Source: Acinetobacter sp. XS-4 (lineage in GTDB: Bacteria > Pseudomonadota > Gammaproteobacteria > Pseudomonadales > Moraxellaceae). Taken from it: a stretch of 64,000 bases of DNA. The notes below the pieces were generated by a model. The model made no database searches. It was given only the letters and a program-made list of their open reading frames with translations, and had not been told where the DNA came from. Within the stretch, counting starts at the first letter, position 1. Every line of letters begins with the position of its first letter. The DNA lies in the NCBI RefSeq assembly GCF_023920705.1, contig NZ_CP094657.1, positions 2,232,001-2,296,000 of the forward strand, read 5' to 3'. Positions 1 through 64,000 of this stretch are shown piece by piece. The position numbers and the translations under genes were made by a program.

Positions 1-5
1 ATAAA

Positions 6-848
6 ATGCATGCAGGCCTAAAAGATGCTAGTGTAACTGATCAACAGACAACCAAGGCAAATGTTGAATACAAATTTGTATTAGACCGTTCAGAAATTGA
101 TCTTCCTTTTAATTTAGGACAAGAACTAGAAATCGAATGGACAGGTAATATTTATTGCACCTCTTGTGGCACTAAAACACCGAAGTCTTATTCTCAAGGC
201 CACTGCTTTAAATGTTTTAAAACTAAAGCTGAATGTGACCTATGCATTATGAAACCTGAAACATGTCACTATCATTTAGGTACATGTCGTGAAGATGACT
301 TCGCCCATAATGTGTGTTTCCAACCTCATATTGTGTATTTGGCAAACTCAAGTGCTTTGAAAGTGGGTATTACTCGTGTTAGCCATATGCCAGGTCGTTG
401 GTTAGATCAAGGTGCAACCCAAGCCTTACCTATTTTAAAAGTTGGATCACGCCGTTTATCTGGTCAACTTGAAACTATGTTTGGTTCTTTAGTTGCTGAC
501 AAAACTGATTGGCGCAAACTCCTTAAGGGTGAAGCTGAACCTCTGAAACTGACAGAACAACGTGATCAGTTAATCGAAGAGTTTGCACCGAAAATTCAAA
601 CTATTCGTGAGGAATTTAGCCAGAATCTTGAATTTAACGAAACTGTTGAATTCTTAGAAGATGAATTGCCACGTGAGTTTGTTTACCCAGTAGAACAATA
701 TCCTGAAAAAATTAAGTCTTTAAACCTAGATAAAACACCAAAAATTCGTGGTGTATTACAAGGTATTAAGGGCCAATATTTAATTTTTGATATTGGTGTT
801 ATTAACATCCGTAAATACACGGGTTACGAACTCATCTTACGTGCCTAA
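6..848 (+). CDS. DUF2797 family zinc-ribbon-like protein
   Basis: Conserved protein of unknown biochemical role, 280 residues. The N-terminal third is rich in cysteine, with CxxC pairs at about 51/54, 67/70 and 77/80 and further Cys at 87, 94 and 104, which suggests bound zinc. A segment near 110-135 with the string KVGIT and a following RW-DQGA block is typical of DUF2797. The ATG lies five bases from the window edge and the preceding codon is not a stop, so a start further upstream cannot be excluded. A terminator hairpin follows directly. The family call rests on recognised sequence pattern; the zinc binding is inferred from cysteine spacing. Confidence 0.8.
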   Translation: MHAGLKDASVTDQQTTKANVEYKFVLDRSEIDLPFNLGQELEIEWTGNIYCTSCGTKTPKSYSQGHCFKCFKTKAECDLCIMKPETCHYHLGTCREDDFAHNVCFQPHIVYLANSSALKVGITRVSHMPGRWLDQGATQALPILKVGSRRLSGQLETMFGSLVADKTDWRKLLKGEAEPLKLTEQRDQLIEEFAPKIQTIREEFSQNLEFNETVEFLEDELPREFVYPVEQYPEKIKSLNLDKTPKIRGVLQGIKGQYLIFDIGVINIRKYTGYELILRA

Positions 849-857
849 GTAAGTTTT

Positions 858-883
858 AAAGCCCCTAAAGTGGGGCTTTTTAA
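858..883. terminator. Bidirectional rho-independent terminator
   Basis: AAAGCCCC (858-865) pairs with GGGGCTTT (872-879) around a 6-base loop and is followed by T-rich sequence. It lies between the convergent DUF2797 gene and the last exporter permease gene and could serve both. Confidence 0.8.
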
Positions 884-892
884 TTTATATAA

Positions 893-2011
893 TTAAGATA
901 ATCTTTTTCTAAATAGCCAAGCTGCCAAAGGTAAAGTCACTAGTCCAAGTATGATCATTGGAATAAAGTTGTATTTGACTTGTGCAAAGCTTGCCCCCTC
1001 TAAATAAACCCGTTGTACTAAGTTAATTCCAAACCTTAAGGGATTTGTGTATGTTGCTATTTGTAATGCTTCCGGCATATTTTCTACAGGCGTAAGTAAC
1101 CCTGAAAGCAACATCAAAGGCATAATCAATAAAAACGTAAAAAGCATAGCCTGTTGCATATTTAAAGATAATGCCGAAATTGATAAACCCACACCGACTA
1201 CAGCCACATTAAAACTCAATAAACCAAAATAAAGCAGTCCAATAGAGCCATTCATAGGAATTTTAAACCAGAACAAAATGATCAATAAAATAATGGTTGA
1301 TTGCATCAGCCCTACAAAAATTGGCGGCAAGGCTTTACCAATCATAATTTTTAATGGTGTATACGGTGTCACTAATAACTGATCAAATGTACCTTGTTCA
1401 CGTTCACGCGCGACTGATAAAGCAGATAAAAGCAAGGTCTGCATCATACTTAAGGCCGCAATTAATGAAGGCATTAGGCTCCATCGAGACTCTTGATTTG
1501 GGTTATACCATGTTCTTGTTTCAAGGCTAATGGGTAAAGCTAAGTTAAATTTTTGCTGATTAAACTGACCAACAATTTTATTTAGATATGAACCAGCTAC
1601 AACAGCAGTTGATGAGTTCCTGCCATCAACAATGACCTGTATAGAAGAGCTTTGGTTATTATTTAATTTGTTTTCAAAGTCTGACGGTATCGTAATCACG
1701 ACCAATACCTGACGGCTATCAATGACCTGTTTGATTTGATTGGTATATTCAAGTGATGCAACACGCTTAAAAATACCAGAGCCATCTAGTTTTGAGATTA
1801 GTTCATGTGAAACCTGTCCATTGCTCTGGTCTAAAATTGCATAATCCACATGGTTAACGTCATAAGTAGCAGCATAACCAAACAAAAGTGCCTGCATGAG
1901 GGCTGGTACAAATAGAATGACTCTATTTGCAGGATCACTAAAAATGGTTAAGAATTCTTTTTTGACTAAAAAACTTAAATGTTTTAGCCAAACGATTAGT
2001 TGCCTCCACAT
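893..2011 (-). CDS. ybhR: ABC-2 type exporter permease, YbhR-like
   Basis: Inner-membrane permease of an ABC-2 exporter, 372 residues. One N-terminal membrane helix (about 29-48) is followed by a periplasmic loop of roughly 130 residues and then a cluster of five or six helices from about 180 to the end, the usual ABC2_membrane_3 layout. The motif around residue 200 (AREREQGTFDQLLVTP) matches the family signature after the first C-terminal helix. It is the last gene of a four-gene operon, four bases after the paralogous permease with which it probably forms a heterodimer. In E. coli, YbhFSR with YbhG has been linked to drug and cation efflux; the substrate here is unknown. Confidence 0.85.
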   Translation of the reverse strand: MWRQLIVWLKHLSFLVKKEFLTIFSDPANRVILFVPALMQALLFGYAATYDVNHVDYAILDQSNGQVSHELISKLDGSGIFKRVASLEYTNQIKQVIDSRQVLVVITIPSDFENKLNNNQSSSIQVIVDGRNSSTAVVAGSYLNKIVGQFNQQKFNLALPISLETRTWYNPNQESRWSLMPSLIAALSMMQTLLLSALSVAREREQGTFDQLLVTPYTPLKIMIGKALPPIFVGLMQSTIILLIILFWFKIPMNGSIGLLYFGLLSFNVAVVGVGLSISALSLNMQQAMLFTFLLIMPLMLLSGLLTPVENMPEALQIATYTNPLRFGINLVQRVYLEGASFAQVKYNFIPMIILGLVTLPLAAWLFRKRLS

Positions 2012-2015
2012 AACT

Positions 2016-3140
2016 TTATCTCAACCGTTTTTTCAGTGAAAAGTTCACAGCACATATCAAAACAACGATATATCCTAATAAAAAACCGCATTCTTTAAAC
2101 CATAACTTCCAATCATCGCCTCCCATAAATAAGGTTTTAATTAAAATCATAAAATGTGTAGCTGGAAGTAACTGACTAATAATTTGCACAACCCAAGGTA
2201 AGTTACGTGTATCGAAAACAAATCCTGAAAGCATAAGTGCGGGCATAAAGCTTGCCAATAAAGCAATTTGACTTGCCTGAAACTGACTTTGAGCAAAGCC
2301 AGATATAGTTAGACCAAGTAATAACGAGACGATTAAATATAAAAATGAAGCCGATAAAATTGAGAATAATGAACCGCGCATGGGCACTTCAAAAATAAAA
2401 TATGCAGCAACAATACAGATCACAATATCAATCATGCCAACCACTACATAGGGAATGAGTTTTGCTAATACAATTTCAAATGGCCGTACAGGTGTAACAA
2501 ATAAAGCTTCTAGAGTTCCCCGTTCGCGTTCACGCGCAATAAGTAAACCAGTTAAAAATGCGCCAATTAAAGTTAAAATGAGTACCATTAAGCCAGGGAC
2601 TAAAAACCAAGTACTGTTACCAGATTCGTTAAACCATATTCTTTGTTCAATATTAACGGTGCTTGACGTTGCTAATATTGGACTACGGTCAAACTGTATA
2701 GACGGTGCGGTAGCCAAAGCACCTGCAACATAACCTTCTAAGGCTGTTGCTATGGTAGTGGATGTACCATTTAATAATAGTTGAACCTTGGCATTACCTT
2801 GCTGTGCCTGACTGGCAAAATCTGAAGGAAAATGCAAAATGGCATCAATTTCTCCATCTCGAATGGCCTGCTCTGCTTCAGGCAAATTATGAAAATCTTG
2901 ACTTGTTAAATATCGTGAGCCCTTTAAACCAGCTAAAGCCTGATTAATCTGCGGTGAAGACTGATCAACGACAACGCCGACTCGGGCCTGATTTAAGTCA
3001 AAGGAAAGTCCATAACCAAATAGCAAAATTAAAATAACAGGCAAAACCAGACCAATCCCGAGGCTACTTTTATCACGTATGAGCTGCTTAGTTTCTTTAC
3101 GAACTAATGCTGTCAATCGATTCCAAAATCCAAAGCTCAT
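2016..3140 (-). CDS. ybhS: ABC-2 type exporter permease, YbhS-like
   Basis: Second inner-membrane permease of the exporter, 374 residues, with the same plan as its neighbour: an N-terminal helix (about 29-47), a large periplasmic domain, and a C-terminal helix bundle. The motif ARERERGTLEALFVTP after the second helix is characteristic of the family, and the sequence resembles E. coli YbhS along its length. It is 10 bases downstream of the ATPase gene and 4 bases upstream of the other permease gene, so all are very likely co-transcribed. Paralogy with the adjacent permease points to an old tandem duplication producing a heterodimeric channel. Confidence 0.87.
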   Translation of the reverse strand: MSFGFWNRLTALVRKETKQLIRDKSSLGIGLVLPVILILLFGYGLSFDLNQARVGVVVDQSSPQINQALAGLKGSRYLTSQDFHNLPEAEQAIRDGEIDAILHFPSDFASQAQQGNAKVQLLLNGTSTTIATALEGYVAGALATAPSIQFDRSPILATSSTVNIEQRIWFNESGNSTWFLVPGLMVLILTLIGAFLTGLLIARERERGTLEALFVTPVRPFEIVLAKLIPYVVVGMIDIVICIVAAYFIFEVPMRGSLFSILSASFLYLIVSLLLGLTISGFAQSQFQASQIALLASFMPALMLSGFVFDTRNLPWVVQIISQLLPATHFMILIKTLFMGGDDWKLWFKECGFLLGYIVVLICAVNFSLKKRLR

Positions 3141-3150
3141 TGTAGACCTC

Positions 3151-4914
3151 CTAAACAGCGTGCCTTAGCACACGTGCTTGTTCCACAATCGCTATAAAAG
3201 CCTCATTCATGTCACCAACATGTTTATCTTTACTTGCCAGTTTACGGACTTGTTGGGGAGACCCTAAGGCTAATAGTTTTCCGGCATCTTGTATGGCAAT
3301 GCGGTCACAATATTCTGCTTCCTCCATAAAATGGGTAGTAATAATGATGGTAATACCCTGATTTGCCAGCTCGCCAATGCTGTACCAAAATGATCGCCGT
3401 GCAAGCGGGTCAATTCCGCTTGTAGGCTCATCTAAAAATAAAATTTCTGGTTCATGTAACAATGCAGCAGCCATAGATAACCGTTGTTTATAACCACCCG
3501 GTAAATCACCGCTTTTAACGTGGGGCTTTAAATCGTATTGCTGTAAGGCTTTATCAATTTGTTGTTTTAGCTTTTCGCCCGATAAACCATAGGCTCCCCC
3601 AAAAAACTTCAAGTTTTCTAAAACAGTTAAATTACTATAAAGTGCAAATTTCTGAGAGACGTAACCCACTTTAGCCCTTGCCTCAGCACGAGCTGTGCGT
3701 AAATTTTTGCCGGCAACTTCCAAATACCCGCTACTTGCTGGTAGTAATCCACATAACATTCGAAATGTCGTAGTTTTACCCGCGCCATTTGGCCCAAGTA
3801 ATCCAAAGATTTCACCACGCTGCACATCAAATGATGTATTGGCAACGGCAGTAAAATCTCCAAATGTTCGGACTAAATCTTTGACTACAATGACAGGTTG
3901 ATCTGATTCCAACTCATAATTTTTAAGTGAATTAAAAGTTTGCTTAGAAGTTAATACATGCTCTAGCTGCTTTTGAGCCTGCTGTAACAACATCATAAAA
4001 GCATCTTCAAGCTCAGGTTCTCGTATACTTGCTATTAACCCCTGAGGCAAAACTTTGGCAGATAATTCTTTTTGACGACTAATAAAACGTACTTGTTCGC
4101 CTTTGGGAACAGCATCAATAATCTCTACATGGTTATTGAGTAATTGGGCTTGTACAATCCGCGACTTAATATTTTCAGGAGGTTTTACTAGCCATGTTTG
4201 ACCACGTGCTATTTCTTTTAACTGCTCTGGAGAACCTTGTTTTAAAATTTTGCCTTCATGCATGACATACACATAAGCGCATTTTTCTGCTTCATCCATA
4301 TAAGCAGTACTTATAATTACACTTAAGTTTTCTTCCTGAACAAACTGTTCAATAATGATCCATAAATCTCGTCTTGATAAAGGGTCTACCCCAACACTAG
4401 GCTCATCAAGTAGTAGTAACTCTGGAGAGCGAACTAAAGTACATGCTAGCCCTAACTTTTGTTTCATTCCACCAGAAAGTTGACCAGCTAAACGTTGCGT
4501 AAATTGAGTAAGGTCCGTTATTTCCAATAACCGTTTAAATCTTTGACTCCGTATATTTTTTGGAACACCGTGTAAATCGGCATATAAATCTAAATTTTCT
4601 TGCACGCTTAAATCTTCATAGAGTCCAAAACGTTGTGGCATATAGCTAATGCGGTCTTGTACAGCTTGCGGATTTTTACTCACGTCAATTCCGAGTACAT
4701 TTAATGAACCCGAGGTGGCTTTATATAGTCCTGCAATTAATCTTAATAAAGTTGTTTTCCCCGAGCCATCTGGACCAACTAAAGCAGTAAGTTCTCCTTT
4801 GTTGATTTGCATGTTCAAATGATCAATTGCAGTAATATCTGCTGCCTTTTTACTTTCAGCTTTAAAGTTCATGACTAAATCATGGACATAAACCACCATA
4901 TTTTCATTGGTCAT
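3151..4914 (-). CDS. ybhF: Fused double ABC ATPase of exporter, YbhF-like
   Basis: Cytoplasmic ATPase that carries both nucleotide-binding domains on one chain. Domain 1 has Walker A GPDGSGKTT, signature LSGGMKQ and Walker B LLLLDEP; domain 2 has Walker A GPNGAGKTT, a degenerate signature LPGGYKQ and Walker B ILFLDEP. It should power the two permeases encoded immediately downstream. An upstream TTG (4935) would extend the frame, but the ATG at 4914 is preceded by GGTGAG at good spacing and is preferred; it overlaps the end of the membrane-fusion-protein gene by 11 bases, implying translational coupling. The weak second signature suggests the two ATP sites are not equivalent, which is an inference. 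Confidence 0.88.
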   Translation of the reverse strand: MTNENMVVYVHDLVMNFKAESKKAADITAIDHLNMQINKGELTALVGPDGSGKTTLLRLIAGLYKATSGSLNVLGIDVSKNPQAVQDRISYMPQRFGLYEDLSVQENLDLYADLHGVPKNIRSQRFKRLLEITDLTQFTQRLAGQLSGGMKQKLGLACTLVRSPELLLLDEPSVGVDPLSRRDLWIIIEQFVQEENLSVIISTAYMDEAEKCAYVYVMHEGKILKQGSPEQLKEIARGQTWLVKPPENIKSRIVQAQLLNNHVEIIDAVPKGEQVRFISRQKELSAKVLPQGLIASIREPELEDAFMMLLQQAQKQLEHVLTSKQTFNSLKNYELESDQPVIVVKDLVRTFGDFTAVANTSFDVQRGEIFGLLGPNGAGKTTTFRMLCGLLPASSGYLEVAGKNLRTARAEARAKVGYVSQKFALYSNLTVLENLKFFGGAYGLSGEKLKQQIDKALQQYDLKPHVKSGDLPGGYKQRLSMAAALLHEPEILFLDEPTSGIDPLARRSFWYSIGELANQGITIIITTHFMEEAEYCDRIAIQDAGKLLALGSPQQVRKLASKDKHVGDMNEAFIAIVEQARVLRHAV

Positions 4915-5926
4915 GTGCATTCTCACCCGAAGCAAGTGGCACTTTTAGAGTCACGGGTTGACCCATTTTCAATTGATCATTTGGATCGTTTACATACACC
5001 CTAACCTCATAAACCAGTGTTGTTCTAATCTCTTCGGTCTGTACGGTTTTCGGCGTGAACTCAGCTACTGAAGATATATAGCCAATTTTTCCATTAATAG
5101 GCTGATTCGGATAAGAATCACGAATGACTTGGGCCGTGCCACCCATTTTAATAGAGCTTAAATCTTGTTCGTTTACATACACACGAACCCATTTTGGATC
5201 GGTCAAAGCCAATGTATAAACAGCCTTTTGCGCTGTTGTCATATCACCAACTTCTTGTAACCGAGCTCGTACCACTGCATTTACAGGAGACTTTAATTCA
5301 GCTTGAGTGAGGTTATAGTTAATCAAATCTAAATTAGCCTTAGTTACTTCATACTGTGCCTTGGTCGCTTCACGATCTTCTTGTCTAGCACCCTTAATTA
5401 TTAATTCTAAATTGGCTAGCCTTTCTCGAACTGCTGCCTCAGCACTATCTTTATTACTTTTGGCATAGTCTAGCTCTTGTTGGCTAATTGCCCTACCATC
5501 AGTACTACTCACTAATATTTGTAAACGCTGTAAGTTTTTATCTGTTTTATCTAACTCTGCTTGAGCAGAAGCAAGTTGTGCTTTTGCTTGGGTAATTTCT
5601 TCGGGGCGAGCTCCCACTTCTTGTTTAACAATTGCCTCTTGTTGAGCTTTAAGTTGTGCTTGTGCCTGTTTTGCCTGAATCTGTAATGAATTGGTATTAA
5701 GCGTAGCCAGTAATTGGCCGGCTTGGACTTTATCTCCCTCTTGAACCAAAAGTTTTTGAATACGCCCAGACTGTTCAAACGCAAGTGAAACTTGGCGAAT
5801 ATCAACATTCCCATATAAAGTTAAAAAACTATCTGATTGTTTTTTATTATGATATTTCCACGCAAAAAAGCCAATTAAAGCTACGGCTATAATAACTAAA
5901 ACACTGGCAATCACTTTTTTATTCAT
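4904..5926 (-). CDS. ybhG: HlyD-family membrane fusion protein, YbhG-like
   Basis: Periplasmic adaptor linking the ABC exporter to an outer-membrane channel, 340 residues. A single N-terminal anchor (about 6-24) is followed by a biotinyl/lipoyl half-motif near 50-75, a long alpha-helical hairpin rich in Gln, Ala and Lys (about 75-200), and a beta-barrel domain near 225-330. The ATG is preceded by AGAAGG. It is the first gene of the exporter operon and is transcribed away from the TetR-type regulator across a 119-base gap containing likely operators. No outer-membrane channel gene is present here, so a shared TolC-type protein is presumed. Confidence 0.87.
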   Translation of the reverse strand: MNKKVIASVLVIIAVALIGFFAWKYHNKKQSDSFLTLYGNVDIRQVSLAFEQSGRIQKLLVQEGDKVQAGQLLATLNTNSLQIQAKQAQAQLKAQQEAIVKQEVGARPEEITQAKAQLASAQAELDKTDKNLQRLQILVSSTDGRAISQQELDYAKSNKDSAEAAVRERLANLELIIKGARQEDREATKAQYEVTKANLDLINYNLTQAELKSPVNAVVRARLQEVGDMTTAQKAVYTLALTDPKWVRVYVNEQDLSSIKMGGTAQVIRDSYPNQPINGKIGYISSVAEFTPKTVQTEEIRTTLVYEVRVYVNDPNDQLKMGQPVTLKVPLASGENAHDQ

Positions 5927-5945
5927 CTTATTGGCCTTCTTATTA

Positions 5946-5987
5946 AATTCAAATTTTCTTAGTTTAAATTTAAATTAAATTTAAATT
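5946..5987. promoter_or_regulatory. Phased palindromic operators between exporter operon and TetR gene
   Basis: Two exact copies of the 10-base palindrome AATTTAAATT (5967-5976 and 5978-5987) are separated by one base, an 11-base period. A third copy with one mismatch, AATTCAAATT, lies at 5946-5955, 21 bases from the next. The spacing of one and two helical turns puts all three on the same DNA face. The position between divergent genes suits a TetR-family operator; the binding protein is inferred from context. Confidence 0.6.
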
Positions 5988-6045
5988 ACTCCAATCTTTG
6001 AATAAAAGATATACTTTTTATGGTGAATGAAAGTTAGGGTTAAAC

Positions 6046-6693
6046 ATGTCCAGATCTAGGCGAAGTGATGGTGACTTAACCAAGTCTAAAATTATTGAGG
6101 CAGCAGGACCTTTAATTGCCCAATATGGTTTTGCAAATATAGCGAACAAAACGATTGCCAACGCTGCAAGTGTCGATTTAGCTGCGATTAATTATCACTT
6201 TGATGGTCGAGATGGGCTATATCAAGCAGTCTTAATAGAAGCTCACGCTCACTATCTAGATGAAAAATATTTATTGGAACTTGTTGAAAGCACCCACTCA
6301 CCAGAAGATAAATTAAGCTTATTACTTGAGACGTTGCTGCATAAATTAACTGAAAAAGATGTCTGGCATGGCAATGTCTTTATTCGTGAACTGTTTTCAC
6401 CTTCTGAGCATTTACTAAATTTTATTGAGCTTGCAGGTATGAGAAAATTTTTTCTTATTCGTAAGCTCATTAGTCAAGTTGCTGGTTTAGATGAAAATGA
6501 TCCGGCTGTTTTACCTTGTATTTTAAGCGTGATGACACCTTGCATGATGCTCATTATTGCAGGACCAAATGCTCAGGCACCCGAGCCTCTTAAAAATATT
6601 GCCCAGATGCCATTACATGATTTAGTTGAGCATTTTAAGAAATTTTCATTAGCTGGCTTAAAAGCAATTAGCGAAGCAAATCTTAAAAATTAG
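6046..6693 (+). CDS. TetR/AcrR family regulator, CecR-like
   Basis: Probable repressor of the divergent exporter operon, 215 residues. The N-terminal TetR helix-turn-helix spans about 13-60, ending in the usual INYHF recognition segment; the C-terminal ligand-binding part resembles the DUF1956 type found in E. coli CecR (YbiH), which neighbours and controls ybhGFSR. The same gene pairing here supports that assignment. AGGGT precedes the ATG. The 3' end overlaps the convergent lpxB stop codon by four bases. Control of the operon and autoregulation through the phased palindromes upstream are inferred. Confidence 0.82.
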   Translation: MSRSRRSDGDLTKSKIIEAAGPLIAQYGFANIANKTIANAASVDLAAINYHFDGRDGLYQAVLIEAHAHYLDEKYLLELVESTHSPEDKLSLLLETLLHKLTEKDVWHGNVFIRELFSPSEHLLNFIELAGMRKFFLIRKLISQVAGLDENDPAVLPCILSVMTPCMMLIIAGPNAQAPEPLKNIAQMPLHDLVEHFKKFSLAGLKAISEANLKN

Positions 6694-7865
6694 CTATTTA
6701 AACATTGCAAAATTGCCTGCACTGGATCTTCTGTATTTCCAGAAATAAGTTGTTTATGCATGGTTAAATGTTGCATCACTTGAATTTGAGCTGTCTCAAC
6801 ATTCATTAGTTTTTCTATTTCAGCGGCTAAATTTTCTGGTGTAGCATCTGCCTGAATCAGCTCTTCAATGACTTTCTTACCTGCAATAATATTCGGCAAA
6901 GAATAATAAGGAATTTTCACCAAAAGCTTAGCAATTATATAAGTTAACCAATGCAACTTATAAAAAGTGACCATTGGTCTATGCATTAACATTGCTTCTA
7001 ATGTTGCCGTCCCAGAAGCTAAAGCGATGATGTCGCTTGCATTCATGACCATACGACCAACTTTAGACTCGCTATCTGTATTTTCTAAAATATGAATTAC
7101 AGCTTTTAAATGAGGTGCTAATTGTTCAACACCCTGCTCAATCTGCTGTTTACGCGCATCGTTAATCGCGGGAATTAAAAATTGAATGCCTGGATATTTC
7201 TTATGCAGAATATTGGCAGTTCCAAGCAACATAGGTAAAAGTCGCTCTACCTCACCTTTTCGACTACCTGGCAACAAAGCAATATGTTTTTGATCTTCAT
7301 CAAGACCTAATTGCTGTTTGGCAATTTGAATTGGATTTTCAAGTGGCAATTGTTTAGCTAATGGGTGACCGACAAATGCTGCTGGAACTTCATATTGTTC
7401 ATAAAAAACTTTTTCAAAAGGAAATAAGCAAAGAACTAAATCTATACTTTGTTTAATGCCATGAACACGTCCTTGGCGCCACGCCCAGACTGAAGGACTG
7501 ACATATTGAACTGTTTTTATTGGAAGATTTTTTTCTTTAATACTTTTCGAAAGTCTGAGGTTAAAGTCTGGTGCATCAATACCAATAAAAATATCAACTG
7601 GATTTTGAGTCCATTGATTGATTAGATCATCCCGCACGGCAAATAGTTTTTTTAAGTCTTTTAAGACCTCAACAATCCCCATTACAGATAGAGTTTCCAT
7701 TGGATAATAACTGTTAAAACCTTCCGCAATCATTTGAGGACCACCGATTCCCTCAAATTCGGCATCGATTCCTTGTTCTCGAAAACTACGCATAAGTTTC
7801 ACACCAAGCGTATCTCCAGAAACTTCCCCAACTACAATGCCTATTTTAAGTTTTCGGTTTGCCAA
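6690..7865 (-). CDS. lpxB: Lipid-A-disaccharide synthase
   Basis: Peripheral inner-membrane glycosyltransferase (GT19) that joins UDP-2,3-diacylglucosamine and lipid X to form the lipid A disaccharide. At 391 residues it has normal length. Recognisable blocks are the N-terminal VGEVSGDTLG, the segment GIDAPDFN, YVSPSVWAWR, and the C-terminal LPGSRKGE and SGTATLEAML regions. It stands alone here, convergent with the TetR gene and divergent from the siderophore receptor, rather than in the lpxD-fabZ-lpxA cluster of many proteobacteria. The promoter should lie in 7866-8055. Confidence 0.95.
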   Translation of the reverse strand: MANRKLKIGIVVGEVSGDTLGVKLMRSFREQGIDAEFEGIGGPQMIAEGFNSYYPMETLSVMGIVEVLKDLKKLFAVRDDLINQWTQNPVDIFIGIDAPDFNLRLSKSIKEKNLPIKTVQYVSPSVWAWRQGRVHGIKQSIDLVLCLFPFEKVFYEQYEVPAAFVGHPLAKQLPLENPIQIAKQQLGLDEDQKHIALLPGSRKGEVERLLPMLLGTANILHKKYPGIQFLIPAINDARKQQIEQGVEQLAPHLKAVIHILENTDSESKVGRMVMNASDIIALASGTATLEAMLMHRPMVTFYKLHWLTYIIAKLLVKIPYYSLPNIIAGKKVIEELIQADATPENLAAEIEKLMNVETAQIQVMQHLTMHKQLISGNTEDPVQAILQCLNS

Positions 7866-8019
7866 GGCGATTTACCCAAGAATTTGAAATAATGCATTCT
7901 AGCATAGAGGTTTATCAATCTTGAACTTGATCGATACGTACTTATTCAAAGCAACCACAGCACAAGCTATCTAAAATTACATTCATTCACTATCTTTTAA
8001 TCTAAATTAACAATGCAAT

Positions 8020-8070
8020 TTGAATTGTAGCTTACATTTACAAACAATAAAATAAATGAGAATTATTTAC
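8020..8070 (+). promoter_or_regulatory. Fur-type box and promoter of the siderophore receptor
   Basis: A possible -35 TTGAAT (8020-8025) is followed at about 18 bases by ACAATA (near 8044). The sequence at 8052-8070 matches 12 of 19 positions of the Fur consensus, including TGAGAATTATT in the core. The box overlaps the upstream ATG at 8056, which argues that translation starts later, at 8086. Confidence 0.6.
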
Positions 8071-8085
8071 ATTATCTTTAATCTT

Positions 8086-10245
8086 ATGAATATCCCACCT
8101 CGACCATTTAAGCTTACCGTAATCGCCTGCGCGATTTGTTATGCGAACCTCTCTTATGCTCAAGAATCAGAGGTACAAGCTTTACAGACGATTCAAGTTA
8201 AAGCCACAAGTGCTGAGCAGTCTTCTGAACAGACCAAAGCATATAATGTTAAAAACTCCAGTAGTGCAACTAAGCTTAATATTGAAGCTAAAGAAACTCC
8301 TCAAACCATTAATGTCGTTACTCGTCAGCAAATTGAAGATTTCGGACTTACCAGTACACGAGATGTTTTAAAAAATACCCCAGGTGTAACCGTATCTAAT
8401 CAAGAAACTGAGCGAACCACTTATATGGCTCGCGGCTTTGAAATTTCAAATATATTGATTGACGGCGTGGGTTTTCCCCTCTCAGGTTATAACTACAACA
8501 ATACGAATCCGGATACTTATTTTTATGATCGTGTAGAAGTCGTTAAAGGTGCTGATTCTTTAACTAACGCCTTCGGTGACCCGAGCGCAACAATCAATAA
8601 TATTAGAAAACGCCCGACTCAAGAATTCCAAGCAAGTGGCGGTGTAAGTTATGGTTCTTGGGATACTCAGCGTTATGAAGCTGATGTCTCTGGCGCAATC
8701 ATACCGAGTGGAAAAGTACGTGGCCGTATTATGGGCTATGAGCAAACTGGTGATTCTTACCTTGATCGATATTCGTCAGAGAGAAATGGTTTCGCAGGTA
8801 TTATTGAAGCTGATTTGACAGATAGTACTTTACTTACCGCAGGTTATAGCCAAGAACAAAATAAACCTAATGCAAACAACTGGGGTGCTCTGCCTTTGTT
8901 AGATGCCAATGGAAAACAAATTTCATATGAGCGCTCATATAATCCAAATCCGGACTGGGCACACTGGGATAACGAAACACAAAATGCTTTTGTTGAATTA
9001 AAGCAAAAAATTAATGATCAATGGACCGCTAAGCTGACCTACAACTATCTTGATACCCAGCATAATAGTCGTCTTCTTTATTATTATGGTTATCCAAAAG
9101 CTGATGGTTCTGATGTTGCTTTAACCGCTTGGGGAGGACAAGAACATCAAGAAAAACATGCTGTCGATTTTAATCTCGAAGGAACCTATAGGCTTTTCAA
9201 CCGAGAACATGAAGCAACTTTAGGTTATAACTATGTACGTAGTCATCAGCAAGATAAGCAATCTTCAGGTTTTATTAACGATGCTAATATTTTGAATGAT
9301 TACTCGCAGGGATATTTACGTCAGCTCACGACAAATTGGGCAAGTTGGACTCCACAATCTGTAACTTGGTCAGATTTCACAGAAGCTGCAAACTATAAAC
9401 AGAATATTAATTCCATCTATGCTGCGACACGCTTACATCTTAATGAAGATTTAAAACTTTTACTTGGTGCAAACTATGTCCAAGCTGAAAGTAAAGGTGA
9501 AAGTTATGGCTCCCCAATGTCATATAGTGAAAGTAAAGTATCACCATATGTTGGACTAACTTATAACTTTACACCTGAATATACAGGTTATATGAGTTAC
9601 ACCTCAATTTTCCGTCCTCAAACTGGTATTGATAAAGATACCAATCAAGCTTTAAAACCTATTGATGGTAAAAGCTATGAAATGGGCGTAAAAAGTTCAT
9701 GGCTAAATGATCGCTTAACAGGAACACTTTCAGTATTTAAAACTGAGCAAAATAATTACCCTTTACGCAGCTCGGATGGAAATCCACTTAATCGAAAAGT
9801 ACCAACCAGTGATTTAGAGTCACAAGGTGTAGAAGTCGGCTTATCAGGTCAAATCACAAATAATGTGAATCTATCTTTCGGCTATGCTCAATTTAGTATT
9901 AAAGATATTAAGAATGGCGGCGAGGCAAGAACTTATAATCCAAACCAGACACTTAACGTGCTAACCACCTACACACCACCAGTTTTACCGAAGCTAAAAG
10001 TTGGCGCAGGCTTGCAATGGCAAGATGGGATAAAGTTATATGATTCAAATGTTAACAGTACGATTAAACAAGATGCATATGCTTTAGTTAATTTAATGGC
10101 AAGCTATGAAGTCAACGATCATATTACGCTTCAAGCAAATGGTAATAATATTTTTGACAAGAAATATTTAAATAGTTTTCCAGATGGCCAAGCTTTTTAC
10201 GGCCCTTCTGCCAACTATACAGTTGCTGTAAAGTTTAAATATTAA
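8086..10245 (+). CDS. TonB-dependent ferric-siderophore receptor, FhuE/FpvA-like
   Basis: Outer-membrane receptor for iron-loaded siderophores, about 719 residues from the ATG at 8086. This start gives a clean signal peptide of 25 residues ending SYA before QES; the earlier in-frame ATG (8056) falls inside the Fur box and is unlikely. The plug domain shows ETPQTINVVTR, the VEVVKGADSL block and GDPSATINNIRKRP, which is typical of the FhuE/FpvA/FoxA branch using hydroxamate-type siderophores. The barrel ends in the expected aromatic-terminated strand (VKFKY). A small inverted repeat separates it from a DUF3649-PepSY-DUF3325 cassette that probably handles the imported complex. The exact siderophore cannot be read from sequence. 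Confidence 0.87.
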   Translation: MNIPPRPFKLTVIACAICYANLSYAQESEVQALQTIQVKATSAEQSSEQTKAYNVKNSSSATKLNIEAKETPQTINVVTRQQIEDFGLTSTRDVLKNTPGVTVSNQETERTTYMARGFEISNILIDGVGFPLSGYNYNNTNPDTYFYDRVEVVKGADSLTNAFGDPSATINNIRKRPTQEFQASGGVSYGSWDTQRYEADVSGAIIPSGKVRGRIMGYEQTGDSYLDRYSSERNGFAGIIEADLTDSTLLTAGYSQEQNKPNANNWGALPLLDANGKQISYERSYNPNPDWAHWDNETQNAFVELKQKINDQWTAKLTYNYLDTQHNSRLLYYYGYPKADGSDVALTAWGGQEHQEKHAVDFNLEGTYRLFNREHEATLGYNYVRSHQQDKQSSGFINDANILNDYSQGYLRQLTTNWASWTPQSVTWSDFTEAANYKQNINSIYAATRLHLNEDLKLLLGANYVQAESKGESYGSPMSYSESKVSPYVGLTYNFTPEYTGYMSYTSIFRPQTGIDKDTNQALKPIDGKSYEMGVKSSWLNDRLTGTLSVFKTEQNNYPLRSSDGNPLNRKVPTSDLESQGVEVGLSGQITNNVNLSFGYAQFSIKDIKNGGEARTYNPNQTLNVLTTYTPPVLPKLKVGAGLQWQDGIKLYDSNVNSTIKQDAYALVNLMASYEVNDHITLQANGNNIFDKKYLNSFPDGQAFYGPSANYTVAVKFKY

Positions 10246-10251
10246 TATCGT

Positions 10252-10276
10252 AGCCAATCTCAATGAGGGATTGGCT
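10252..10276 (+). terminator. Hairpin after receptor gene, possible partial terminator
   Basis: AGCCAATC (10252-10259) pairs with GATTGGCT (10269-10276), followed by a broken T-rich stretch. It may attenuate transcription from the receptor gene into the cassette downstream; it also covers an alternative ATG at 10263. Confidence 0.5.
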
Positions 10277-10310
10277 TTACTTATTATTCTTTGTGTATGT
10301 GTCAATAAAG

Positions 10311-10610
10311 ATGTCCAAAACCGTAAATCTCCCTGTGTCATATCGTATAAAAGTTTTCTATCGATTCTTGCTAGTTTTCGGTATGGGCTTTGCCTGTATG
10401 GCATATTTAAGTCTTGGACTCATTGGAATTTTTCTTTTGACCCTCGACAAAGCTGAAGCTATATATCTCGCTGCATTTATAGCAATTCTATTTTACGTAA
10501 TCTTTGTGATCGTAGGTTTCTGCGTTCAATCACTTTTGAAACTCACTGGGCTATCAATTGTTTTGTGCGCCCTTTTCTTTTTTGCAGCGCGTATGGTGGG
10601 TTATGCATAA
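10311..10610 (+). CDS. DUF3649-type small inner-membrane protein
   Basis: Small hydrophobic protein of about 99 residues with three or four membrane helices. The SYRIKVFYRFLLVFGMGFACMA start and the LDKAEAIYLAAFIAILFYVIF block fit DUF3649, a family usually found beside TonB-dependent receptors and PepSY proteins in iron-uptake loci. The ATG at 10311 is preferred to 10263 because the earlier one lies inside a terminator-like hairpin; neither has a strong ribosome site. Its last codons overlap the PepSY start by eight bases. The biochemical role is unknown; a part in ferric-siderophore processing is inferred from context. Confidence 0.65.
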   Translation: MSKTVNLPVSYRIKVFYRFLLVFGMGFACMAYLSLGLIGIFLLTLDKAEAIYLAAFIAILFYVIFVIVGFCVQSLLKLTGLSIVLCALFFFAARMVGYA

Positions 10611-12159
10611 GGGTATACGTCAATCTATGGCATGGCTACACTCATGGACTGGCTTAATATTTGGATGGCTCGTATTTGCCATTTTCTTAATGGGTAGCCT
10701 ATCTTATTACCGCCACGAAATTAATTTATGGATGCAACCTGCCCTTGCGCAGTATGAAGTAAAGCAAGACATTGCGATTAAAACAGCATATCAATATTTA
10801 CAAGAAAACGCGCCAGATGCCAAATCTTGGTATTTAAATGTGGCTACACCTGAAAGTCCAGTCAACACTATGTATTGGGAAAAAGCTGACGGCGGTTATG
10901 GCAATGCCACACTTGATGCTAACACGGGAAAAGAACTTCAACTTTCGGCAACTCTAGGCGGCGATTTTTTTTACCGTTTCCACTACCAACTTTTTGGCAT
11001 TCCAATAATAGTTGGGCGATTAGTCGTGTGTTTTGCCGCATTTATTATGATGATTGCTTTGGTTTCAGGCATTATTACCCATAAAAAAATATTCACCGAC
11101 TTTTTTACTTTGCGTACATTTAAGTCTCAGCGTTCATGGCTAGATTTTCACAATATTTCTTCGGTGATTGCCCTGCCTTTCTTTTTAACCATTACATTTA
11201 CAGGTTTAGCCATTTTCTTCTATTTATATCTGCCTTGGGGAATGCAAAAGCTCTATCCTGAAAATCCTTATCAATATTTTACCGAAATACGTACAAAGAC
11301 TGTGCCTGAGAACCAATCGATTCAGCCAGCTCAGAACCTATCAATCGAAAAGTTATTAAGCCAAGTTCAACAAAGTTGGGGGAATCAATCTTTATCAACA
11401 ATTAGTGTAAAAAATCCAAATACCAATCAAGCTCAAATTACTTTTATTCAAAAAGAAGACCAGTCTATCACTCGTAATCAGGCTCAAATTACATTAAATG
11501 CATCAACTGGCAAAGTCTTGGCAGATACACGTAATAATAGTCCTATTGCAACCTTAAATGCGGGTGTATATGGCCTACATATGGCGACATTTGCTCAACC
11601 TTTACTCCGTTTAGGATTCTTTTTCTCAGGCATTCTAGGTTGTGTAATGATTGCTTCCGGTTTGTTACTCTGGAGCCTTAAACGCCAAATTCAAAGTAAG
11701 AATAGTAAGTTTCACTTTGGACACTATTTAGTTGACCGTTTAAATGTTGCAGCATTTGTTGGCCTGCCATGTGCGACTGTCGCCTATTTAAGCGCGAATC
11801 GATTATTTACAGTTACGCCAACCACAATCAATTATGAAATTTATAGCTTTTTCTTAGTCTGGCTCATCAGCTTAATCATTGCACTAATCACTAAAAAACA
11901 GTATTTGTGGCGAACTCAACTTTGCGTTTTTATCATGCTATGTAGCGCACTTCCAATCTTAAATCTAAGTTATTTGCTTAAATATGATTATGTTCAAAGT
12001 CTCAGAGATTATTGGACGTTTGCACGTGTAGATGTATTTTTATGGATATTTGCAGCTTTAGCAATTTTCATATTCTGCAAAATTCAACCTATTCAGCATA
12101 AGGCTGTAGAAAAGATTCAAAAAAAGCTGAATAAATTAAAGGTTGAGGTGAACTCATGA
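10603..12159 (+). CDS. PepSY-associated TM protein, putative siderophore-iron reductase
   Basis: Inner-membrane protein of about 518 residues from the ATG at 10603, preceded by GGTGGG and overlapping the end of the previous gene. An in-frame ATG at 10558 would add 15 residues that do not match the usual start. The N terminus GIRQSMAWLHSWTGLIFGW is the standard opening of the PepSY_TM family; further helices lie near 130-155, 180-210, 335-360 and in the last third. Pseudomonas FpvG, of the same family, reduces ferripyoverdine in the periplasm, and the gene order receptor-DUF3649-PepSY-DUF3325 supports a similar job here. The function is inferred from family and context. Confidence 0.8.
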   Translation: MHKGIRQSMAWLHSWTGLIFGWLVFAIFLMGSLSYYRHEINLWMQPALAQYEVKQDIAIKTAYQYLQENAPDAKSWYLNVATPESPVNTMYWEKADGGYGNATLDANTGKELQLSATLGGDFFYRFHYQLFGIPIIVGRLVVCFAAFIMMIALVSGIITHKKIFTDFFTLRTFKSQRSWLDFHNISSVIALPFFLTITFTGLAIFFYLYLPWGMQKLYPENPYQYFTEIRTKTVPENQSIQPAQNLSIEKLLSQVQQSWGNQSLSTISVKNPNTNQAQITFIQKEDQSITRNQAQITLNASTGKVLADTRNNSPIATLNAGVYGLHMATFAQPLLRLGFFFSGILGCVMIASGLLLWSLKRQIQSKNSKFHFGHYLVDRLNVAAFVGLPCATVAYLSANRLFTVTPTTINYEIYSFFLVWLISLIIALITKKQYLWRTQLCVFIMLCSALPILNLSYLLKYDYVQSLRDYWTFARVDVFLWIFAALAIFIFCKIQPIQHKAVEKIQKKLNKLKVEVNS

Positions 12160-12437
12160 TCTTTATAGCTTTCATCTTCATTTTATTTGGAATGTATTTG
12201 TTATTTATGGCGAGCGAGAAATATCGATCGCCGAAGTCAGCTGGCTATTTCAAATCATTAGCTCAAAAGTACTACCGACACTTTAAAATAGCTGCATTCA
12301 TATTATTTGTTTTATGTGCATTTATTCTGATTAAACACTATAAATTTTCAATTGGTTTTGTCAGTTGGTGGATCTTTGCAACACCGTTAACTTTTGGTCT
12401 CATCCTTCTACTTAACCCTTTAAAATCATCTAAATAA
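12156..12437 (+). CDS. DUF3325-type small membrane protein
   Basis: Small membrane protein of 93 residues with three hydrophobic segments (about 1-18, 43-62 and 68-87). The ASEKY, KIAAFILFVLCAFILI and SIGFVSWW blocks fit DUF3325, which typically closes siderophore cassettes with a PepSY reductase. The ATG overlaps the preceding stop by four bases, giving tight translational coupling. The role is unknown; it may assist the reductase. A clear terminator follows about 35 bases later. Confidence 0.65.
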   Translation: MIFIAFIFILFGMYLLFMASEKYRSPKSAGYFKSLAQKYYRHFKIAAFILFVLCAFILIKHYKFSIGFVSWWIFATPLTFGLILLLNPLKSSK

Positions 12438-12471
12438 TATTAGCCCCTAATAATTTGATGAAAAATAGCTC

Positions 12472-12508
12472 AAGCTAAGCAAAATTATGATCGCTTAGCT
12501 TTTTTTTG
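12472..12508 (+). terminator. Rho-independent terminator of siderophore operon
   Basis: AAGCTAAGC (12472-12480) pairs with GCTTAGCTT (12493-12501), followed by a run of eight T. Confidence 0.85.
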
Positions 12509-12550
12509 CATAAGTAAATCATTATTCATGACAACTGTTTATCTCTAAAA

Positions 12551-12593
12551 GGAATAAGATATGGACGTTTCGTGATATGTGGCGATAAAGATG
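12551..12593 (+). other. In-frame short leader ORF ending just before the TauE start
   Basis: AAAGGA (12548-12553) precedes ATG 12561. The frame reads four sense codons and TGA (12573-12575), then continues in phase through GTG 12579 and ATG 12591 into the permease. It is either a nonsense change near the original start or a coupling minicistron. Confidence 0.5.
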
Positions 12594-13478
12594 TCTGGTG
12601 CTTTTGAATTTATCTTAGCGGGTATGTTAGTTGGTTTCTGTGTAGGGATTACAGGAGTTGGTGGTGGTTCATTAATGACACCAATTTTAATTAGTCTTTT
12701 TAGAATTGAACCGCATATCGCAATTGGTACCGATTTACTTTATGCCGCAATTTCAAAGTTCTGTGGATCAATGGTCCACGCTAGAAAACTCAATATTGTC
12801 TGGCCAATTGTTTTATGGTTAGCAGTAGGCAGTATTCCTGCATCTTTCGCTACCACATGGGTACTTGAGCATTATTTAAGTCAGTCAACACACTATAAGT
12901 CTGTGTTAACTATGGTGTTAGGCTTTATGCTGACTTTGACTGGTGTTTCTATCATTTTCCGCTCGCGTATTGAAAAATTCTTTAATCGTTTTAGAAGTAA
13001 AGATGTAACTCAAACTGAAAATGAACATTTAGCTATCCATAAAAAACGTAGCTTTATCGTAGTTATGGGTATCATCTTAGGTGTATTCGTAACCCTTTCA
13101 TCTGTGGGTGCTGGTGCATTTGGTATTATGGCACTTGTAATCATGTTCCCAAACTTGCCAATGATTCGAATTATTGGTTCAGATGTGGTACATGCGGTAT
13201 TGCTTACCTTAGTGGCTGGCCTTGGACACATGAGTGCTGGTAACGTCGACTTTACGCTTCTTATGTGGTTATTGGTGGGTTCAATTCCAGCGATTATTGT
13301 AGGCACTCTAATTAGTTCTCGCATGCCTGAACGTTTAATCCGAAAAATTTTAGGAATCACCCTATTTGCCCTTGGTGTTAACTTTATGGTTAACCCAGTC
13401 AAAGCAAAACCGAAAGCACCTGTGGTACAACAACAAGTCGTAGTTGCCGAAAAAACAAGCAACTCAACTGAAAGATAG
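12579..13478 (+). CDS. TauE/SafE (sulfite exporter-like) membrane permease
   Basis: Inner-membrane protein with about eight helices in two halves, 299 residues. The N-terminal GFCVGITGVGGGSLMTPIL and the second-half repeat LSSVGAGAFGIMALVIMFP are the paired TauE/SafE signatures. Family members move sulfite, sulfoacetate or other organic anions; the substrate here is unknown. The start is odd. The well-placed AAAGGA precedes an ATG at 12561 that is in frame but meets TGA at its fifth codon; translation must restart at GTG 12579 or ATG 12591, three or fifteen bases beyond that stop. Confidence 0.87.
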   Translation: MAIKMSGAFEFILAGMLVGFCVGITGVGGGSLMTPILISLFRIEPHIAIGTDLLYAAISKFCGSMVHARKLNIVWPIVLWLAVGSIPASFATTWVLEHYLSQSTHYKSVLTMVLGFMLTLTGVSIIFRSRIEKFFNRFRSKDVTQTENEHLAIHKKRSFIVVMGIILGVFVTLSSVGAGAFGIMALVIMFPNLPMIRIIGSDVVHAVLLTLVAGLGHMSAGNVDFTLLMWLLVGSIPAIIVGTLISSRMPERLIRKILGITLFALGVNFMVNPVKAKPKAPVVQQQVVVAEKTSNSTER

Positions 13479-13595
13479 CAAAATCAATAAGATTTTTCCA
13501 AACTGAAATACCATGAGATGTAGGATTTTCATAATTATTTCATGGTATATTCAGTATACAAAACAACCTTTAGTATGATCGAACCAGTGACAGCA

Positions 13596-14684
13596 ATGAC
13601 TACACATTCAAATTCCGTTTCAAAGCCAGATATCGACGACGTTAATATTAAAAGCATTCAAACTCTTGTAACACCAGCTGAGCTTAAGTCAGAACTTCCT
13701 TTATCTGATGTTGCTTCACAAACTGTTCTAAAAGGCCGCGACACCATTCGTAATATTTTAGATGGTTCAGATAAGCGTTTGTTTGTCGTTATTGGTCCTT
13801 GCTCTATTCATGACCCTAAAGCTGCTCACGAATATGCCGAGCGTTTAAAAGCATTAAGTGAAAAGGTTAAAGATTCATTGTATTTAGTTATGCGTGTTTA
13901 TTTTGAAAAACCACGTACAACAATTGGTTGGAAAGGTCTAATCAATGACCCGGACATGAACGATTCTTTTAATATTGAAAAAGGTTTACGTATTGGTCGT
14001 AAGCTTTTACTTGAATTAAATGAAAAAGGTTTACCTTGTGCAACTGAAGCACTTGACCCAAACTCTCCGCAATACTACCAAGACTTAATTTCTTGGTCTG
14101 CAATTGGTGCCCGTACAACCGAAAGTCAAACTCACCGCGAAATGTCTTCTGGTCTATCATCACCAGTAGGTTTTAAAAATGGTACAGATGGCGGTTTAAC
14201 TGTTGCAACCAATGCGATGCAGTCTGTTAAATATGGTCATAGCTTCTTAGGTCTTAACGAAGACGGACAAGTTTCGATTATTAATACGAGCGGTAACCCT
14301 TACGCACACGTAGTATTACGTGGTGGTAATGGTAAGCCAAACTATGATGCTGGTTCTGTTGAAGAAGCAGAAAATGCTTTAGCGAAAGCAAAAGTTAGCA
14401 ATAAAATCATGATTGATGCGAGCCACGCGAACTCAAATAAAGACCCGTACTTACAGCCTCTTGTTCTTAAAAATATTACTGAACAAATATTAGATGGTAA
14501 TAAGTCAATTGTTGGTCTTATGGTTGAAAGTCATTTAAAAGGCGGCCGCCAAGATATTCCTGAAAATCTTTGTGATCTCGAATATGGTAAATCAGTAACT
14601 GATGGTTGTATTGACTGGGAAACTACTGAAAAAACATTACTTGAAATGCATGAATCTTTAAAAGACGTTTTACCAAATCGTTAA
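13596..14684 (+). CDS. 3-deoxy-7-phosphoheptulonate synthase (class I DAHP synthase)
   Basis: Cytoplasmic first enzyme of the shikimate pathway, condensing phosphoenolpyruvate and erythrose 4-phosphate. Conserved blocks include IGPCSIHD, MRVYFEKPRTTIGWKG, GARTTESQTHR, GFKNGTDG and the C-terminal DASHANS and GLMVESHLKGG. The length (about 362 residues from 13596) matches AroF/AroG/AroH. In-frame ATG codons at 13542 and 13575 would add residues with no counterpart in the family, and none has a good ribosome site, so the start is uncertain. The N-terminal region that carries feedback control is present, but I cannot tell which aromatic amino acid acts. Confidence 0.92.
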   Translation: MTTHSNSVSKPDIDDVNIKSIQTLVTPAELKSELPLSDVASQTVLKGRDTIRNILDGSDKRLFVVIGPCSIHDPKAAHEYAERLKALSEKVKDSLYLVMRVYFEKPRTTIGWKGLINDPDMNDSFNIEKGLRIGRKLLLELNEKGLPCATEALDPNSPQYYQDLISWSAIGARTTESQTHREMSSGLSSPVGFKNGTDGGLTVATNAMQSVKYGHSFLGLNEDGQVSIINTSGNPYAHVVLRGGNGKPNYDAGSVEEAENALAKAKVSNKIMIDASHANSNKDPYLQPLVLKNITEQILDGNKSIVGLMVESHLKGGRQDIPENLCDLEYGKSVTDGCIDWETTEKTLLEMHESLKDVLPNR

Positions 14685-14708
14685 TTCATCTTTTTAAGAA
14701 GATCAATT

Positions 14709-14740
14709 AAGCCCTCATTTTTGAGGGCTTTTTTTATTTT
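14709..14740 (+). terminator. Rho-independent terminator of DAHP synthase gene
   Basis: AAGCCCTCA (14709-14717) and TGAGGGCTT (14722-14730) form a perfect stem with a TTTT loop and a long T tract. Confidence 0.9.
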
Positions 14741-14820
14741 TCTTTGTCGGAATTTAGCTATGATGACTTTTCTTTTTTGATTATACTTCGGCGAGCTTTT
14801 CCACTACGACCGCCTAGAAT

Positions 14821-15312
14821 ATGGTGCTGAGTTTCCGTCAACATTTGCTGAAGTGGCGCACGCTTTTAAGTGCTATCACTTTGCTGTGTTTACTATGGCA
14901 CATTTTTTTGCCTACTTTAGTGCAAATTGGCATCGTACCTGAGTTATACACCATGCCTAGTCACTGTCAGCCAGTCACGCTAGAGCATTCATTTCACCAA
15001 CAAAATTTCAATACTCAGCAGCATCACTCTTCACATGCCCATCACCATATGGAATCTGTTCAAGATAAATTTCATAGTTCGCATGCTCAAGAAGTCTTTG
15101 CTCTAGCTACTCAAATCATGAAGCATTGTCCGCTTTGTACGCATGGTCTAGATGCAGCAATTTTAATTCCTTTAATTGCTTTGATTTTTGTTTTAATTTT
15201 ACGTTGGTTTACCCGTGTACGATGCCTGTGCCATACGTGGACAATACAGCTAGAACTTCCCCCTACCTTCTATATTTTACCGATTAAACACGCCCCACCT
15301 GCTGCTCTGTAA
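14821..15312 (+). CDS. DUF2946-like histidine-rich membrane protein
   Basis: Protein of 163 residues with a membrane segment at about 14-35, an extracytoplasmic part rich in histidine (about 56-88, some fourteen His), the motif HCPLC at 102-106, and a second membrane helix near 111-129. The CPxC motif before the second helix fits DUF2946. Such proteins often sit beside TonB-dependent receptors for metals, as here, where a receptor gene starts 67 bases downstream. Metal binding is inferred from His and Cys content; copper or zinc are guesses. No strong ribosome site is visible before the ATG. Confidence 0.7.
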   Translation: MVLSFRQHLLKWRTLLSAITLLCLLWHIFLPTLVQIGIVPELYTMPSHCQPVTLEHSFHQQNFNTQQHHSSHAHHHMESVQDKFHSSHAQEVFALATQIMKHCPLCTHGLDAAILIPLIALIFVLILRWFTRVRCLCHTWTIQLELPPTFYILPIKHAPPAAL

Positions 15313-15330
15313 GAACGCAACTTTTACCAT

Positions 15331-15347
15331 CCTTGATTTTCAAGGAC
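15331..15347 (+). repeat. Short inverted repeat between DUF2946 and receptor genes
   Basis: TCCTTGA-TTT-TCAAGGA forms a 7-base stem without a T tract. It is too short to be a confident terminator. Confidence 0.35.
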
Positions 15348-15379
15348 TCAAAACTTATTGCTTTTTATAGGGTCAAAAT

Positions 15380-17500
15380 ATGTTATCCCTCAAATTCCGC
15401 TTATCTGTTTTAAGTGCGGCGTGCTTTTCTGCCTCAGCCAGCCCTATTATTTTTGCTGAAGATTTAACACCAGCAAATAGTGACACAAAAACATTAACAA
15501 CGATTGTAGTCACAGCAAGCCGTGAAGGTGAAACACTCAATAAAACACCAGCAGCGATTAGCCAAATTAATAATGACCAAATTGAAAATAAACATGCCAC
15601 ATTTATTGGACAACTTGTGAATCAGACACCAGGGGTTTTAATGAATGACCTTGGTAATGAGCAGCACATGATGTCTATACGCCAACCCATAACAACCGCA
15701 GCTGTATATCAATATTTAGAAGATGGTCTTTCAATTCGTCCTGTAGGCGTGTTTAACCACAATGCCCTATACGAAATGAATATGGCTGGCGTGGACAATA
15801 TTGAAATTTTGCGTGGACCTGCGAGTAGTGTTTATGGGAGCAATGCCATTGGCGGAACTATTAATTTTTTAACAAAGGCGCCAAGTACAACACCAACAGC
15901 TGATATTGGCCTGAGTGCGAGTAGCGAAGGTTATCGCCGTGTAGATGTGGGGGCATCTGATACTTTTGATACAAACAACGGAACACATGGTTTAAGAATT
16001 TCTGCCTATGCCAGTGATCGCGGTGATAGCTGGCAAGATCATGCCGAATCAGATAAACAAAGCGTTACCTTACGTCATGATTGGCAGATTTCAGACACAA
16101 CTAAACTGAAAAACATTTTTAGTTATAACCACTTATATGCAGATATGACAGGTAGTTTAAATGCTGAAGATTATAGTCAACGCCCTGGCTATAGCTATCA
16201 GACATTTACCTATCGTGAAGTAGATGCAACTCGACTATCTTCCCAGCTTAGCCATGACTGGAATGATCAGCAACAAAGTCAAATTACTTTATATTATCGA
16301 GACAATACGACAGAGCAAAACCCAAGCTATAACATAAAAACAGACAAGAAAGACGGAGTTGCAACAGGAACATATAGCGGACAAACAACATACAATAGTT
16401 TTCAGTCCTATGGGCTTAACTTACAGCATTCAGCAACGCTAGGCCAAGTTAAGTTAGTCGTCGGTGGCATGGCTGAGCATTCTCCGACCCAAGGTCGAAC
16501 CAATGACATTGAAGTTTTTCGAGATCCAGTTACCCGTATTTATACAGGTTTTAAACAGCGAAAACTTTTACGTGATTTTGATGTCGATGTTGATAATGAA
16601 GCAATCTACACCCAAGCTAACTGGCAAGCTCTACCTACTTTAAACTTAGTCGGCGGTGCTCGTTATGACTGGATTCGTTATAATTATCAAAATAATTTAA
16701 CTCCATCTAATGTTACGGGCGCACCTGATGAAACACGAAACTTTCATAAGGCCAGTCCGAAACTAGGTGCAATTTGGAACGTAACACCACAAATTGACTT
16801 CTATACAAACTGGTCACAAGGCTTTGTCCCACCAGAAGTTAGTAGCCTTTACGGCGCAAATTTAGTCACACCAAATTTGACTGAAGCAACTTTTACCAAT
16901 ATTGATGCAGGTATTCGCTTTAAAACATTAAATGATCGTTTGGATGGTGAAATTACGCTTTATCGTTTAAATGGTGAAGATGAAGTAATTAGTTACACCA
17001 AGCCAGATAATAGCCGTGAACCACGGAATGCGGGTAAAACTCGTCACGAAGGTATTGAAGTGGGTGCAACTTGGCAAATTTCCGATCAACTTGACCAAAA
17101 ACTGAAACTATCAGGTAGCTGGGCTCGCCATCGTTATGAACAATTTCAGCCATCATCCACTATCGACTATAGTGGTAATGATATGCCAAGTGCCCCAAAA
17201 ACTTTTGGTACGCTGGAATATCAAATTAAACCAATTCCCGAACTACTACTTTCAGCAGAAGGTGTCTATGTAGGTTCATATTGGATTAATGATGCTAATA
17301 CACAAAAATATGACGGACACACAGTACTCAATCTTCGTGCGAACTATCGTAAAAAAGCTTATGAGGTATATGGTCAGATTTTAAATGTGGCAGATACTCA
17401 TTATGCTGAAAGTACTTCTTTTAGTAATAATGAAGTGAGCTATACACCAGCTGCACCACGTACTTATTTATTAGGTCTACGCTATCACTTTGGTGATTAA
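15380..17500 (+). CDS. TonB-dependent outer-membrane receptor, substrate unknown
   Basis: Outer-membrane beta-barrel receptor of 706 residues with a signal peptide (about 1-26, ending IFA). The TonB box region TTIVVTAS is followed by a plug domain with the VDNIEILRGPASSVYGSNAIGGTINFLTK block; the barrel ends in LLGLRYHFGD. The preceding His-rich DUF2946 gene argues for a metal, while convergence with cobS on the other side leaves a corrinoid possible. I see no Fur box and no B12 riboswitch upstream, so it is unlikely to be under the same control as the 8-kb receptor. It differs clearly from the FhuE-like receptor in plug sequence. Confidence 0.85.
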   Translation: MLSLKFRLSVLSAACFSASASPIIFAEDLTPANSDTKTLTTIVVTASREGETLNKTPAAISQINNDQIENKHATFIGQLVNQTPGVLMNDLGNEQHMMSIRQPITTAAVYQYLEDGLSIRPVGVFNHNALYEMNMAGVDNIEILRGPASSVYGSNAIGGTINFLTKAPSTTPTADIGLSASSEGYRRVDVGASDTFDTNNGTHGLRISAYASDRGDSWQDHAESDKQSVTLRHDWQISDTTKLKNIFSYNHLYADMTGSLNAEDYSQRPGYSYQTFTYREVDATRLSSQLSHDWNDQQQSQITLYYRDNTTEQNPSYNIKTDKKDGVATGTYSGQTTYNSFQSYGLNLQHSATLGQVKLVVGGMAEHSPTQGRTNDIEVFRDPVTRIYTGFKQRKLLRDFDVDVDNEAIYTQANWQALPTLNLVGGARYDWIRYNYQNNLTPSNVTGAPDETRNFHKASPKLGAIWNVTPQIDFYTNWSQGFVPPEVSSLYGANLVTPNLTEATFTNIDAGIRFKTLNDRLDGEITLYRLNGEDEVISYTKPDNSREPRNAGKTRHEGIEVGATWQISDQLDQKLKLSGSWARHRYEQFQPSSTIDYSGNDMPSAPKTFGTLEYQIKPIPELLLSAEGVYVGSYWINDANTQKYDGHTVLNLRANYRKKAYEVYGQILNVADTHYAESTSFSNNEVSYTPAAPRTYLLGLRYHFGD

Positions 17501-17508
17501 TCAACTTT

Positions 17509-17540
17509 AAGTTTGTGGTCATCAATTTGGCCACAAGCTT
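17509..17540. terminator. Hairpin between convergent receptor and cobS genes
   Basis: AAGTTTGTGG (17509-17518) pairs with CCACAAGCTT (17531-17540) with one G-U pair, followed by TTATC. It probably ends one or both convergent transcripts. Confidence 0.6.
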
Positions 17541-17548
17541 TTATCTAG

Positions 17549-18295
17549 CTATAAATAAAAATAACTCACGACAAAAGCAAAAAGCAGCACGGTTTCGCTA
17601 AGCTCAATCGCTGCCCCCACTGTATCACCTGTAATACCGCCAATTCTTTTAATAAAGAGATGCCTTAAATAAACAAGGCCAATTAAAAAACCAATGATGG
17701 CAATAAGCCCTTGCCACTCCCAATATAAAGCCAATAGCAGAACCAACCCAGCTATTATCCAAGAAGTCGTTTTAGGTAAATAATCAGTCAACGAACGACC
17801 TAAACCTTTTTCACGGACATATGGTGTAGTTAAAAACAAAATAGATGGCACAACACGACCTAGAACGGGAACAAAGACTAAAAATAACGTTTGATGTTGT
17901 TCAATCAACAGATAAATCAGTACAAACTTGAGCAAACAAATAATAACTAAACTTAGTACTCCAATTGGACCACAACTTGGATCCTTCATGATTTGTAAAG
18001 TACGTAGTTTGTCTCCAAAACCACCTACCCATGCATCTGCCGTATCTGCTAGCCCATCTAGATGTAATCCCCCTGTCAGCCAAATCCATAAAGTCATTAT
18101 GATGGCAGCCAGTAAAAGAACCGGTAATTTAACTAAAAGACACGAGATCAGAAAAAGAACGCCACCAATAATCAGTCCAACCAGTGGATAAAACAAAATA
18201 GCTCGACCATTTTGTTGCGCCGTTGGCATTGTCTTTAGCTCAATAGGCAGAACAGTTAAAAATTGCAATGCAATCCAAAAAGGTGTCATATCCAA
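17549..18295 (-). CDS. cobS: Adenosylcobinamide-GDP ribazoletransferase
   Basis: Integral inner-membrane enzyme that joins adenosylcobinamide-GDP to alpha-ribazole (or its phosphate), the last assembly step of cobalamin. At 248 residues it has normal length, with several membrane helices. The motif GGLHLDGLADTADAW (about 71-85) and DPSCGPIGVL are diagnostic, and the C-terminal GDTVGAAIELSE is typical. It is separated from cobC by the histidine acid phosphatase gene, and a terminator at 18341-18373 lies upstream, so it probably has its own promoter in 18296-18345. Confidence 0.95.
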   Translation of the reverse strand: MDMTPFWIALQFLTVLPIELKTMPTAQQNGRAILFYPLVGLIIGGVLFLISCLLVKLPVLLLAAIIMTLWIWLTGGLHLDGLADTADAWVGGFGDKLRTLQIMKDPSCGPIGVLSLVIICLLKFVLIYLLIEQHQTLFLVFVPVLGRVVPSILFLTTPYVREKGLGRSLTDYLPKTTSWIIAGLVLLLALYWEWQGLIAIIGFLIGLVYLRHLFIKRIGGITGDTVGAAIELSETVLLFAFVVSYFYL

Positions 18296-18340
18296 GTCTC
18301 TAACTGATCTATATTTGAAAACAAACTGGATTATGAATAA

Positions 18341-18373
18341 ATAAAAATGGGAATAGCAATCCCTATTCCCATT
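18341..18373 (-). terminator. Rho-independent terminator of the histidine phosphatase gene
   Basis: AATGGGAATAG (18346-18356) and CTATTCCCATT (18363-18373) form an 11-base stem; read on the minus strand it is followed by TTTATTT. Confidence 0.85.
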
Positions 18374-18395
18374 AAAGACTCCAAAAACTGAAAAT

Positions 18396-19964
18396 CTATT
18401 GCATTTGATAGCACTGTTTCAATTTAATGTAGTCGTAGTAAAAACTAGTTGGTGTATAACGTGCATAGTTACACGCAGATTTGAACAAAGTTTCTTTTTC
18501 GTTATAAAGCATTTTTACCAAAGTATTGCCTTGGCTATTTTGGAAAATATCCCATTGGACATTTGCCGCCATAGGTGAAACTACTTCACCGCGCCATGAG
18601 CTGGTTGAGTAATTATAAGTCTGACGTAGTGGTAAAGGCTGCATCATATTATGTAAATCTAGGCTGGTTGCCAAAGGAATAATAATTTCAGCATGGGCAA
18701 ACCGTAAAACTGCTTTGTAAGGCTGAGCTTTATTCACCACGGCGTCAACTTGTTGGAATAGGTCCTGTTTAAGTCCTTGAGCAATTTCACTTGTGACTTG
18801 ATTTGACTCTGTAAAACTTGGACCTTTTTCGTAGAAATCGTTCGCATCATTAAATTCAGCATAGAATTTCGCAGCATCTAACGGCATATATTTATCAAAA
18901 TTGATACCTTTTAACTCATCTTTCGTGCCACCAGAAATTGAATAGAGCTCATAAACATAAGCTGCTGCATCAACTGCACTAGCAATCGTATTTTTCCCCT
19001 TACCTTTTTCTGTAATTTGCTCACCTTTTGGTGAAGTTACCGTAAAGGATCCGGTATTGCTAAAGCTATAACCTGTTGTACCCAGTTTTTTAATAAAGTC
19101 TGCTTTAAAAATCGGATTAAGTACAGTTTGGGCAGTTTTTTCAGCTGCTGTATTTTTTGATAACTCATCTAACTTTTGGGCTAAATCTTTATTATTTTCT
19201 TCAAAATCTTGATAGGCCTGACTAGCATCATAAATTTTTTGTTGACTAGCACTAAGTGGTTGAGTCAAGTCTTCATCTGCATTCAAACTATGAAAATAGA
19301 GTTTAAAACGATCAACACCACCATCTTCAATACTTGGAACGCTTTCACTCGATAAACTAGTATAAGACGTTGGCACAATTTTATCTTTAAGTTGCGGTTG
19401 TTGTTGAATGAGTTCAGCAGTGAAGAATTTAGCACTATCAACTGCACGATCTACCCCAGAACTTTGTACCAATATAGATGCTTGCGAATTTAAAAGAGCG
19501 GGTAAGCGTTGTAATAAACGGTCTGCAATGCCACGGTGTTCTAAAATACCAGTCATGGTTTCATTTCCATAACCATACTGGCGGATTCCTTCTACGCCAT
19601 AGCCTAATAAGATATTGGCTTTCATCATTGCTTCTAAATCAGCACCCAATTGTTCACCTAATGGTGTTAAGGCATTTTCTGCTTTTGCCTGTTTCCATAA
19701 ATTATAAAGTGCCAAATCATATTTTAGACTTGAGAGGCCTCTTGAACCGTGACGTGCCACTAACTCTGTAAAAACTGGCTGGAACCCATTGGGTGCTGTT
19801 TCATAGTTTTTTATTTCTTGTTGTGGTTGGTAAGGTGTTTTTGTTTGATAATATTTTGATGAGTTTGTTGGAACAGTTGTTTGAACATCTTGATCATCAT
19901 TATTGTTACAAGCCACAAGTAATAATGATGCTGCAAGCACAGTCGTTTTAAATAAAATATTCAT
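18396..19964 (-). CDS. Histidine-type acid phosphatase lipoprotein
   Basis: Exported phosphatase of 522 residues. The N terminus is a lipoprotein signal with lipobox LLVAC (Cys19), so it should be membrane anchored. The catalytic histidine motif RHGSR is at 71-75, and the distal acid motif HAE follows late in the chain (RFAHAEIII), as in the histidine acid phosphatase/phytase branch. It may release phosphate from organic phosphates in the periplasm. It is transcribed in the same direction as the flanking cob genes but is separated by a 124-base gap from cobC and followed by its own terminator, so a role in cobalamin metabolism is doubtful. Confidence 0.85.
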   Translation of the reverse strand: MNILFKTTVLAASLLLVACNNNDDQDVQTTVPTNSSKYYQTKTPYQPQQEIKNYETAPNGFQPVFTELVARHGSRGLSSLKYDLALYNLWKQAKAENALTPLGEQLGADLEAMMKANILLGYGVEGIRQYGYGNETMTGILEHRGIADRLLQRLPALLNSQASILVQSSGVDRAVDSAKFFTAELIQQQPQLKDKIVPTSYTSLSSESVPSIEDGGVDRFKLYFHSLNADEDLTQPLSASQQKIYDASQAYQDFEENNKDLAQKLDELSKNTAAEKTAQTVLNPIFKADFIKKLGTTGYSFSNTGSFTVTSPKGEQITEKGKGKNTIASAVDAAAYVYELYSISGGTKDELKGINFDKYMPLDAAKFYAEFNDANDFYEKGPSFTESNQVTSEIAQGLKQDLFQQVDAVVNKAQPYKAVLRFAHAEIIIPLATSLDLHNMMQPLPLRQTYNYSTSSWRGEVVSPMAANVQWDIFQNSQGNTLVKMLYNEKETLFKSACNYARYTPTSFYYDYIKLKQCYQMQ

Positions 19965-20088
19965 AAGTCAGATGAGTGTTTAATAAGAAATGCCAATAGC
20001 TTAATTTTTAGCAATGACAGTTCTATTACAAATACTCAAATATCTTTATAAAAATAATAACTTACATATGTATAGAAATATAAATTTC

Positions 20089-20688
20089 CTATCTCAACAT
20101 GAAAGTTAATTGACCATCTGTTTCAGAAAATTCGAATGAATATAATTTCCCAAGCTCTGCCGGCATTTTTAGTAAATCATCTAAAGGTTGTTGCCCAGCC
20201 AAACAAGCCAGTAGCTTAATCACACCACCGTGGGTAACAACCAATCCATGTTGCCAGTTTTGGTTTTGCATCTGTACAAGTAGTTCTTGAAAGCCTTTAA
20301 GAACTCTTGTTTGAAATTGCATTAATGTTTCTGCACGCGGTGGACAATATTGACTCGGCTTTTGCCAAAAGTTTGCCAGTAATTCTGGTGAGGTTTCATA
20401 AATTTGCTGAGTTGAGACGCCTTCCCACTCACCAAAATACATTTCTTTTAAGTCATGGCTTAAAAGTAAAGGGAGTTCTTCTGTTTTGGCCAGTTGCTCA
20501 GCAAAATAAGCACAGCGTTTTAATGATGAACTTATAATGACATCCCATGACTGATTTGCAACTTGCTCAATGGTTGACTGCATTTGCTGCCAACCTTTTT
20601 CCGTTAACTTATCATCCAAATGGCCACGTAAAGTATGGCTATATTGACTCTCACCATGTCTGAGCAAATCAATTCTGAATTTACCCAA
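20089..20688 (-). CDS. cobC: Histidine phosphatase family, probable alpha-ribazole phosphatase
   Basis: Cytoplasmic phosphoglycerate-mutase-fold phosphatase of 199 residues. The catalytic LRHGES motif is at 9-14 and the second histidine in VVTHGGV near 152. The start overlaps the end of cobT by eight bases, so the two are translationally coupled. In this setting the enzyme most likely removes phosphate from alpha-ribazole 5'-phosphate or from adenosylcobalamin 5'-phosphate. The catalytic fold is certain from the motif; the substrate is inferred from the operon. Confidence 0.85.
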   Translation of the reverse strand: MGKFRIDLLRHGESQYSHTLRGHLDDKLTEKGWQQMQSTIEQVANQSWDVIISSSLKRCAYFAEQLAKTEELPLLLSHDLKEMYFGEWEGVSTQQIYETSPELLANFWQKPSQYCPPRAETLMQFQTRVLKGFQELLVQMQNQNWQHGLVVTHGGVIKLLACLAGQQPLDDLLKMPAELGKLYSFEFSETDGQLTFMLR

Positions 20689-21748
20689 TTTTATCCCCGC
20701 TTACGGCAGCTTGAGCAAAGGTAGCCATTTGGTTGTGTAATACACATGCCATTTTAACTAATGCTAAGGCAGTACCAGCACCACTACCTTCACCTAACCG
20801 TAAATTCATTTTTAAAATCGGCTCAGCATTGAGTTCTTGTAATATACGGCGATGACCATACTCTGCCGATTGATGGCCAAACAACATCCAATCACATACT
20901 TTAGGATTCATTCGTACTGCACATAAAGCAGCAACCGAACTAATAAAACCATCTACAATGATAGGTACACCCACCTGTGCACATCGAATATAAGCACCTA
21001 CAATTGCCGCAATTTCCAGACCACCTACAGCACACAATGTTTTGAAAGCATCACCAATAACATGCTTATGATGAAGCTCGATTGCTTGTTCAATGACTTC
21101 TATTTTATGTCTTAACTGATCGGCACCAATTCCTGTACCCACTCCAGTTAATTGCTCAGCAGTATCATTTAATAGAAGACATGCTAAGGCAGAAGCAGAA
21201 CAAGTATTTCCAATACCCATTTCACCCGCAATATAAATATCTGCACCGTTGGCTTTAGCTGTGTCTACACTATTTTTACCTAACTCTAGAGCAGCACGGC
21301 ATTCCTCAGTATTCATTGCGACTTGTTTAGCAAAATTTGCTGTACCAGCACGAATACAATGACGTTCAACGCCTTCGTATTCGTACGCTTCACCTACTGT
21401 ACCGCAATCAATCACTTGCAAATGAGCTTGATGATATTTGGCAATTACACTAATTGCAGCCCCACCAAACGTAAAGTTTTGCAGCATTTGACGGGTTACG
21501 GCTTGAGGGTATGCAGAGATATTTTCTTCAACCACGCCATGATCACCTGCAAAAATGGTGATCCATGGATGGCTGACTTGTGGATGTGCATTTGACTGTA
21601 AACTAGCAAGTTTAACTGCTATCAGTTCTAAATCACCTAAGGCACCAGTAGGTTTTGTGAGTTGAAGTTGGTGTTGCTCAGCTTGTTGTTTTGCATCCAC
21701 ATTAGGTTGCTGTATAGATTCTAACCACCAGTTCATTTTACTTTTCAC
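20681..21748 (-). CDS. cobT: Nicotinate-nucleotide--dimethylbenzimidazole phosphoribosyltransferase
   Basis: Cytoplasmic enzyme that activates the lower-ligand base (usually 5,6-dimethylbenzimidazole) to alpha-ribazole 5'-phosphate using nicotinate mononucleotide. At 355 residues it matches CobT. Visible blocks are KPTGALGDLE near the start, FAGDHGV, GEMGIGNTCSASA, and the C-terminal LGEGSGAG that contains the catalytic glutamate. It overlaps cobU upstream by 11 bases and cobC downstream by 8, forming a compact salvage operon. Confidence 0.95.
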   Translation of the reverse strand: MKSKMNWWLESIQQPNVDAKQQAEQHQLQLTKPTGALGDLELIAVKLASLQSNAHPQVSHPWITIFAGDHGVVEENISAYPQAVTRQMLQNFTFGGAAISVIAKYHQAHLQVIDCGTVGEAYEYEGVERHCIRAGTANFAKQVAMNTEECRAALELGKNSVDTAKANGADIYIAGEMGIGNTCSASALACLLLNDTAEQLTGVGTGIGADQLRHKIEVIEQAIELHHKHVIGDAFKTLCAVGGLEIAAIVGAYIRCAQVGVPIIVDGFISSVAALCAVRMNPKVCDWMLFGHQSAEYGHRRILQELNAEPILKMNLRLGEGSGAGTALALVKMACVLHNQMATFAQAAVSGDKIG

Positions 21749-22256
21749 CTTTTAAAATCATTGGAAAACCAGCCACACAAAACAAAACCCTATCTGCAAT
21801 TTGCCCTAGAGCTTGATGTAGTCTACCTGCTTCATCAACAAACCTTCGGCTTATCTCACCGAGTGGTACAACGCCTAAACCCGTTTCATTACTTACTAAA
21901 ATAATTTCTGACTCAAGCGTAGGTAAAACTTTTAGCAGCTGCTCACACTCAAGTTGTTGAACACTTTGATCATCTAAAAGTAACAAATTGGTTAGCCAAA
22001 GTGTTAAACAATCCACCAGAATAATTTGATTAGGTCGATCAATTTTCTGCAAAGTTTTTGCTAAAAATAAGGGTTCTTCAACCAAAGACCAGTGAGCAGG
22101 ACGCTGATTTTGATGGTGTTCAATTCGACTTTGCATTTCTGGGTCAAGTGCTTGCGCCGTCGCAACATAAGTCACCGCTAATTGCGTATTTATTGCTGTT
22201 TTTTCAGCGAGTCGGCTTTTGCCAGAACGGGCTCCACCCAAAATCAGTTGCAACAT
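21738..22256 (-). CDS. cobU: Adenosylcobinamide kinase/guanylyltransferase
   Basis: Bifunctional cytoplasmic enzyme that phosphorylates adenosylcobinamide and then transfers GMP to it. It has 172 residues. The P-loop GGARSGKS lies at 7-14, directly at the N terminus as in CobU/CobP, and the VSNETGLGVVP block near 120 is diagnostic. Its start overlaps the 2H phosphoesterase gene by 13 bases. The window contains no corrin-ring synthesis genes, so the operon fits salvage of imported corrinoids. Confidence 0.95.
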   Translation of the reverse strand: MLQLILGGARSGKSRLAEKTAINTQLAVTYVATAQALDPEMQSRIEHHQNQRPAHWSLVEEPLFLAKTLQKIDRPNQIILVDCLTLWLTNLLLLDDQSVQQLECEQLLKVLPTLESEIILVSNETGLGVVPLGEISRRFVDEAGRLHQALGQIADRVLFCVAGFPMILKGEK

Positions 22257-22870
22257 GAATCACCTAAGAACAAATGCTGAGATGGATATAACTTACCTTG
22301 TAAAGTTTGAGCTTGATAACAACCAAACGTTAAATGCTCGACTTTAAGGTCAAATTCAGCCTGTTTGTATTGTACAGGTAATTGAGAAATTTTTCGTAAA
22401 ATCAAATCACTACTATAGTCTTTTTTATACAACCCCAAAGTAATATGCGGACAATATTCTAAAGCAGCTATTTCATTAGAAACTAAACCTAACTTTTGGC
22501 GTATTAGAGGTAAGATATTTTCGGCATCTTGGATTTCTATAAATAAAGCACTACTAAAACTATCAACTGAACCAATTTTTAAATGAAACGGAGCAAAATT
22601 TTCTTTTCTTAAGATTTCTCTTTGCTGCTCAAATTCACTAAAAATAAAGTCATCAGGATAGGTTCTAGTTTCGTGGTTTAAAAATCCACATATAAACAGC
22701 GTGATATGATATTGACGGTTATTGGGTTCTAGTAAGAACTCTGAAAAATGCGCGCGTAACGTATCTAAATAATCAACTAGTTTTTGATCATTAATTTCTA
22801 AATACCATAAAGCATAATTTTGGCGCCCAAGATGCCACTCAGGATAATCCCGTATAGATGTTGGCACCAT
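22244..22870 (-). CDS. 2'-5' RNA ligase-like (LigT/2H) phosphoesterase
   Basis: Predicted 2H phosphoesterase of about 208 residues with the two family motifs, HITLF near residue 55 and HITLG near residue 141 (counted from the ATG at 22870). An in-frame GTG at 22894 is an alternative start. The family acts on cyclic or 2'-5' phosphodiester bonds in RNA or nucleotides. It is the first gene of a run with cobU, cobT and cobC and overlaps cobU by 13 bases, which ties its expression to cobalamin salvage. No such step is known in that pathway, so either it processes a nucleotide by-product or the linkage is incidental. Confidence 0.75.
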   Translation of the reverse strand: MVPTSIRDYPEWHLGRQNYALWYLEINDQKLVDYLDTLRAHFSEFLLEPNNRQYHITLFICGFLNHETRTYPDDFIFSEFEQQREILRKENFAPFHLKIGSVDSFSSALFIEIQDAENILPLIRQKLGLVSNEIAALEYCPHITLGLYKKDYSSDLILRKISQLPVQYKQAEFDLKVEHLTFGCYQAQTLQGKLYPSQHLFLGDSCCN

Positions 22871-22975
22871 GAGCGTCGAGGGTTTTAACAGCACAGCTTT
22901 AATTCAAAATCATTCAATTTTTGTATTAAAGCATGTTTGCCTTTTAAATGTAGAGTACTAATTTATTCAACAAAC

Positions 22976-25123
22976 TTAAGCATATTGAGTACGCGTACTT
23001 TTGGAGTTGGTAATATTCATATTTAAAGGCTGTTTGCCTTGTTCAGAAAATAAATATTGAATTAATTGTGTTAACTCAACTTCAAGTTGTCTTTTTTGGG
23101 CAGTGCTCATATCCAATTTCTGAATTTGCTGCTGTAAATGTTTAATCGCATCAGCCTCTTCAATTTCTACATATTGAATTGCATAGGCATACCCTAGCGC
23201 AGCGCCTTTTAATAGGTTTTTATAAGGCAAATCATGACCTATATTTACCTCAATTGACGCAATTACTCTTTCATTATGAGTTAATTTGCGAAGTGGATCT
23301 CTTGCTACTCGTTGACAAGGGTCTTTAAAAGCATATTCACATGAGTCTAGAAAGCTTTGTGCCATGCGATCCAAATCTTTTGCATAGTTGGGTAATACAA
23401 TTGCAAGCCCTTGCTTTACTTCCCTAATTAAATTCTCTGCAAAAGATTTAACTGAACGATCCCCCATGGCAACACCAATAGATTCATAACCCAGTAAAGA
23501 TGCATACCAAGCGAGCATCGCATGTACGCCGTTCCATAGACGGTTTTTGATTAATTGAATGTCTGTAATCTGATTAACCAAGACAACTTGACGTAACTTT
23601 TCGAGTAAAGGGCTGCCTTTTTCTACATAAATTGGCATATCCGTTTCGCTATGAAACAGAATTAGGTCCATGCTTTGTAATATATGACCTGGCTGGAAAT
23701 TACGGCGCATGTTATCAACATATAAAGATGCCTGGTTTTGCTGATCTTGAGTCAGTTTATTGCAATCTTCAATTTCGACTTGTTCTTCATGCTCGACATC
23801 AGATAAATGCTGTTCAAGAAAGTAATGCTTAATGCGAAGTTGACGATATAAATTTTGATTAGATAGTTTCGAAACCATACGGTTTACAACGGTGTCGCAA
23901 AAGTAATGTTCTTTTAAAATATGCTCAGTTACATCTTCATCGTTAGTTAACTCTAGTAGAGCTTCTCTAAGATGCTTCATAACCATATATTTCGCGCCGA
24001 CTTTATTTAAAATAATTAGAAAAGTTAACGGTTCAATACATGTTTCAAGTGGCGAGTTAAAACGCGCATATAATCCTTTTGCAATTATTTTTGCTTCAGC
24101 TTCGATCGCTTGTTCAGGTAAGCAAAGTGCAATCAAACTTGAATGTGTATACATCTCTAACATTTGTTGTTCATTGTCAGAATCAACAATGGTCATATTC
24201 TCAATACGTTCATCATAAGAAAATTGCCCATAGCGAATGCTATAAGTTCCAAATGCATTCACAGCTTCACGGAAAAGACTATTTCGTGTAGAAGCAATAA
24301 TTCTCTTCGGTTTTGTGTATCCATCCCAATGTGACAAGATTTGTGCTACATAACCACCGCCAATAGCACCGAAACCATGTATTCCTACCGTAAGCTGATT
24401 TAGACTTTGAGGAAAAGATTCCTGTATCTCTGGCATATCCATAACAGGAATAAATTGGTCAAGATCAGTTAAAAAGTCATACATCTGATCATAATAAAAA
24501 TGCGCTTTTTCCAGCATTTCATCATTTGGTTCTTTAATATCTTTTAATAAAATCGTCAAACCTTTTGAAGTGTGAGCTGAAGTTAAACCATTTTCAGAAT
24601 CTTCAAACATAAGACACTGGTTAGCATCCAAGTGAAGTTGACTAGCAGCTTTTAAAAAGATCTCTGGATGCGGCTTTCCTTGTTCGACTTCATCACCACA
24701 GGTAATCACATCAAAAAACTTATAAACATTCGCATTAATTAAATATTCTTCGGCAATTGCTCTACGGCTTGAAGTCGCAACAGCCATTCTTAAACCAGAT
24801 TTTCGTAAACGTTCTAAAACTTGAACCAAACCTTTTTTAATCGGTACGCCGTGTTTTCGAATATATTCGAGTTCCATCTCATCGGCTCTTTTTCGTATTT
24901 CTTTATAGGGAACATTTACGCCATATAAACGTTGAGCCAATTGTTCAGCAGTAGTTGCGCTTAAACCTAAACATTGCATTAAATATTCGTGTGAAAATTC
25001 CTGCCCAATGAGTTCTTGAGATGCATGTTGCAATGTTTGAAACCGCAACCTCTCAGTATCAAACATTGTCCCATCCATATCAAAAATTGCTCCATGAACA
25101 GGTTTTCCATGAAAAATAAGCAC
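22976..25123 (-). CDS. mtlD: Bifunctional mannitol-1-phosphate phosphatase/dehydrogenase
   Basis: Single 715-residue protein that makes mannitol from fructose 6-phosphate: the C-terminal part reduces it to mannitol 1-phosphate and the N-terminal HAD part removes the phosphate. The HAD motif FDMDGTMFD places the nucleophile at Asp15 and the general acid at Asp17; the VATSSRRA and FEDSENG blocks follow. The dehydrogenase has the Rossmann motif HGFGAIGGG near 250 and the catalytic segment KNRLWNGVHA. This fusion is known from Acinetobacter, where mannitol is a salt-induced compatible solute. The start is GTG, preceded by AGAGGT. Confidence 0.95.
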   Translation of the reverse strand: MLIFHGKPVHGAIFDMDGTMFDTERLRFQTLQHASQELIGQEFSHEYLMQCLGLSATTAEQLAQRLYGVNVPYKEIRKRADEMELEYIRKHGVPIKKGLVQVLERLRKSGLRMAVATSSRRAIAEEYLINANVYKFFDVITCGDEVEQGKPHPEIFLKAASQLHLDANQCLMFEDSENGLTSAHTSKGLTILLKDIKEPNDEMLEKAHFYYDQMYDFLTDLDQFIPVMDMPEIQESFPQSLNQLTVGIHGFGAIGGGYVAQILSHWDGYTKPKRIIASTRNSLFREAVNAFGTYSIRYGQFSYDERIENMTIVDSDNEQQMLEMYTHSSLIALCLPEQAIEAEAKIIAKGLYARFNSPLETCIEPLTFLIILNKVGAKYMVMKHLREALLELTNDEDVTEHILKEHYFCDTVVNRMVSKLSNQNLYRQLRIKHYFLEQHLSDVEHEEQVEIEDCNKLTQDQQNQASLYVDNMRRNFQPGHILQSMDLILFHSETDMPIYVEKGSPLLEKLRQVVLVNQITDIQLIKNRLWNGVHAMLAWYASLLGYESIGVAMGDRSVKSFAENLIREVKQGLAIVLPNYAKDLDRMAQSFLDSCEYAFKDPCQRVARDPLRKLTHNERVIASIEVNIGHDLPYKNLLKGAALGYAYAIQYVEIEEADAIKHLQQQIQKLDMSTAQKRQLEVELTQLIQYLFSEQGKQPLNMNITNSKSTRTQYA

Positions 25124-25311
25124 GCTTTTACCTCTTTTTTGATCATGTTTTATTCAGGGTATACAAAAAATTGGTTAAAAAGGCAGGATATTAATAAATG
25201 AAACATTAGTGGTTATTTTTTAATCAAAAATATAAGAGATCTGTTACTGAGCAGAGTTAAAACTCTAAAAAGGTTGAACAATATAAATAAGTATGAAGCT
25301 AAGTGTAAATG

Positions 25312-25346
25312 CAAGAGCGACAAGCCATCCTCGCTTGCCGCTCTTG
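25312..25346. repeat. Strong hairpin, 14-base arms
   Basis: CAAGAGCGACAAGC (25312-25325) pairs with GCTTGCCGCTCTTG (25333-25346), one mismatch, 7-base loop. On the plus strand T-rich sequence follows; on the minus strand there is no T tract. It could end or protect an RNA made from the Fur promoter at 25.6 kb. Confidence 0.6.
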
Positions 25347-25500
25347 GTTTATTCTTTTTGTTGCGCTGATAGTATTTATTTTTCTTAGTTCCATTTACCG
25401 CTACTTGCACCCGCATATTTTTATAATGTCACGCAGGTGTCACATACCAGAAATCAACTCACCTTTTGCTATTTTCATTGTTGGTGCTTCTGGTATAACA

Positions 25501-25569
25501 CTAAAATTCATAAGAAAATGAGTATGAACTAATAGAATATAAGATTGATATTACAAACAATTTCTTCAC
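25501..25569 (-). pseudogene. Possible remnant of a secreted-protein gene behind a Fur promoter
   Basis: From GTG 25569 the frame encodes Met-Lys-Lys followed by a hydrophobic run and a Ser/Tyr-rich tail, which looks like a signal peptide, and stops with TAG after 22 codons. AAGGAG overlaps this GTG and is at ideal spacing for a TTG at 25560 in the same frame. Reading past the stop in the next frame gives about 20 more sensible codons. It may be a decayed gene, a genuine micro-ORF, or chance within a small RNA. Confidence 0.35.
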
Positions 25570-25603
25570 TCCTTGTTGGGACGAGGACTACATCGCCATT
25601 AAC

Positions 25604-25636
25604 AATAATGATAATCATTTTCATTTAATAGTTCAA
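25604..25636 (-). promoter_or_regulatory. Orphan Fur-repressed promoter
   Basis: On the minus strand TTGAAC (25631-25636), a 17-base spacer and TATCAT (25608-25613) form a good sigma-70 promoter. The 19 bases at 25604-25622 match the Fur consensus at 17 positions and cover the -10. Transcription would start near 25600 and run toward mtlD. No intact iron gene follows. Confidence 0.75.
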
Positions 25637-25767
25637 GCTTTTTTTATTATTTGTTTTTCTCTTCTTTTTTGTAAAAAGTTCTACAACAAGTAATACCTTT
25701 CAACAAAGTATTTTCTAAATGTAGCTAGAAAAACGATTGGTTCTTAAACTATGCTTCTAAACCATTA

Positions 25768-26235
25768 TTATTGATCAAGTACATCAACAAATTGGGCATT
25801 TAAAAGCTGAGCTAAATCTTTAGGATTTAAACCAATATCAAGCCCTCTTTTTCCGCCACTTACATAAATTTTACTAAAGTTTTGAGCCGATGCATCAATG
25901 ACAGTTTTTAAACGTTTCTTTTGGCCTAAAGGGCTAATTCCTCCTACTAAATACCCTGTTAAACGTTCGGCATCTTTAGGATTAGCCATCTGTAATTTTT
26001 TACATCCAAACGCCGTAGCTACTTTTTTTAAATTTAATTGGTGATTAACAGGCAAGATCGCAACGAAATAATTTTTATCGTCACTTACCATTAGAGTTTT
26101 GAATACTTCGTTTACATCTAAATCTAATTTTTCGGCTGCTTCTAATCCAAAACTTTTGGCATTTGAATCATGTTCATATTCGTGAATAGAAAATTCGATT
26201 TTATTACTTTTTAACAATCTACATGCAGGAGTCAT
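25768..26235 (-). CDS. ybaK: YbaK/EbsC-type Cys-tRNA(Pro) deacylase
   Basis: Cytoplasmic editing enzyme that hydrolyses mischarged aminoacyl-tRNA, usually Cys-tRNA(Pro). It has 155 residues, the typical length of a free-standing INS-like domain. The FKTLMV segment with a conserved lysine near 46, the [10 protein letters not shown] block near 99-108 and the [15 protein letters not shown] tail are characteristic of YbaK. The start ATG at 26235 has no strong ribosome site. Assignment to YbaK rather than ProX or another deacylase is by overall similarity. Confidence 0.88.
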
Positions 26236-26425
26236 GGTATATGGTGTTATAGATGAAATTGTTTCGATTATAGTTTTTTTAGAAAAAATTTAAAATTTAC
26301 TTAGGCTATTTACAAGAGTTACATAAAAATTCAAACAGCAACTGAAGAAAAAATAATCTCAACTTGATATTCGGGGCTCGACTCCATATATTTTATTTAG
26401 ATTTGAAGTCTGAGCTGACAATTTT

Positions 26426-26728
26426 ATGAGTTATAAACACAACAATCTGATGGCTATGCGTCACCGTTTTTGGGATGAATCTTCAGATTCTGTATTAAAT
26501 GAAAAGCATTTTTTGCAGCAGACGTTAATTGAACAAGGTATTTTTAATAACGCAACTCTTGATGATGTTAAGTACTTCTTTTATACCCTTCCTAGCATCA
26601 TTATTGTAAAAGCTCATGCACTTGGTTTTATGCATGATTCAGTCAAACAGATGTTATTGCAACATATTCAGACAAATCGCCTGCATTTGATGCAGAAATC
26701 TGAATTAAAGATTCAATTTAAAATGTAA
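26426..26728 (+). CDS. Conserved hypothetical protein, 100 residues
   Basis: I do not recognise this gene. It encodes a soluble-looking 100-residue protein with no signal peptide, membrane helix or cysteine cluster, mildly basic and likely helical. Codon use is like that of neighbouring genes and no long overlapping frame competes, which supports it as real. It stands alone between the divergent ybaK gene and the kinase gene, with about 190 bases upstream and 230 downstream. A 12-base element (CTTAGGCTATTT) occurs about 115 bases before it and again about 80 bases after it. Confidence 0.55.
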   Translation: MSYKHNNLMAMRHRFWDESSDSVLNEKHFLQQTLIEQGIFNNATLDDVKYFFYTLPSIIIVKAHALGFMHDSVKQMLLQHIQTNRLHLMQKSELKIQFKM

Positions 26729-26961
26729 TCCGTTTTGTTATCAAAGATCGGTTTTATCTTAGTTTTATTCATCTGAATGATGTTAATTTCCTAAATTTTC
26801 AAATTGCTTAGGCTATTTGTGTGTTAATGAAATAAAGATGACCATTTCGGCCTATCATTCAGTCTGAGAGAACTATTTTAATACGCTCAAAACATGTAAT
26901 ATTCGTTACAATTTTAGATCACCAGCGTTTGGCTGCATGATGCGCATAGGATTCTATTTTC

Positions 26962-28335
26962 ATGTCAAATCAGAAAGATAAGCTTAAGAGTTTAAAAACT
27001 TCTTCCATGGATCGACGCTTATCAATCGCGAAAGCTTCTTTACTTGCAGGAACACGTTGGGCAACTGCAAGTGCCTCTTCTTTATTTTCTAATGAAGAAG
27101 AAAAAGAAAAGAAACGCAAAAAAGCGATGAGCGAACAAGCTAATTATCTGGTTTCTGAAATAGGTAAACTTAAGGGTTCTATTGTTAAAATTGGCCAAAT
27201 GATGGCTCTTTATGGTGAACACTTTTTACCAGAAGAGATTACACAAGCATTAAATACTCTAAATAACCAAACCGTTGCCTTAGATTGGCCTGCAATTAAG
27301 CCGCATTTACAAGAGCAACTGGGTGCTAAGTTAAATGATTTAACGATTGATCATGAGCCAATTGGCACCGCCTCTCTCGCTCAAGTACACCGTGCAACGC
27401 GTAAATCAGATGGCTTAGAGTTAGTCTTAAAAATTCAATATCCTGGCGTTGCAAATGCAATTGACTCAGATATGAGCTTGTTTAAAAACATGCTTAAACT
27501 GACACGTATGGTGCCACAAACCCGCGAATTTGATCAGTGGTTTGATGAAGTACGTGAAATGATGCATCGCGAAGTTGACTATGATGTTGAAGCTGCCACT
27601 ACCCGTCGCTTCGGTGCACGCTTAAAAGATGACGAGCGTTATATCGTTCCGACAATTGTAGATGAATACTGTACCAATCAAGTGCTCTGCATGACTTTCG
27701 AACGCGGTGTTCCAATCAATAGCCCTGTGATGTTGTCTTTGCCTCAGGAGCGTCGTAATCAGCTTGGCGAAGCTTCACTCGAAATTGCAGTTCGTGAAAT
27801 TTTTGAATGGGGCGAAATGCAAACCGATCCTAACTTTGGTAATTACCTTGTTCGTTTAGGTAATGGCCAAGATATTCAAGATAAGATTGTATTATTAGAT
27901 TTTGGTGCTATCCGTCAGTTTAATGAACACTTGTTATCAGTTGCACGTAATTTAATTCAGGCTGGTTATCAGCATGATAAAAATGCGATGGTACAAGCAA
28001 TGACTGGATATGAGTTTTTTGAAGCAATGCCTGAAAGTATAAAACCAGGCATGGCCGATGTCTTTTTAATCGCGACAGAAGCATTTAGTACCCCTGCAAA
28101 TAATCCAGATATGCCAGCTGGCCTTATGGATGAACATGAACGCTATGACTGGAAGAAAAGTCAGTTACATAGCCGTGTTATGCAGCAAGCAAGTAAATCG
28201 ATGGCATCACGTTATTTCTCAGTTCCTCCAAAAGAATTTATGTTTATTAGCCGTAAATTTATTGGGGCCTATACATTTATGACGGTTATTGATGCAAAAA
28301 CAAATGTGCGACGTATGATTCGTAACTTTGCTTAA
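26962..28335 (+). CDS. AarF/ABC1/UbiB-type atypical kinase family protein
   Basis: Member of the ABC1/ADCK atypical kinase family, 457 residues. The family-specific KxGQ motif appears in SIVKIGQMM near 75, the alanine-rich loop variant in PIGTASLAQVHRA near 133-145, the VAIK-equivalent lysine in LVLKIQYPG, and the metal-binding DFG in LLDFGAIRQF near 313. Members support ubiquinone synthesis (UbiB) or lipid homeostasis. It lacks the two C-terminal membrane helices of classical UbiB and is not beside ubiE/ubiJ, so it is probably a paralogue with a different role. An 11-base hairpin follows the stop codon. Confidence 0.85.
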   Translation: MSNQKDKLKSLKTSSMDRRLSIAKASLLAGTRWATASASSLFSNEEEKEKKRKKAMSEQANYLVSEIGKLKGSIVKIGQMMALYGEHFLPEEITQALNTLNNQTVALDWPAIKPHLQEQLGAKLNDLTIDHEPIGTASLAQVHRATRKSDGLELVLKIQYPGVANAIDSDMSLFKNMLKLTRMVPQTREFDQWFDEVREMMHREVDYDVEAATTRRFGARLKDDERYIVPTIVDEYCTNQVLCMTFERGVPINSPVMLSLPQERRNQLGEASLEIAVREIFEWGEMQTDPNFGNYLVRLGNGQDIQDKIVLLDFGAIRQFNEHLLSVARNLIQAGYQHDKNAMVQAMTGYEFFEAMPESIKPGMADVFLIATEAFSTPANNPDMPAGLMDEHERYDWKKSQLHSRVMQQASKSMASRYFSVPPKEFMFISRKFIGAYTFMTVIDAKTNVRRMIRNFA

Positions 28336-28345
28336 TTTAATAAAG

Positions 28346-28374
28346 GACTAGAATGATTCCATGTCATTCTAGTC
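28346..28374 (+). repeat. Perfect 11-base inverted repeat after the kinase gene
   Basis: GACTAGAATGA (28346-28356) and TCATTCTAGTC (28364-28374) with a 7-base loop. No T tract follows, so it may protect the mRNA end or be a weak terminator. Confidence 0.55.
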
Positions 28375-28555
28375 AATACCCCTTAACTCCCTCAATAATT
28401 AAATAATTTTAAATTAATAAAATCAAAAACTTATAATTCTATCATTTTCTATTTGCCATTTATCTACTCATTTTTTGAATGTCAGTAACGACATAGTTTT
28501 TTAATATAAGGCGTGTCAGCATAAAACAATAACAATGTGTTAGGACACCATAATC

Positions 28556-29848
28556 ATGACAAGTATGATCAATAAAGCTCAGGGTTTGGGTTTATCGCTA
28601 ATTACCAGATTGGCTGGAAGCGATGTACTTGATCAACTCAAGTTGCGTAAATTTGTTGAAAAATCTCTTTATCAAGGTTCAAAAGCTGGTTTTAAAGCAT
28701 TAAGCCAGACTCAAAAAGCATTTAAACCAAAACAAATCTCCCAACAGCGATTACCTCGCCAACAAAAAAATCTATTTGATTTGAGCCTAACTGAAGAACA
28801 ACAAATGACTTCTGACGCAATGTCTCAATTTGCTCAAGAGGTTTTATTAGGGTTAGCACATGAAGCTGACCAGAATGCTCAGTTTCCAGAAAGCCTTTGG
28901 CAATATGTTGAGGATCTAGGTCTTAACTACTATGCACTTCCAGAGGCATTAGGCGGTGTTGCAGCCGAACAAAATATTGTAAGTAATCTATTAATAGCTG
29001 AAAAACTAGCTGAAGGTGATTTTAGCCTTACAGCAGGATTACTCAGTACATTTAGCGTCATTAATGCTATTACCCGTTGGGGTTCTGCTGAAGTTCAGTC
29101 GATGTACCTATCATGTTTTGCAGAAGACTCAGACATTACAGCAACCTTTGCAGTTCAAGAAGCAACTCCGGCATTTAATCCTTATACTTTAAAAACCAAA
29201 GCATCACTTGAAAATGATCAATTTTTTATTGATGGTGAAAAAACATTAGTGATTTTAGGTGATTTAGCTGATGTATTTTTAGTCAGCGCAGACTTTAACG
29301 GTAAGCCAGACGTATTTGTCGTGCAGTGTAATGAAACAATTTCAATTAAAAACACTCCGGCCATGGGTCTTAAAGCCACAGAAACTGCAACTCTTCGCTT
29401 TAATCACTCTCCTGCTCTACGCTTAGGTGCAACAGACTTTGATTACACAGCTTTCTTAGATTTGGGCAATTTAATGTGGTGTGCAATGGCTGTAGGTACT
29501 TGTGAAGCTGTAAAAGCTTACTGTATCAAATATGCCAATGAACGAACTGCATTCGGTGAGCCCATTTCTCATCGCCAAAGTGTCGCTTTCATAATTGCAG
29601 ATATGGCTATTGAAATTGATGCAATGCGTATGCTGGTTTTAAACGCAGCAAGCCTTGCAGAATCAGGCAAGCCATTCCATCGTGAAGCTTATCTAGCCCA
29701 ACTACTTTGTGCTGAAAAATCGATGAAAATTGGTACAGATGGTGTGCAAATTCTTGGTGGGCATGGTTTCACAAAAGAACATCCTGTTGAACGCTGGTAC
29801 CGTGATTTACGGGCTACTGCAATTTTACAATCTGGCTTACATGCTTAA
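28556..29848 (+). CDS. Acyl-CoA dehydrogenase family protein (first of pair)
   Basis: Flavoprotein of 430 residues resembling acyl-CoA dehydrogenases, which introduce the alpha-beta double bond in fatty acyl-CoA. The N-terminal extension of about 75 residues rich in Lys and Gln is longer than usual. The middle domain ATFAVQEATPAFNP, the RTAFGEPISHRQSV segment and the C-terminal QILGGHGFTKEHPVERWYRD are family signatures. It sits 23 bases upstream of a second dehydrogenase gene and close to alkM, so oxidation of alkane-derived fatty acids is a likely role. GTTAGGACACC precedes the ATG. Confidence 0.87.
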   Translation: MTSMINKAQGLGLSLITRLAGSDVLDQLKLRKFVEKSLYQGSKAGFKALSQTQKAFKPKQISQQRLPRQQKNLFDLSLTEEQQMTSDAMSQFAQEVLLGLAHEADQNAQFPESLWQYVEDLGLNYYALPEALGGVAAEQNIVSNLLIAEKLAEGDFSLTAGLLSTFSVINAITRWGSAEVQSMYLSCFAEDSDITATFAVQEATPAFNPYTLKTKASLENDQFFIDGEKTLVILGDLADVFLVSADFNGKPDVFVVQCNETISIKNTPAMGLKATETATLRFNHSPALRLGATDFDYTAFLDLGNLMWCAMAVGTCEAVKAYCIKYANERTAFGEPISHRQSVAFIIADMAIEIDAMRMLVLNAASLAESGKPFHREAYLAQLLCAEKSMKIGTDGVQILGGHGFTKEHPVERWYRDLRATAILQSGLHA

Positions 29849-29871
29849 ATGATCAATCAGAGGATACTTTA

Positions 29872-31077
29872 ATGAATTTACAAAATCCTAAAAAATTCAA
29901 AATGATGATTGATCAAGCACATGATGTTGCGATCAATGTTTTACGCCCTATTTCTCGTAAATATGATAAAGCTGAGCATGCTTATCCCAAAGAGCTAGAT
30001 ATGCTCGCTTCTCTGATTGATGGCATGAATGAAGGTGGCGAAGGTATTAATGCTGGAGCTGCAGGTGCTGGAAAGCGCGGTGAGACAGACAGTGAAGGTA
30101 TTCGTAACGGAACTAACATGTCGACCGCTCTTGGAATTATTGAGATGTGTTATGGAGATACTGGCTTATTGCTGAGTATGCCGCGTCAGGGGCTTGGGAA
30201 CTCAGCAATCGCTGCTGTGGCAAATGATGAGCAATTAGAGCGGTTCAAAGGAACATGGGCAGCAATGGCAATTACTGAGCCAGGATGCGGCTCTGACTCT
30301 GCTGCTATCCGCACCACTGCAGCCAAAGATGGCAATGACTATATTTTAAATGGTGAAAAGATTTTTGTGACCTCTGGCGAACGTGCAGATTCTGTCGTTG
30401 TTTGGGCCACTCTCGATCGTAAACTTGGACGTGCAGCTATTAAGTCATTTGTGGTACCTAAAGGTACACCAGGAATGAAAGTTGAACGTCTCGAACATAA
30501 ACTGGGAATTAAAGCTTCAGATACGGCAGTAATTAGTTTTATTGATTGTCGTGTGCCAGCCGAAAACCTTTTAGGTAATGCCGAAGTAGATGTCGCTAAA
30601 GGTTTTGCTGGAGTAATGGAAACTTTTGACAATACTCGCCCCTTAGTTGCAGCAATGGCAATCGGTTGTGCTAAAGCTTCACTAGAACGCATTAAAGAGA
30701 TTTTTAAAGATCAACTCGATCCTAATTATTCTACGCCCTACCTACATGCTTCTAACCTTGCAGCTCAAATCTACCGTATGGAAGCTGAGTGGGAAGCTGC
30801 TCGCCTACTCATGTTAAAAGCAACGTGGATGGCAGATAACAAAAAACCTAACTCTAAGGAAGCTTCTATTGCAAAAGCCAAAGCAGGTCGTGTGGGTAAT
30901 GAGATCACTTTAAAATGTGTCGAATTGGCAGCAAGTGTTGGCTATAACGAAGATGAATTACTTGAAAAATGGGCACGTGACTCAAAAATTCTTGATATTT
31001 TTGAAGGTACTCAGCAAATCCAGCAATTGATCATTGCCCGCCGAGAACTGGGTAAATCTTCTAGCGAACTAAAATAA
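29872..31077 (+). CDS. Acyl-CoA dehydrogenase family protein (second of pair)
   Basis: FAD-dependent acyl-CoA dehydrogenase-like protein of 401 residues. It shows AITEPGCGSDSAAIRTTA (flavin-contact region), NGEKIFVTSGERAD, and a C-terminal EKWARDSKILDIFEGTQQIQQLIIARREL with the FEGT motif typical of the family. It follows the preceding dehydrogenase with a 23-base gap that contains AGAGGA and the two are surely co-transcribed. The pair may form a heteromeric enzyme or act on different chain lengths; this is inference. The shared terminator downstream separates it from convergent alkM. Confidence 0.9.
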   Translation: MNLQNPKKFKMMIDQAHDVAINVLRPISRKYDKAEHAYPKELDMLASLIDGMNEGGEGINAGAAGAGKRGETDSEGIRNGTNMSTALGIIEMCYGDTGLLLSMPRQGLGNSAIAAVANDEQLERFKGTWAAMAITEPGCGSDSAAIRTTAAKDGNDYILNGEKIFVTSGERADSVVVWATLDRKLGRAAIKSFVVPKGTPGMKVERLEHKLGIKASDTAVISFIDCRVPAENLLGNAEVDVAKGFAGVMETFDNTRPLVAAMAIGCAKASLERIKEIFKDQLDPNYSTPYLHASNLAAQIYRMEAEWEAARLLMLKATWMADNKKPNSKEASIAKAKAGRVGNEITLKCVELAASVGYNEDELLEKWARDSKILDIFEGTQQIQQLIIARRELGKSSSELK

Positions 31078-31129
31078 TAATTAAAGGAGATTTTTCCCTT
31101 CTCTTATTAGCTTTATATCAAAAACTCAA

Positions 31130-31159
31130 AAGCCCTCTAGCGATTAAACTAGAGGGCTT
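31130..31159. terminator. Bidirectional terminator between acyl-CoA dehydrogenase and alkM
   Basis: AAGCCCTCTAG (31130-31140) and CTAGAGGGCTT (31149-31159) form a perfect 11-base stem, with T-rich sequence on the minus side. Confidence 0.75.
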
Positions 31160-31185
31160 CGTATTTCAGGAATTAATATTTTTAT

Positions 31186-32409
31186 TTATTCGCTAGCTGT
31201 ACTCTCTAGCGCTTTATCAACTACACCAAATTTCTTAAAGATTTTTGCACGTCTTTTTGACGAAATATTTGCTTTGTTTAAATCACCTTTATAATGATCA
31301 AAAACTCGCTTATCCATTATTTTAAACCACAATGAAGGGATTAATGCTGGTAATAACATACTTGCATAACCGCTTGGTAGCTCAGGCGCCTCGTCAAAAT
31401 GACGTAATGCTTGGAATGGACGAGTCGGATACGCATGATGGTCTGAATGACGTTGCAACTGGTACAAGAACAAGTTTGTTACTACGTTATTATTGTTCCA
31501 GCTATGCTCTGGCATTGTACGTTCATATTGACCATTTTCTTTTTTCTGACGTAATAAACCATAATGCTCAATATAGTTAATAATTTCAAAAAGACTAATG
31601 CCATAAAAAGCTTGCGTTGCTAAATATGGAATTGTGCTTTTGCCAAAGATTCCAACCATAGAACCATGAAAAGCAGCAGTCATTCCCCAGCCTTGTAATA
31701 ATTCATTATCTGAAGACCAGAATTCTTTACCTTTACGTTTTAAACGGTTTTTTTCAATTTCTATTGCGGATTTAAAAGAACCAATAACAGTACGTGGCCA
31801 AAACTCATAGAATGTTTCACCCATACGTGATGAAGCTGGATCTTCTGGTGTTGCTGCACGCTTATGATGACCGTAAGGATGCTCAATACGGAAATGATTA
31901 TAACCTGTAGGAACTAAAGCTAGATGAGACAAAATATGGTCTATCCGGTCATGCTTATGACTTAACTCATGGGCTGTATTAATCGCAATACCATTAATTG
32001 CACCCATTGAGATACCAAGTAAAATCTTATCAATAAAAGATGTCGTTTTACGACTTGTTAAATAACATGCATAAACATTTGCTGCATACTGTAGAGGAAT
32101 AAAGCTCTTCACAAGACGTGAATAATATGGATCTTTTTCTAAAAGCTTAATTTCTTCATCTGTCGGATTTCGAGCATCTTTCCCAATAATAGTATCAATT
32201 GCAGGAATCACGACATGTAATAAAAGTGGGCCACCTAATGCGAAGACTTTTTTCAAAGGACGTGGACCAAACTGATAACCAGCTAAAATAGCTAAACCGA
32301 TAGCAGGTAAAGCAGGACTAATCATCCATAAAAAGCGTTTGCGATCTATTTCACGCATAGACGCAGGCACTGGCATAAGTTCTTGCTGAACATTTACTGG
32401 TGCATTCAT
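31186..32409 (-). CDS. alkM: Alkane 1-monooxygenase (AlkB/AlkM family)
   Basis: Integral membrane non-haem di-iron enzyme that hydroxylates the terminal carbon of n-alkanes, using rubredoxin as electron donor. At 407 residues it has normal length. The histidine clusters are all present: HELSHKH at 147-153, EHPYGHH at 176-182 and LQRHSDHHA at about 318-326, with the NYIEHYG block near 278-284. Six hydrophobic helices precede and surround them. It is transcribed divergently from an AraC-type gene as in the alkM/alkR pair of A. baylyi. AAAGGAA precedes the ATG. Rubredoxin genes are not in this window. Confidence 0.95.
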   Translation of the reverse strand: MNAPVNVQQELMPVPASMREIDRKRFLWMISPALPAIGLAILAGYQFGPRPLKKVFALGGPLLLHVVIPAIDTIIGKDARNPTDEEIKLLEKDPYYSRLVKSFIPLQYAANVYACYLTSRKTTSFIDKILLGISMGAINGIAINTAHELSHKHDRIDHILSHLALVPTGYNHFRIEHPYGHHKRAATPEDPASSRMGETFYEFWPRTVIGSFKSAIEIEKNRLKRKGKEFWSSDNELLQGWGMTAAFHGSMVGIFGKSTIPYLATQAFYGISLFEIINYIEHYGLLRQKKENGQYERTMPEHSWNNNNVVTNLFLYQLQRHSDHHAYPTRPFQALRHFDEAPELPSGYASMLLPALIPSLWFKIMDKRVFDHYKGDLNKANISSKRRAKIFKKFGVVDKALESTASE

Positions 32410-32426
32410 AGCTATATTTCCTTTTT

Positions 32427-32442
32427 CTATATGTCTATATAG
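32427..32442. promoter_or_regulatory. Small palindrome in the alkM leader
   Basis: CTATAT (32427-32432) and ATATAG (32437-32442) with a 4-base centre lie 18 bases before the alkM start, in the 171-base divergent region. They could be an operator half or chance in AT-rich DNA. Confidence 0.25.
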
Positions 32443-32580
32443 TTAAAGAAATAGTGTTTAGTTAACAGTAGTAACCGTCCAAAAAACCTATGTTAAAGTC
32501 TTTGGCATTTTCTTCCACTTTTCTGTCCTAAAAACACATGTTGATCTATTCTTGTAGCTCACTATAATTTTATTAAAATA

Positions 32581-33543
32581 ATGATTGATCATTTAAATAT
32601 GGATGCACTAAGTAAATTTTTTGATGATATTCACCTAAATAAGTCTGAATACATCTATTTAAAAGCGCAAGGAGAATGGGCTTTTAAAACACAAGATCAA
32701 TCTGCTCTACTTGCTTATATTGTTTTAACTGGTTCAGTATATATTCAACTTAACACTTCAGAAAAAATAACTGCGACTGCTGGTGACATTATTTTAATTC
32801 CTTCGGGAAAAGCACATAGTGCGACTGACTCAAAATCAACAGCGAGTAAGTTGGTAGATTCTTTAGATATAACATCACTTTTTAACGGTCATAGACAAGA
32901 TGCCATCGAATTTGGTACTTCATCTCCAGATAATACATTATTGCTATGTTTACGCTGCCAAATCGATACTCATATGGCTGGACCACTCATTAATGCCCTG
33001 CCATCCATTATGCATATTCAGCATGAAAATCAAACCACTCCACCCGAATGGCTACAAATTGGACTTTATTTTCTAGCTATCGAAACTCAAAAAATCAGGC
33101 CGGGTCACGACAAAATTATTGATCATTTAGTCAGTATTTTGCTCATTGAATGCATTCGCGATCATATTCAACAGATGACAGACCAACAAAACTGGTTAAG
33201 TGCCTTAACTCATCCTGAATTAAGCAATGCACTATCTGCTATTCATAGCCAACCAGAAGTCACATGGACAGTTGAATCTTTAGCTGAACAATGCTGTATG
33301 TCACGTTCTAAATTTGCAAACTTATTTAGCAGTATTATTGGTGAACCACCTCTAACTTATTTACAGCATTATCGTTTCCGTTTAGCCAGTCAGTATTTAC
33401 GCACAAGTAACTTATCAATTCAGCAAATATCAAATAAGGTTGGCTATTCATCCGAAACAGCGTTTAGTCAGGCATTTAAACGAATTTTTGATTTATCTCC
33501 TAAACAATATAGACAGCAATATATTGGTCACAGCTTAGATTAA
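32581..33543 (+). CDS. alkR: AraC/XylS family activator of alkane hydroxylase
   Basis: Transcription regulator of 320 residues. An N-terminal cupin-like sensor domain (about 30-100, with GDIILIPSGKAHSA) of the AraC_binding_2 type is followed by two C-terminal helix-turn-helix units (about 220-315), including MSRSKFANLF and the signature LSIQQISNKVGYSSETAFSQAFKR-type helix pair near 278-302. Divergence from alkM matches AlkR, which induces alkM in response to alkanes in A. baylyi. The ATG at 32581 has no clear ribosome site; an internal ATG at 32599 is an alternative. Confidence 0.9.
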   Translation: MIDHLNMDALSKFFDDIHLNKSEYIYLKAQGEWAFKTQDQSALLAYIVLTGSVYIQLNTSEKITATAGDIILIPSGKAHSATDSKSTASKLVDSLDITSLFNGHRQDAIEFGTSSPDNTLLLCLRCQIDTHMAGPLINALPSIMHIQHENQTTPPEWLQIGLYFLAIETQKIRPGHDKIIDHLVSILLIECIRDHIQQMTDQQNWLSALTHPELSNALSAIHSQPEVTWTVESLAEQCCMSRSKFANLFSSIIGEPPLTYLQHYRFRLASQYLRTSNLSIQQISNKVGYSSETAFSQAFKRIFDLSPKQYRQQYIGHSLD

Positions 33544-33552
33544 CTGCCAATA

Positions 33553-33578
33553 AAAAAAAGCGCCGAGGCGCTTTTTTT
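33553..33578. terminator. Bidirectional terminator between alkR and ppiD
   Basis: A GCGC stem with CGAG tetraloop, flanked by A7 and T7 runs, serves both converging genes. Confidence 0.9.
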
Positions 33579-33592
33579 ATTGAATCAAATTA

Positions 33593-35458
33593 TTATTTAA
33601 TTTTCGCATGCGATTTTAAATATTGACTGTAATCTTCCAATATTTGTTGACCACGTGATTGACGATAAAGTTGCTTTAATTGCTGTAACTGGTCAGCAGG
33701 AATAGCATTTGCAGCAGATGAATTTACATTTGAAACCGCAACAACAACCAGCTCGTTTGGTAAATTCGCTGTTGTAACAGACCACATACCTAGCTTAGGT
33801 GTAGCTACACTAAATGCTGCACGCTCAATTTCACGCTTTAATCCTTGTGAACGACTAAATACGCCAGCCGATTCAAATGCTACTTTATTTTTAGCAACCA
33901 CTTGATCTGCTGGTTGAGTTTTAAATTCAGTCAGCATAGTAGCAATTTTTGCTTGAACAGCTTTACGCGCTTTTTCATCGATAACTTTTGCTTTTGCTTC
34001 ATTCATCGCTTGTGCTAAAGGTTTTACACCAGCAGCATGATAATCACGTACTTTAACCCATACCGTATCACCATTCGCTAACTGAATATTAGACGATGCA
34101 TTACGGTCACCATTTTTCACGTCATCATTAAACAATTTAATTTTAACGTTTGGATCACTTAAATATGGATTTTGTGTAGCTAAAGTTACGCCATTTAATG
34201 ATTCAACTTTTGTACTCTTTACTTCTTGTACAATGCCTTCTAAAGAATCATTACCCACGACCATTTCATTTAAGCTATTTACCGAGTCAGAATAAACATT
34301 AGCAACTTTATTCTTCTCAACTTCTGCTACTAAACGAGCTTTTTCAGCTTCAAATGAAGGGATCTGACTAGCTTGAGTTTCTGCCTCAATAATATGATAA
34401 CCATATTGAGTTTTTACTGGCTGTGAAATTTGTCCATTTTTTAGGCTTACTACAGTTTTATCAAACGCATCGGAAAAAACACCTGGTGCATATGCTTCAA
34501 CTAAACCACCTTTTGCTTTCGAACTTGGATCTTCAGAGAACTGAGATGCAGCTTGTGCAAATGTAAGACCGCCTTGAATTTTTGCATATACTTCTTTAGC
34601 AAGTTTTTGAGCCGCAGCATCATCACGAGCATCAGTAGTAATTAAAATATGCTTCACAGTACGTTTAGCATCTTTTTTCTGAGTTTCAACGAACTTGCTA
34701 TATGCTTGCTGAAGTTCAGCTTCAGTTGCAGGAGCTGGTCTAGCCATCATTGATGGAGACAGAACAACATAATCAACGTCAACAGAAGCCTGTTGTTTAA
34801 ATTCATTTTGGTGTTTGTTGTAATAATCTGTGGCTTCTTGATTAGATGCAGTTAAACCTGTTTTATAGCCATCTAATTTAATACTAGCCAAATGCAACGT
34901 ACGTTGTTCAGTTTGCAAATTCGCAATTTGCATTAAATCAACTTTACTTACCAAAGAATAATCAGAAAAAGTTGAAGTTAGCATTTTTAAAGCATGATCT
35001 TGACGAAGGCTAGATATTAAGCCCTGACTTGTTAGACCAACAGAACGTAAATAATTTTCATAGAGTTTTTGCGAGAACTGTCCATTTTCTTGCAAACTAG
35101 GCTGCTGAGCTAACATTTGCTCAATTTGACTATCACTTAGTGAAATACCTAATTTTTCAGCTTGTTGAATTAATAAATTACGTGACACCAAAATGTCGAG
35201 TGCCTTAGCCTGAATAACAGGCAAATTAAGTAAACTCTCATCACCTTTAACAGCAGCTAAATATTGTTGTTTGTAAGACTGAGTTAAAGTTTCGAGGTCT
35301 TTCTTAGATATTTCTTGGCCATTTACTGTTTTTGCAACATCAGCCTTGTTTCCCCTATTAAAATATCCTTCAATACCTACAAGTGCTAAAGGGGTCAAAA
35401 ACAAAATTAGAAGGACTTTGCCGAGCCAACCCTTAATGACTGTACGAAACGATTCCAT
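33593..35458 (-). CDS. ppiD: PpiD-type periplasmic folding chaperone with PPIase domain
   Basis: Inner-membrane-anchored periplasmic chaperone of 621 residues. The N-terminal anchor (about 12-30) is followed by a SurA_N-like domain (about 36-200), a parvulin (PpiC) domain around 262-360 with RTVKHILITTD, FSEDPSSKAKGGLVEAY and VKTQYGYHIIEAE, and a C-terminal region with partial second-parvulin resemblance. Family members assist newly exported outer-membrane and periplasmic proteins near the Sec translocon. It lies 131 bases downstream of the HU gene, the same neighbour as in E. coli (hupB-ppiD), which supports the call. Confidence 0.92.
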   Translation of the reverse strand: MESFRTVIKGWLGKVLLILFLTPLALVGIEGYFNRGNKADVAKTVNGQEISKKDLETLTQSYKQQYLAAVKGDESLLNLPVIQAKALDILVSRNLLIQQAEKLGISLSDSQIEQMLAQQPSLQENGQFSQKLYENYLRSVGLTSQGLISSLRQDHALKMLTSTFSDYSLVSKVDLMQIANLQTEQRTLHLASIKLDGYKTGLTASNQEATDYYNKHQNEFKQQASVDVDYVVLSPSMMARPAPATEAELQQAYSKFVETQKKDAKRTVKHILITTDARDDAAAQKLAKEVYAKIQGGLTFAQAASQFSEDPSSKAKGGLVEAYAPGVFSDAFDKTVVSLKNGQISQPVKTQYGYHIIEAETQASQIPSFEAEKARLVAEVEKNKVANVYSDSVNSLNEMVVGNDSLEGIVQEVKSTKVESLNGVTLATQNPYLSDPNVKIKLFNDDVKNGDRNASSNIQLANGDTVWVKVRDYHAAGVKPLAQAMNEAKAKVIDEKARKAVQAKIATMLTEFKTQPADQVVAKNKVAFESAGVFSRSQGLKREIERAAFSVATPKLGMWSVTTANLPNELVVVAVSNVNSSAANAIPADQLQQLKQLYRQSRGQQILEDYSQYLKSHAKIK

Positions 35459-35550
35459 AAGTATTCCAATATTTTATTTCGAGGAGAATTTTAACTGAAA
35501 AACCACAATCAATGAATGAGCAATATTGGTCAATTCAGATTTTTAATAAA

Positions 35551-35574
35551 AAACGCGCCTATATTGGCGCGTTT
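35551..35574 (-). terminator. Rho-independent terminator of the HU gene
   Basis: AAACGCGCC (35551-35559) and GGCGCGTTT (35566-35574); on the minus strand followed by TTTTATT. Confidence 0.85.
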
Positions 35575-35589
35575 AATCATCTTAAAAGA

Positions 35590-35862
35590 TTAAGCTACTG
35601 AATCTTTAAGACCTTTACCAGCTTTGAAGCTAGGTACTTTTGTTGCTTTAATTTGAAGCTCTTCACCAGTTTTAGGGTTACGACCAGTACGTGCAGCACG
35701 TTCTTTAACACTGAAAGTACCAAAACCAACTAAAGTTACTGTGTCACCTTTTTTAAGTGCTTCAGTAATTGACGCAATTGTCGCATCGAGTGCCTTGCCT
35801 GCATCAGTCTTAGATACTCCCCCTTTTTCAGCAATTGCATCGATTAATTCTGATTTATTCAT
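35590..35862 (-). CDS. hupB: HU-family DNA-binding protein
   Basis: Small basic nucleoid protein of 90 residues that bends and compacts DNA as a dimer. It starts [14 protein letters not shown] and contains the DNA-contacting arm [13 protein letters not shown] with the intercalating proline near residue 63, exactly the HU pattern. The 90-residue length is standard. It precedes ppiD as in E. coli, but the terminator in between suggests mostly separate expression. GAGGAT precedes the ATG. HU is distinguished from IHF by sequence of the arm and the tail. Confidence 0.95.
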
Positions 35863-36030
35863 GAATAAAACATCCTCTTAATATCGTTTGTTTAAGGTCC
35901 AAGGCTATAGTTTAAAAGGCCATGACGCCTTTATAGCAATGCTTTGGGGGAAAACGCAATACTAGAGCAGGGCTTTTAGCGAAAATAAATGCTAAAAAAC
36001 TGTTATATATTTGCTAAATCCCAACATTTT

Positions 36031-36486
36031 TTACTTTTTATTCAATTTTTCTTTCAACTGCTGGTTTTCTTCTATTAAAGCATCCACCTTAATATGAAGC
36101 TGTACCAAGAGCTGTTCAATGTGCTGTAAATCCTTCGGAGTCACCAACCCAATTCGGTTTAAAGAATGGTTAACGCTGGTATCAAGAATTTTTTCTACTT
36201 TATCTTTTGTCTCAGATACAGATTCTTTTGCTTTTTCTGTGACCTTACCTACAGCGTTATCTGCCAAGTCGCCAGTTTTAGACTCTAGCTCTTCACCTAC
36301 CTTGACCAAAGAGTCAAATAGCTTATTACCCTCTTCTTCTGCACGTGAAAAAGCCCCTAGCCCAGCTAACCAAATTTGCTTAGTATACTTTCTAAAATCC
36401 AAAGCCGATTTTCTTGAACTTCTTGATTTTAATTTATTTTTTTCTTCTGACTCTTCTGTCGGGGTATCTATATTTGCATTATCCAT
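36031..36486 (-). CDS. Phasin family protein (PhaF/PhaI-like)
   Basis: Predicted polyhydroxyalkanoate granule-associated protein of 151 residues. The segment KQIWLAGLGAFSRAEEEGNKLFDSLVKVGEELE (about 35-67) is the conserved core of the phasin_3 family, followed by an amphipathic helical region (about 68-105) and a C-terminal coiled coil rich in Gln, Leu and Lys (about 118-150). No PHA synthase genes are in this window, so it may coat granules encoded elsewhere or have another surface-binding role. The N-terminal 30 residues are highly charged and probably disordered. Confidence 0.85.
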   Translation of the reverse strand: MDNANIDTPTEESEEKNKLKSRSSRKSALDFRKYTKQIWLAGLGAFSRAEEEGNKLFDSLVKVGEELESKTGDLADNAVGKVTEKAKESVSETKDKVEKILDTSVNHSLNRIGLVTPKDLQHIEQLLVQLHIKVDALIEENQQLKEKLNKK

Positions 36487-36694
36487 TGATCTAAGCTCCT
36501 AGTCAGATGAGAGAGATGATGACTGATTTGACCACAAAATATTTCTATAATATCAGAGTAAAGACTTGATCCATTTACAAAACTGTTCTACAAAGCAATT
36601 AAGTCATGTAAATATATTTAACAGGACATTTATTAAAGATTGGGATAGGATGTCCCATTCTTCAGCTAACTGCTATTTCTAAGGATAAACTTTT

Positions 36695-37342
36695 ATGAGT
36701 GAAACGCAACAAAGACAAAAACATCCCCGTCTGTTGCTGAATATTGTTCTAATTATTTTAGAAACATTCTTTTCATTTATTCTCACCCACGATGGTGTTA
36801 TTCGCTTGCAAGCGAAAAAGTTTATTTCAAACAAAACAACTATTCGTATTAATAGCTACCTTCCTTTTTTTGACTTTTATGTCCAATTTACCGAAAAGGG
36901 TTTGTTGTTCGATATCCATTCTTTTGACCGACGTATTGATCTGGAAATCAATAGTACACTTATCGATTTAATTAAGATTTTCGCTTTTTCAAACCAGCGC
37001 AGTCTTAAGAACATGCGTATTGATGGTGATGCAGAAACTAAAAAAGAGTTATTAGATTTAATTTCTCATCTTACTCTGCCTAAACTTTTAGCGGACTGGA
37101 AGCAATGGTTTAATACACTTGATGATGAAGCTGAAACTCTTGCTTCACGTAAACGAATTGCCCCATTGCTTGAAAAAATTGATCACCAACGTTCAGAAAT
37201 CAATTCACTTCATGTCGAAATCAAACAATATCAAAATCGAATTACTCGCTTACAGCAGCGTCAACGTAATATTAACTTCGCCTTTGGTATAATTAGCCTC
37301 ATATTTATTGTTTATTTCATATATAATTTGTGGGTTGCTTAA
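36695..37342 (+). CDS. Membrane protein with SCP2/UbiJ-like domain and coiled coil
   Basis: Protein of 215 residues not assigned with certainty. An N-terminal segment (about 12-33) opens with LETFFSF-LTHDG, then a beta-rich region (about 45-110) reads like the SCP2 lipid-binding fold of UbiJ (TTIRINSYLPFFDFYVQFTEKGLLF, MRIDGDAETKKELLDLI). A coiled coil follows (about 155-192), and a single C-terminal membrane helix (about 194-212) that UbiJ lacks. UbiJ organises the ubiquinone-synthesis complex; this could be a tail-anchored relative. It sits alone before the isc operon. The similarity is judged by eye only. Confidence 0.5.
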   Translation: MSETQQRQKHPRLLLNIVLIILETFFSFILTHDGVIRLQAKKFISNKTTIRINSYLPFFDFYVQFTEKGLLFDIHSFDRRIDLEINSTLIDLIKIFAFSNQRSLKNMRIDGDAETKKELLDLISHLTLPKLLADWKQWFNTLDDEAETLASRKRIAPLLEKIDHQRSEINSLHVEIKQYQNRITRLQQRQRNINFAFGIISLIFIVYFIYNLWVA

Positions 37343-37387
37343 ATTATTTTTTCTATTTTGTTCCTGCACTTGAATTAAAAATAAAAA

Positions 37388-37419
37388 AACTTGACTATTT
37401 TAGTCGGGATTCATAAAAT
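37388..37419 (+). promoter_or_regulatory. iscR promoter with IscR type-1 box
   Basis: TTGACT (37391-37396), 17-base spacer and TAAAAT (37414-37419) form a near-consensus promoter. AACTTGACTATTTTAGTCGG, at 37388-37407, continued by GATT to 37411, matches the type-1 site bound by [2Fe-2S]-IscR and overlaps the -35, as expected for autorepression. Confidence 0.85.
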
Positions 37420-37452
37420 CCTATTATCTAGTCTTAACATGTGTATCGAATC

Positions 37453-37926
37453 ATGCGCCTTACAACTCGCGGTCGCTACGCAGTGACTGCTCTACTTGAT
37501 TTAGCTTTGCAGCCAACTGAACAAACGATCACGCTCGCCGAAATTGCCGCTCGCCAATCCATTTCAGTTGCTTATTTAGAACAGTTATTCGCAAAACTTA
37601 AGCGTCATGGCTTAGTTTCTAGTGTTCGTGGTGCAAATGGTGGTTATCATTTGGCTCGAAATGCTCATGAAATTACCGTGTTAGAAATTATTGAAGCTGT
37701 AAATGAAACTGTTGATGCAACACGTTGTGACCATAAAGGTAACTGCCAAAATGGTGCAATGTGTCTCACACACGATTTATGGCAAGAACTCTCTCATCAT
37801 ATTGCCGACTATTTAGCAAAAATCTCTCTTGCCGACCTCATTAGCCGAGACAACGTTCAAACTGTTGCATTACGCCAAAATGTGACTGGCATAGATTCAG
37901 CTCTTTTATCGGGTACAGGTATTTGA
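37453..37926 (+). CDS. iscR: Fe-S cluster-sensing regulator IscR
   Basis: Rrf2-family repressor that binds a [2Fe-2S] cluster and controls the isc operon, about 157 residues. From the ATG at 37453 it reads [11 protein letters not shown] like E. coli IscR; an in-frame GTG at 37441 would add four residues. The winged helix occupies about 5-75, with the dimerisation helix after it. Cluster ligands Cys92, Cys98, Cys104 and His107 are all present. The type-1 box in its promoter indicates autoregulation. The iscS start follows the stop by one base. Confidence 0.96.
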
Positions 37927-37927
37927 T

Positions 37928-39145
37928 ATGAAACGTCCAATTTATCTTGATTACGCAGCAACCACTCCAGTAGATCCGCAAGTTGCAGAACGTATGATGG
38001 AGTGTTTAACTTTCGACGGTACCTTTGGTAATGCTGCATCTCGTTCCCATGCTTATGGCTGGCAGGCAGAAGAGAAAGTTGAATATGCACGTGAGCAAGT
38101 TGCAAATTTAATTAAAGCTGATCCACGTGAAATCGTTTGGACTTCTGGTGCAACTGAATCAGATAACCTTGCCCTAAAAGGTGTAGCACAATTTTATGCA
38201 TCTAAAGGCAAGCACATCATTACAAGTAAAATTGAACACAAAGCTGTTCTAGATCCTTGTCGTGAATTAGAAGATCAAGGTTTTGAAATTACTTATTTAG
38301 AACCAGAACCACAAACAGGTTTAATTACTCCTGAAATGGTAAAAGCTGCCCTTCGTCCTGATACTGTTCTTGTTTCTCTTATGATGGTAAACAATGAAAT
38401 CGGTACAGTTACAGATGTCGCAGCAATTGGTGAATTAACACGTGCCAATAAAACTTTCTTTCATGTAGATGCTGCTCAAGCTGCTGGTAAAGTTGAAATT
38501 GACCTATCTACTATGAAAATTGACCTAATGAGTTTCTCAGCTCATAAAATTTATGGTCCAAAAGGTATCGGTGCATTATATGTACGTCGTAGCCCACGTG
38601 TTCGTTTAAAAGCACAAATTCATGGCGGTGGTCATGAACGTGGTATGCGTTCTGGTACTTTAGCAACTCATCAAATTGTAGGTATGGGTGAAGCTTTTGA
38701 AATTGCTGGCAAAACAATGCAAGCAGAACAAGAGCGTATTCGCAAGCTTCGCGACAAGCTTTGGAATGGTTTACAAGATCTTGAACAAGTTTTCTTAAAT
38801 GGCCATCCAACTCAAAACGTTGCTAACTATTTAAATGTCAGCTTTAACTTTGTTGAAGGTGAATCTTTAATGATGTCGCTCAAAGATGCAGCCGTATCAA
38901 GTGGTTCTGCTTGTACTTCTGCAACCTTAGAGCCTTCATACGTTCTTCGCGCATTAGGTTTATCTGATGAGCTAGCACACAGTTCAATCCGCTTCAGTTT
39001 TGGTAAATACACGACTGAAGAAGATATTGATCATGTGCTTACAATTACCAAAGCCGCTGTTGAGAAATTACGTGAACTTTCTCCGCTTTGGGATATGTAC
39101 AAAGAAGGTATCGATCTTTCTACAGTTGAATGGGCTGAACACTAA
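37928..39145 (+). CDS. iscS: Cysteine desulfurase IscS
   Basis: PLP-dependent enzyme that removes sulfur from cysteine and hands it as persulfide to IscU and tRNA-thiolation partners. It has 405 residues as usual for IscS. The PLP lysine is Lys207 in [12 protein letters not shown] and the persulfide cysteine is Cys329 in SSGSACTSA, on the long mobile loop that separates IscS from SufS types. It starts one base after iscR stops. Gene order iscR-S-U-A is canonical. Confidence 0.97.
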
Positions 39146-39212
39146 TTCATTGAAATTAGTGTTTTTACCCTCATATTAATATTAGGCTGACCCCGAGGTT
39201 TGGAGAAGCGAA

Positions 39213-39599
39213 ATGGCTTATAGCGAAAAGGTAATTGATCATTACGAAAACCCTCGTAATGTTGGTGTTTTAGACAAAAACTCTGAAAATGTAGGTACAG
39301 GCATGGTGGGTGCACCTGCATGTGGCGACGTGATGCGTTTACAAATTCAAGTAAACGATAGCGGTGTAATTGAAGAAGCCCGCTTTAAAACTTATGGCTG
39401 TGGTTCTGCAATTGCGTCAAGCTCACTCGTAACTGAATGGTTAAAAGGCAAGACTCTTGATGAAGCTCAATCAATCAAGAATATTGACATCGCAACCGAG
39501 CTTGCTCTTCCACCAGTAAAAGTTCACTGCTCTGTATTAGCTGAAGATGCGATTAAAGCTGCGATTGAAGATTATCGCACTAAAAAATCAAAAGCTTAA
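39213..39599 (+). CDS. iscU: Fe-S cluster scaffold IscU
   Basis: Scaffold on which [2Fe-2S] clusters are built, 128 residues. The ligands Cys37, Cys63 and Cys106 with Asp39 are present in APACGD, YGCGSA and VHCSVLA, and the LPPVKVHC motif recognised by the HscA chaperone is intact. GGAGAAG precedes the ATG. It follows iscS after 67 bases. Confidence 0.97.
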   Translation: MAYSEKVIDHYENPRNVGVLDKNSENVGTGMVGAPACGDVMRLQIQVNDSGVIEEARFKTYGCGSAIASSSLVTEWLKGKTLDEAQSIKNIDIATELALPPVKVHCSVLAEDAIKAAIEDYRTKKSKA

Positions 39600-39629
39600 T
39601 TTGTTATTACTGTAAACGTTGGAGTTTTC

Positions 39630-39950
39630 ATGATTCATTTAACTGAAAATGCTGCGACTCATATTAGCAATTACCTTAAAAACCGAGGTAAGGGTGAAGG
39701 CATTCGCGTGGGTGTGAAAACTTCTGGTTGTTCTGGGTTGGCTTACGTTCTTGAATTCGTTGATTCTATCGACGAACATGACGAAGTTTTCGAACAATTT
39801 GGCGTTAAGGTATTTGTAGATCCAAAAAGCCATGTGTATTTAGAAGGCTTGGAAATGGACTACGTCAAAAATGGCCTTAATGAAGGGTTCGAATTTAACA
39901 ATCCCAATAAAAAAGGTGAATGTGGTTGCGGTGAGTCCTTCACTGTATAA
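39630..39950 (+). CDS. iscA: A-type Fe-S carrier IscA
   Basis: Carrier of Fe-S clusters to apoproteins, 106 residues. The three conserved cysteines are Cys34 (SGCSG), Cys98 and Cys100 (ECGCG), and the chain ends GCGESFTV as in typical IscA. GTTGGAG precedes the ATG. An imperfect terminator hairpin lies between this gene and hscB. Confidence 0.96.
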
Positions 39951-39973
39951 CCCTTCTCCTTCCATCTCTCATT

Positions 39974-40001
39974 AAAACAGTGACTTTTATAGCACTGTTT
40001 T
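39974..40001 (+). terminator. Possible partial terminator between iscA and hscB
   Basis: AAAACAGTG (39974-39982) and CACTGTTTT (39993-40001) form a 9-base stem with few G-C pairs and a short T tail. It could set lower expression of hscB, hscA and fdx. Confidence 0.55.
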
Positions 40002-40033
40002 AATGTATTTAATTAACGTGGACCTCCTTTCTA

Positions 40034-40552
40034 ATGAATCATTTTGAGTTGTTCAATTTACCCGTAGAACTCGATATCGATTTGGCGAGCTTAAAATCTA
40101 GTTTCTTGAATTTGCAGCAGCAACATCATCCTGATAAAGCAGAAGATAAAAATCAGGCTTTGATCAAATCAAGTGAAATCAATCAAGCTTTTAAAACACT
40201 ATCGCAAATAGACAGCCGCGCCGCTTATCTTTTAGCATTAAAAAAGCAAGACCATCACCTCGATCAATCTATTAGCGATTTTGAGTTCTTACAATCAGCA
40301 TTAGAGCTTCGTGAACAACTTGATGAAGCAACCTCTCAAGAACACCTAAGCACTCTTAAACAAGAAGTGCTTCAGTGGATAGAAAGTCTAGTTCGCGAAT
40401 TTAAAATTGATTACTCAGATGAAGACTGGGGTGAGGCTCGAGATACTGTACGTAAATTACGTTTCTTTCAGCGCGTTCTTAACGATATTGAAAAAGCAGA
40501 AGATCAAATGTTGGATGACGAAGACAACTTTGATTTAGACGACGATTTTTAA
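40034..40552 (+). CDS. hscB: J-type co-chaperone HscB
   Basis: Co-chaperone that brings IscU to HscA and stimulates its ATPase, 172 residues. The N-terminal J domain has the HPD motif at 32-34; the C-terminal helical domain that binds IscU follows from about 90. The acidic tail (LDDDF) is typical. It is expressed with hscA, which starts 38 bases later. Confidence 0.95.
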   Translation: MNHFELFNLPVELDIDLASLKSSFLNLQQQHHPDKAEDKNQALIKSSEINQAFKTLSQIDSRAAYLLALKKQDHHLDQSISDFEFLQSALELREQLDEATSQEHLSTLKQEVLQWIESLVREFKIDYSDEDWGEARDTVRKLRFFQRVLNDIEKAEDQMLDDEDNFDLDDDF

Positions 40553-40590
40553 TTTTGCTTTTTCCAAATTATATTCAAGGGATTTAACTC

Positions 40591-42450
40591 ATGGCACTTT
40601 TGCAAATTGCTGAACCGGGTCAATCCAGTGCCCCACATCAACACCGCATTGCGATTGGTATCGACCTAGGAACAACACATTCTTTAGTTGCGACAGTGTT
40701 ATCAGGCAAACCTAAAGTACTCAATGACGAAAAAGAAAGAAGACTACTTCCTTCTATTGTGCACTATGGAAATGATGCAACTCACTATGGTGAAGAAGCA
40801 AAGCCTTTCCTTATTGCCGACCCTAAAAATACAATTTTTTCTGTAAAACGGTTTATGGGTCGTTCAAAGGCAGATATCAAATTTCAGCATCCGTATGAAT
40901 TAATGGGTTCTGAAAATGAGATGCCAGCTTTTGAAACACGTGCTGGTCGCAAAACCCCTGTTGAAATTTCTGCTGAAATTTTAAAGCAATTAAAAGATCG
41001 TGCTGAAACTAGCTTACAAAATCCAGTAAATGGTGCAGTTATTACTGTTCCTGCTTATTTCGATGAAGCTCAGCGACAAGCAACTCGTGATGCAGCACAA
41101 CTTGCGGGTTTGAATGTATTACGTTTATTAAATGAGCCAACTGCTGCAGCTGTGGCTTATGGTTTAGACCAAGAAACTAATTTAGCCACAGATCATAACT
41201 ATGTAATTTATGATTTAGGTGGCGGTACTTTTGACGTATCAATCTTGCGTTTCTCACAAGGTGTCTTTGAAGTATTAGCTACAGGCGGCCACACCGCATT
41301 AGGTGGTGATGACTTAGATCGCCTCATTGTTAAATGGGCTAAAAAGCAGCTAGATATTGATACTTTGAGCGATGAAGCATATGCAGTATTTATGGTTGCT
41401 GCTCGTCAAGCAAAAGAACAATTATCTACTCAAGAATCAGTTCAGTTAAAACTACTTGAAAATGTATTAACACTTGATCGTCCAACTTTTGAAAGTATTA
41501 TTCAAGTTGCGTTAGATAAAACAATCAGTGTTTGTAAGCGTGTTTTGCGTGATGCAAAACTTGAATTATCAGATATTAAAAATGTTGTTTTAGTGGGTGG
41601 CTCTACCCGTTCGTATGCTGTTCAGCAAGCAGTTCGGAATGTATTTAATCAAGAACCACTTTGCACGATCAACCCTGATGAAGTAGTTGCAATTGGCGCT
41701 TCGATTACTGCCAACCAATTAATTGGAAACAGTCAAGACGGTTCATTACTTTTAGATGTAACTCCTCTTTCACTTGGTTTAGAAACCATGGGTGGATTAG
41801 TAGAGCGTCTTATTTCACGTAATACCGCTATTCCTGTTGCTCGTCGTCAAGAATTTACAACTTATCAAGATGGCCAAACAGCCATGCTTATTCATGTGGT
41901 TCAAGGTGAACGAGATTTGGTAGAACATTGTCGTTCATTAGGAAGATTTGTCCTTCATGGCATTCCCCCTATGACTGCTGGTCAAGCACGTATTGAAGTT
42001 ACCTTTCAGGTAGATGCAGATGGCCTACTCACTGTTTCGGCTCGTGAAACAACTTCAGGTGTACAGGCTCAAATTGATATTAAGCCATCTTACGGTTTAT
42101 CAGAATCTGATACTGAACGCTTACTAATTGAAGGCTTCCAACATGCGGAAGAAGATAAAAATCTGCGTCATTTGAAAGAAACTAAAGTAGAAGCCCAACG
42201 TGAGCTTGAAGCTTTAGAACAAGCTCTTAAGGTTGATGCTGATTTGCTTAATGATGAGCAACTTGAAGCACTTAAAACTGCTGAAAATTTGCTAAAAGTT
42301 CAACTTGAAGGCAATGATATTCAAGCAATTGAAAAAGCTGTAGAACAACTTAAAGTACATAGTGATGCTTTTGCCGCACTACGTATGAATCGACATATTG
42401 ACCACGCCTTAAAAGGTACAAAACTTGAAGATTGGTCAAATTCAAACTAA
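40591..42450 (+). CDS. hscA: Hsp70-type chaperone HscA
   Basis: Specialised Hsp70 that releases the Fe-S cluster from IscU, 619 residues. ATPase motifs [10 protein letters not shown] near 22-31, [31 protein letters not shown] and LVGGSTR are present, followed by the substrate-binding part ([14 protein letters not shown]). The N-terminal extension of about 20 residues before the first ATPase strand and the closeness to HscA rather than DnaK fit its place in the isc operon. The lid domain is complete. Confidence 0.96.
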
Positions 42451-42467
42451 AGGTATAGGTGATCAAT

Positions 42468-42806
42468 ATGCCCCGTATTAAAGTACTTCCTCATGCTCAA
42501 TTTTGCCCTGAAGGCGCAGAATTTGAAGTCGAACAAAATGCAAATCTTTGTCAAAGTTTGCTCGATCGAGGAATTAAAATTGAACATGCATGTGACATGT
42601 CGTGTGCTTGTACAACTTGTCACGTAGTTGTTCGCAAGGGTTTTGACAGCCTAGAAGAAATGGATGATGTTGAAGCAGACCTTTTAGATCGGGCTTGGGG
42701 TCTTGAACCAGATTCTCGTCTCTCTTGCCAAGTGAAGATTGTTGATGAAGATTTGGAAATTGAGATTCCTAAATACACAATCAATCACGCTTCCGAAAGT
42801 CATTAA
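42468..42806 (+). CDS. fdx: [2Fe-2S] adrenodoxin-type ferredoxin
   Basis: Electron carrier for Fe-S assembly, 112 residues from the ATG at 42468, preceded by AGGTG; an in-frame GTG at 42459 is the alternative. The cluster ligands are in CDMSCACTTCHVV and LSCQV, the isc-type ferredoxin pattern. It is the last gene of the operon, with a strong terminator after it. No iscX gene follows. Confidence 0.95.
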   Translation: MPRIKVLPHAQFCPEGAEFEVEQNANLCQSLLDRGIKIEHACDMSCACTTCHVVVRKGFDSLEEMDDVEADLLDRAWGLEPDSRLSCQVKIVDEDLEIEIPKYTINHASESH

Positions 42807-42810
42807 AATA

Positions 42811-42840
42811 AAAAAGCTGCTTTTAAAAGCAGCTTTTTTT
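42811..42840 (+). terminator. Terminator of the isc operon
   Basis: AAAAAGCTGC (42811-42820) pairs with GCAGCTTTTT (42829-42838), with a T run after it; it may also serve the convergent cyclase gene. Confidence 0.9.
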
Positions 42841-42858
42841 TGCTTCCCATTTTAAGTT

Positions 42859-44337
42859 TTAAACTTGATCTTGTTGATCAATTTCAACAGGTTTAACTTC
42901 ATCTTCTAGTCTTAATCGTGCAATGCCTTGAGTATTAATTAAAGTTTGTTGAACTTTAAGCCGTTGAATCATTTTCTCAAGTACTTCTACTAATTCAGGA
43001 TATTCATAGTTTTGTACTTCTTCTAAATTAAGTACTAAATGAAAGCCCTTATACTCATAGTCGAACCATTGCTGATGATCTGACTTATTCCCTGTGTATT
43101 TCTCCATCACTTGCCAGGTCTTTACAGCACCTTGAATACCTTTTAAGTAAATTGGCGTTTTGGGAGCACAAAGAAAATCACTTTTGATTAATTGATAAGT
43201 ATCATCTGAAATTAAAATTTCATCTATTTCAGCAGCATATTGTAAACGAGCCGCTAAATTCACATCTCGACCTACAATAGTATAAGCCATACGATGTGTT
43301 GCGCCATAATTTCCCACGTGGCAGTAACCAGTACTAATCCCCATACGGATATGCAAGGCTGAATAGCCCATTTTTTTCCAACGCTCACGCAGTAATTTCA
43401 TTTGCTGACGCATAGCGATTGCCATTTCTACGCAGGCTTTTGCATCTTGCTCGACACCCTGAGAATTCGGATCACCAAAAAATATGAGGATGGCATCCCC
43501 CATAAATTTGTCGACTGTAGCTTCATACTGCTTGGCAATTTCAGTCATATGGCTTAAATAATCATTAAGCAAAAATGCTAAGTCATCAGGAATTAACGTT
43601 TCAGATAACTCTGTAAAGCCCTGAATATCAGAAAAAAATACAGTCATTTTTTTTCGTTTATATTCGATTTTTGCTTCCGCTTCACCGCGCATGATAGACT
43701 GCCACAACTGTAGTGGCGCATAACGGCTTAACTGATTAGCAAAAGCAATATAGCGGGTCATTTGGTCATAGTAGTGTTGACGCTGCTGACTGATCTTTTT
43801 AACCCAACGATGTTGGTAGTAATTTCCAATGGTAATAAACATAACCAAACCCAAGAGTGTAATAACAGTTAACTCTTGGCTAGTAGGTTCAAAATATGTA
43901 TAAAAACCAAATAAGAAAAATGTACTTAAATAAAAAATAATCGCGCCCAACAGGCTCGTCAAACAAATGACTGCGAAAGAAATACGGCTATTAATTGCAG
44001 AATAAAATAATGCAAATACTGCAATAAATGTAGGCACCAAATTAAGATGCAGACCCGCTAAGGTCACTGCTACAACAATTGCATCAATTGCAAAAAAGAC
44101 ACTTTTTTGAGTTTTCTTATCAAATTGGTATTGAAGCCAGTGCTCTAACTTCGAACTAATAAAAAGTAAAAACAGAAAAAAAGGAGGAATGTAGATCTGA
44201 TAATTTGTATTAGGTGAGGTAAAAGCATAGATCACTAAAATTAAGGACAGAATTGAATATCCCATCAAGCGATGAAAATATGCAAACTGCTTAGGCTCTC
44301 TATCGATAAACCTCTCTAATTGCACCCTATCCTCCAC
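42859..44337 (-). CDS. Membrane class III adenylate/guanylate cyclase
   Basis: Membrane-bound cyclase of 492 residues. Five or six helices fill about 25-175, a short linker follows, and the catalytic domain spans about 228-400. Metal-binding aspartates are Asp237 (FSDIQGF) and Asp281 (FMGDA), the base-selecting lysine Lys277 (VDKFMGD) points to ATP, and the VGRDVNLAARL helix with the transition-state Asn/Arg pair is intact. All key residues are present, so it should make cAMP. It lacks a HAMP domain; the membrane part may be the sensor. It lies 44 bases downstream of the HIT gene. Confidence 0.88.
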   Translation of the reverse strand: MEDRVQLERFIDREPKQFAYFHRLMGYSILSLILVIYAFTSPNTNYQIYIPPFFLFLLFISSKLEHWLQYQFDKKTQKSVFFAIDAIVVAVTLAGLHLNLVPTFIAVFALFYSAINSRISFAVICLTSLLGAIIFYLSTFFLFGFYTYFEPTSQELTVITLLGLVMFITIGNYYQHRWVKKISQQRQHYYDQMTRYIAFANQLSRYAPLQLWQSIMRGEAEAKIEYKRKKMTVFFSDIQGFTELSETLIPDDLAFLLNDYLSHMTEIAKQYEATVDKFMGDAILIFFGDPNSQGVEQDAKACVEMAIAMRQQMKLLRERWKKMGYSALHIRMGISTGYCHVGNYGATHRMAYTIVGRDVNLAARLQYAAEIDEILISDDTYQLIKSDFLCAPKTPIYLKGIQGAVKTWQVMEKYTGNKSDHQQWFDYEYKGFHLVLNLEEVQNYEYPELVEVLEKMIQRLKVQQTLINTQGIARLRLEDEVKPVEIDQQDQV

Positions 44338-44381
44338 ACCTCAATGTAGCCACATTCATATAAATGTGGCATTGCATCGAT

Positions 44382-44834
44382 TTAATCCATGCGCCAATCA
44401 AAAGGCATATCACCTTGACCACGTAAAGCAAGCATAAGGGTTTGACGCATATGAGCCAGTACATCATTTGTGTATGGAACTGCAGGAGTACCCCAAACTG
44501 GCTTAGGCCATGCAACATCATTTTGATAACGCACGACATGATGGAAATGCAACTGAGGTACCATGTTACCTAGAGCTGCAACATTCATTTTATCAGCACG
44601 GAATACTCGAGCTAGCTGACTAGACAACCAACTTGATTCACGTAAAAACTGTTCTTGATCAGCTTGGCTCAATTCATATAATTCTGTGATTCCCGGCACA
44701 CGAGGGATTAAAATCAGCCACGGGAATTGCATATCATTCATTAAACGACATGTTGAAAGCGGAAAATCGCCTACAAAAAAAGTATCTTGAGCAAGTTGTG
44801 GATGCAAACTAAACATATCTTTTATAAATGACAA
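44382..44834 (-). CDS. HIT-family nucleotide hydrolase/transferase
   Basis: Histidine-triad protein of 150 residues. The active-site block is QLHFHHVVR with His96, His98 and His99, followed by AWPKPVWG; this variant with adjacent histidines is common in a proteobacterial HIT subgroup. Family members cleave dinucleoside polyphosphates or nucleoside phosphoramidates. The gene precedes the cyclase gene and may share its transcript; any link between nucleotide turnover and cAMP signalling is speculation. Confidence 0.85.
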   Translation of the reverse strand: MSFIKDMFSLHPQLAQDTFFVGDFPLSTCRLMNDMQFPWLILIPRVPGITELYELSQADQEQFLRESSWLSSQLARVFRADKMNVAALGNMVPQLHFHHVVRYQNDVAWPKPVWGTPAVPYTNDVLAHMRQTLMLALRGQGDMPFDWRMD

Positions 44835-45017
44835 TAAACAATAATGGCTAATACTATCACATCAGTTTTGATGTGAGTATTGCTAGTGGCTGGTTTGATT
44901 ACAAATAACAATGATTTTATGCACTTATTCCTCCTGCAATTGAAGAAATCGTGCATAAAATTCTGATATCAGCTTTCAAAAAATGTGTATGGGATGAAAA
45001 TCACTTTGAAACACTAT

Positions 45018-48000
45018 TTAAGCATGTAATTCATTTAATAATTTAGCTAATAAATCGTTAATAAATTGAATGCGCTTTTCCTGTTCCTCAAGCTGAACCA
45101 TCACTTTTAAACGCTGACCACCTTCCATACGATAATAGGTTGGATGCTTTTGCATGAGCTGAATAATGCTAATTGCCTGAACAGGTGTATCTGGTGAAAA
45201 TTCAATATTGCCACCTTGAGTATTAATATCGATCTTGGTGATGCCTAGATGTTCAGCTTTCAAGCGAATTTGATGGACACTAAACAAATGCTTAACTGAC
45301 TGCGGAGGTACTCCAAAACGATCAATGAGCTCCATACGGATATTATCGAGTTTCTCTTGCGTATCTGTATTACTAATACGCTTATAGAACAATAAACGCT
45401 GATGCACATCCCCTAAATACTCATCTGGGATCAATGCTGGAATATGTAAATTAATTTCTGCAGTCAGCGATAATGGTGCATCAAAATTCGGTGTTTTCCC
45501 TTGCTGAATTGCCTTAGTGGCTTTTTCAAGCATTTCCATATACAAGCTATATCCAATTGCCTGCATTGAACCGCTTTGTTGCTCACCTAAAAGCTCACCT
45601 GCACCACGAATTTCTAAATCTTCTGTAGCTAGCATAAAGCCAGCACCCAGAGTAGAAGCACGTTGAATTGCGTCCAAACGTTTTTCTGCATCACCTTTCA
45701 AGTGTTTTATAGAAGGAACTAACAGATAAGCATAGGCTTGGTGATGTGATCGTCCCACACGCCCACGTAATTGGTGTAATTGAGCTAAACCAAGTTTGTC
45801 GGCCCTTTCTATCAAAATTGTATTAGCATTTGGAACATCAATTCCAGTTTCAATAATGGTTGAACATACCAATACATTAAATTCTTTGTGATAGAACTGC
45901 TGCATCACTTGTTCGAGCTCTCGTTCTCTCATTTGTCCATGAGCGACTGCCACACGAGCTTCAGGTACAAGAACACGGATATTTTCAGCAGCCCTTTCAA
46001 TCGTATCGACTTCGTTATGTAAGAAGTATACTTGGCCGCCACGTAGTAATTCACGCAAAATCGCTTCTTTAATAGAGGCTTCCGTATGTTCTTGTACAAA
46101 GGTTTTAACCGCTAAACGACGAGCTGGCGGTGTAGCAATGATAGATAGATCACGCATTCCCGAAAAAGCCATATTTAAAGTTCGTGGAATTGGGGTTGCA
46201 GTAAGCGTTAACATATCTACATCTGCTCGTAATGCTTTGATACGCTCTTTATCACGCACACCAAATCGATGTTCTTCATCGACGACCATTAAACCCAAGT
46301 CTTTAAATTGCACATTTTCTTGTAAAAGCTTATGTGTTCCCACCACGACATCAACTTTACCCGCAATCAAATCTTCAATATTTTTTGTATGGGTTTTATT
46401 TGAACCAAAACGTGACAACACTTCTATACGCACAGGCCAATCAGCAAAGCGATCTTTAAAAGACTCATAATGTTGTTGTGCTAGTAAAGTTGTAGGCACT
46501 AAAACAGCAACTTGCTTACTGTTTTGCACAGCTACAAACGCTGCTCGCATAGCTACTTCAGTTTTACCAAAACCCACATCACCACAAACAAGTCGATCCA
46601 TCGGTCTAGCTTGTTGCATATCATGAAGCGTCGCTTCAATAGCATTTGCCTGATCAAGTGTTTCTTCATAGGCAAATCCACTGGCAAATTGCATATAAAG
46701 TGATTGGTCAAGTTCAAAACCAAAACCAGGTTTTGACTGACGACGTGCTTGTATATGCAACAATTCGGCTGCAACATCATGAATTTGTTCTAAAGCTTTA
46801 CGTTTAGCTTTACTCCACGCATCACTTCCAATTTTATGAAGTGGAGCTAAATCTGGGTCTCCGCCACTATAGCGACTAATAAGATGCAAATTAGTTACAG
46901 GGACATAAACTTTTGACCCTTCAGCATAATTGAGCTGCAAGAATTCATAATCTTGCCCCTCAATTGCTAAAGTCACTAATCCTGCATAACGCCCCACACC
47001 ATGATCAATATGAACAACAGGAGCATCTATACTTAATTCAGTCAAACTTCGAATTAAGAACTCTTCTGAAACTTCTTGCTGACGTTTACGACGACGCTGA
47101 ACTACCCGATGTTCATATAATTGATTTTCTGAAATAACAGACAATTGATCTGTTAAAAGTAAGCCACGGTCTAGCGGAGCATTTGTAATAGCAATCGCAA
47201 ACTGACTCTTCTGAAATTGTTCAAAGCTGTCTACACCCGGAATATCTCCTAAACTGGCACGTAAACCATCTCTTAAACTTTCACGTCGACCGGCACTTTC
47301 TGCAACCAATAAAACAGGATGATTTGCTTCATCAATATATTTTTTAACGACGGTAAACGGTTTCTCTTTTTTCGGATCGACAGCCAACTTCGGTGGCTGC
47401 TCAACCTTAAGGTTTAATGCTCCAGCTTTTTCTTCAACCGTCTCGGTACTTACAAGCATACGCGGGAACTGGTTTAAAGCACTAAGCAAATGGTTTGGAG
47501 CAATAAATAACTCTTCAGGAGGAAGAATTGGCTGATCTACGTTATGACGTCTATCTTCATAACGACGAAAAACTTCTTTCCAAAAATTAGTTAAATCAGT
47601 ATCCACATCATCATTTGTAATTACAATGCAATTCTTTGGAAAGTACGTTGTAAGTGTGCTTTGAGATTCCATTTGTGCTTTATCAAAAAACAATGGTAAA
47701 TAAAATTCAATTCCTGGTGAAGCAATTCCCTCTAAAACATCTTGATAAATCGGGTTTTTCTTAGGGTTTGCTGTAGGGAAAAGTTCAGAATACCGATCTC
47801 TAAAAATTGAACGCGCTTCTTTTAATGGAAATTCTTTTGCAGGTAAAACTGTAAAACTTTTCAAAGCTGTGGTGGTTCTTTGCGTTTCTGGATCAAAGAA
47901 TTTTAATGTATCAATTTCATCGTCAAACAGATCGATGCGAATAGGTGCCTCTTGTCCTGACGCAAAAATATCCATAATACTGCCACGCACAGCAAACTCA

Positions 48001-48479
48001 CCGTGATCATAAACAGTATCTACTAAATGATAACCAGCTTGTACCAAACGTAATTTTTGTTGTTCTAAATCGAATTTTTGTCCAACATGAATATCAAAAT
48101 GTTCACCCAAAACCCATGAATATGGCGCAACTCTTTGAGCTAAAGTACTTGCTGAAAGTAGCAATACCCCCTTCTGAGGCATATTAGATAAAATTGCGAG
48201 GCGTTCTGAAACAATATCTTGATGAGGTGACAAACGATCATATGGTAGGATTTCCCAATCAGGAAAAATTGTCGGTTTTATGCCATAAAACTCAAGTTCA
48301 CTTTCTAATTGAGCAACATGCTGGTTATTTCTGGCAACCACAACAAGCAAAGACGAATGCTGAACAGCAATTTCTTTGAATAATAATGCAGCAGATGAAC
48401 CTAATAACGACCCCACCCAACGCTTTTCACCGGCCTTGAGCTGTTGTAAATTCAATTGAGAGATTTCTTGTTGAAACAT
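45018..48479 (-). CDS. mfd: Transcription-repair coupling factor
   Basis: DNA translocase of 1153 residues that removes RNA polymerase stalled at lesions and recruits UvrA. The UvrB-like N-terminal module covers about 20-340, the RNA-polymerase-interacting CarD-like domain about 475-545, and the motor about 570-930 with Walker A GDVGFGKT at 633-640 and DEEH at 734-737; the translocation RecG (TRG) block and a C-terminal UvrA-blocking domain follow. The reading frame is complete. It appears monocistronic, with the promoter in 48480-48613. Confidence 0.97.
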   Translation of the reverse strand: MFQQEISQLNLQQLKAGEKRWVGSLLGSSAALLFKEIAVQHSSLLVVVARNNQHVAQLESELEFYGIKPTIFPDWEILPYDRLSPHQDIVSERLAILSNMPQKGVLLLSASTLAQRVAPYSWVLGEHFDIHVGQKFDLEQQKLRLVQAGYHLVDTVYDHGEFAVRGSIMDIFASGQEAPIRIDLFDDEIDTLKFFDPETQRTTTALKSFTVLPAKEFPLKEARSIFRDRYSELFPTANPKKNPIYQDVLEGIASPGIEFYLPLFFDKAQMESQSTLTTYFPKNCIVITNDDVDTDLTNFWKEVFRRYEDRRHNVDQPILPPEELFIAPNHLLSALNQFPRMLVSTETVEEKAGALNLKVEQPPKLAVDPKKEKPFTVVKKYIDEANHPVLLVAESAGRRESLRDGLRASLGDIPGVDSFEQFQKSQFAIAITNAPLDRGLLLTDQLSVISENQLYEHRVVQRRRKRQQEVSEEFLIRSLTELSIDAPVVHIDHGVGRYAGLVTLAIEGQDYEFLQLNYAEGSKVYVPVTNLHLISRYSGGDPDLAPLHKIGSDAWSKAKRKALEQIHDVAAELLHIQARRQSKPGFGFELDQSLYMQFASGFAYEETLDQANAIEATLHDMQQARPMDRLVCGDVGFGKTEVAMRAAFVAVQNSKQVAVLVPTTLLAQQHYESFKDRFADWPVRIEVLSRFGSNKTHTKNIEDLIAGKVDVVVGTHKLLQENVQFKDLGLMVVDEEHRFGVRDKERIKALRADVDMLTLTATPIPRTLNMAFSGMRDLSIIATPPARRLAVKTFVQEHTEASIKEAILRELLRGGQVYFLHNEVDTIERAAENIRVLVPEARVAVAHGQMRERELEQVMQQFYHKEFNVLVCSTIIETGIDVPNANTILIERADKLGLAQLHQLRGRVGRSHHQAYAYLLVPSIKHLKGDAEKRLDAIQRASTLGAGFMLATEDLEIRGAGELLGEQQSGSMQAIGYSLYMEMLEKATKAIQQGKTPNFDAPLSLTAEINLHIPALIPDEYLGDVHQRLLFYKRISNTDTQEKLDNIRMELIDRFGVPPQSVKHLFSVHQIRLKAEHLGITKIDINTQGGNIEFSPDTPVQAISIIQLMQKHPTYYRMEGGQRLKVMVQLEEQEKRIQFINDLLAKLLNELHA

Positions 48480-48613
48480 GTATATGGCTTTTATCAGCTA
48501 AGAAGATATAAGCCTAATAGTAGCATGATGTTTTTAGTGAATTGAGTTATTTTTTTGAAAATCAAACTACTAGTTAGCTCTACTTTTTATATTTTTTAAT
48601 CAATCAACTATGA

Positions 48614-48970
48614 TTATTTATCACGCAAAAACAAAACGTAATATTGATTTAATATTTGTATAATCGCTTTAAGCTCAAGTAGCTTTTCTTGCGTATTTCC
48701 CAATCTTTCTACATAGCGTTGGGTTGCGACTTCCAGATCAATCTTTTCATTAATTTGTGGGGTAATGAGGAATAATTTCTGAAGATTATCAAAATTTTGT
48801 AATTTACGGTTTGAGAAATACTCAATATGTTCTGACCATTTCTCATTAATCACTACGTCTTTAATGATAGGTCCTCGTTCAGAATCAAATTTTAATTGAT
48901 TCTCTTGCAAGTAAATTTGTTCTGGCATTTCTTTTGAGCCTTGAAAAAGCTGAGTTATCTTCTTAAACAT
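48614..48970 (-). CDS. Hypothetical protein, 118 residues
   Basis: I do not recognise this gene. It encodes a soluble, probably helical protein rich in Gln, Glu, Leu and Lys with no cysteine, no signal peptide and no membrane segment. Its start, MFKKITQLFQG, is amphipathic. It is transcribed in the same direction as the DyP peroxidase gene but separated from it by a perfect 14-base inverted repeat. Codon use resembles its neighbours, so it is likely a genuine gene. Confidence 0.6.
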   Translation of the reverse strand: MFKKITQLFQGSKEMPEQIYLQENQLKFDSERGPIIKDVVINEKWSEHIEYFSNRKLQNFDNLQKLFLITPQINEKIDLEVATQRYVERLGNTQEKLLELKAIIQILNQYYVLFLRDK

Positions 48971-48996
48971 TTCATCACATCATATTAATTTTAAAT

Positions 48997-49035
48997 TTAA
49001 GTCATGGAAGCGATCTAATTACTTCCATGACTTAA
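48997..49035 (-). terminator. Perfect 14-base inverted repeat, probable terminator of the DyP gene
   Basis: TTAAGTCATGGAAG (48997-49010) and CTTCCATGACTTAA (49022-49035); on the minus strand the stem is followed by ATTTAAAATT rather than a pure T run. Confidence 0.6.
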
Positions 49036-49052
49036 GCCTTCTAATTTAACGA

Positions 49053-49994
49053 CTATTCATCGCCTAAATCATCAAGAAAATCGACAGTTGGTACAAAAAA
49101 CAAGGTACCAGTCTGGGCAGTACTAAAGTCAAGCAATCGATCAAGATTACCCTGCTCATTGCCTAAAAACATGTTTTCAAGCATTTGTCGGGTTGTGCTA
49201 AATTTACGGGAATAGCCAATAAAGAATGTGCCATATTCATTTCTAGAAGGATTTGAAAAAGGCATATTAGCTCGCATAATTTTAAGTTCATTGCCTTCTG
49301 CATCATGAGCTTTACTTACAACATTATGAGCAGTTAAAGGCTTTTCATCATCACCGAGTTCAACATCATTGAACTTTTTACGACCAATAACTTTTTCTTG
49401 CTCTTCATCACTCAACCCACGCCATTTCTCCATGTCATGTGTATATTTTTGAATAAAAGCATAGCTTCCACCGATGAAATCAGGATCTTCATTACCTACT
49501 AACGCCCACTGCGCTGCAATAACGGGTTCCGGATTCTCAGTCCCATCAACAAAGCCAATAATTGCACGTCCGTCAAAATAGCGAAAACCATGAACCTCAT
49601 CAATTGGATGCGTTACTTTACCAAGCTGTTGATTGATTATATTGCCTAGCTCATAACATAAAGCCTGACGATCGGCACGAATATGAAAAAATAAATCACC
49701 CGGAGTTGAGACAGCCGTATATTTCGGACCTCTAATTTCTTGAAAAGTTTCTAATTCTTGAGGCTTCGCTTGCTCTGGAAATAAAACATCCCATGCATTT
49801 GAACTAAAACCCAACGTAGCATTAAATTTACTTTCTGGATAACGATTAGACAGGCTTCTGGTTAATGCTGAAAAATTAGCAGCAAAATCTTTTACTTTTT
49901 CTATTACAGAATCACCTTGAGCTAGTCCCAATACAATAAATAATGCATTTTCACCAGGAGCGCTCGTTACAGGTTGAATTCTCATACATTCCAT
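49053..49994 (-). CDS. DyP-type haem peroxidase
   Basis: Dye-decolourising peroxidase of 313 residues, of the compact YfeX-like cytosolic type with no signal peptide. The family motif GxxDG appears as GFVDGT at 147-152, giving the distal aspartate Asp150; His223 in TAHNVV is the likely proximal haem ligand, and a conserved distal arginine is expected near SRKFSTT. TAAGG precedes the ATG at good spacing. Proposed roles include peroxide removal and haem-linked chemistry; it lacks an encapsulin gene next to it. Confidence 0.9.
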   Translation of the reverse strand: MECMRIQPVTSAPGENALFIVLGLAQGDSVIEKVKDFAANFSALTRSLSNRYPESKFNATLGFSSNAWDVLFPEQAKPQELETFQEIRGPKYTAVSTPGDLFFHIRADRQALCYELGNIINQQLGKVTHPIDEVHGFRYFDGRAIIGFVDGTENPEPVIAAQWALVGNEDPDFIGGSYAFIQKYTHDMEKWRGLSDEEQEKVIGRKKFNDVELGDDEKPLTAHNVVSKAHDAEGNELKIMRANMPFSNPSRNEYGTFFIGYSRKFSTTRQMLENMFLGNEQGNLDRLLDFSTAQTGTLFFVPTVDFLDDLGDE

Positions 49995-50130
49995 AAAATA
50001 TGCCTTATTTAGGTATTTATCTTTATTAATTTAGCATATTCATATTCTTTTCATACATACTCTTATGAAATCAGATCTTTCTCAGAGTCTAAGTAAATTG
50101 TATTAAACTCCGAGACGTTATCTTAATTAA

Positions 50131-50910
50131 TCAACGAGCATATTGTTTCTTTAAATATTTTACGATTTGAGCAGACTCAAACATCTTCACTCCAGTATTT
50201 GGATCTACCAAATAAGGGACCTGCATTTTACCTTGCATAACAGGCAATATTTTTTCTCTTTTTCCACCTTTTAAAGGTACATATTTACCCGGTTTTAAAC
50301 GAAGAATAGCTGGACCCTGATCTTGCCATCTTTCTTTTGCAACATTATGCAAAATATATGGAAGCTCAAGCTCACAGAGTAAACTTCTTACAATTCGCGA
50401 ATAAGGGCTTGCCTCAAAACTCCATAACTCAAGTTTTTGTTCAGGCACCACTCTATCAACAATTTTTTTATTTATCCAAACGCCCCGAGCACCATTTAAT
50501 ATGGTTCCAGCAAATGCTACATACGGCATGTCCGGATAATTCGAAAATTTCTGAGGTGTCTTTCCAGTCTTACCGTAGTGTTTAAATAAATGATGAATAA
50601 TTTCTTGTGATTCGTATAGCTTATCACCAGTATTTTCATCAATTAAAAAAGGAAACTGTAATTTACCACCAGTCTCTTTAACAATAGATCGATATTTCAA
50701 GCCACCTTTAGGACATGGATAAATTTCAACGTCCAGATTCAAAAGTGTAATCACTTCACGAACGCGGCGGCAAAATGGCGAACCTTCAAACTCATATAGC
50801 TTCAAAGCTTTTACAGGTTGCTGAGAAAAAGCAGTGCCTGTTACACCCCTACCACCTTCAGCAATTGCAGAGATAACTGCCTGTAATACTTTAATTTGAT
50901 GATTCACCAT
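50131..50910 (-). CDS. GST-like protein with two thioredoxin-fold domains
   Basis: Protein of 259 residues that carries two GST N-terminal (thioredoxin-fold) domains in tandem and no obvious all-helical GST C-terminal domain. The first begins at LKLYEFEGSPFCRRV (about 37-51) with Cys47 in the active-site position; the second begins at LELWSFEASPYSRIV (about 160-174) with serine in place of that cysteine. Both contain a VPYLVD or FPFLID strand and an ESQ/ESA motif that contacts glutathione in the family. GAGGA precedes the ATG. It follows rraA after 24 bases. Confidence 0.8.
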   Translation of the reverse strand: MVNHQIKVLQAVISAIAEGGRGVTGTAFSQQPVKALKLYEFEGSPFCRRVREVITLLNLDVEIYPCPKGGLKYRSIVKETGGKLQFPFLIDENTGDKLYESQEIIHHLFKHYGKTGKTPQKFSNYPDMPYVAFAGTILNGARGVWINKKIVDRVVPEQKLELWSFEASPYSRIVRSLLCELELPYILHNVAKERWQDQGPAILRLKPGKYVPLKGGKREKILPVMQGKMQVPYLVDPNTGVKMFESAQIVKYLKKQYAR

Positions 50911-50934
50911 TCTGCAATCCTCTATAGAGTGTGA

Positions 50935-51441
50935 TTAAACTAATTTTTCTTTTGAAATCACAATTCCATTATTATCAGCATAGATAAAATCACCAGATTG
51001 AATTGTGACACCACCAAAATACAAAGTGGTGCCTACTTCGCCAATGCCTTTACGATTACTTTTTTGCGGAATTGCAGCCAATGCATGTACGCCTAAATCC
51101 AAAATTGCAAGTGCATCTACATCTCGTACACAACCGTAAATCACGACACCATTCCAGTTGTTTTTAACTGCTGATTCAGTAATCATGTCCCCCATAAGCG
51201 CACAGCGCATAGATGCTCCACCATCTACCACTAATACTTTATCTGTACCCTCTGTTGCCAATAACTCTTTTACACGCGAGTTATCTTCAAAGCACTTTAC
51301 TGTTACGACCTGTCCGCCAAAAGTTTTACGCGCTCCATAACTTTGAAAGAACTTTCCATCCATTGAGGGAATTACAACTTGTAAGTCTTTTTCAGGGTTA
51401 TCATCTAATAAATCACATGTTACGAATGGTACTGTCGACAC
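50935..51441 (-). CDS. rraA: RraA-family protein (regulator of RNase E / HMG aldolase fold)
   Basis: Protein of 168 residues with the RraA fold. Visible blocks are GGQVVTVKCFEDNSRVKELL, VVDGGASMRCALMGDM and GVVIYGCVRDVDAL, typical of the family, and the length is normal for RraA. In E. coli RraA inhibits RNase E; close homologues instead have 4-hydroxy-4-methyl-2-oxoglutarate aldolase activity, and sequence alone does not decide. The start is GTG with AGGGAG at good spacing. It lies 12 bases after the Rossmann protein gene. Confidence 0.88.
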   Translation of the reverse strand: MSTVPFVTCDLLDDNPEKDLQVVIPSMDGKFFQSYGARKTFGGQVVTVKCFEDNSRVKELLATEGTDKVLVVDGGASMRCALMGDMITESAVKNNWNGVVIYGCVRDVDALAILDLGVHALAAIPQKSNRKGIGEVGTTLYFGGVTIQSGDFIYADNNGIVISKEKLV

Positions 51442-51453
51442 TTTTATTCTCCC

Positions 51454-52119
51454 TTATCGAGTTTTCTGTATGCTCAGATTATCATATCGTTTAAAAGCTT
51501 CAATTTGCGTTAGCGCCGCTACGACCATCGTATGAGCCAATTGCTCCGCAGTTACAGGCTTATATTTGAATGGTTTCTGTAATTTATTCTCAATAAATTT
51601 AAATAAACTTTGCCCTAAGTCTTCCATAAATCGTACGTCACTACGTTTACCAATAAGTAAAGATGGTCTAAAAATAGATAATTTTTCGAGCTCTAGACTC
51701 TCAATATAATCTTCTAGTTGTCCTTTCACTTTATTATAGAAAATTGGTGAACTGGCATTTGCACCAAGTGCGCTCACTAACAATAGATGAATATGTTTAT
51801 CTTGTACCAAATCTGCTAAATGAGCATTGATTTCATAATCCACAGCGTAAAATGCCTGTTTTGAGCCTGCATTTTTTAATGTTGTTCCCAGACAGCTGAA
51901 TGCATGGGTATGACCGTTCACATCTTCATCATTCAACATTAAGAAATCTTCTATGATGAGCTGATTAACTTTGTCATATGTATTAAATACTTGAGATTCT
52001 TTTCTAACGACTACGGTAATGGCTTCAAATTCTAGAGCCTGCTGGAGCTTTTCTACTAGCGCTAATCCAACCAACCCTGTTGCACCAAGCACAATCGCTT
52101 TTTTCTTACTTGCTGTCAT
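51454..52119 (-). CDS. NAD(P)-binding Rossmann oxidoreductase, HTATIP2/YbjT-like
   Basis: Atypical short-chain dehydrogenase-like protein of 221 residues. The N-terminal GATGLVGLALVEKL (about 12-25) is the glycine-rich dinucleotide site; LLVSALGANASSPIFYNKVKGQLE includes a YxxxK-like pair near 133-137, and SIFRPSLLIGKR follows. It resembles the HTATIP2/TIP30 branch. The substrate is unknown. It heads a run with rraA and the GST-like gene on the same strand with gaps of 12 and 24 bases. Confidence 0.82.
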   Translation of the reverse strand: MTASKKKAIVLGATGLVGLALVEKLQQALEFEAITVVVRKESQVFNTYDKVNQLIIEDFLMLNDEDVNGHTHAFSCLGTTLKNAGSKQAFYAVDYEINAHLADLVQDKHIHLLLVSALGANASSPIFYNKVKGQLEDYIESLELEKLSIFRPSLLIGKRSDVRFMEDLGQSLFKFIENKLQKPFKYKPVTAEQLAHTMVVAALTQIEAFKRYDNLSIQKTR

Positions 52120-52210
52120 TTTTTATCCATCCCTATTTAACTTTGTTTTAAATTTAACCTTTTCTTACCGTTTTAACACCCCCTAAAACAGCTTAAAACG
52201 TTCTCAAGGC

Positions 52211-52331
52211 TTGACTTCACGGTGTCTATTCATCACAATATGGCACTTGTTTACGGGCTGGTGATGGTTGCACCAGTTTACTGGATTGACCACAGCCCGC
52301 CCAGACCAACTTATTTTCAAGGAGTGCAAGA
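52211..52331 (+). promoter_or_regulatory. rpsT promoter and structured leader
   Basis: TTGACT (52211-52216) with CACAAT about 17 bases on suggests a start near 52246 and a leader of about 85 bases. In it GGGCTG (52255-52260) can pair with CAGCCC (52293-52298), or CTGGTG (52258-52263) with CACCAG (52271-52276); the two folds exclude each other. GGAG precedes the GTG start. Confidence 0.5.
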
Positions 52332-52598
52332 GTGGCAAACTCTGCTCAAGCTAAAAAACGTGCGCGTCAAAACGTTACTGCACGTAAACACAACGCAAGC
52401 TTGCGTTCTATGGTTCGTACATACATCAAACGTACTTTAAGTGCAATTGCTGGTGGTGATCATGCTGTTGCTACAGAAGCTTACCAAAAAGCTGTTCCTG
52501 TAATCGACCGTATGGCTGATAAAGGCATCATCCACAAAAATAAAGCTGCTCGTCATAAGAGCCGTTTAAATGCTCAAGTTAAAGCGTTAGCTAACTAA
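52332..52598 (+). CDS. rpsT: 30S ribosomal protein S20
   Basis: Small basic ribosomal protein of 88 residues that binds 16S rRNA. The start [14 protein letters not shown] and the [12 protein letters not shown] segment are diagnostic. It uses GTG, with GGAG nine bases upstream; rpsT is also known to use a non-ATG start in E. coli, where this is linked to autoregulation. It is monocistronic, with a structured leader and a strong terminator. Confidence 0.97.
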
Positions 52599-52609
52599 TT
52601 AAAGCATGT

Positions 52610-52636
52610 AAAAAAAGCCCTATTGGGCTTTTTTTA
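52610..52636. terminator. Bidirectional terminator after rpsT
   Basis: A7GCCC (52610-52620) and GGGCT7 (52625-52635) with a TATT loop, flanked by A and T runs, serving rpsT and the convergent phosphatase gene. Confidence 0.92.
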
Positions 52637-52655
52637 TTATCTATCTTTTTTGAGC

Positions 52656-53390
52656 TTATAGCGTTTTTCGGAATTTAGCTACATTCAACTCATAGGTCTT
52701 ACCTCTCCAAATCCATTTTAATTTGCAATTTGGAAATTCTTCGCCTTCAAACCATACAAATAGGCCTTCCATCATTTCAGGCCAATCTTCTTTCTTAATT
52801 TTATTTTCACCAGAAATTACAGCAACAATTGCAGCAATAATAGTGTCATGACTGACAGCTAAACTCAGTCCGCCTTGAGTTTTAGGATGCGTATGATAAA
52901 TAAGCTCTAGCACGTCTAAAACACCAGTAATAGGATGTTTCATGCCGGGTAATGCATTATTTACAAAACTATTAATAAACCCCAAAGCGCCTTGTTTTTT
53001 AAAATAAGGAGCAGCTTGTTGTATATCTAGTACAAAGCTACCCGGCTCAACCAGTAGTCCTTGTTCAATAATTTCAATCGTATGCGTATTAAATTCAGGA
53101 CTTACATCATCAGCCCCTTCAATCATGAGCGCAGCCGTATCGACACAACGTTGTATTGGGCTTGAAATACAATGCTGAATAACACGATCTGTATTTCTAA
53201 TTAAATAGTTACCCCATGCCTGTGCAAGCTCACGTCCTTGAGGAGTAAGTTGCAGATCATATCCAGCTAGTCCTTGTCCATCCACAAGTTCTCTTAGAGA
53301 ATGGCGCGTAAATAAGGTCACGGGAGTTGAAGCATCGGGCAATAAATCAATTGCTTCAAACATACTTTTAGGCAATAAATCGAGTGCCAT
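52656..53390 (-). CDS. Histidine phosphatase family protein with RHS motif
   Basis: Branch-1-like histidine phosphatase of about 244 residues. The catalytic motif is RHSLR (about 29-33 from the ATG at 53390) rather than RHGxR, and the second histidine is in AVSHDTII. An in-frame TTG at 53414 would add eight residues. The internal ISSPIQRCVDTA block is typical. No signal peptide, so cytoplasmic. The substrate is unknown. It lies 58 bases downstream of cysQ on the same strand. Confidence 0.8.
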   Translation of the reverse strand: MALDLLPKSMFEAIDLLPDASTPVTLFTRHSLRELVDGQGLAGYDLQLTPQGRELAQAWGNYLIRNTDRVIQHCISSPIQRCVDTAALMIEGADDVSPEFNTHTIEIIEQGLLVEPGSFVLDIQQAAPYFKKQGALGFINSFVNNALPGMKHPITGVLDVLELIYHTHPKTQGGLSLAVSHDTIIAAIVAVISGENKIKKEDWPEMMEGLFVWFEGEEFPNCKLKWIWRGKTYELNVAKFRKTL

Positions 53391-53447
53391 TGTTATCTTG
53401 TCATCTTTTTTCAATACTTTGCCACTATAACATGTCTGGCATAACTC

Positions 53448-54305
53448 TCAATCTATAACACCCGATTGGGCCAATGCTTCAAATGCTATTTTTTTGCTTT
53501 CCTGATCACGAAATGCGATAAAGCCCTTATTTAAAACCGTGCTTCTTTGGTTATATTCAAAAGGTTTTCCATCAAGAGTAAGTAAACCCCCACCTATACT
53601 TTCTAGTAAACCTTGACCAGAACTTGTGTCCCATTCAGAAGTTGGGTGGAATCGCGGGTAAATATCTATTTCACCTTCCAACATCATGCAAAATTTATAA
53701 GCACTCCCAGCTTCTCTTCGAATAATATTATGTTCTTTTTCGATAGGTTGAATAAATTTTTGATATTTCGGATTTTTACTGCCGTGACTAAGTCCTATTT
53801 GTATAGGTGCATTTGATACTATCGAACTAACCTGATATTGATACCATTGTTGTTGGCTAAAGCTATATTTAAAAGGTAAATCTTGCAGATATCCTAAATA
53901 CACCACTTGTTCACATGGCACGGCAATAACTGAGAAAACTGTTTCTTTACCCTTAATCAGACTTAGGTTTATCGTGAACTCATCACGCTCATGAATAAAC
54001 TCTTTAGTTCCATCCAGAGGATCTAACATCCAACACGTAGACCAGTCATGGCGAGCACTATAATCACTTTCTTCAGACAAAACAGGCAAGTCTGGGGTAA
54101 TTTCTGCCAAGTGCTTTAATAAGAAAAGATTCACTTTTAAATCTGCTTGAGTTACAGGTGAATCGTCTTGTTTTTCATGAATAGTAAACTCATAACCCGC
54201 AGAATAATTTTGATATTCTTGTAATAGAATCTGGCTCGCTTGTTCCAAAACGGGAAGAAGCTGATTAATCAAAGTATCTTGTGGGCGTGTAGTTGTTATA
54301 AACAT
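53448..54305 (-). CDS. cysQ: 3'(2'),5'-bisphosphate nucleotidase, CysQ-like
   Basis: Lithium-sensitive inositol-monophosphatase-fold enzyme of 285 residues that dephosphorylates 3'-phosphoadenosine 5'-phosphate from sulfate assimilation. Metal ligands are in LSEES (Glu78-Glu79) and DPLDGTKEF (Asp95, Asp98), and the second site in SEWDTSSGQGLLES. The order and spacing match CysQ rather than SuhB. It probably shares a transcript with the histidine phosphatase gene that follows. The promoter is in 54306-54600. Confidence 0.92.
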   Translation of the reverse strand: MFITTTRPQDTLINQLLPVLEQASQILLQEYQNYSAGYEFTIHEKQDDSPVTQADLKVNLFLLKHLAEITPDLPVLSEESDYSARHDWSTCWMLDPLDGTKEFIHERDEFTINLSLIKGKETVFSVIAVPCEQVVYLGYLQDLPFKYSFSQQQWYQYQVSSIVSNAPIQIGLSHGSKNPKYQKFIQPIEKEHNIIRREAGSAYKFCMMLEGEIDIYPRFHPTSEWDTSSGQGLLESIGGGLLTLDGKPFEYNQRSTVLNKGFIAFRDQESKKIAFEALAQSGVID

Positions 54306-54600
54306 AAATATGCTCTACATAGTTTCATTTCTATTATAGGTGAATTATGAACAATTCAATATTCGCCAACAGTTTGATTTACTAAAAAAGTAATTTATCT
54401 TAATGATTAGATGAACGATGCTTTGTGTGCACACTATATAGTTAATATGAAAACTGATGATGTTAAAAAACCATTATTATGTACAAAAAACAATCTATAA
54501 GTTATGAAAAATAAACAACTTAAATCAGATTCATCCATTTCCTTTTCATGTATTTCTTGCTATGTTCAATCACACAATAACAAGATGGAAGAAAGTGCAC

Positions 54601-54969
54601 ATGATGCTATATGGATATCATTTCTCGACAATAGAACGTAACTGGGAAGAACTTACGCCCTTAAATGAGTTCCTACAAACATTTGCAGATGATGATGGTG
54701 ATGTTTCAACAAGAGATAAAGAATCTCTTAAAGAAATTATTGCAAAATCAGATACAGCTTTAGCTTTAGCAAGAGAAATGGGTTGGGATGGTAGTTATAC
54801 AGGATGTCCTTATCTATTCTGGTTACCAAACAAAAGTAGCCAGTCTTTTGAATATGGCTTTGTATTTAAACAGACATCAGACAATACAACTTTTGTTATT
54901 TCACCCATTGAGTTGAGCTATCTAGCTCAAGATTCTGAGGTGCAAACATTAAGTAAAAATATTGAATAA
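54601..54969 (+). CDS. Hypothetical protein, about 122 residues
   Basis: I do not recognise this gene. It encodes a small acidic protein without signal peptide or membrane segment; two aromatic-rich beta-like stretches (CPYLFWLPNKS and EYGFVFKQTSDNTTFVISP) follow a helical first half. ATG 54601 is preferred because GGAAGAAAG lies just before it; an earlier in-frame ATG at 54562 would add 13 residues. The 290 bases upstream are very AT-rich and hold nothing I can identify. A convergent terminator separates it from the yedK-like gene. Confidence 0.6.
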   Translation: MMLYGYHFSTIERNWEELTPLNEFLQTFADDDGDVSTRDKESLKEIIAKSDTALALAREMGWDGSYTGCPYLFWLPNKSSQSFEYGFVFKQTSDNTTFVISPIELSYLAQDSEVQTLSKNIE

Positions 54970-54976
54970 ACAATAT

Positions 54977-55009
54977 AGGTTATTGATTCAGAGTTGATAT
55001 CAATAACCT
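54977..55009. terminator. Hairpin between convergent genes
   Basis: AGGTTATTGAT (54977-54987) and ATCAATAACCT (54999-55009), perfect 11-base stem, followed by CATCTTATTTT. Confidence 0.7.
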
Positions 55010-55027
55010 CATCTTATTTTAGATAGA

Positions 55028-55687
55028 TTAGTCAAACATGCTTAACTGTGGTGTCGGTTTTATAACTTTTTCTTTAGGCACATGAGAGCATTCAAACTCT
55101 TCCACTGGAAAACCTTCAATAAAGCTGGAAATATCAGGCGATTCTAAACTCAACCACTCTTCTAGTCGGTCATGTGGAATCACAATAACTGATCTTTTGA
55201 CATCACCTGGTTCGTGAAAGTCTTTCATCATGGGATGATCGATGGCATCCATGGTCAACATACTTGCAGAACGAATAACGGTCTCATTGATTTTGCAAAT
55301 TTCATAGATCGCTGCAATAAAAAAAGCTTGCCCATCTTTGCGGCGTACACCCCACCGCTCAGGCTTATCATTTATATATTTACTTTCATAAAACTCAGTG
55401 ACTGCAATCACACCGAATTTACATTTAAGCGCAGCTTCCTGAAAACTCGGTTTTTGGAAAATCGTTTCATGACGGGCATTGTAAGTATGTTTGGCTATGT
55501 TGGTATCTTCGGCCCATTTGGGAACCAAGCCAAACATGACTTCACGCCATTCAAGACCTTGTGGTGATTTGAATAATAATGGCATTGTTCCCGCAGGATA
55601 AACCTCTTCGGCATAGCTAAAGCCAACCACAGGCAACTGAAGTTGCTGCAACTGGGCAAGAGTTAAAGGTTTAAAGTTAGCGCACAT
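55028..55687 (-). CDS. yedK: SRAP-domain protein, YedK/HMCES family
   Basis: DNA-protein crosslinking shield of 219 residues that covalently traps abasic sites in single-stranded DNA. Once the initiator Met is removed, Cys2 becomes the N-terminal nucleophile (MCANF). The other expected residues are visible: Asn70 in YNARHE, Glu98 in VTEFYES and His158 in DFHEPGD. The length and gene structure are normal. No LexA-type operator is evident upstream, as expected for Acinetobacter, which lacks a classical LexA. Confidence 0.9.
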   Translation of the reverse strand: MCANFKPLTLAQLQQLQLPVVGFSYAEEVYPAGTMPLLFKSPQGLEWREVMFGLVPKWAEDTNIAKHTYNARHETIFQKPSFQEAALKCKFGVIAVTEFYESKYINDKPERWGVRRKDGQAFFIAAIYEICKINETVIRSASMLTMDAIDHPMMKDFHEPGDVKRSVIVIPHDRLEEWLSLESPDISSFIEGFPVEEFECSHVPKEKVIKPTPQLSMFD

Positions 55688-55753
55688 AGCAAGAATAAAC
55701 TACAGTATTTTAACTCTCTTATTTTATAAGCATTTAGTCTATAAACCAAATAA

Positions 55754-55775
55754 AAAGGCACTTAAAAGTGCCTTT
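55754..55775 (-). terminator. Terminator of the peptide importer operon
   Basis: AAAGGCACTT (55754-55763) and AAGTGCCTTT (55766-55775), followed on the minus strand by TTATTT. Confidence 0.85.
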
Positions 55776-55793
55776 AACGTCACAACTTTACGC

Positions 55794-57527
55794 TTATGAA
55801 ATGTGTTGAATCCCTTGAGGAATGGCTTGTAATAGACGTTTAGTGTAATCATGTTGAGGATGCGCATAAAGCTCATCCGAATTGGCAATTTCCACAACTT
55901 TACCATGATTCATGACCATAACTTGATCAGAGATATACTTCACAACAGATAAGTCATGTGAAATAAAGATATAACTGAGCCCAAATTCATCTTGTAAATC
56001 TTGTAATAAGTTAAGTACCTGCGCTTGGACTGAAACATCGAGTGCAGAAACAGATTCATCACAAATCAAAATTTCAGGCTTTAGCGTTAAACAACGTGCA
56101 ATCGCAATACGTTGACGCTGTCCACCCGAAAATTCATGTGGATAACGATAGTAAGCTTGTTCGGGTAAATTGACTCGCTCAAGTAAACTAAGCGCAATTT
56201 GTTTACGTTCAGTATCATCTTTACCGATGTTATGGATTTGCATAGGCTCTAATAAAATCTGTCCAACCGTAAAGCGTGGATTAAGAGAGGCATACGGATT
56301 TTGAAAAATAATCTGGATTTTCCGTTGATATTTAGCAAACTCTTTTTCAGTTAATGAGAGAATATCTTTACCTTCAATGAAAGCCTGCCCGCCAGATGCC
56401 TGATGTAAGCGCATGAGTAATAGCCCAACAGTTGTTTTACCTGAACCAGATTCTCCGACTAAACCTAAGGTTTTTCCTTTAGCGAGTTTAAAAGAAACCC
56501 CTTTAACTGCCTGAAACTCTTCTTTGCCAAATAGGCCTTTACGGCTATAAAAGCTTTTTTTCAGATCTTTTACTTCTAAAATAATTTGCTCATCACCATT
56601 TAAACCACGTTTGCGCTCGGGAATTTCTGAAGCATCAAAATTTTGTTCGACCAAGATGTTGTCTTCTTGACGCATAAAATCGCTCGTCACTGGTAAACGA
56701 TAAGGTCGTTGTGACATTTGCGGGCGGCAATAGAGCAAAGCTCTCGTATATACATCTTTAGGCTGCTCAAGAACCTGTTCAGCAGCGCCTTGCTCTCTAA
56801 TCTCGCCATGACGCATTACAATGACTTTATCTGCAATTTCACCGACCAACGCTAAATCGTGGGTAATAAAAAGCATCGACATTTGACGGCGTTTACGTAA
56901 TGACTCAAGTAAATCAATAATTTGCTTTTGAATCGTGACATCAAGCGCAGTGGTTGGCTCATCGGCAATCAGCAGTTTAGGTTCACATGCAATTGCCATA
57001 GCAATCATGACACGTTGCTGTTGACCGCCCGAAAGCTGATTTGGATAGGCATCAATTTTAGTTTCAGGTGAAGGAATACCTACCTCTTTAAGCAACTCTA
57101 AAACGCGTTGTCGAGCCTGTTTACGGCTCAACCCCATATGCAAACACAACACTTCTGCAATTTGGTTGCCAACCGTAAAAACAGGATTTAATGATGACAT
57201 CGGCTCCTGAAAAATCATTGCAATATCTTTGCCACAAATTTTACGCATCTCTGTACGAGATAAGCTCAGTAAATCTTTGCCTTCAAATATAATTTTACTT
57301 TGCTCATCAATTTTACTCTGACCTACAGGCAGTAACCCCATAGTTGCCAAAGAAGTAACTGATTTACCGCTACCCGACTCACCGACTAAAGCAACAGTTG
57401 TATTTTCTGGAATGTCAAAGCTAATTCCTTTTACGGTTTCAATATATTGCTTATCTTCACCTTTAAAACTTACTCGTAAATTTTTAACGTGCAACAACGG
57501 TGCATTCTTATTTTCTTGTTCTAACAT
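55794..57527 (-). CDS. Fused double ABC ATPase of peptide importer, YejF-like
   Basis: Cytoplasmic ATPase of 577 residues with two complete nucleotide-binding domains. Domain 1 has GESGSGKS near 51, [16 protein letters not shown] and [13 protein letters not shown]; domain 2 has GESGSGKT near 355, [15 protein letters not shown] and [13 protein letters not shown]. Each half ends with an oligopeptide-transporter C-terminal extension containing a Tyr-Thr-Arg or Tyr-Thr-Lys motif. Unlike the exporter ATPase at 3-5 kb, both signatures are intact. It is the last gene of the operon, 13 bases after the second permease gene. Confidence 0.93.
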
Positions 57528-57540
57528 TTGGATCTTCCTC

Positions 57541-58683
57541 TTATTTTAGTTTTGGATCTAATGCATCACGGAGTGCATCAGTAAACATTGAAAATGCCGT
57601 AACCAAAACAGCCATTGCGATAGAAGCTGCGACAAGCTGCCACCACTTACCTAAAAGAAGTTCACTTTGTGCTTCATTCAACATGCTCCCCCAAGACACT
57701 ACGCCTACTGGCACACCAAAACCCAAGAAACTCAAAATGACTTCAGATTTAATAAAAGAAACCACCAGAATTGACATTTGAACTAAAGCGATATGGCTGA
57801 CATTAGGGAAAATATGAATGAACATACGGCGGAAATGTCCAACACCAATTGCCTTGGCAGCAAGAACATATTCACGTGCGGTATGTTTCATATATTCGGC
57901 ACGAATTAAACGATAAACCCCCGTCCAGCCCGTTAAACCTAAAATCAGAACAATGGATAAAATGCCTTTTTGTTGAAGTACGGCAGCAATGGCAAGCACT
58001 AATAATAAATATGGAATTGAGGTAAAAATGTTATAAAACCAGTTGAGAATATCATCAACCCAACCGCCAAAATATCCTGAAATTGCACCTAAAAGTGTAC
58101 CGATGCCTACCGCCAGTAAAGCAGATATCACCCCAACAATAATTGAAGTTTCAGCACCTTTAATGGTCTTTTTAAGGACATCTTGTCCCCATTTGTCAGC
58201 TCCAAATATAAGTGTGCTTTTGAGTTCACTTTGCTGATCAAGTAAATGCCCTCCAAGTTGCTGATCAATGGCCTTCATATCATCAGCTAAAGGGTCAACT
58301 ACACCATAATAATCAATTGCACTCCCAGCACTCTTTTCTTGTTTAATTTCAGCCTTGAGTTGATGAATTACATCTTTTAAAGGATCAACTGGATTTATCG
58401 GTAACTCTTCTTCAATCGCTGCTGCATTTTGCCCTGCACCTGTTGTCTTATCTGCGCCTATAAATGTGGGCGGTGCATAACTTACTGCAACCTCTTTATT
58501 CCAGTCAGATGCAATCATGCCCATCATTGATAAAGCCAAGATAATAAAATAAAGCAATACAATCACTAGCGATGACATCGCAATCTTGTCGGCTCGAAGA
58601 CGACGCATGGCAAGTTTCCACAGGCCAGATGAATGAGCTTCGGCTTTTGTTTGTTGTTTTCTTTTTGATAAAACGCTCAGCAT
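57541..58683 (-). CDS. Peptide ABC importer permease, YejE/DppC-like, with large periplasmic insert
   Basis: Inner-membrane permease of 380 residues. A first helix (about 35-58) is followed by an extracytoplasmic segment of about 115 residues, much longer than in DppC or OppC; the permease core begins near 180 with GAETSIIVGVISALLAVGIG and contains the EAA loop EYVLAAKAIGVGHFRRMFIHIFPN. The insert is charged and Gln-rich and may dock the binding protein. It lies eight bases after the first permease gene. Confidence 0.9.
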   Translation of the reverse strand: MLSVLSKRKQQTKAEAHSSGLWKLAMRRLRADKIAMSSLVIVLLYFIILALSMMGMIASDWNKEVAVSYAPPTFIGADKTTGAGQNAAAIEEELPINPVDPLKDVIHQLKAEIKQEKSAGSAIDYYGVVDPLADDMKAIDQQLGGHLLDQQSELKSTLIFGADKWGQDVLKKTIKGAETSIIVGVISALLAVGIGTLLGAISGYFGGWVDDILNWFYNIFTSIPYLLLVLAIAAVLQQKGILSIVLILGLTGWTGVYRLIRAEYMKHTAREYVLAAKAIGVGHFRRMFIHIFPNVSHIALVQMSILVVSFIKSEVILSFLGFGVPVGVVSWGSMLNEAQSELLLGKWWQLVAASIAMAVLVTAFSMFTDALRDALDPKLK

Positions 58684-58690
58684 AGCCCAC

Positions 58691-59629
58691 CTACTTCAAC
58701 TGTACACGTGGATCAACCACTTTGTAGACCAAATCGGCAATAAGGTTAAAAATCATGGTTGCAGCTGCGATATAAACTGTAATTGCCTTAATAACAGGAA
58801 AATCACTCCGCTCAACTGCAATAATCACCTCTCGACCAATCCCGGGAATACCAAAAAAGCGTTCAATTAAAAATGCGCCGATGAGTAATGCAGGTAAGGT
58901 TGACATCACATCGGTAATAATAGGAATTGAAGCGTTCCGCAGTACATGTACACCTAAAATCCGGCTTTCACCTACACCTTTAGCACGTGCTGTTCGAACA
59001 TAGTCCTGATTAATTTCATCAAGCACAAAACTACGATATAAACGTAAAGTCGGTGCAATACTCACCACCAGCATGATTAAAATCGGGAGTAAGGCAAATT
59101 TAAATAAATTCTCGGAAAAAGTGTCACTCCAACCTTGTACAGGAAACCAACTTAGCTGATAAGCCAGAACATATTGAAAGACAATGATGTAAACTAAAAT
59201 ACTGATCGACATCGCAATAGTACATAACATCATGACCATACGATCAGTTAAAGAACCACGTACCGCTGCAACAGCTAAGGCCAAAATAATTGAAATAACG
59301 GTCTGTAAAATAGTGAGTGGAATTAAAAGCGTGAGCGATGGCCCTAATCGAGTTAAAATAATTTGGGAAACAGGTTCGCCAGTACTCCAACTTGCACCAT
59401 AGTCAAAAGTCAGTATTTGTTTAATGAAAATCCAGAGCTGCACGTAATACGGCTGATCAACACCTAGCTGTTTACGAATGTTTTCAATCTGCTCAGGATT
59501 AGACATCTTGCCCGCTAAAATATAAGCAGGATCGCCACCAACCCAGTTAAAAAGAATAAAAATAAGTAAGACTACCCCCAACATGGTTGGAATCATCTGC
59601 CATAAACGCCGAATAACATATGCCAGCAT
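58691..59629 (-). CDS. Peptide ABC importer permease, YejB/DppB-like
   Basis: Inner-membrane permease of 312 residues with six helices. The start MLAYVIRRLWQMIPTMLGV and the EAA loop DYVRTARAKGVGESRILGVHVLRN are family signatures; the C terminus DLVYKVVDPRVQLK is typical of DppB. It forms the channel with the second permease. It lies 13 bases downstream of the M3 peptidase gene, so uptake and cleavage of peptides are probably co-expressed. Confidence 0.93.
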   Translation of the reverse strand: MLAYVIRRLWQMIPTMLGVVLLIFILFNWVGGDPAYILAGKMSNPEQIENIRKQLGVDQPYYVQLWIFIKQILTFDYGASWSTGEPVSQIILTRLGPSLTLLIPLTILQTVISIILALAVAAVRGSLTDRMVMMLCTIAMSISILVYIIVFQYVLAYQLSWFPVQGWSDTFSENLFKFALLPILIMLVVSIAPTLRLYRSFVLDEINQDYVRTARAKGVGESRILGVHVLRNASIPIITDVMSTLPALLIGAFLIERFFGIPGIGREVIIAVERSDFPVIKAITVYIAAATMIFNLIADLVYKVVDPRVQLK

Positions 59630-59641
59630 AGTGATAATTCC

Positions 59642-61657
59642 TTATTTAACCCGTTGTCCGGTAATCTCATTAAAGAACGCTTTGTTATCAGGTTCACGGC
59701 CAAGAAAATCTTTAACCAATTGAGCAGCTGGTTTTTGGCTACCTTGCGATAAAATCGTTTGACGGTAACGCTGCCCAACTTGTGGGTTATTAAGGTTGTT
59801 ACCATAAGCCGAAAGCATGTCTAAAGCTAAAACCTCAGACCACATATAACCGTAATAACCTGCTTGATAACCGCCCATCAAATGTCCAAACTGCCCAGGA
59901 AACTCTGTTGTTGGTACATAACCTAAAGCTGTAGCAGCTTCCATTTTTTGCCAATTTTCTAAAGGTTTTACTTTTAAAGCATCCGCAGTATGCAATGACA
60001 TATCGTACTGTGCATAAAGAGTTTGACGCGCATAACGCAAGCCACGTCCATAGTTATGTACTGCTTTTAAACGGGCAATTAGTTCGTCATCAACACGTGG
60101 ACATGCTGGATCACAATAATCAGCTACTTTAGATAAAGTCTCTTTACGGCGTGCCCACTCTTCATACATTTGAGATGGTGCTTCTACAAAATCACGCTCT
60201 ACGGATGTTCCTGACTGACTGGCATAACGTGTATTTGATAAAATGCCATGTAAAGCATGACCAAATTCATGAACAAAAGTTTCTAGCTCATCGCTATTTA
60301 ACCCTTTCCGGTTAAAGTTAGTGACCAATGCTGAAATAGGTAAGCGGTTGGTTAACGTACTTCCACCGTATACTCCCCAAACGGCAGCATGGCCATATTT
60401 CCCTTCACGAGGGAATTTATCCATATATAAGCCACCCAAAAGTTTTCCTGTCTTCTTATCAACTACATCGTAATATTCAACTTCATCCTGCCATGCTTTA
60501 ACTTTGACAGGTTTAAAATCAATCCCGTAAAGGTCAGATGAAATAGCAAACAACCACTTTTGAGCAGCTAAAGTTGGGAAATAATCACGAAGTTTTTCCT
60601 GATCAATTTGATATCTATTCTTACGAAGTTTTTCGCTCCAGTAAGCTTCACTCCAACGCGTGATCTCGGTTTTTTCTAATGGTGTTTTTAGTGTTTGTGC
60701 TTTAAATGCACGCAGTTCTTCTACTTCTTTACGTTCAAGAGGCGCTACTGTTTTTTGTACTTCTGCTAAAAATTGATTTACAGCCTCAGGCGTTTTAGCC
60801 ATACGATCTTTTAAAACCCAATCTGCATAACTTGGTTTTCCAAATAACTGCGCAAGTTCATAACGCAAATCAATTGCTTGTTTGAGTAGTTTTAAATTTT
60901 GCTCAGTACCACGTCGAGTAAAGGCAATTTGATATCTTTTTCGGGCATCATCATTATCTGCCAACTCCATAAAAGGACGATATTCAGGATATTCAAAACC
61001 TAATACATAGTTGCCTTTAGCATTTTTCTTTAATGCTGAAATATAACTTTGAGGCAGGCCCTTCATCTCTTCAGGAGTAAACTCAAGTTTCTCGGGATTA
61101 TCGCGGACATTACGCGCATATTCTTGCTCAAGTTTAGTCAGCTCATCCAGAATAGCCTTCATTCGTGCACGTTTTACCGGTTCAAGTTGCACGCCTGTGT
61201 CTTCAAACTGATCTAGAATATCTTGGCGGTATTTTTGGTCAATTGGGTCTGTTGCTTGTGTATTTTTAATTAGGTTATATAGCTTCGGGTTCTGAAATAT
61301 ATCAGTGTGAAACTGATTAATTTTGATTTCACAGTCTTCTGCTGCCTTACGTAACTTTGCATCTGGGTCTACATTACTATATAGACTTATCGGACCTGAA
61401 AAATCCTCAAAATGTGCAAAAATTTTATCCCATTTTGCCAATATAGGAGCCGCTGCTGCATTATCCTTAACAGGTATTTTTTCAAAAATTGTAATCTGTT
61501 GCTGAATCTTTTTTAAATTAGCATCACACCATGCTGGAAGTTGTTGTGCTTTAAGTAATGGCAAAGTTGGACGTGTTGTTTCTGCTGAAACGGTCTGATT
61601 TATACCTATTGCCAACATACATAAAGTAGTCATTTTTAGTGTTTTATTTTTCATCAT
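59642..61657 (-). CDS. Periplasmic M3-family metallopeptidase (Dcp/OpdA-like)
   Basis: Zinc oligopeptidase of 671 residues. A signal peptide ends after VSA at residue 25, so it acts in the periplasm, unlike OpdA and Dcp in the cytosol. The zinc site is HEFGH at 463-467 with the third ligand Glu492 in DFVEAPSQ. The fold is complete to the C-terminal FLGREPDNKAFF tail. TTGGAG precedes the start. It sits between the binding-protein genes and the permease genes of a peptide importer, a setting that suggests it trims peptides before or after capture. Confidence 0.92.
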   Translation of the reverse strand: MMKNKTLKMTTLCMLAIGINQTVSAETTRPTLPLLKAQQLPAWCDANLKKIQQQITIFEKIPVKDNAAAAPILAKWDKIFAHFEDFSGPISLYSNVDPDAKLRKAAEDCEIKINQFHTDIFQNPKLYNLIKNTQATDPIDQKYRQDILDQFEDTGVQLEPVKRARMKAILDELTKLEQEYARNVRDNPEKLEFTPEEMKGLPQSYISALKKNAKGNYVLGFEYPEYRPFMELADNDDARKRYQIAFTRRGTEQNLKLLKQAIDLRYELAQLFGKPSYADWVLKDRMAKTPEAVNQFLAEVQKTVAPLERKEVEELRAFKAQTLKTPLEKTEITRWSEAYWSEKLRKNRYQIDQEKLRDYFPTLAAQKWLFAISSDLYGIDFKPVKVKAWQDEVEYYDVVDKKTGKLLGGLYMDKFPREGKYGHAAVWGVYGGSTLTNRLPISALVTNFNRKGLNSDELETFVHEFGHALHGILSNTRYASQSGTSVERDFVEAPSQMYEEWARRKETLSKVADYCDPACPRVDDELIARLKAVHNYGRGLRYARQTLYAQYDMSLHTADALKVKPLENWQKMEAATALGYVPTTEFPGQFGHLMGGYQAGYYGYMWSEVLALDMLSAYGNNLNNPQVGQRYRQTILSQGSQKPAAQLVKDFLGREPDNKAFFNEITGQRVK

Positions 61658-61674
61658 GTCTCCAAACTCTTCAT

Positions 61675-63495
61675 TTAATGATTAGATTTAGTATGTGTAT
61701 CAATATCAATGTACATCCACTCAGCATGTAAAATTGGATGCTTCTTATATCCAATGATTTGTGGTTGGGCCAACATATTTCGGTAGCGTGCATAAGACAT
61801 TTGTACAGGCATATAAACTTCTAGCAAGCGTGTCATTTTTCGATAAAGTGCATCTCTTTCAGAACCTGCTTGCATTTTTTGCGTCTGACGATACAACTGG
61901 TCAAACTCTGGAATCGAACCACAAGACCAGTTCGTCATATGTGTATTTGGACCATAAAAATTCTGCATGAAATTATCACCATCTGGATAATCTGCTATCC
62001 ATGCTGAAGCCCCGAACATACCTTCACACTGTTTTTGCGCTCGAATGAGGTCTGCAAAAAGCATTGGTTTAAAGACCATGCGAATATTTAAACTATCAAA
62101 GTTCTTTTTCCAAAGTTCAGCACTTTGCTGCCCGATACTGTCACTGCGCGCCATATACTCAATAACGAGAGGTTTTCCGTCTGGTTGCGTACGCCAACCT
62201 GAGGCATCTTTTTTATAGTGATATCGATCTAATAGTAAATTAGCTGCTTTCACCGAATATGGAGTACTCGTTCTATACTGAGGTTCATATCCCACTACTC
62301 CAGGTGGAACTGGAAAATGTAAACGCTGAGCATCATCATTTCTGACTAATTTAATTTCTTGATCTAATGAGCGAGACATTGCAATTGCACGGCGTAATGC
62401 AATTTTTTCTTTACTCATTCCACCAACAACTGGGTTTTTAAGATTCCAATAAATATAGCTAATTTCAGGGTCAACAATACGTGATAGTTGCACACCTTCT
62501 TTGGCAAGCTCAGGTCTTAATTTACCGTCTTTAATCGCCTTCGCAACCAATTGCCCTTCTAGCTGAAATATATCAATTTCACCTCGCTGAAATGCCAGCC
62601 ATCGCGATTGGTTTTCTTCCATAACCTGAATATCAATAGTGCCTATTTGCGGCATTTTTTTACCTTTAAGGCGTTTTACGATTGCCTGATCTTCAGGGCT
62701 ACTGGCAGTAAAATTCCAAGTAAAACCACGAAAATCAGGATTCGCTTTTAAAACAATGCGTGAAGCAGGTACCCACTTACTCAGTACATAAGGCCCTGTT
62801 CCCACAGGATGGCCCATTACATAACCTGCTTTATCTTTATATTTTTCGATGACTTCACGCGCCACAGCTCCTGTCGGGTCATGCGCAAGTAACAAAGGAA
62901 AGTTATAGTCAGGCTGAACTAAACGAATAACTAAGGTATATCTATCTGGTGTTTGTAAACCACTTACGTTTTGGTCATAGTTAAATTTTCCGGTTTTATT
63001 AGCTGCTTTTATTAATGTATCCATACCTTCAATTTTGTTCTCTAACAACCAGCTATTTGGAGAACGTAAATTCGGGTCCAATAACCGCTTAAAAGAGTAC
63101 GCATAATCGTTGGCTGTTAATTCTCTCGGCTTCCCTTTAAAGACTGGATCTGGCGTAAAGTAAATACCCTTTTTTATATGAATGGTATAAGTCAGGCCAT
63201 CCTTACTAACTTCTGGTAGGGCTGTTGCTATCTGCGGAATGAGTTTTGCAGGCCTTGCTAAATAGTCATAGGTATACAAAGTTTCAAATATCGAAGTGGT
63301 TACATGAGCCGAATATAAATCATGGATATAAGCTGGGTCGAAGCCAGTTTCAGCTGTCGGGAATACATAACGTAAAACTTTATTCGGATCGGCTGGACTT
63401 TTTGCAAATATAGTCGTAGATCCAGTTAATGCCATACTGGCAAATAACAAACCGACACTACAATGCTTGAGCTGTTTTATTAAATTTTCAGTCAT
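61675..63495 (-). CDS. Peptide ABC transporter substrate-binding protein
   Basis: Periplasmic binding protein (SBP_bac_5) of 606 residues. A signal peptide of about 31 residues ends IFA before KSP. The LPEVSKDGLTYTIHIKKGIYFTPDP block, the VGTGPYVLSKW block and a C-terminal domain with WIADYPDGDNF are typical of oligopeptide binders. It is the second of two tandem paralogues; the C-terminal 140 residues match the upstream gene's end closely. It is 17 bases before the peptidase gene. Confidence 0.92.
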   Translation of the reverse strand: MTENLIKQLKHCSVGLLFASMALTGSTTIFAKSPADPNKVLRYVFPTAETGFDPAYIHDLYSAHVTTSIFETLYTYDYLARPAKLIPQIATALPEVSKDGLTYTIHIKKGIYFTPDPVFKGKPRELTANDYAYSFKRLLDPNLRSPNSWLLENKIEGMDTLIKAANKTGKFNYDQNVSGLQTPDRYTLVIRLVQPDYNFPLLLAHDPTGAVAREVIEKYKDKAGYVMGHPVGTGPYVLSKWVPASRIVLKANPDFRGFTWNFTASSPEDQAIVKRLKGKKMPQIGTIDIQVMEENQSRWLAFQRGEIDIFQLEGQLVAKAIKDGKLRPELAKEGVQLSRIVDPEISYIYWNLKNPVVGGMSKEKIALRRAIAMSRSLDQEIKLVRNDDAQRLHFPVPPGVVGYEPQYRTSTPYSVKAANLLLDRYHYKKDASGWRTQPDGKPLVIEYMARSDSIGQQSAELWKKNFDSLNIRMVFKPMLFADLIRAQKQCEGMFGASAWIADYPDGDNFMQNFYGPNTHMTNWSCGSIPEFDQLYRQTQKMQAGSERDALYRKMTRLLEVYMPVQMSYARYRNMLAQPQIIGYKKHPILHAEWMYIDIDTHTKSNH

Positions 63496-63513
63496 ATTTA
63501 TCTTTATCTAAAA

Positions 63514-64000
63514 TTATTTTTTAACAGGGGTAATATCAAGATATTGCCAGTTTGTATTCATCATTGGGTGGGGTTTAAAACCCTGAACTTGTGGTTGTAT
63601 CAACCAGTTACGAATTCGTGTTATATGAATAATCCATGGATTATCAGCTTCAATCTGGCGATTAAGCTTTTCATAATATGGTAAACGTTGTTCTGGTGGT
63701 AAATGAATGGCCTGACTATAAAGAGCATCATATGTTTTAGACTGATAACAAGCATGGTTCCCCTGTCCCGCATTTGGGCCATAAAGTAATTGAGCAAAAT
63801 TATCTCCTTCAGGATAATCCGCAATCCATGCGCCGCTCCAGATCATATATTTACATTGCGTTGCAGCTTTTAAGTTATCTGCAAAATTACTTACTTTAAA
63901 ATCAACACGAATACCAATTGCATCCAGATTTTTTTTCCAGAGTTCTGAATGAATAACCGAAGCTGAGCTATTTTCTGTATTAATTTTTAAAACCAAAGGG
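63514..64000 (-). CDS. Peptide ABC transporter substrate-binding protein, 5' end outside the window
   Basis: C-terminal part (at least 160 residues) of a second SBP_bac_5 protein; the reading frame is open to the window edge, so the first M seen is internal. It shares ELWKKN, QCKYM/QCEGM, WIADYPEGDNF and a similar C-terminal TNWQYLDI with the next gene, showing recent or selected duplication. Two binding proteins for one permease usually widen the range of peptides taken up. Confidence 0.9.
   Translation of the reverse strand, partial: PLVLKINTENSSASVIHSELWKKNLDAIGIRVDFKVSNFADNLKAATQCKYMIWSGAWIADYPEGDNFAQLLYGPNAGQGNHACYQSKTYDALYSQAIHLPPEQRLPYYEKLNRQIEADNPWIIHITRIRNWLIQPQVQGFKPHPMMNTNWQYLDITPVKK

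Follow-up and report, generated by a model that had tools for sequence, protein, structure and literature searches.

A promoter relic of the siderophore gene bfnL and a candidate Fur-repressed small RNA upstream of mtlD in the Acinetobacter calcoaceticus-baumannii complex

Results

A Fur box lies over a promoter in the ybaK-mtlD intergenic region

The window, that is, the whole 64,000-nt stretch of Acinetobacter sp. XS-4 DNA analyzed here, carries mtlD on the minus strand (22976..25123), encoding a HAD phosphatase domain and a mannitol dehydrogenase C-terminal domain, and upstream of it a ybaK-type gene with a tRNA_edit domain (25768–26235, minus strand). The organism is, on sequence grounds, a member of the calcoaceticus-baumannii complex, and its MtlD protein is 97–98% identical to the homologues of A. 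calcoaceticus ANC 3811, A. pittii ATCC 19004, and Acinetobacter sp. WC-141. The gap between the two genes is 644 bp and contains no intact gene; from the Fur site described below to mtlD (25123–22976), the list of open reading frames holds only frames of 61–70 codons, none of them an intact gene.

The Fur box AATAATGATAATCATTTTC (25604..25622) matches the consensus GATAATGATAATCATTATC at 17 of 19 positions. It is unique in the 64 kb when up to three mismatches are allowed on either strand, and no such site arose in 100 shuffles. It covers the −10 hexamer (TATCAT, 25608..25613, minus strand) of the minus-strand promoter TTGAAC-17-TATCAT, which spans 25636 to 25608 and has its −35 hexamer TTGAAC at 25631..25636 (minus strand). 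Promoter-like hexamer pairs alone were no commoner in the window than expected by chance (3 found vs 3.5 expected). The original prediction, made from the letters of the window, had described this site as a Fur promoter with no intact gene behind it before mtlD, and both points held.

We collected 22 loci of the complex with a Fur box upstream of mtlD and collapsed them, before all counts, to 16 distinct sequences including the window (L001); six identical locus pairs were merged, probably the same genomes present in two collections, and L008 was cut to 196 bases in alignment A1. Conservation in related strains, on which the prediction had been staked beforehand, was found throughout: TTGNNN and TATCAT, 16 or 17 nt apart and with the Fur box over the −10, were present in all 16 distinct loci. 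The spacer was 17 nt in 15 of them and 16 nt in L009, which bears bfnL (see below). The mean pairwise difference of the promoter 44-mer was 0.229 over the 16 sequences. A Fur box overlapping a sigma-70-type promoter, a feature of the class of Fur-repressed small RNAs, is thus present at this locus.

The promoter belonged to the lost siderophore gene bfnL

At L009 (genome G085), an intact gene of 206 residues lies between the same Fur box and the downstream hairpins, directly upstream of mtlD. Its product is an Acetyltransf_8 protein (PF13523, E 1.2e-37), and the gene is bfnL, the baumannoferrin acetyltransferase; a matching Fur box drives intact bfnL in L009/L141. In G085, bfnL is the last gene of a siderophore cluster with three IucA/IucC synthetases, a lysine/ornithine monooxygenase, an MFS transporter, a protein with an FhuF C-terminal domain, an RraA-like protein, a TonB-dependent receptor, a PepSY_TM protein, and one small frame. 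By eye, the G085 Fur box is identical at 25 of 25 bases to the box printed for A1S_1657 in the accessible part of PMC3055841, and A1S_1657 is named bfnL of baumannoferrin synthesis in that of PMC7595644. G085 is therefore probably A. baumannii.

In the window, a relic of the last bfnL codons with in-frame stops remains at 25454..25509 (minus strand). In local alignment to L009 bfnL, none of 1000 dinucleotide shuffles was as good, and the same held for L002, L003, L031, and L039. The relic is weaker in the A. pittii group, where 3 to 56 of 1000 shuffles were as good (six loci, L004–L008 and L036), and mostly undetectable in the A. nosocomialis group (4, 63, 368, and 910 of 1000 for L037, L010, L011, and L012, respectively). 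The tripeptide SQQ stands at the relic-matching place of the BfnL tail in each of the 30 homologues read, including that of G085, which indicates that this tail is a real part of the protein. A homologous promoter and a gene remnant thus occur at the same locus. A search at E up to 0.001 gave no bfnL match in the window's own genome and matches in 73 of 175 Acinetobacter genomes, a few of them at 22–23% identity. At the mtlD site, 15 of the 16 distinct loci are without bfnL and yet keep the Fur promoter. From these comparisons, the Fur site is the promoter of the lost gene bfnL, now joined to the former bfnL 3'UTR. Of the alternative offered at the outset, a decayed iron-regulated secreted protein, the decayed iron-regulated gene was borne out; the secreted product was not, as the gene encoded a siderophore acetyltransferase.

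In L034, L035, and L090 (A. pittii and one A. lactucae locus), a 743-residue gene lies between the ybaK-type gene and the Fur site (L034:1205–3436, L035:1202–3433, L090:1206–3437), and the biosynthesis genes are absent from that place. The L034 product is a TonB-dependent receptor that shares 64% identity with its counterpart in the G085 cluster. Judged from gene content, the receptor kept beside the Fur site is a half-way stage in the loss of the baumannoferrin cluster.

A folded stretch with a conserved unpaired core lies behind the promoter

The hairpin-rich DNA noted in the original prediction was evident on folding: the 301-nt predicted transcript gave z = −3.0, with 0 of 100 shuffles as good. 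Its start near 25600 and its 3' end shortly after the last hairpin are inferred positions. On the minus strand, the predicted RNA would begin with a 5' leader (25510..25600) that differs between groups, followed by hairpin H1 (25445..25495; arms TACCAGAA and TTCTGGTA; z −2.6, 5 of 200 shuffles as good), which overlies the bfnL relic, hairpin H2 (25409..25438; arms ACCTGC and GCGGGT), a single-stranded A-rich core (25352..25404) that is unpaired in the centroid structure, and the terminator-like hairpin H3 (25312..25346). The core is ARN-like by eye, which we take to be a candidate Hfq-binding motif. The stretch 25400–25435, which truncates one arm of H2, showed no structure when folded alone (z +1.1, 179 of 200 shuffles as good). 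The intrinsic terminator scan yielded no site that satisfied its U-tract rule, and the U-tract after H3 is weak.

The mean pairwise difference among the 16 distinct sequences was 0.081 in the core, 0.137 in H2, and 0.19–0.22 in the H3 arms, against a neutral yardstick of 0.365 (four-fold sites, taken from the first 1200 bases of mtlD); H1, at 0.37–0.43, changes at about the neutral rate. Because the stretch from H3 to mtlD is conserved too (0.124), the core may owe some of its conservation to a broader conserved region. Over H2 and the core, L001 and L005 hardly differ, which points to recombination that lowers divergence.

In H2, all cells are paired and the sole changes are to G-U; in H3, 7 of 14 pairs have changed on both sides. 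Over H2 and H3 together, standard pairs fill 99.4% of the cells (a level reached by 0 of 500 shuffles), the seven double-sided changes, all in H3, were reached by 2 of 500 shuffles, and covariation was 0.305 vs 0.188 (0 of 500 shuffles; slid controls 0.03–0.11). One of the five covariation measures, the number of further pair types, was ordinary (17 vs 15.9; 127 of 500 shuffles). The analysis across relatives that had been proposed as a check thus revealed compensatory changes in H3, and a covariance model of H2, core, and H3 (R1) matched 17 of 175 Acinetobacter genomes at E < 1e-26. Each of the 17 loci also includes the start of mtlD and the core sequence of the Fur box. With the cut-off relaxed to E up to 1, R1 matched 36 of 175 genomes, and many of the weak matches look like chance.

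These patterns bear on the possibility that the locus is purely a scar, in which an orphan Fur promoter and the old bfnL terminator region have no function and H3 is kept only to insulate mtlD. The loss of bfnL, the nearly neutral drift of the 5' leader and of H1, and the restriction of double changes to H3, as in a bare terminator, would all fit such a scar. However, the most conserved part is the unpaired core, and the Fur promoter persists in all 16 distinct loci, 15 of them without bfnL there. Since a terminator needs no unpaired core, a scar leaves the core unexplained, and we regard it as unlikely.

Another alternative is that the region acts in cis on mtlD, by read-through of H3 or leader control, giving mannitol synthesis an iron input. 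It is on the same strand, mtlD begins 189 bases past H3, the U-tract is weak, and the H3-to-mtlD stretch is conserved, all of which this reading would accommodate. On the other side, H3, a hairpin of −22 kcal/mol, is in the way, and the block 25151–25237 precedes mtlD-like genes in four other Acinetobacter loci (L013–L016) that lack any match to the rest of the region. We consider a main role of this kind quite improbable; a secondary iron input to mtlD expression, as raised in the original prediction, is possible because the U-tract after H3 is weak. The conserved block 25151–25237 is itself likely, given its position ahead of mtlD-like genes, to be mtlD's own regulatory region; further loci that matched it had no mtlD start by the pattern used.

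The strand of the RNA was read from its base pairs. On the minus strand, H2 and H3 show G-U in 16 cells of 9 columns vs A-C in 1 cell of 1 column (cells are not independent events), and H1 shows G-U in 8 vs A-C in 2 cells. A plus-strand RNA would show the reverse, so this asymmetry places the RNA on the minus strand, behind Fur. H3 also folds better there (−22.4 kcal/mol vs −16.2 on the plus strand). A conserved non-coding RNA on the promoter's strand, a second feature of the class of Fur-repressed small RNAs, is thus present. A functional plus-strand RNA, with H3 read towards ybaK, would draw on the T-rich stretch past H3 on that strand, but it runs against the G-U asymmetry and the weaker fold, and the promoter scan listed no plus-strand site in 25100–25800; we hold it to be very improbable.

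The leader contains AAGGAG and the frame stopping at 25501 that the original prediction had called signal-peptide-like; both are there, and the frame as a real gene proved spurious. By eye, it runs 22 codons from a GTG overlapping AAGGAG, or 19 from the next TTG. It stays open only in three close loci (L001, L002, and L039); an early stop breaks it in L003 and L031, and the 11 remaining distinct loci have other leaders. Short frames do exist in leader and core, but a short protein encoded there is barely credible, as the ATGGAACTA frame of the core shifts its reading end in L009, L010, and L037 and substitutions are mostly amino-acid-changing (by eye), and it was rejected on these frame breaks and substitutions.

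The core motif recurs in hemP 3'UTRs

The weaker R1 matches led to hemP (PF10636). In G120, G041, and G155, a Fur box precedes hemP, and the 3'UTR contains ATTATCAGCGCAATAAAAA, words that also stand in the window core, and then a terminator hairpin. The core motif AUCAGCGCAA is also present in 3'UTRs of hemP genes that are preceded by a Fur box. hemP matches were found in 174 of 175 Acinetobacter genomes, and a Fur-box-like site in all 85 hemP loci read. TCAGCGC occurs in the hemP 3'UTR of 43 of these 85, in the terminator loop in 39 and upstream of it in 4 (G120, G155, G041, and G035; by eye). The motif was present in the hemP 3'UTR of none of the 15 complex loci among the 85; the genomes of these loci have it at mtlD. 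The hemP 3'UTR also has CGTGG in 79 of the 85 loci (L208–L256, L439–L474), with A-rich repeats and a terminator; on this basis it may, throughout the genus, give rise to a Fur-controlled small RNA.

The motif ATCAGCGCAANAAAAA gave 57 matches in 32 of 175 genomes vs 2 in the reversed control, and the matches were read by eye at 30 loci. Those at L180, L184, L186, L190, L199, and L206 look like coding or chance, and at L202 and L207 the match is to an hfq leader read on its opposite strand; a further place in the complex (L175, L179, L182, and L204) is followed by no terminator and was put aside. A second 3'UTR with the motif was seen in nine complex genomes read (L181, L183, L188, L191, L192, L193, L197, L198, and L205). 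None of the nine has a Fur box within 500 bases upstream of it, the closest sites being at least 6 of 19 positions off. In the window's own genome (L205), this copy, AATCAGCGCAATAAAAA, precedes a strong terminator (C1:46276–46400, minus strand; motif at C1:46313) in the 3'UTR of a 120-residue exported-like protein without a Pfam match, between dnaJ-like and dapB-like genes, and is a candidate 3'UTR small RNA. At L165/L194 (G051:C2:103733–103806), a hemP-type 3'UTR with the motif has no hemP ahead of it, hemP being elsewhere in that genome; here, too, a 3'UTR may have outlived its gene.

The hfq leader is a candidate target

The core contains a candidate seed, ATCAGCGCAA (25361..25370, minus strand), that is complementary to the hfq leader. 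The word ATCAGCGC occurs at 83 places in the window's own genome vs 35 in a reversed control, and a DNA uptake sequence was rejected as its explanation since it has only 83 places. Of these, 78 passed the centre and duplicate rules, and 7 of the 78 distinct sites have a plausible start close by on the complementary strand, several of these frames being doubtful (about 3.5 expected by a rough, uncomputed estimate). One is the hfq leader site UUUUUUUGCGCUGAUUU, 34 nt before the start codon. GCGCTGA was present in 65 of 71 Acinetobacter hfq leaders read, and in the 69 leaders with GCGCT the four preceding T are invariant, positions further out varying. The duplex of core and hfq leader has a predicted energy of −24.6 kcal/mol; it was the best among 173 leaders of the own genome, a set in which such places are overrepresented, and 3 of 1000 core shuffles were as good, the hfq leader having been picked through the 8-base match.

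Among 70 genomes in which both were read, 33 had the hfq element and the hemP motif, 31 the hfq element only, 6 neither, and none the hemP motif only (Fisher 0.026, uncorrected for kinship). The 6 genomes whose hfq lacks GCGCTGA showed no compensatory change between hfq leader and hemP 3'UTR. The second core block (complement CCATTTACYGCT, up to one mismatch) had no excess of places (59 vs 70 in the reversed control); of its three exact matches, one is the window, and the other two have no convincing leader by eye. hfq is, from these pairings, the leading target of the predicted RNA, at about one chance in three.

Three further observations were made in these searches. Many of the hfq leaders examined (among L292 and L339–L368) have an inverted repeat, ACTATCTTT..AAAGATAGT, on either side of the probable −10 of the hfq promoter, a possible operator. 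At L260:1500 (minus strand) starts an 81-residue protein that looks, by eye, similar to an Sm/Hfq-like fold and has GCGCTGAT in codons 4–6. At C1:848628–851015 of the own genome, CCAGTTACTGCT recurs at spacings of 297 or multiples, and the region probably encodes a long repetitive surface protein.

Discussion

Because the unpaired core is conserved, the pairing is strand-specific, and 15 distinct loci without bfnL at this place have retained the Fur promoter, we consider the best reading to be a Fur-repressed small RNA, made from the bfnL promoter relic and the former bfnL 3'UTR and acting in trans with Hfq; comparative sequence evidence makes this probable, with appreciable room for doubt. 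The proposal of a Fur-repressed small RNA in the original prediction thus draws support from sequence conservation, the compensatory changes, and the G-U asymmetry, and its likening to RyhB/PrrF found no match: the Rfam scan of the whole window at gathering scores gave neither, and in a permissive scan of 25100–25800 PrrF reached 16.2 bits vs a gathering score of 90, RyhB was absent, and nothing was credible.

In the proposed course of events, bfnL and its cluster would have been lost and the Fur-repressed promoter left behind, fused directly to the former 3'UTR. Fur would block it in iron-rich cells. When iron is scarce, transcription would start near 25600 and yield an RNA of about 290 nt (some 190 nt for the A. 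nosocomialis group) ending after H3, the presumed terminator. This RNA would act in trans, with the A-rich core as the likely Hfq-binding and pairing part. Such an RNA may let the cell adjust to iron shortage. In the weakest step, the seed AUCAGCGCAA would pair with UUUUGCGCUGAUUU in the hfq leader and tie the Hfq level to iron.

The hemP findings suggest a broader circuit, which we put forward as doubtful. RNAs from Fur-controlled 3'UTRs would share the seed AUCAGCGC and pair with the fixed UUUUGCGCUGAUUU in the hfq leader, and iron starvation would reset the Hfq level. In the complex, the role would have moved from hemP, which would serve in many species, to bfnL or its relic, an RNA surviving its own siderophore gene.

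RyhB of enterobacteria, PrrF of Pseudomonas, HrrF of Haemophilus, BrrF of Burkholderia, and IsrR of Staphylococcus are iron-repressed small RNAs. The predicted RNA resembles them in its Fur box over the promoter, intergenic position, 3' hairpin, and conserved unpaired core; unlike them, it has no Rfam match and stems from a siderophore gene, and its proposed target is hfq rather than mRNAs of iron enzymes. With bfnL (A1S_1657), as far as described in the accessible parts of PMC7595644 and PMC3055841, it shares the Fur promoter, the place beside mtlD in G085, and a homologous 3' end and 3'UTR, whereas the coding gene is missing from the window's genome. HemZ of A. baumannii is, according to the available part of PMC12802169, an Hfq-dependent small RNA derived from a 3'UTR. 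The sequence of the predicted RNA likewise comes from an mRNA 3'UTR, but its host gene is lost, the old gene promoter would drive the 3'UTR directly, and Hfq dependence is predicted. It belongs to the same genus as Aar, which partial sources report to rise in iron limitation, AbsR11/25/28, and PtaZ. Position was compared for AbsR28 and PtaZ alone, and from what those sources give, AbsR28 (between A1S_2838 and A1S_2839) and PtaZ (which may come from ackA-pta) differ from it in place.

No Fur-controlled small RNA at the mtlD/bfnL place is described in the literature titles or abstract openings surveyed. Nor is one mentioned in the accessible parts of PMC11472050, PMC11796373, PMC12802169, PMC12646401, PMC5538643, and PMC3976366, which include RNA-interactome work on A. 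baumannii; their supplementary tables may list it uncommented. A. baumannii has a strong Fur-mediated response to iron. The available part of PMC3055841 (2011) reports that no RyhB or PrrF homologue was found in strain ATCC 17978, and leaves a role for small RNAs open.

A promoter and a 3'UTR that outlive the gene between them would be a simple route for the origin of a small RNA gene. If the pairing with hfq is true, iron would act on the whole post-transcriptional machinery and not on single mRNAs. A Fur-repressed RNA conserved across the whole complex could be the RyhB/PrrF-type piece that is missing in A. baumannii.
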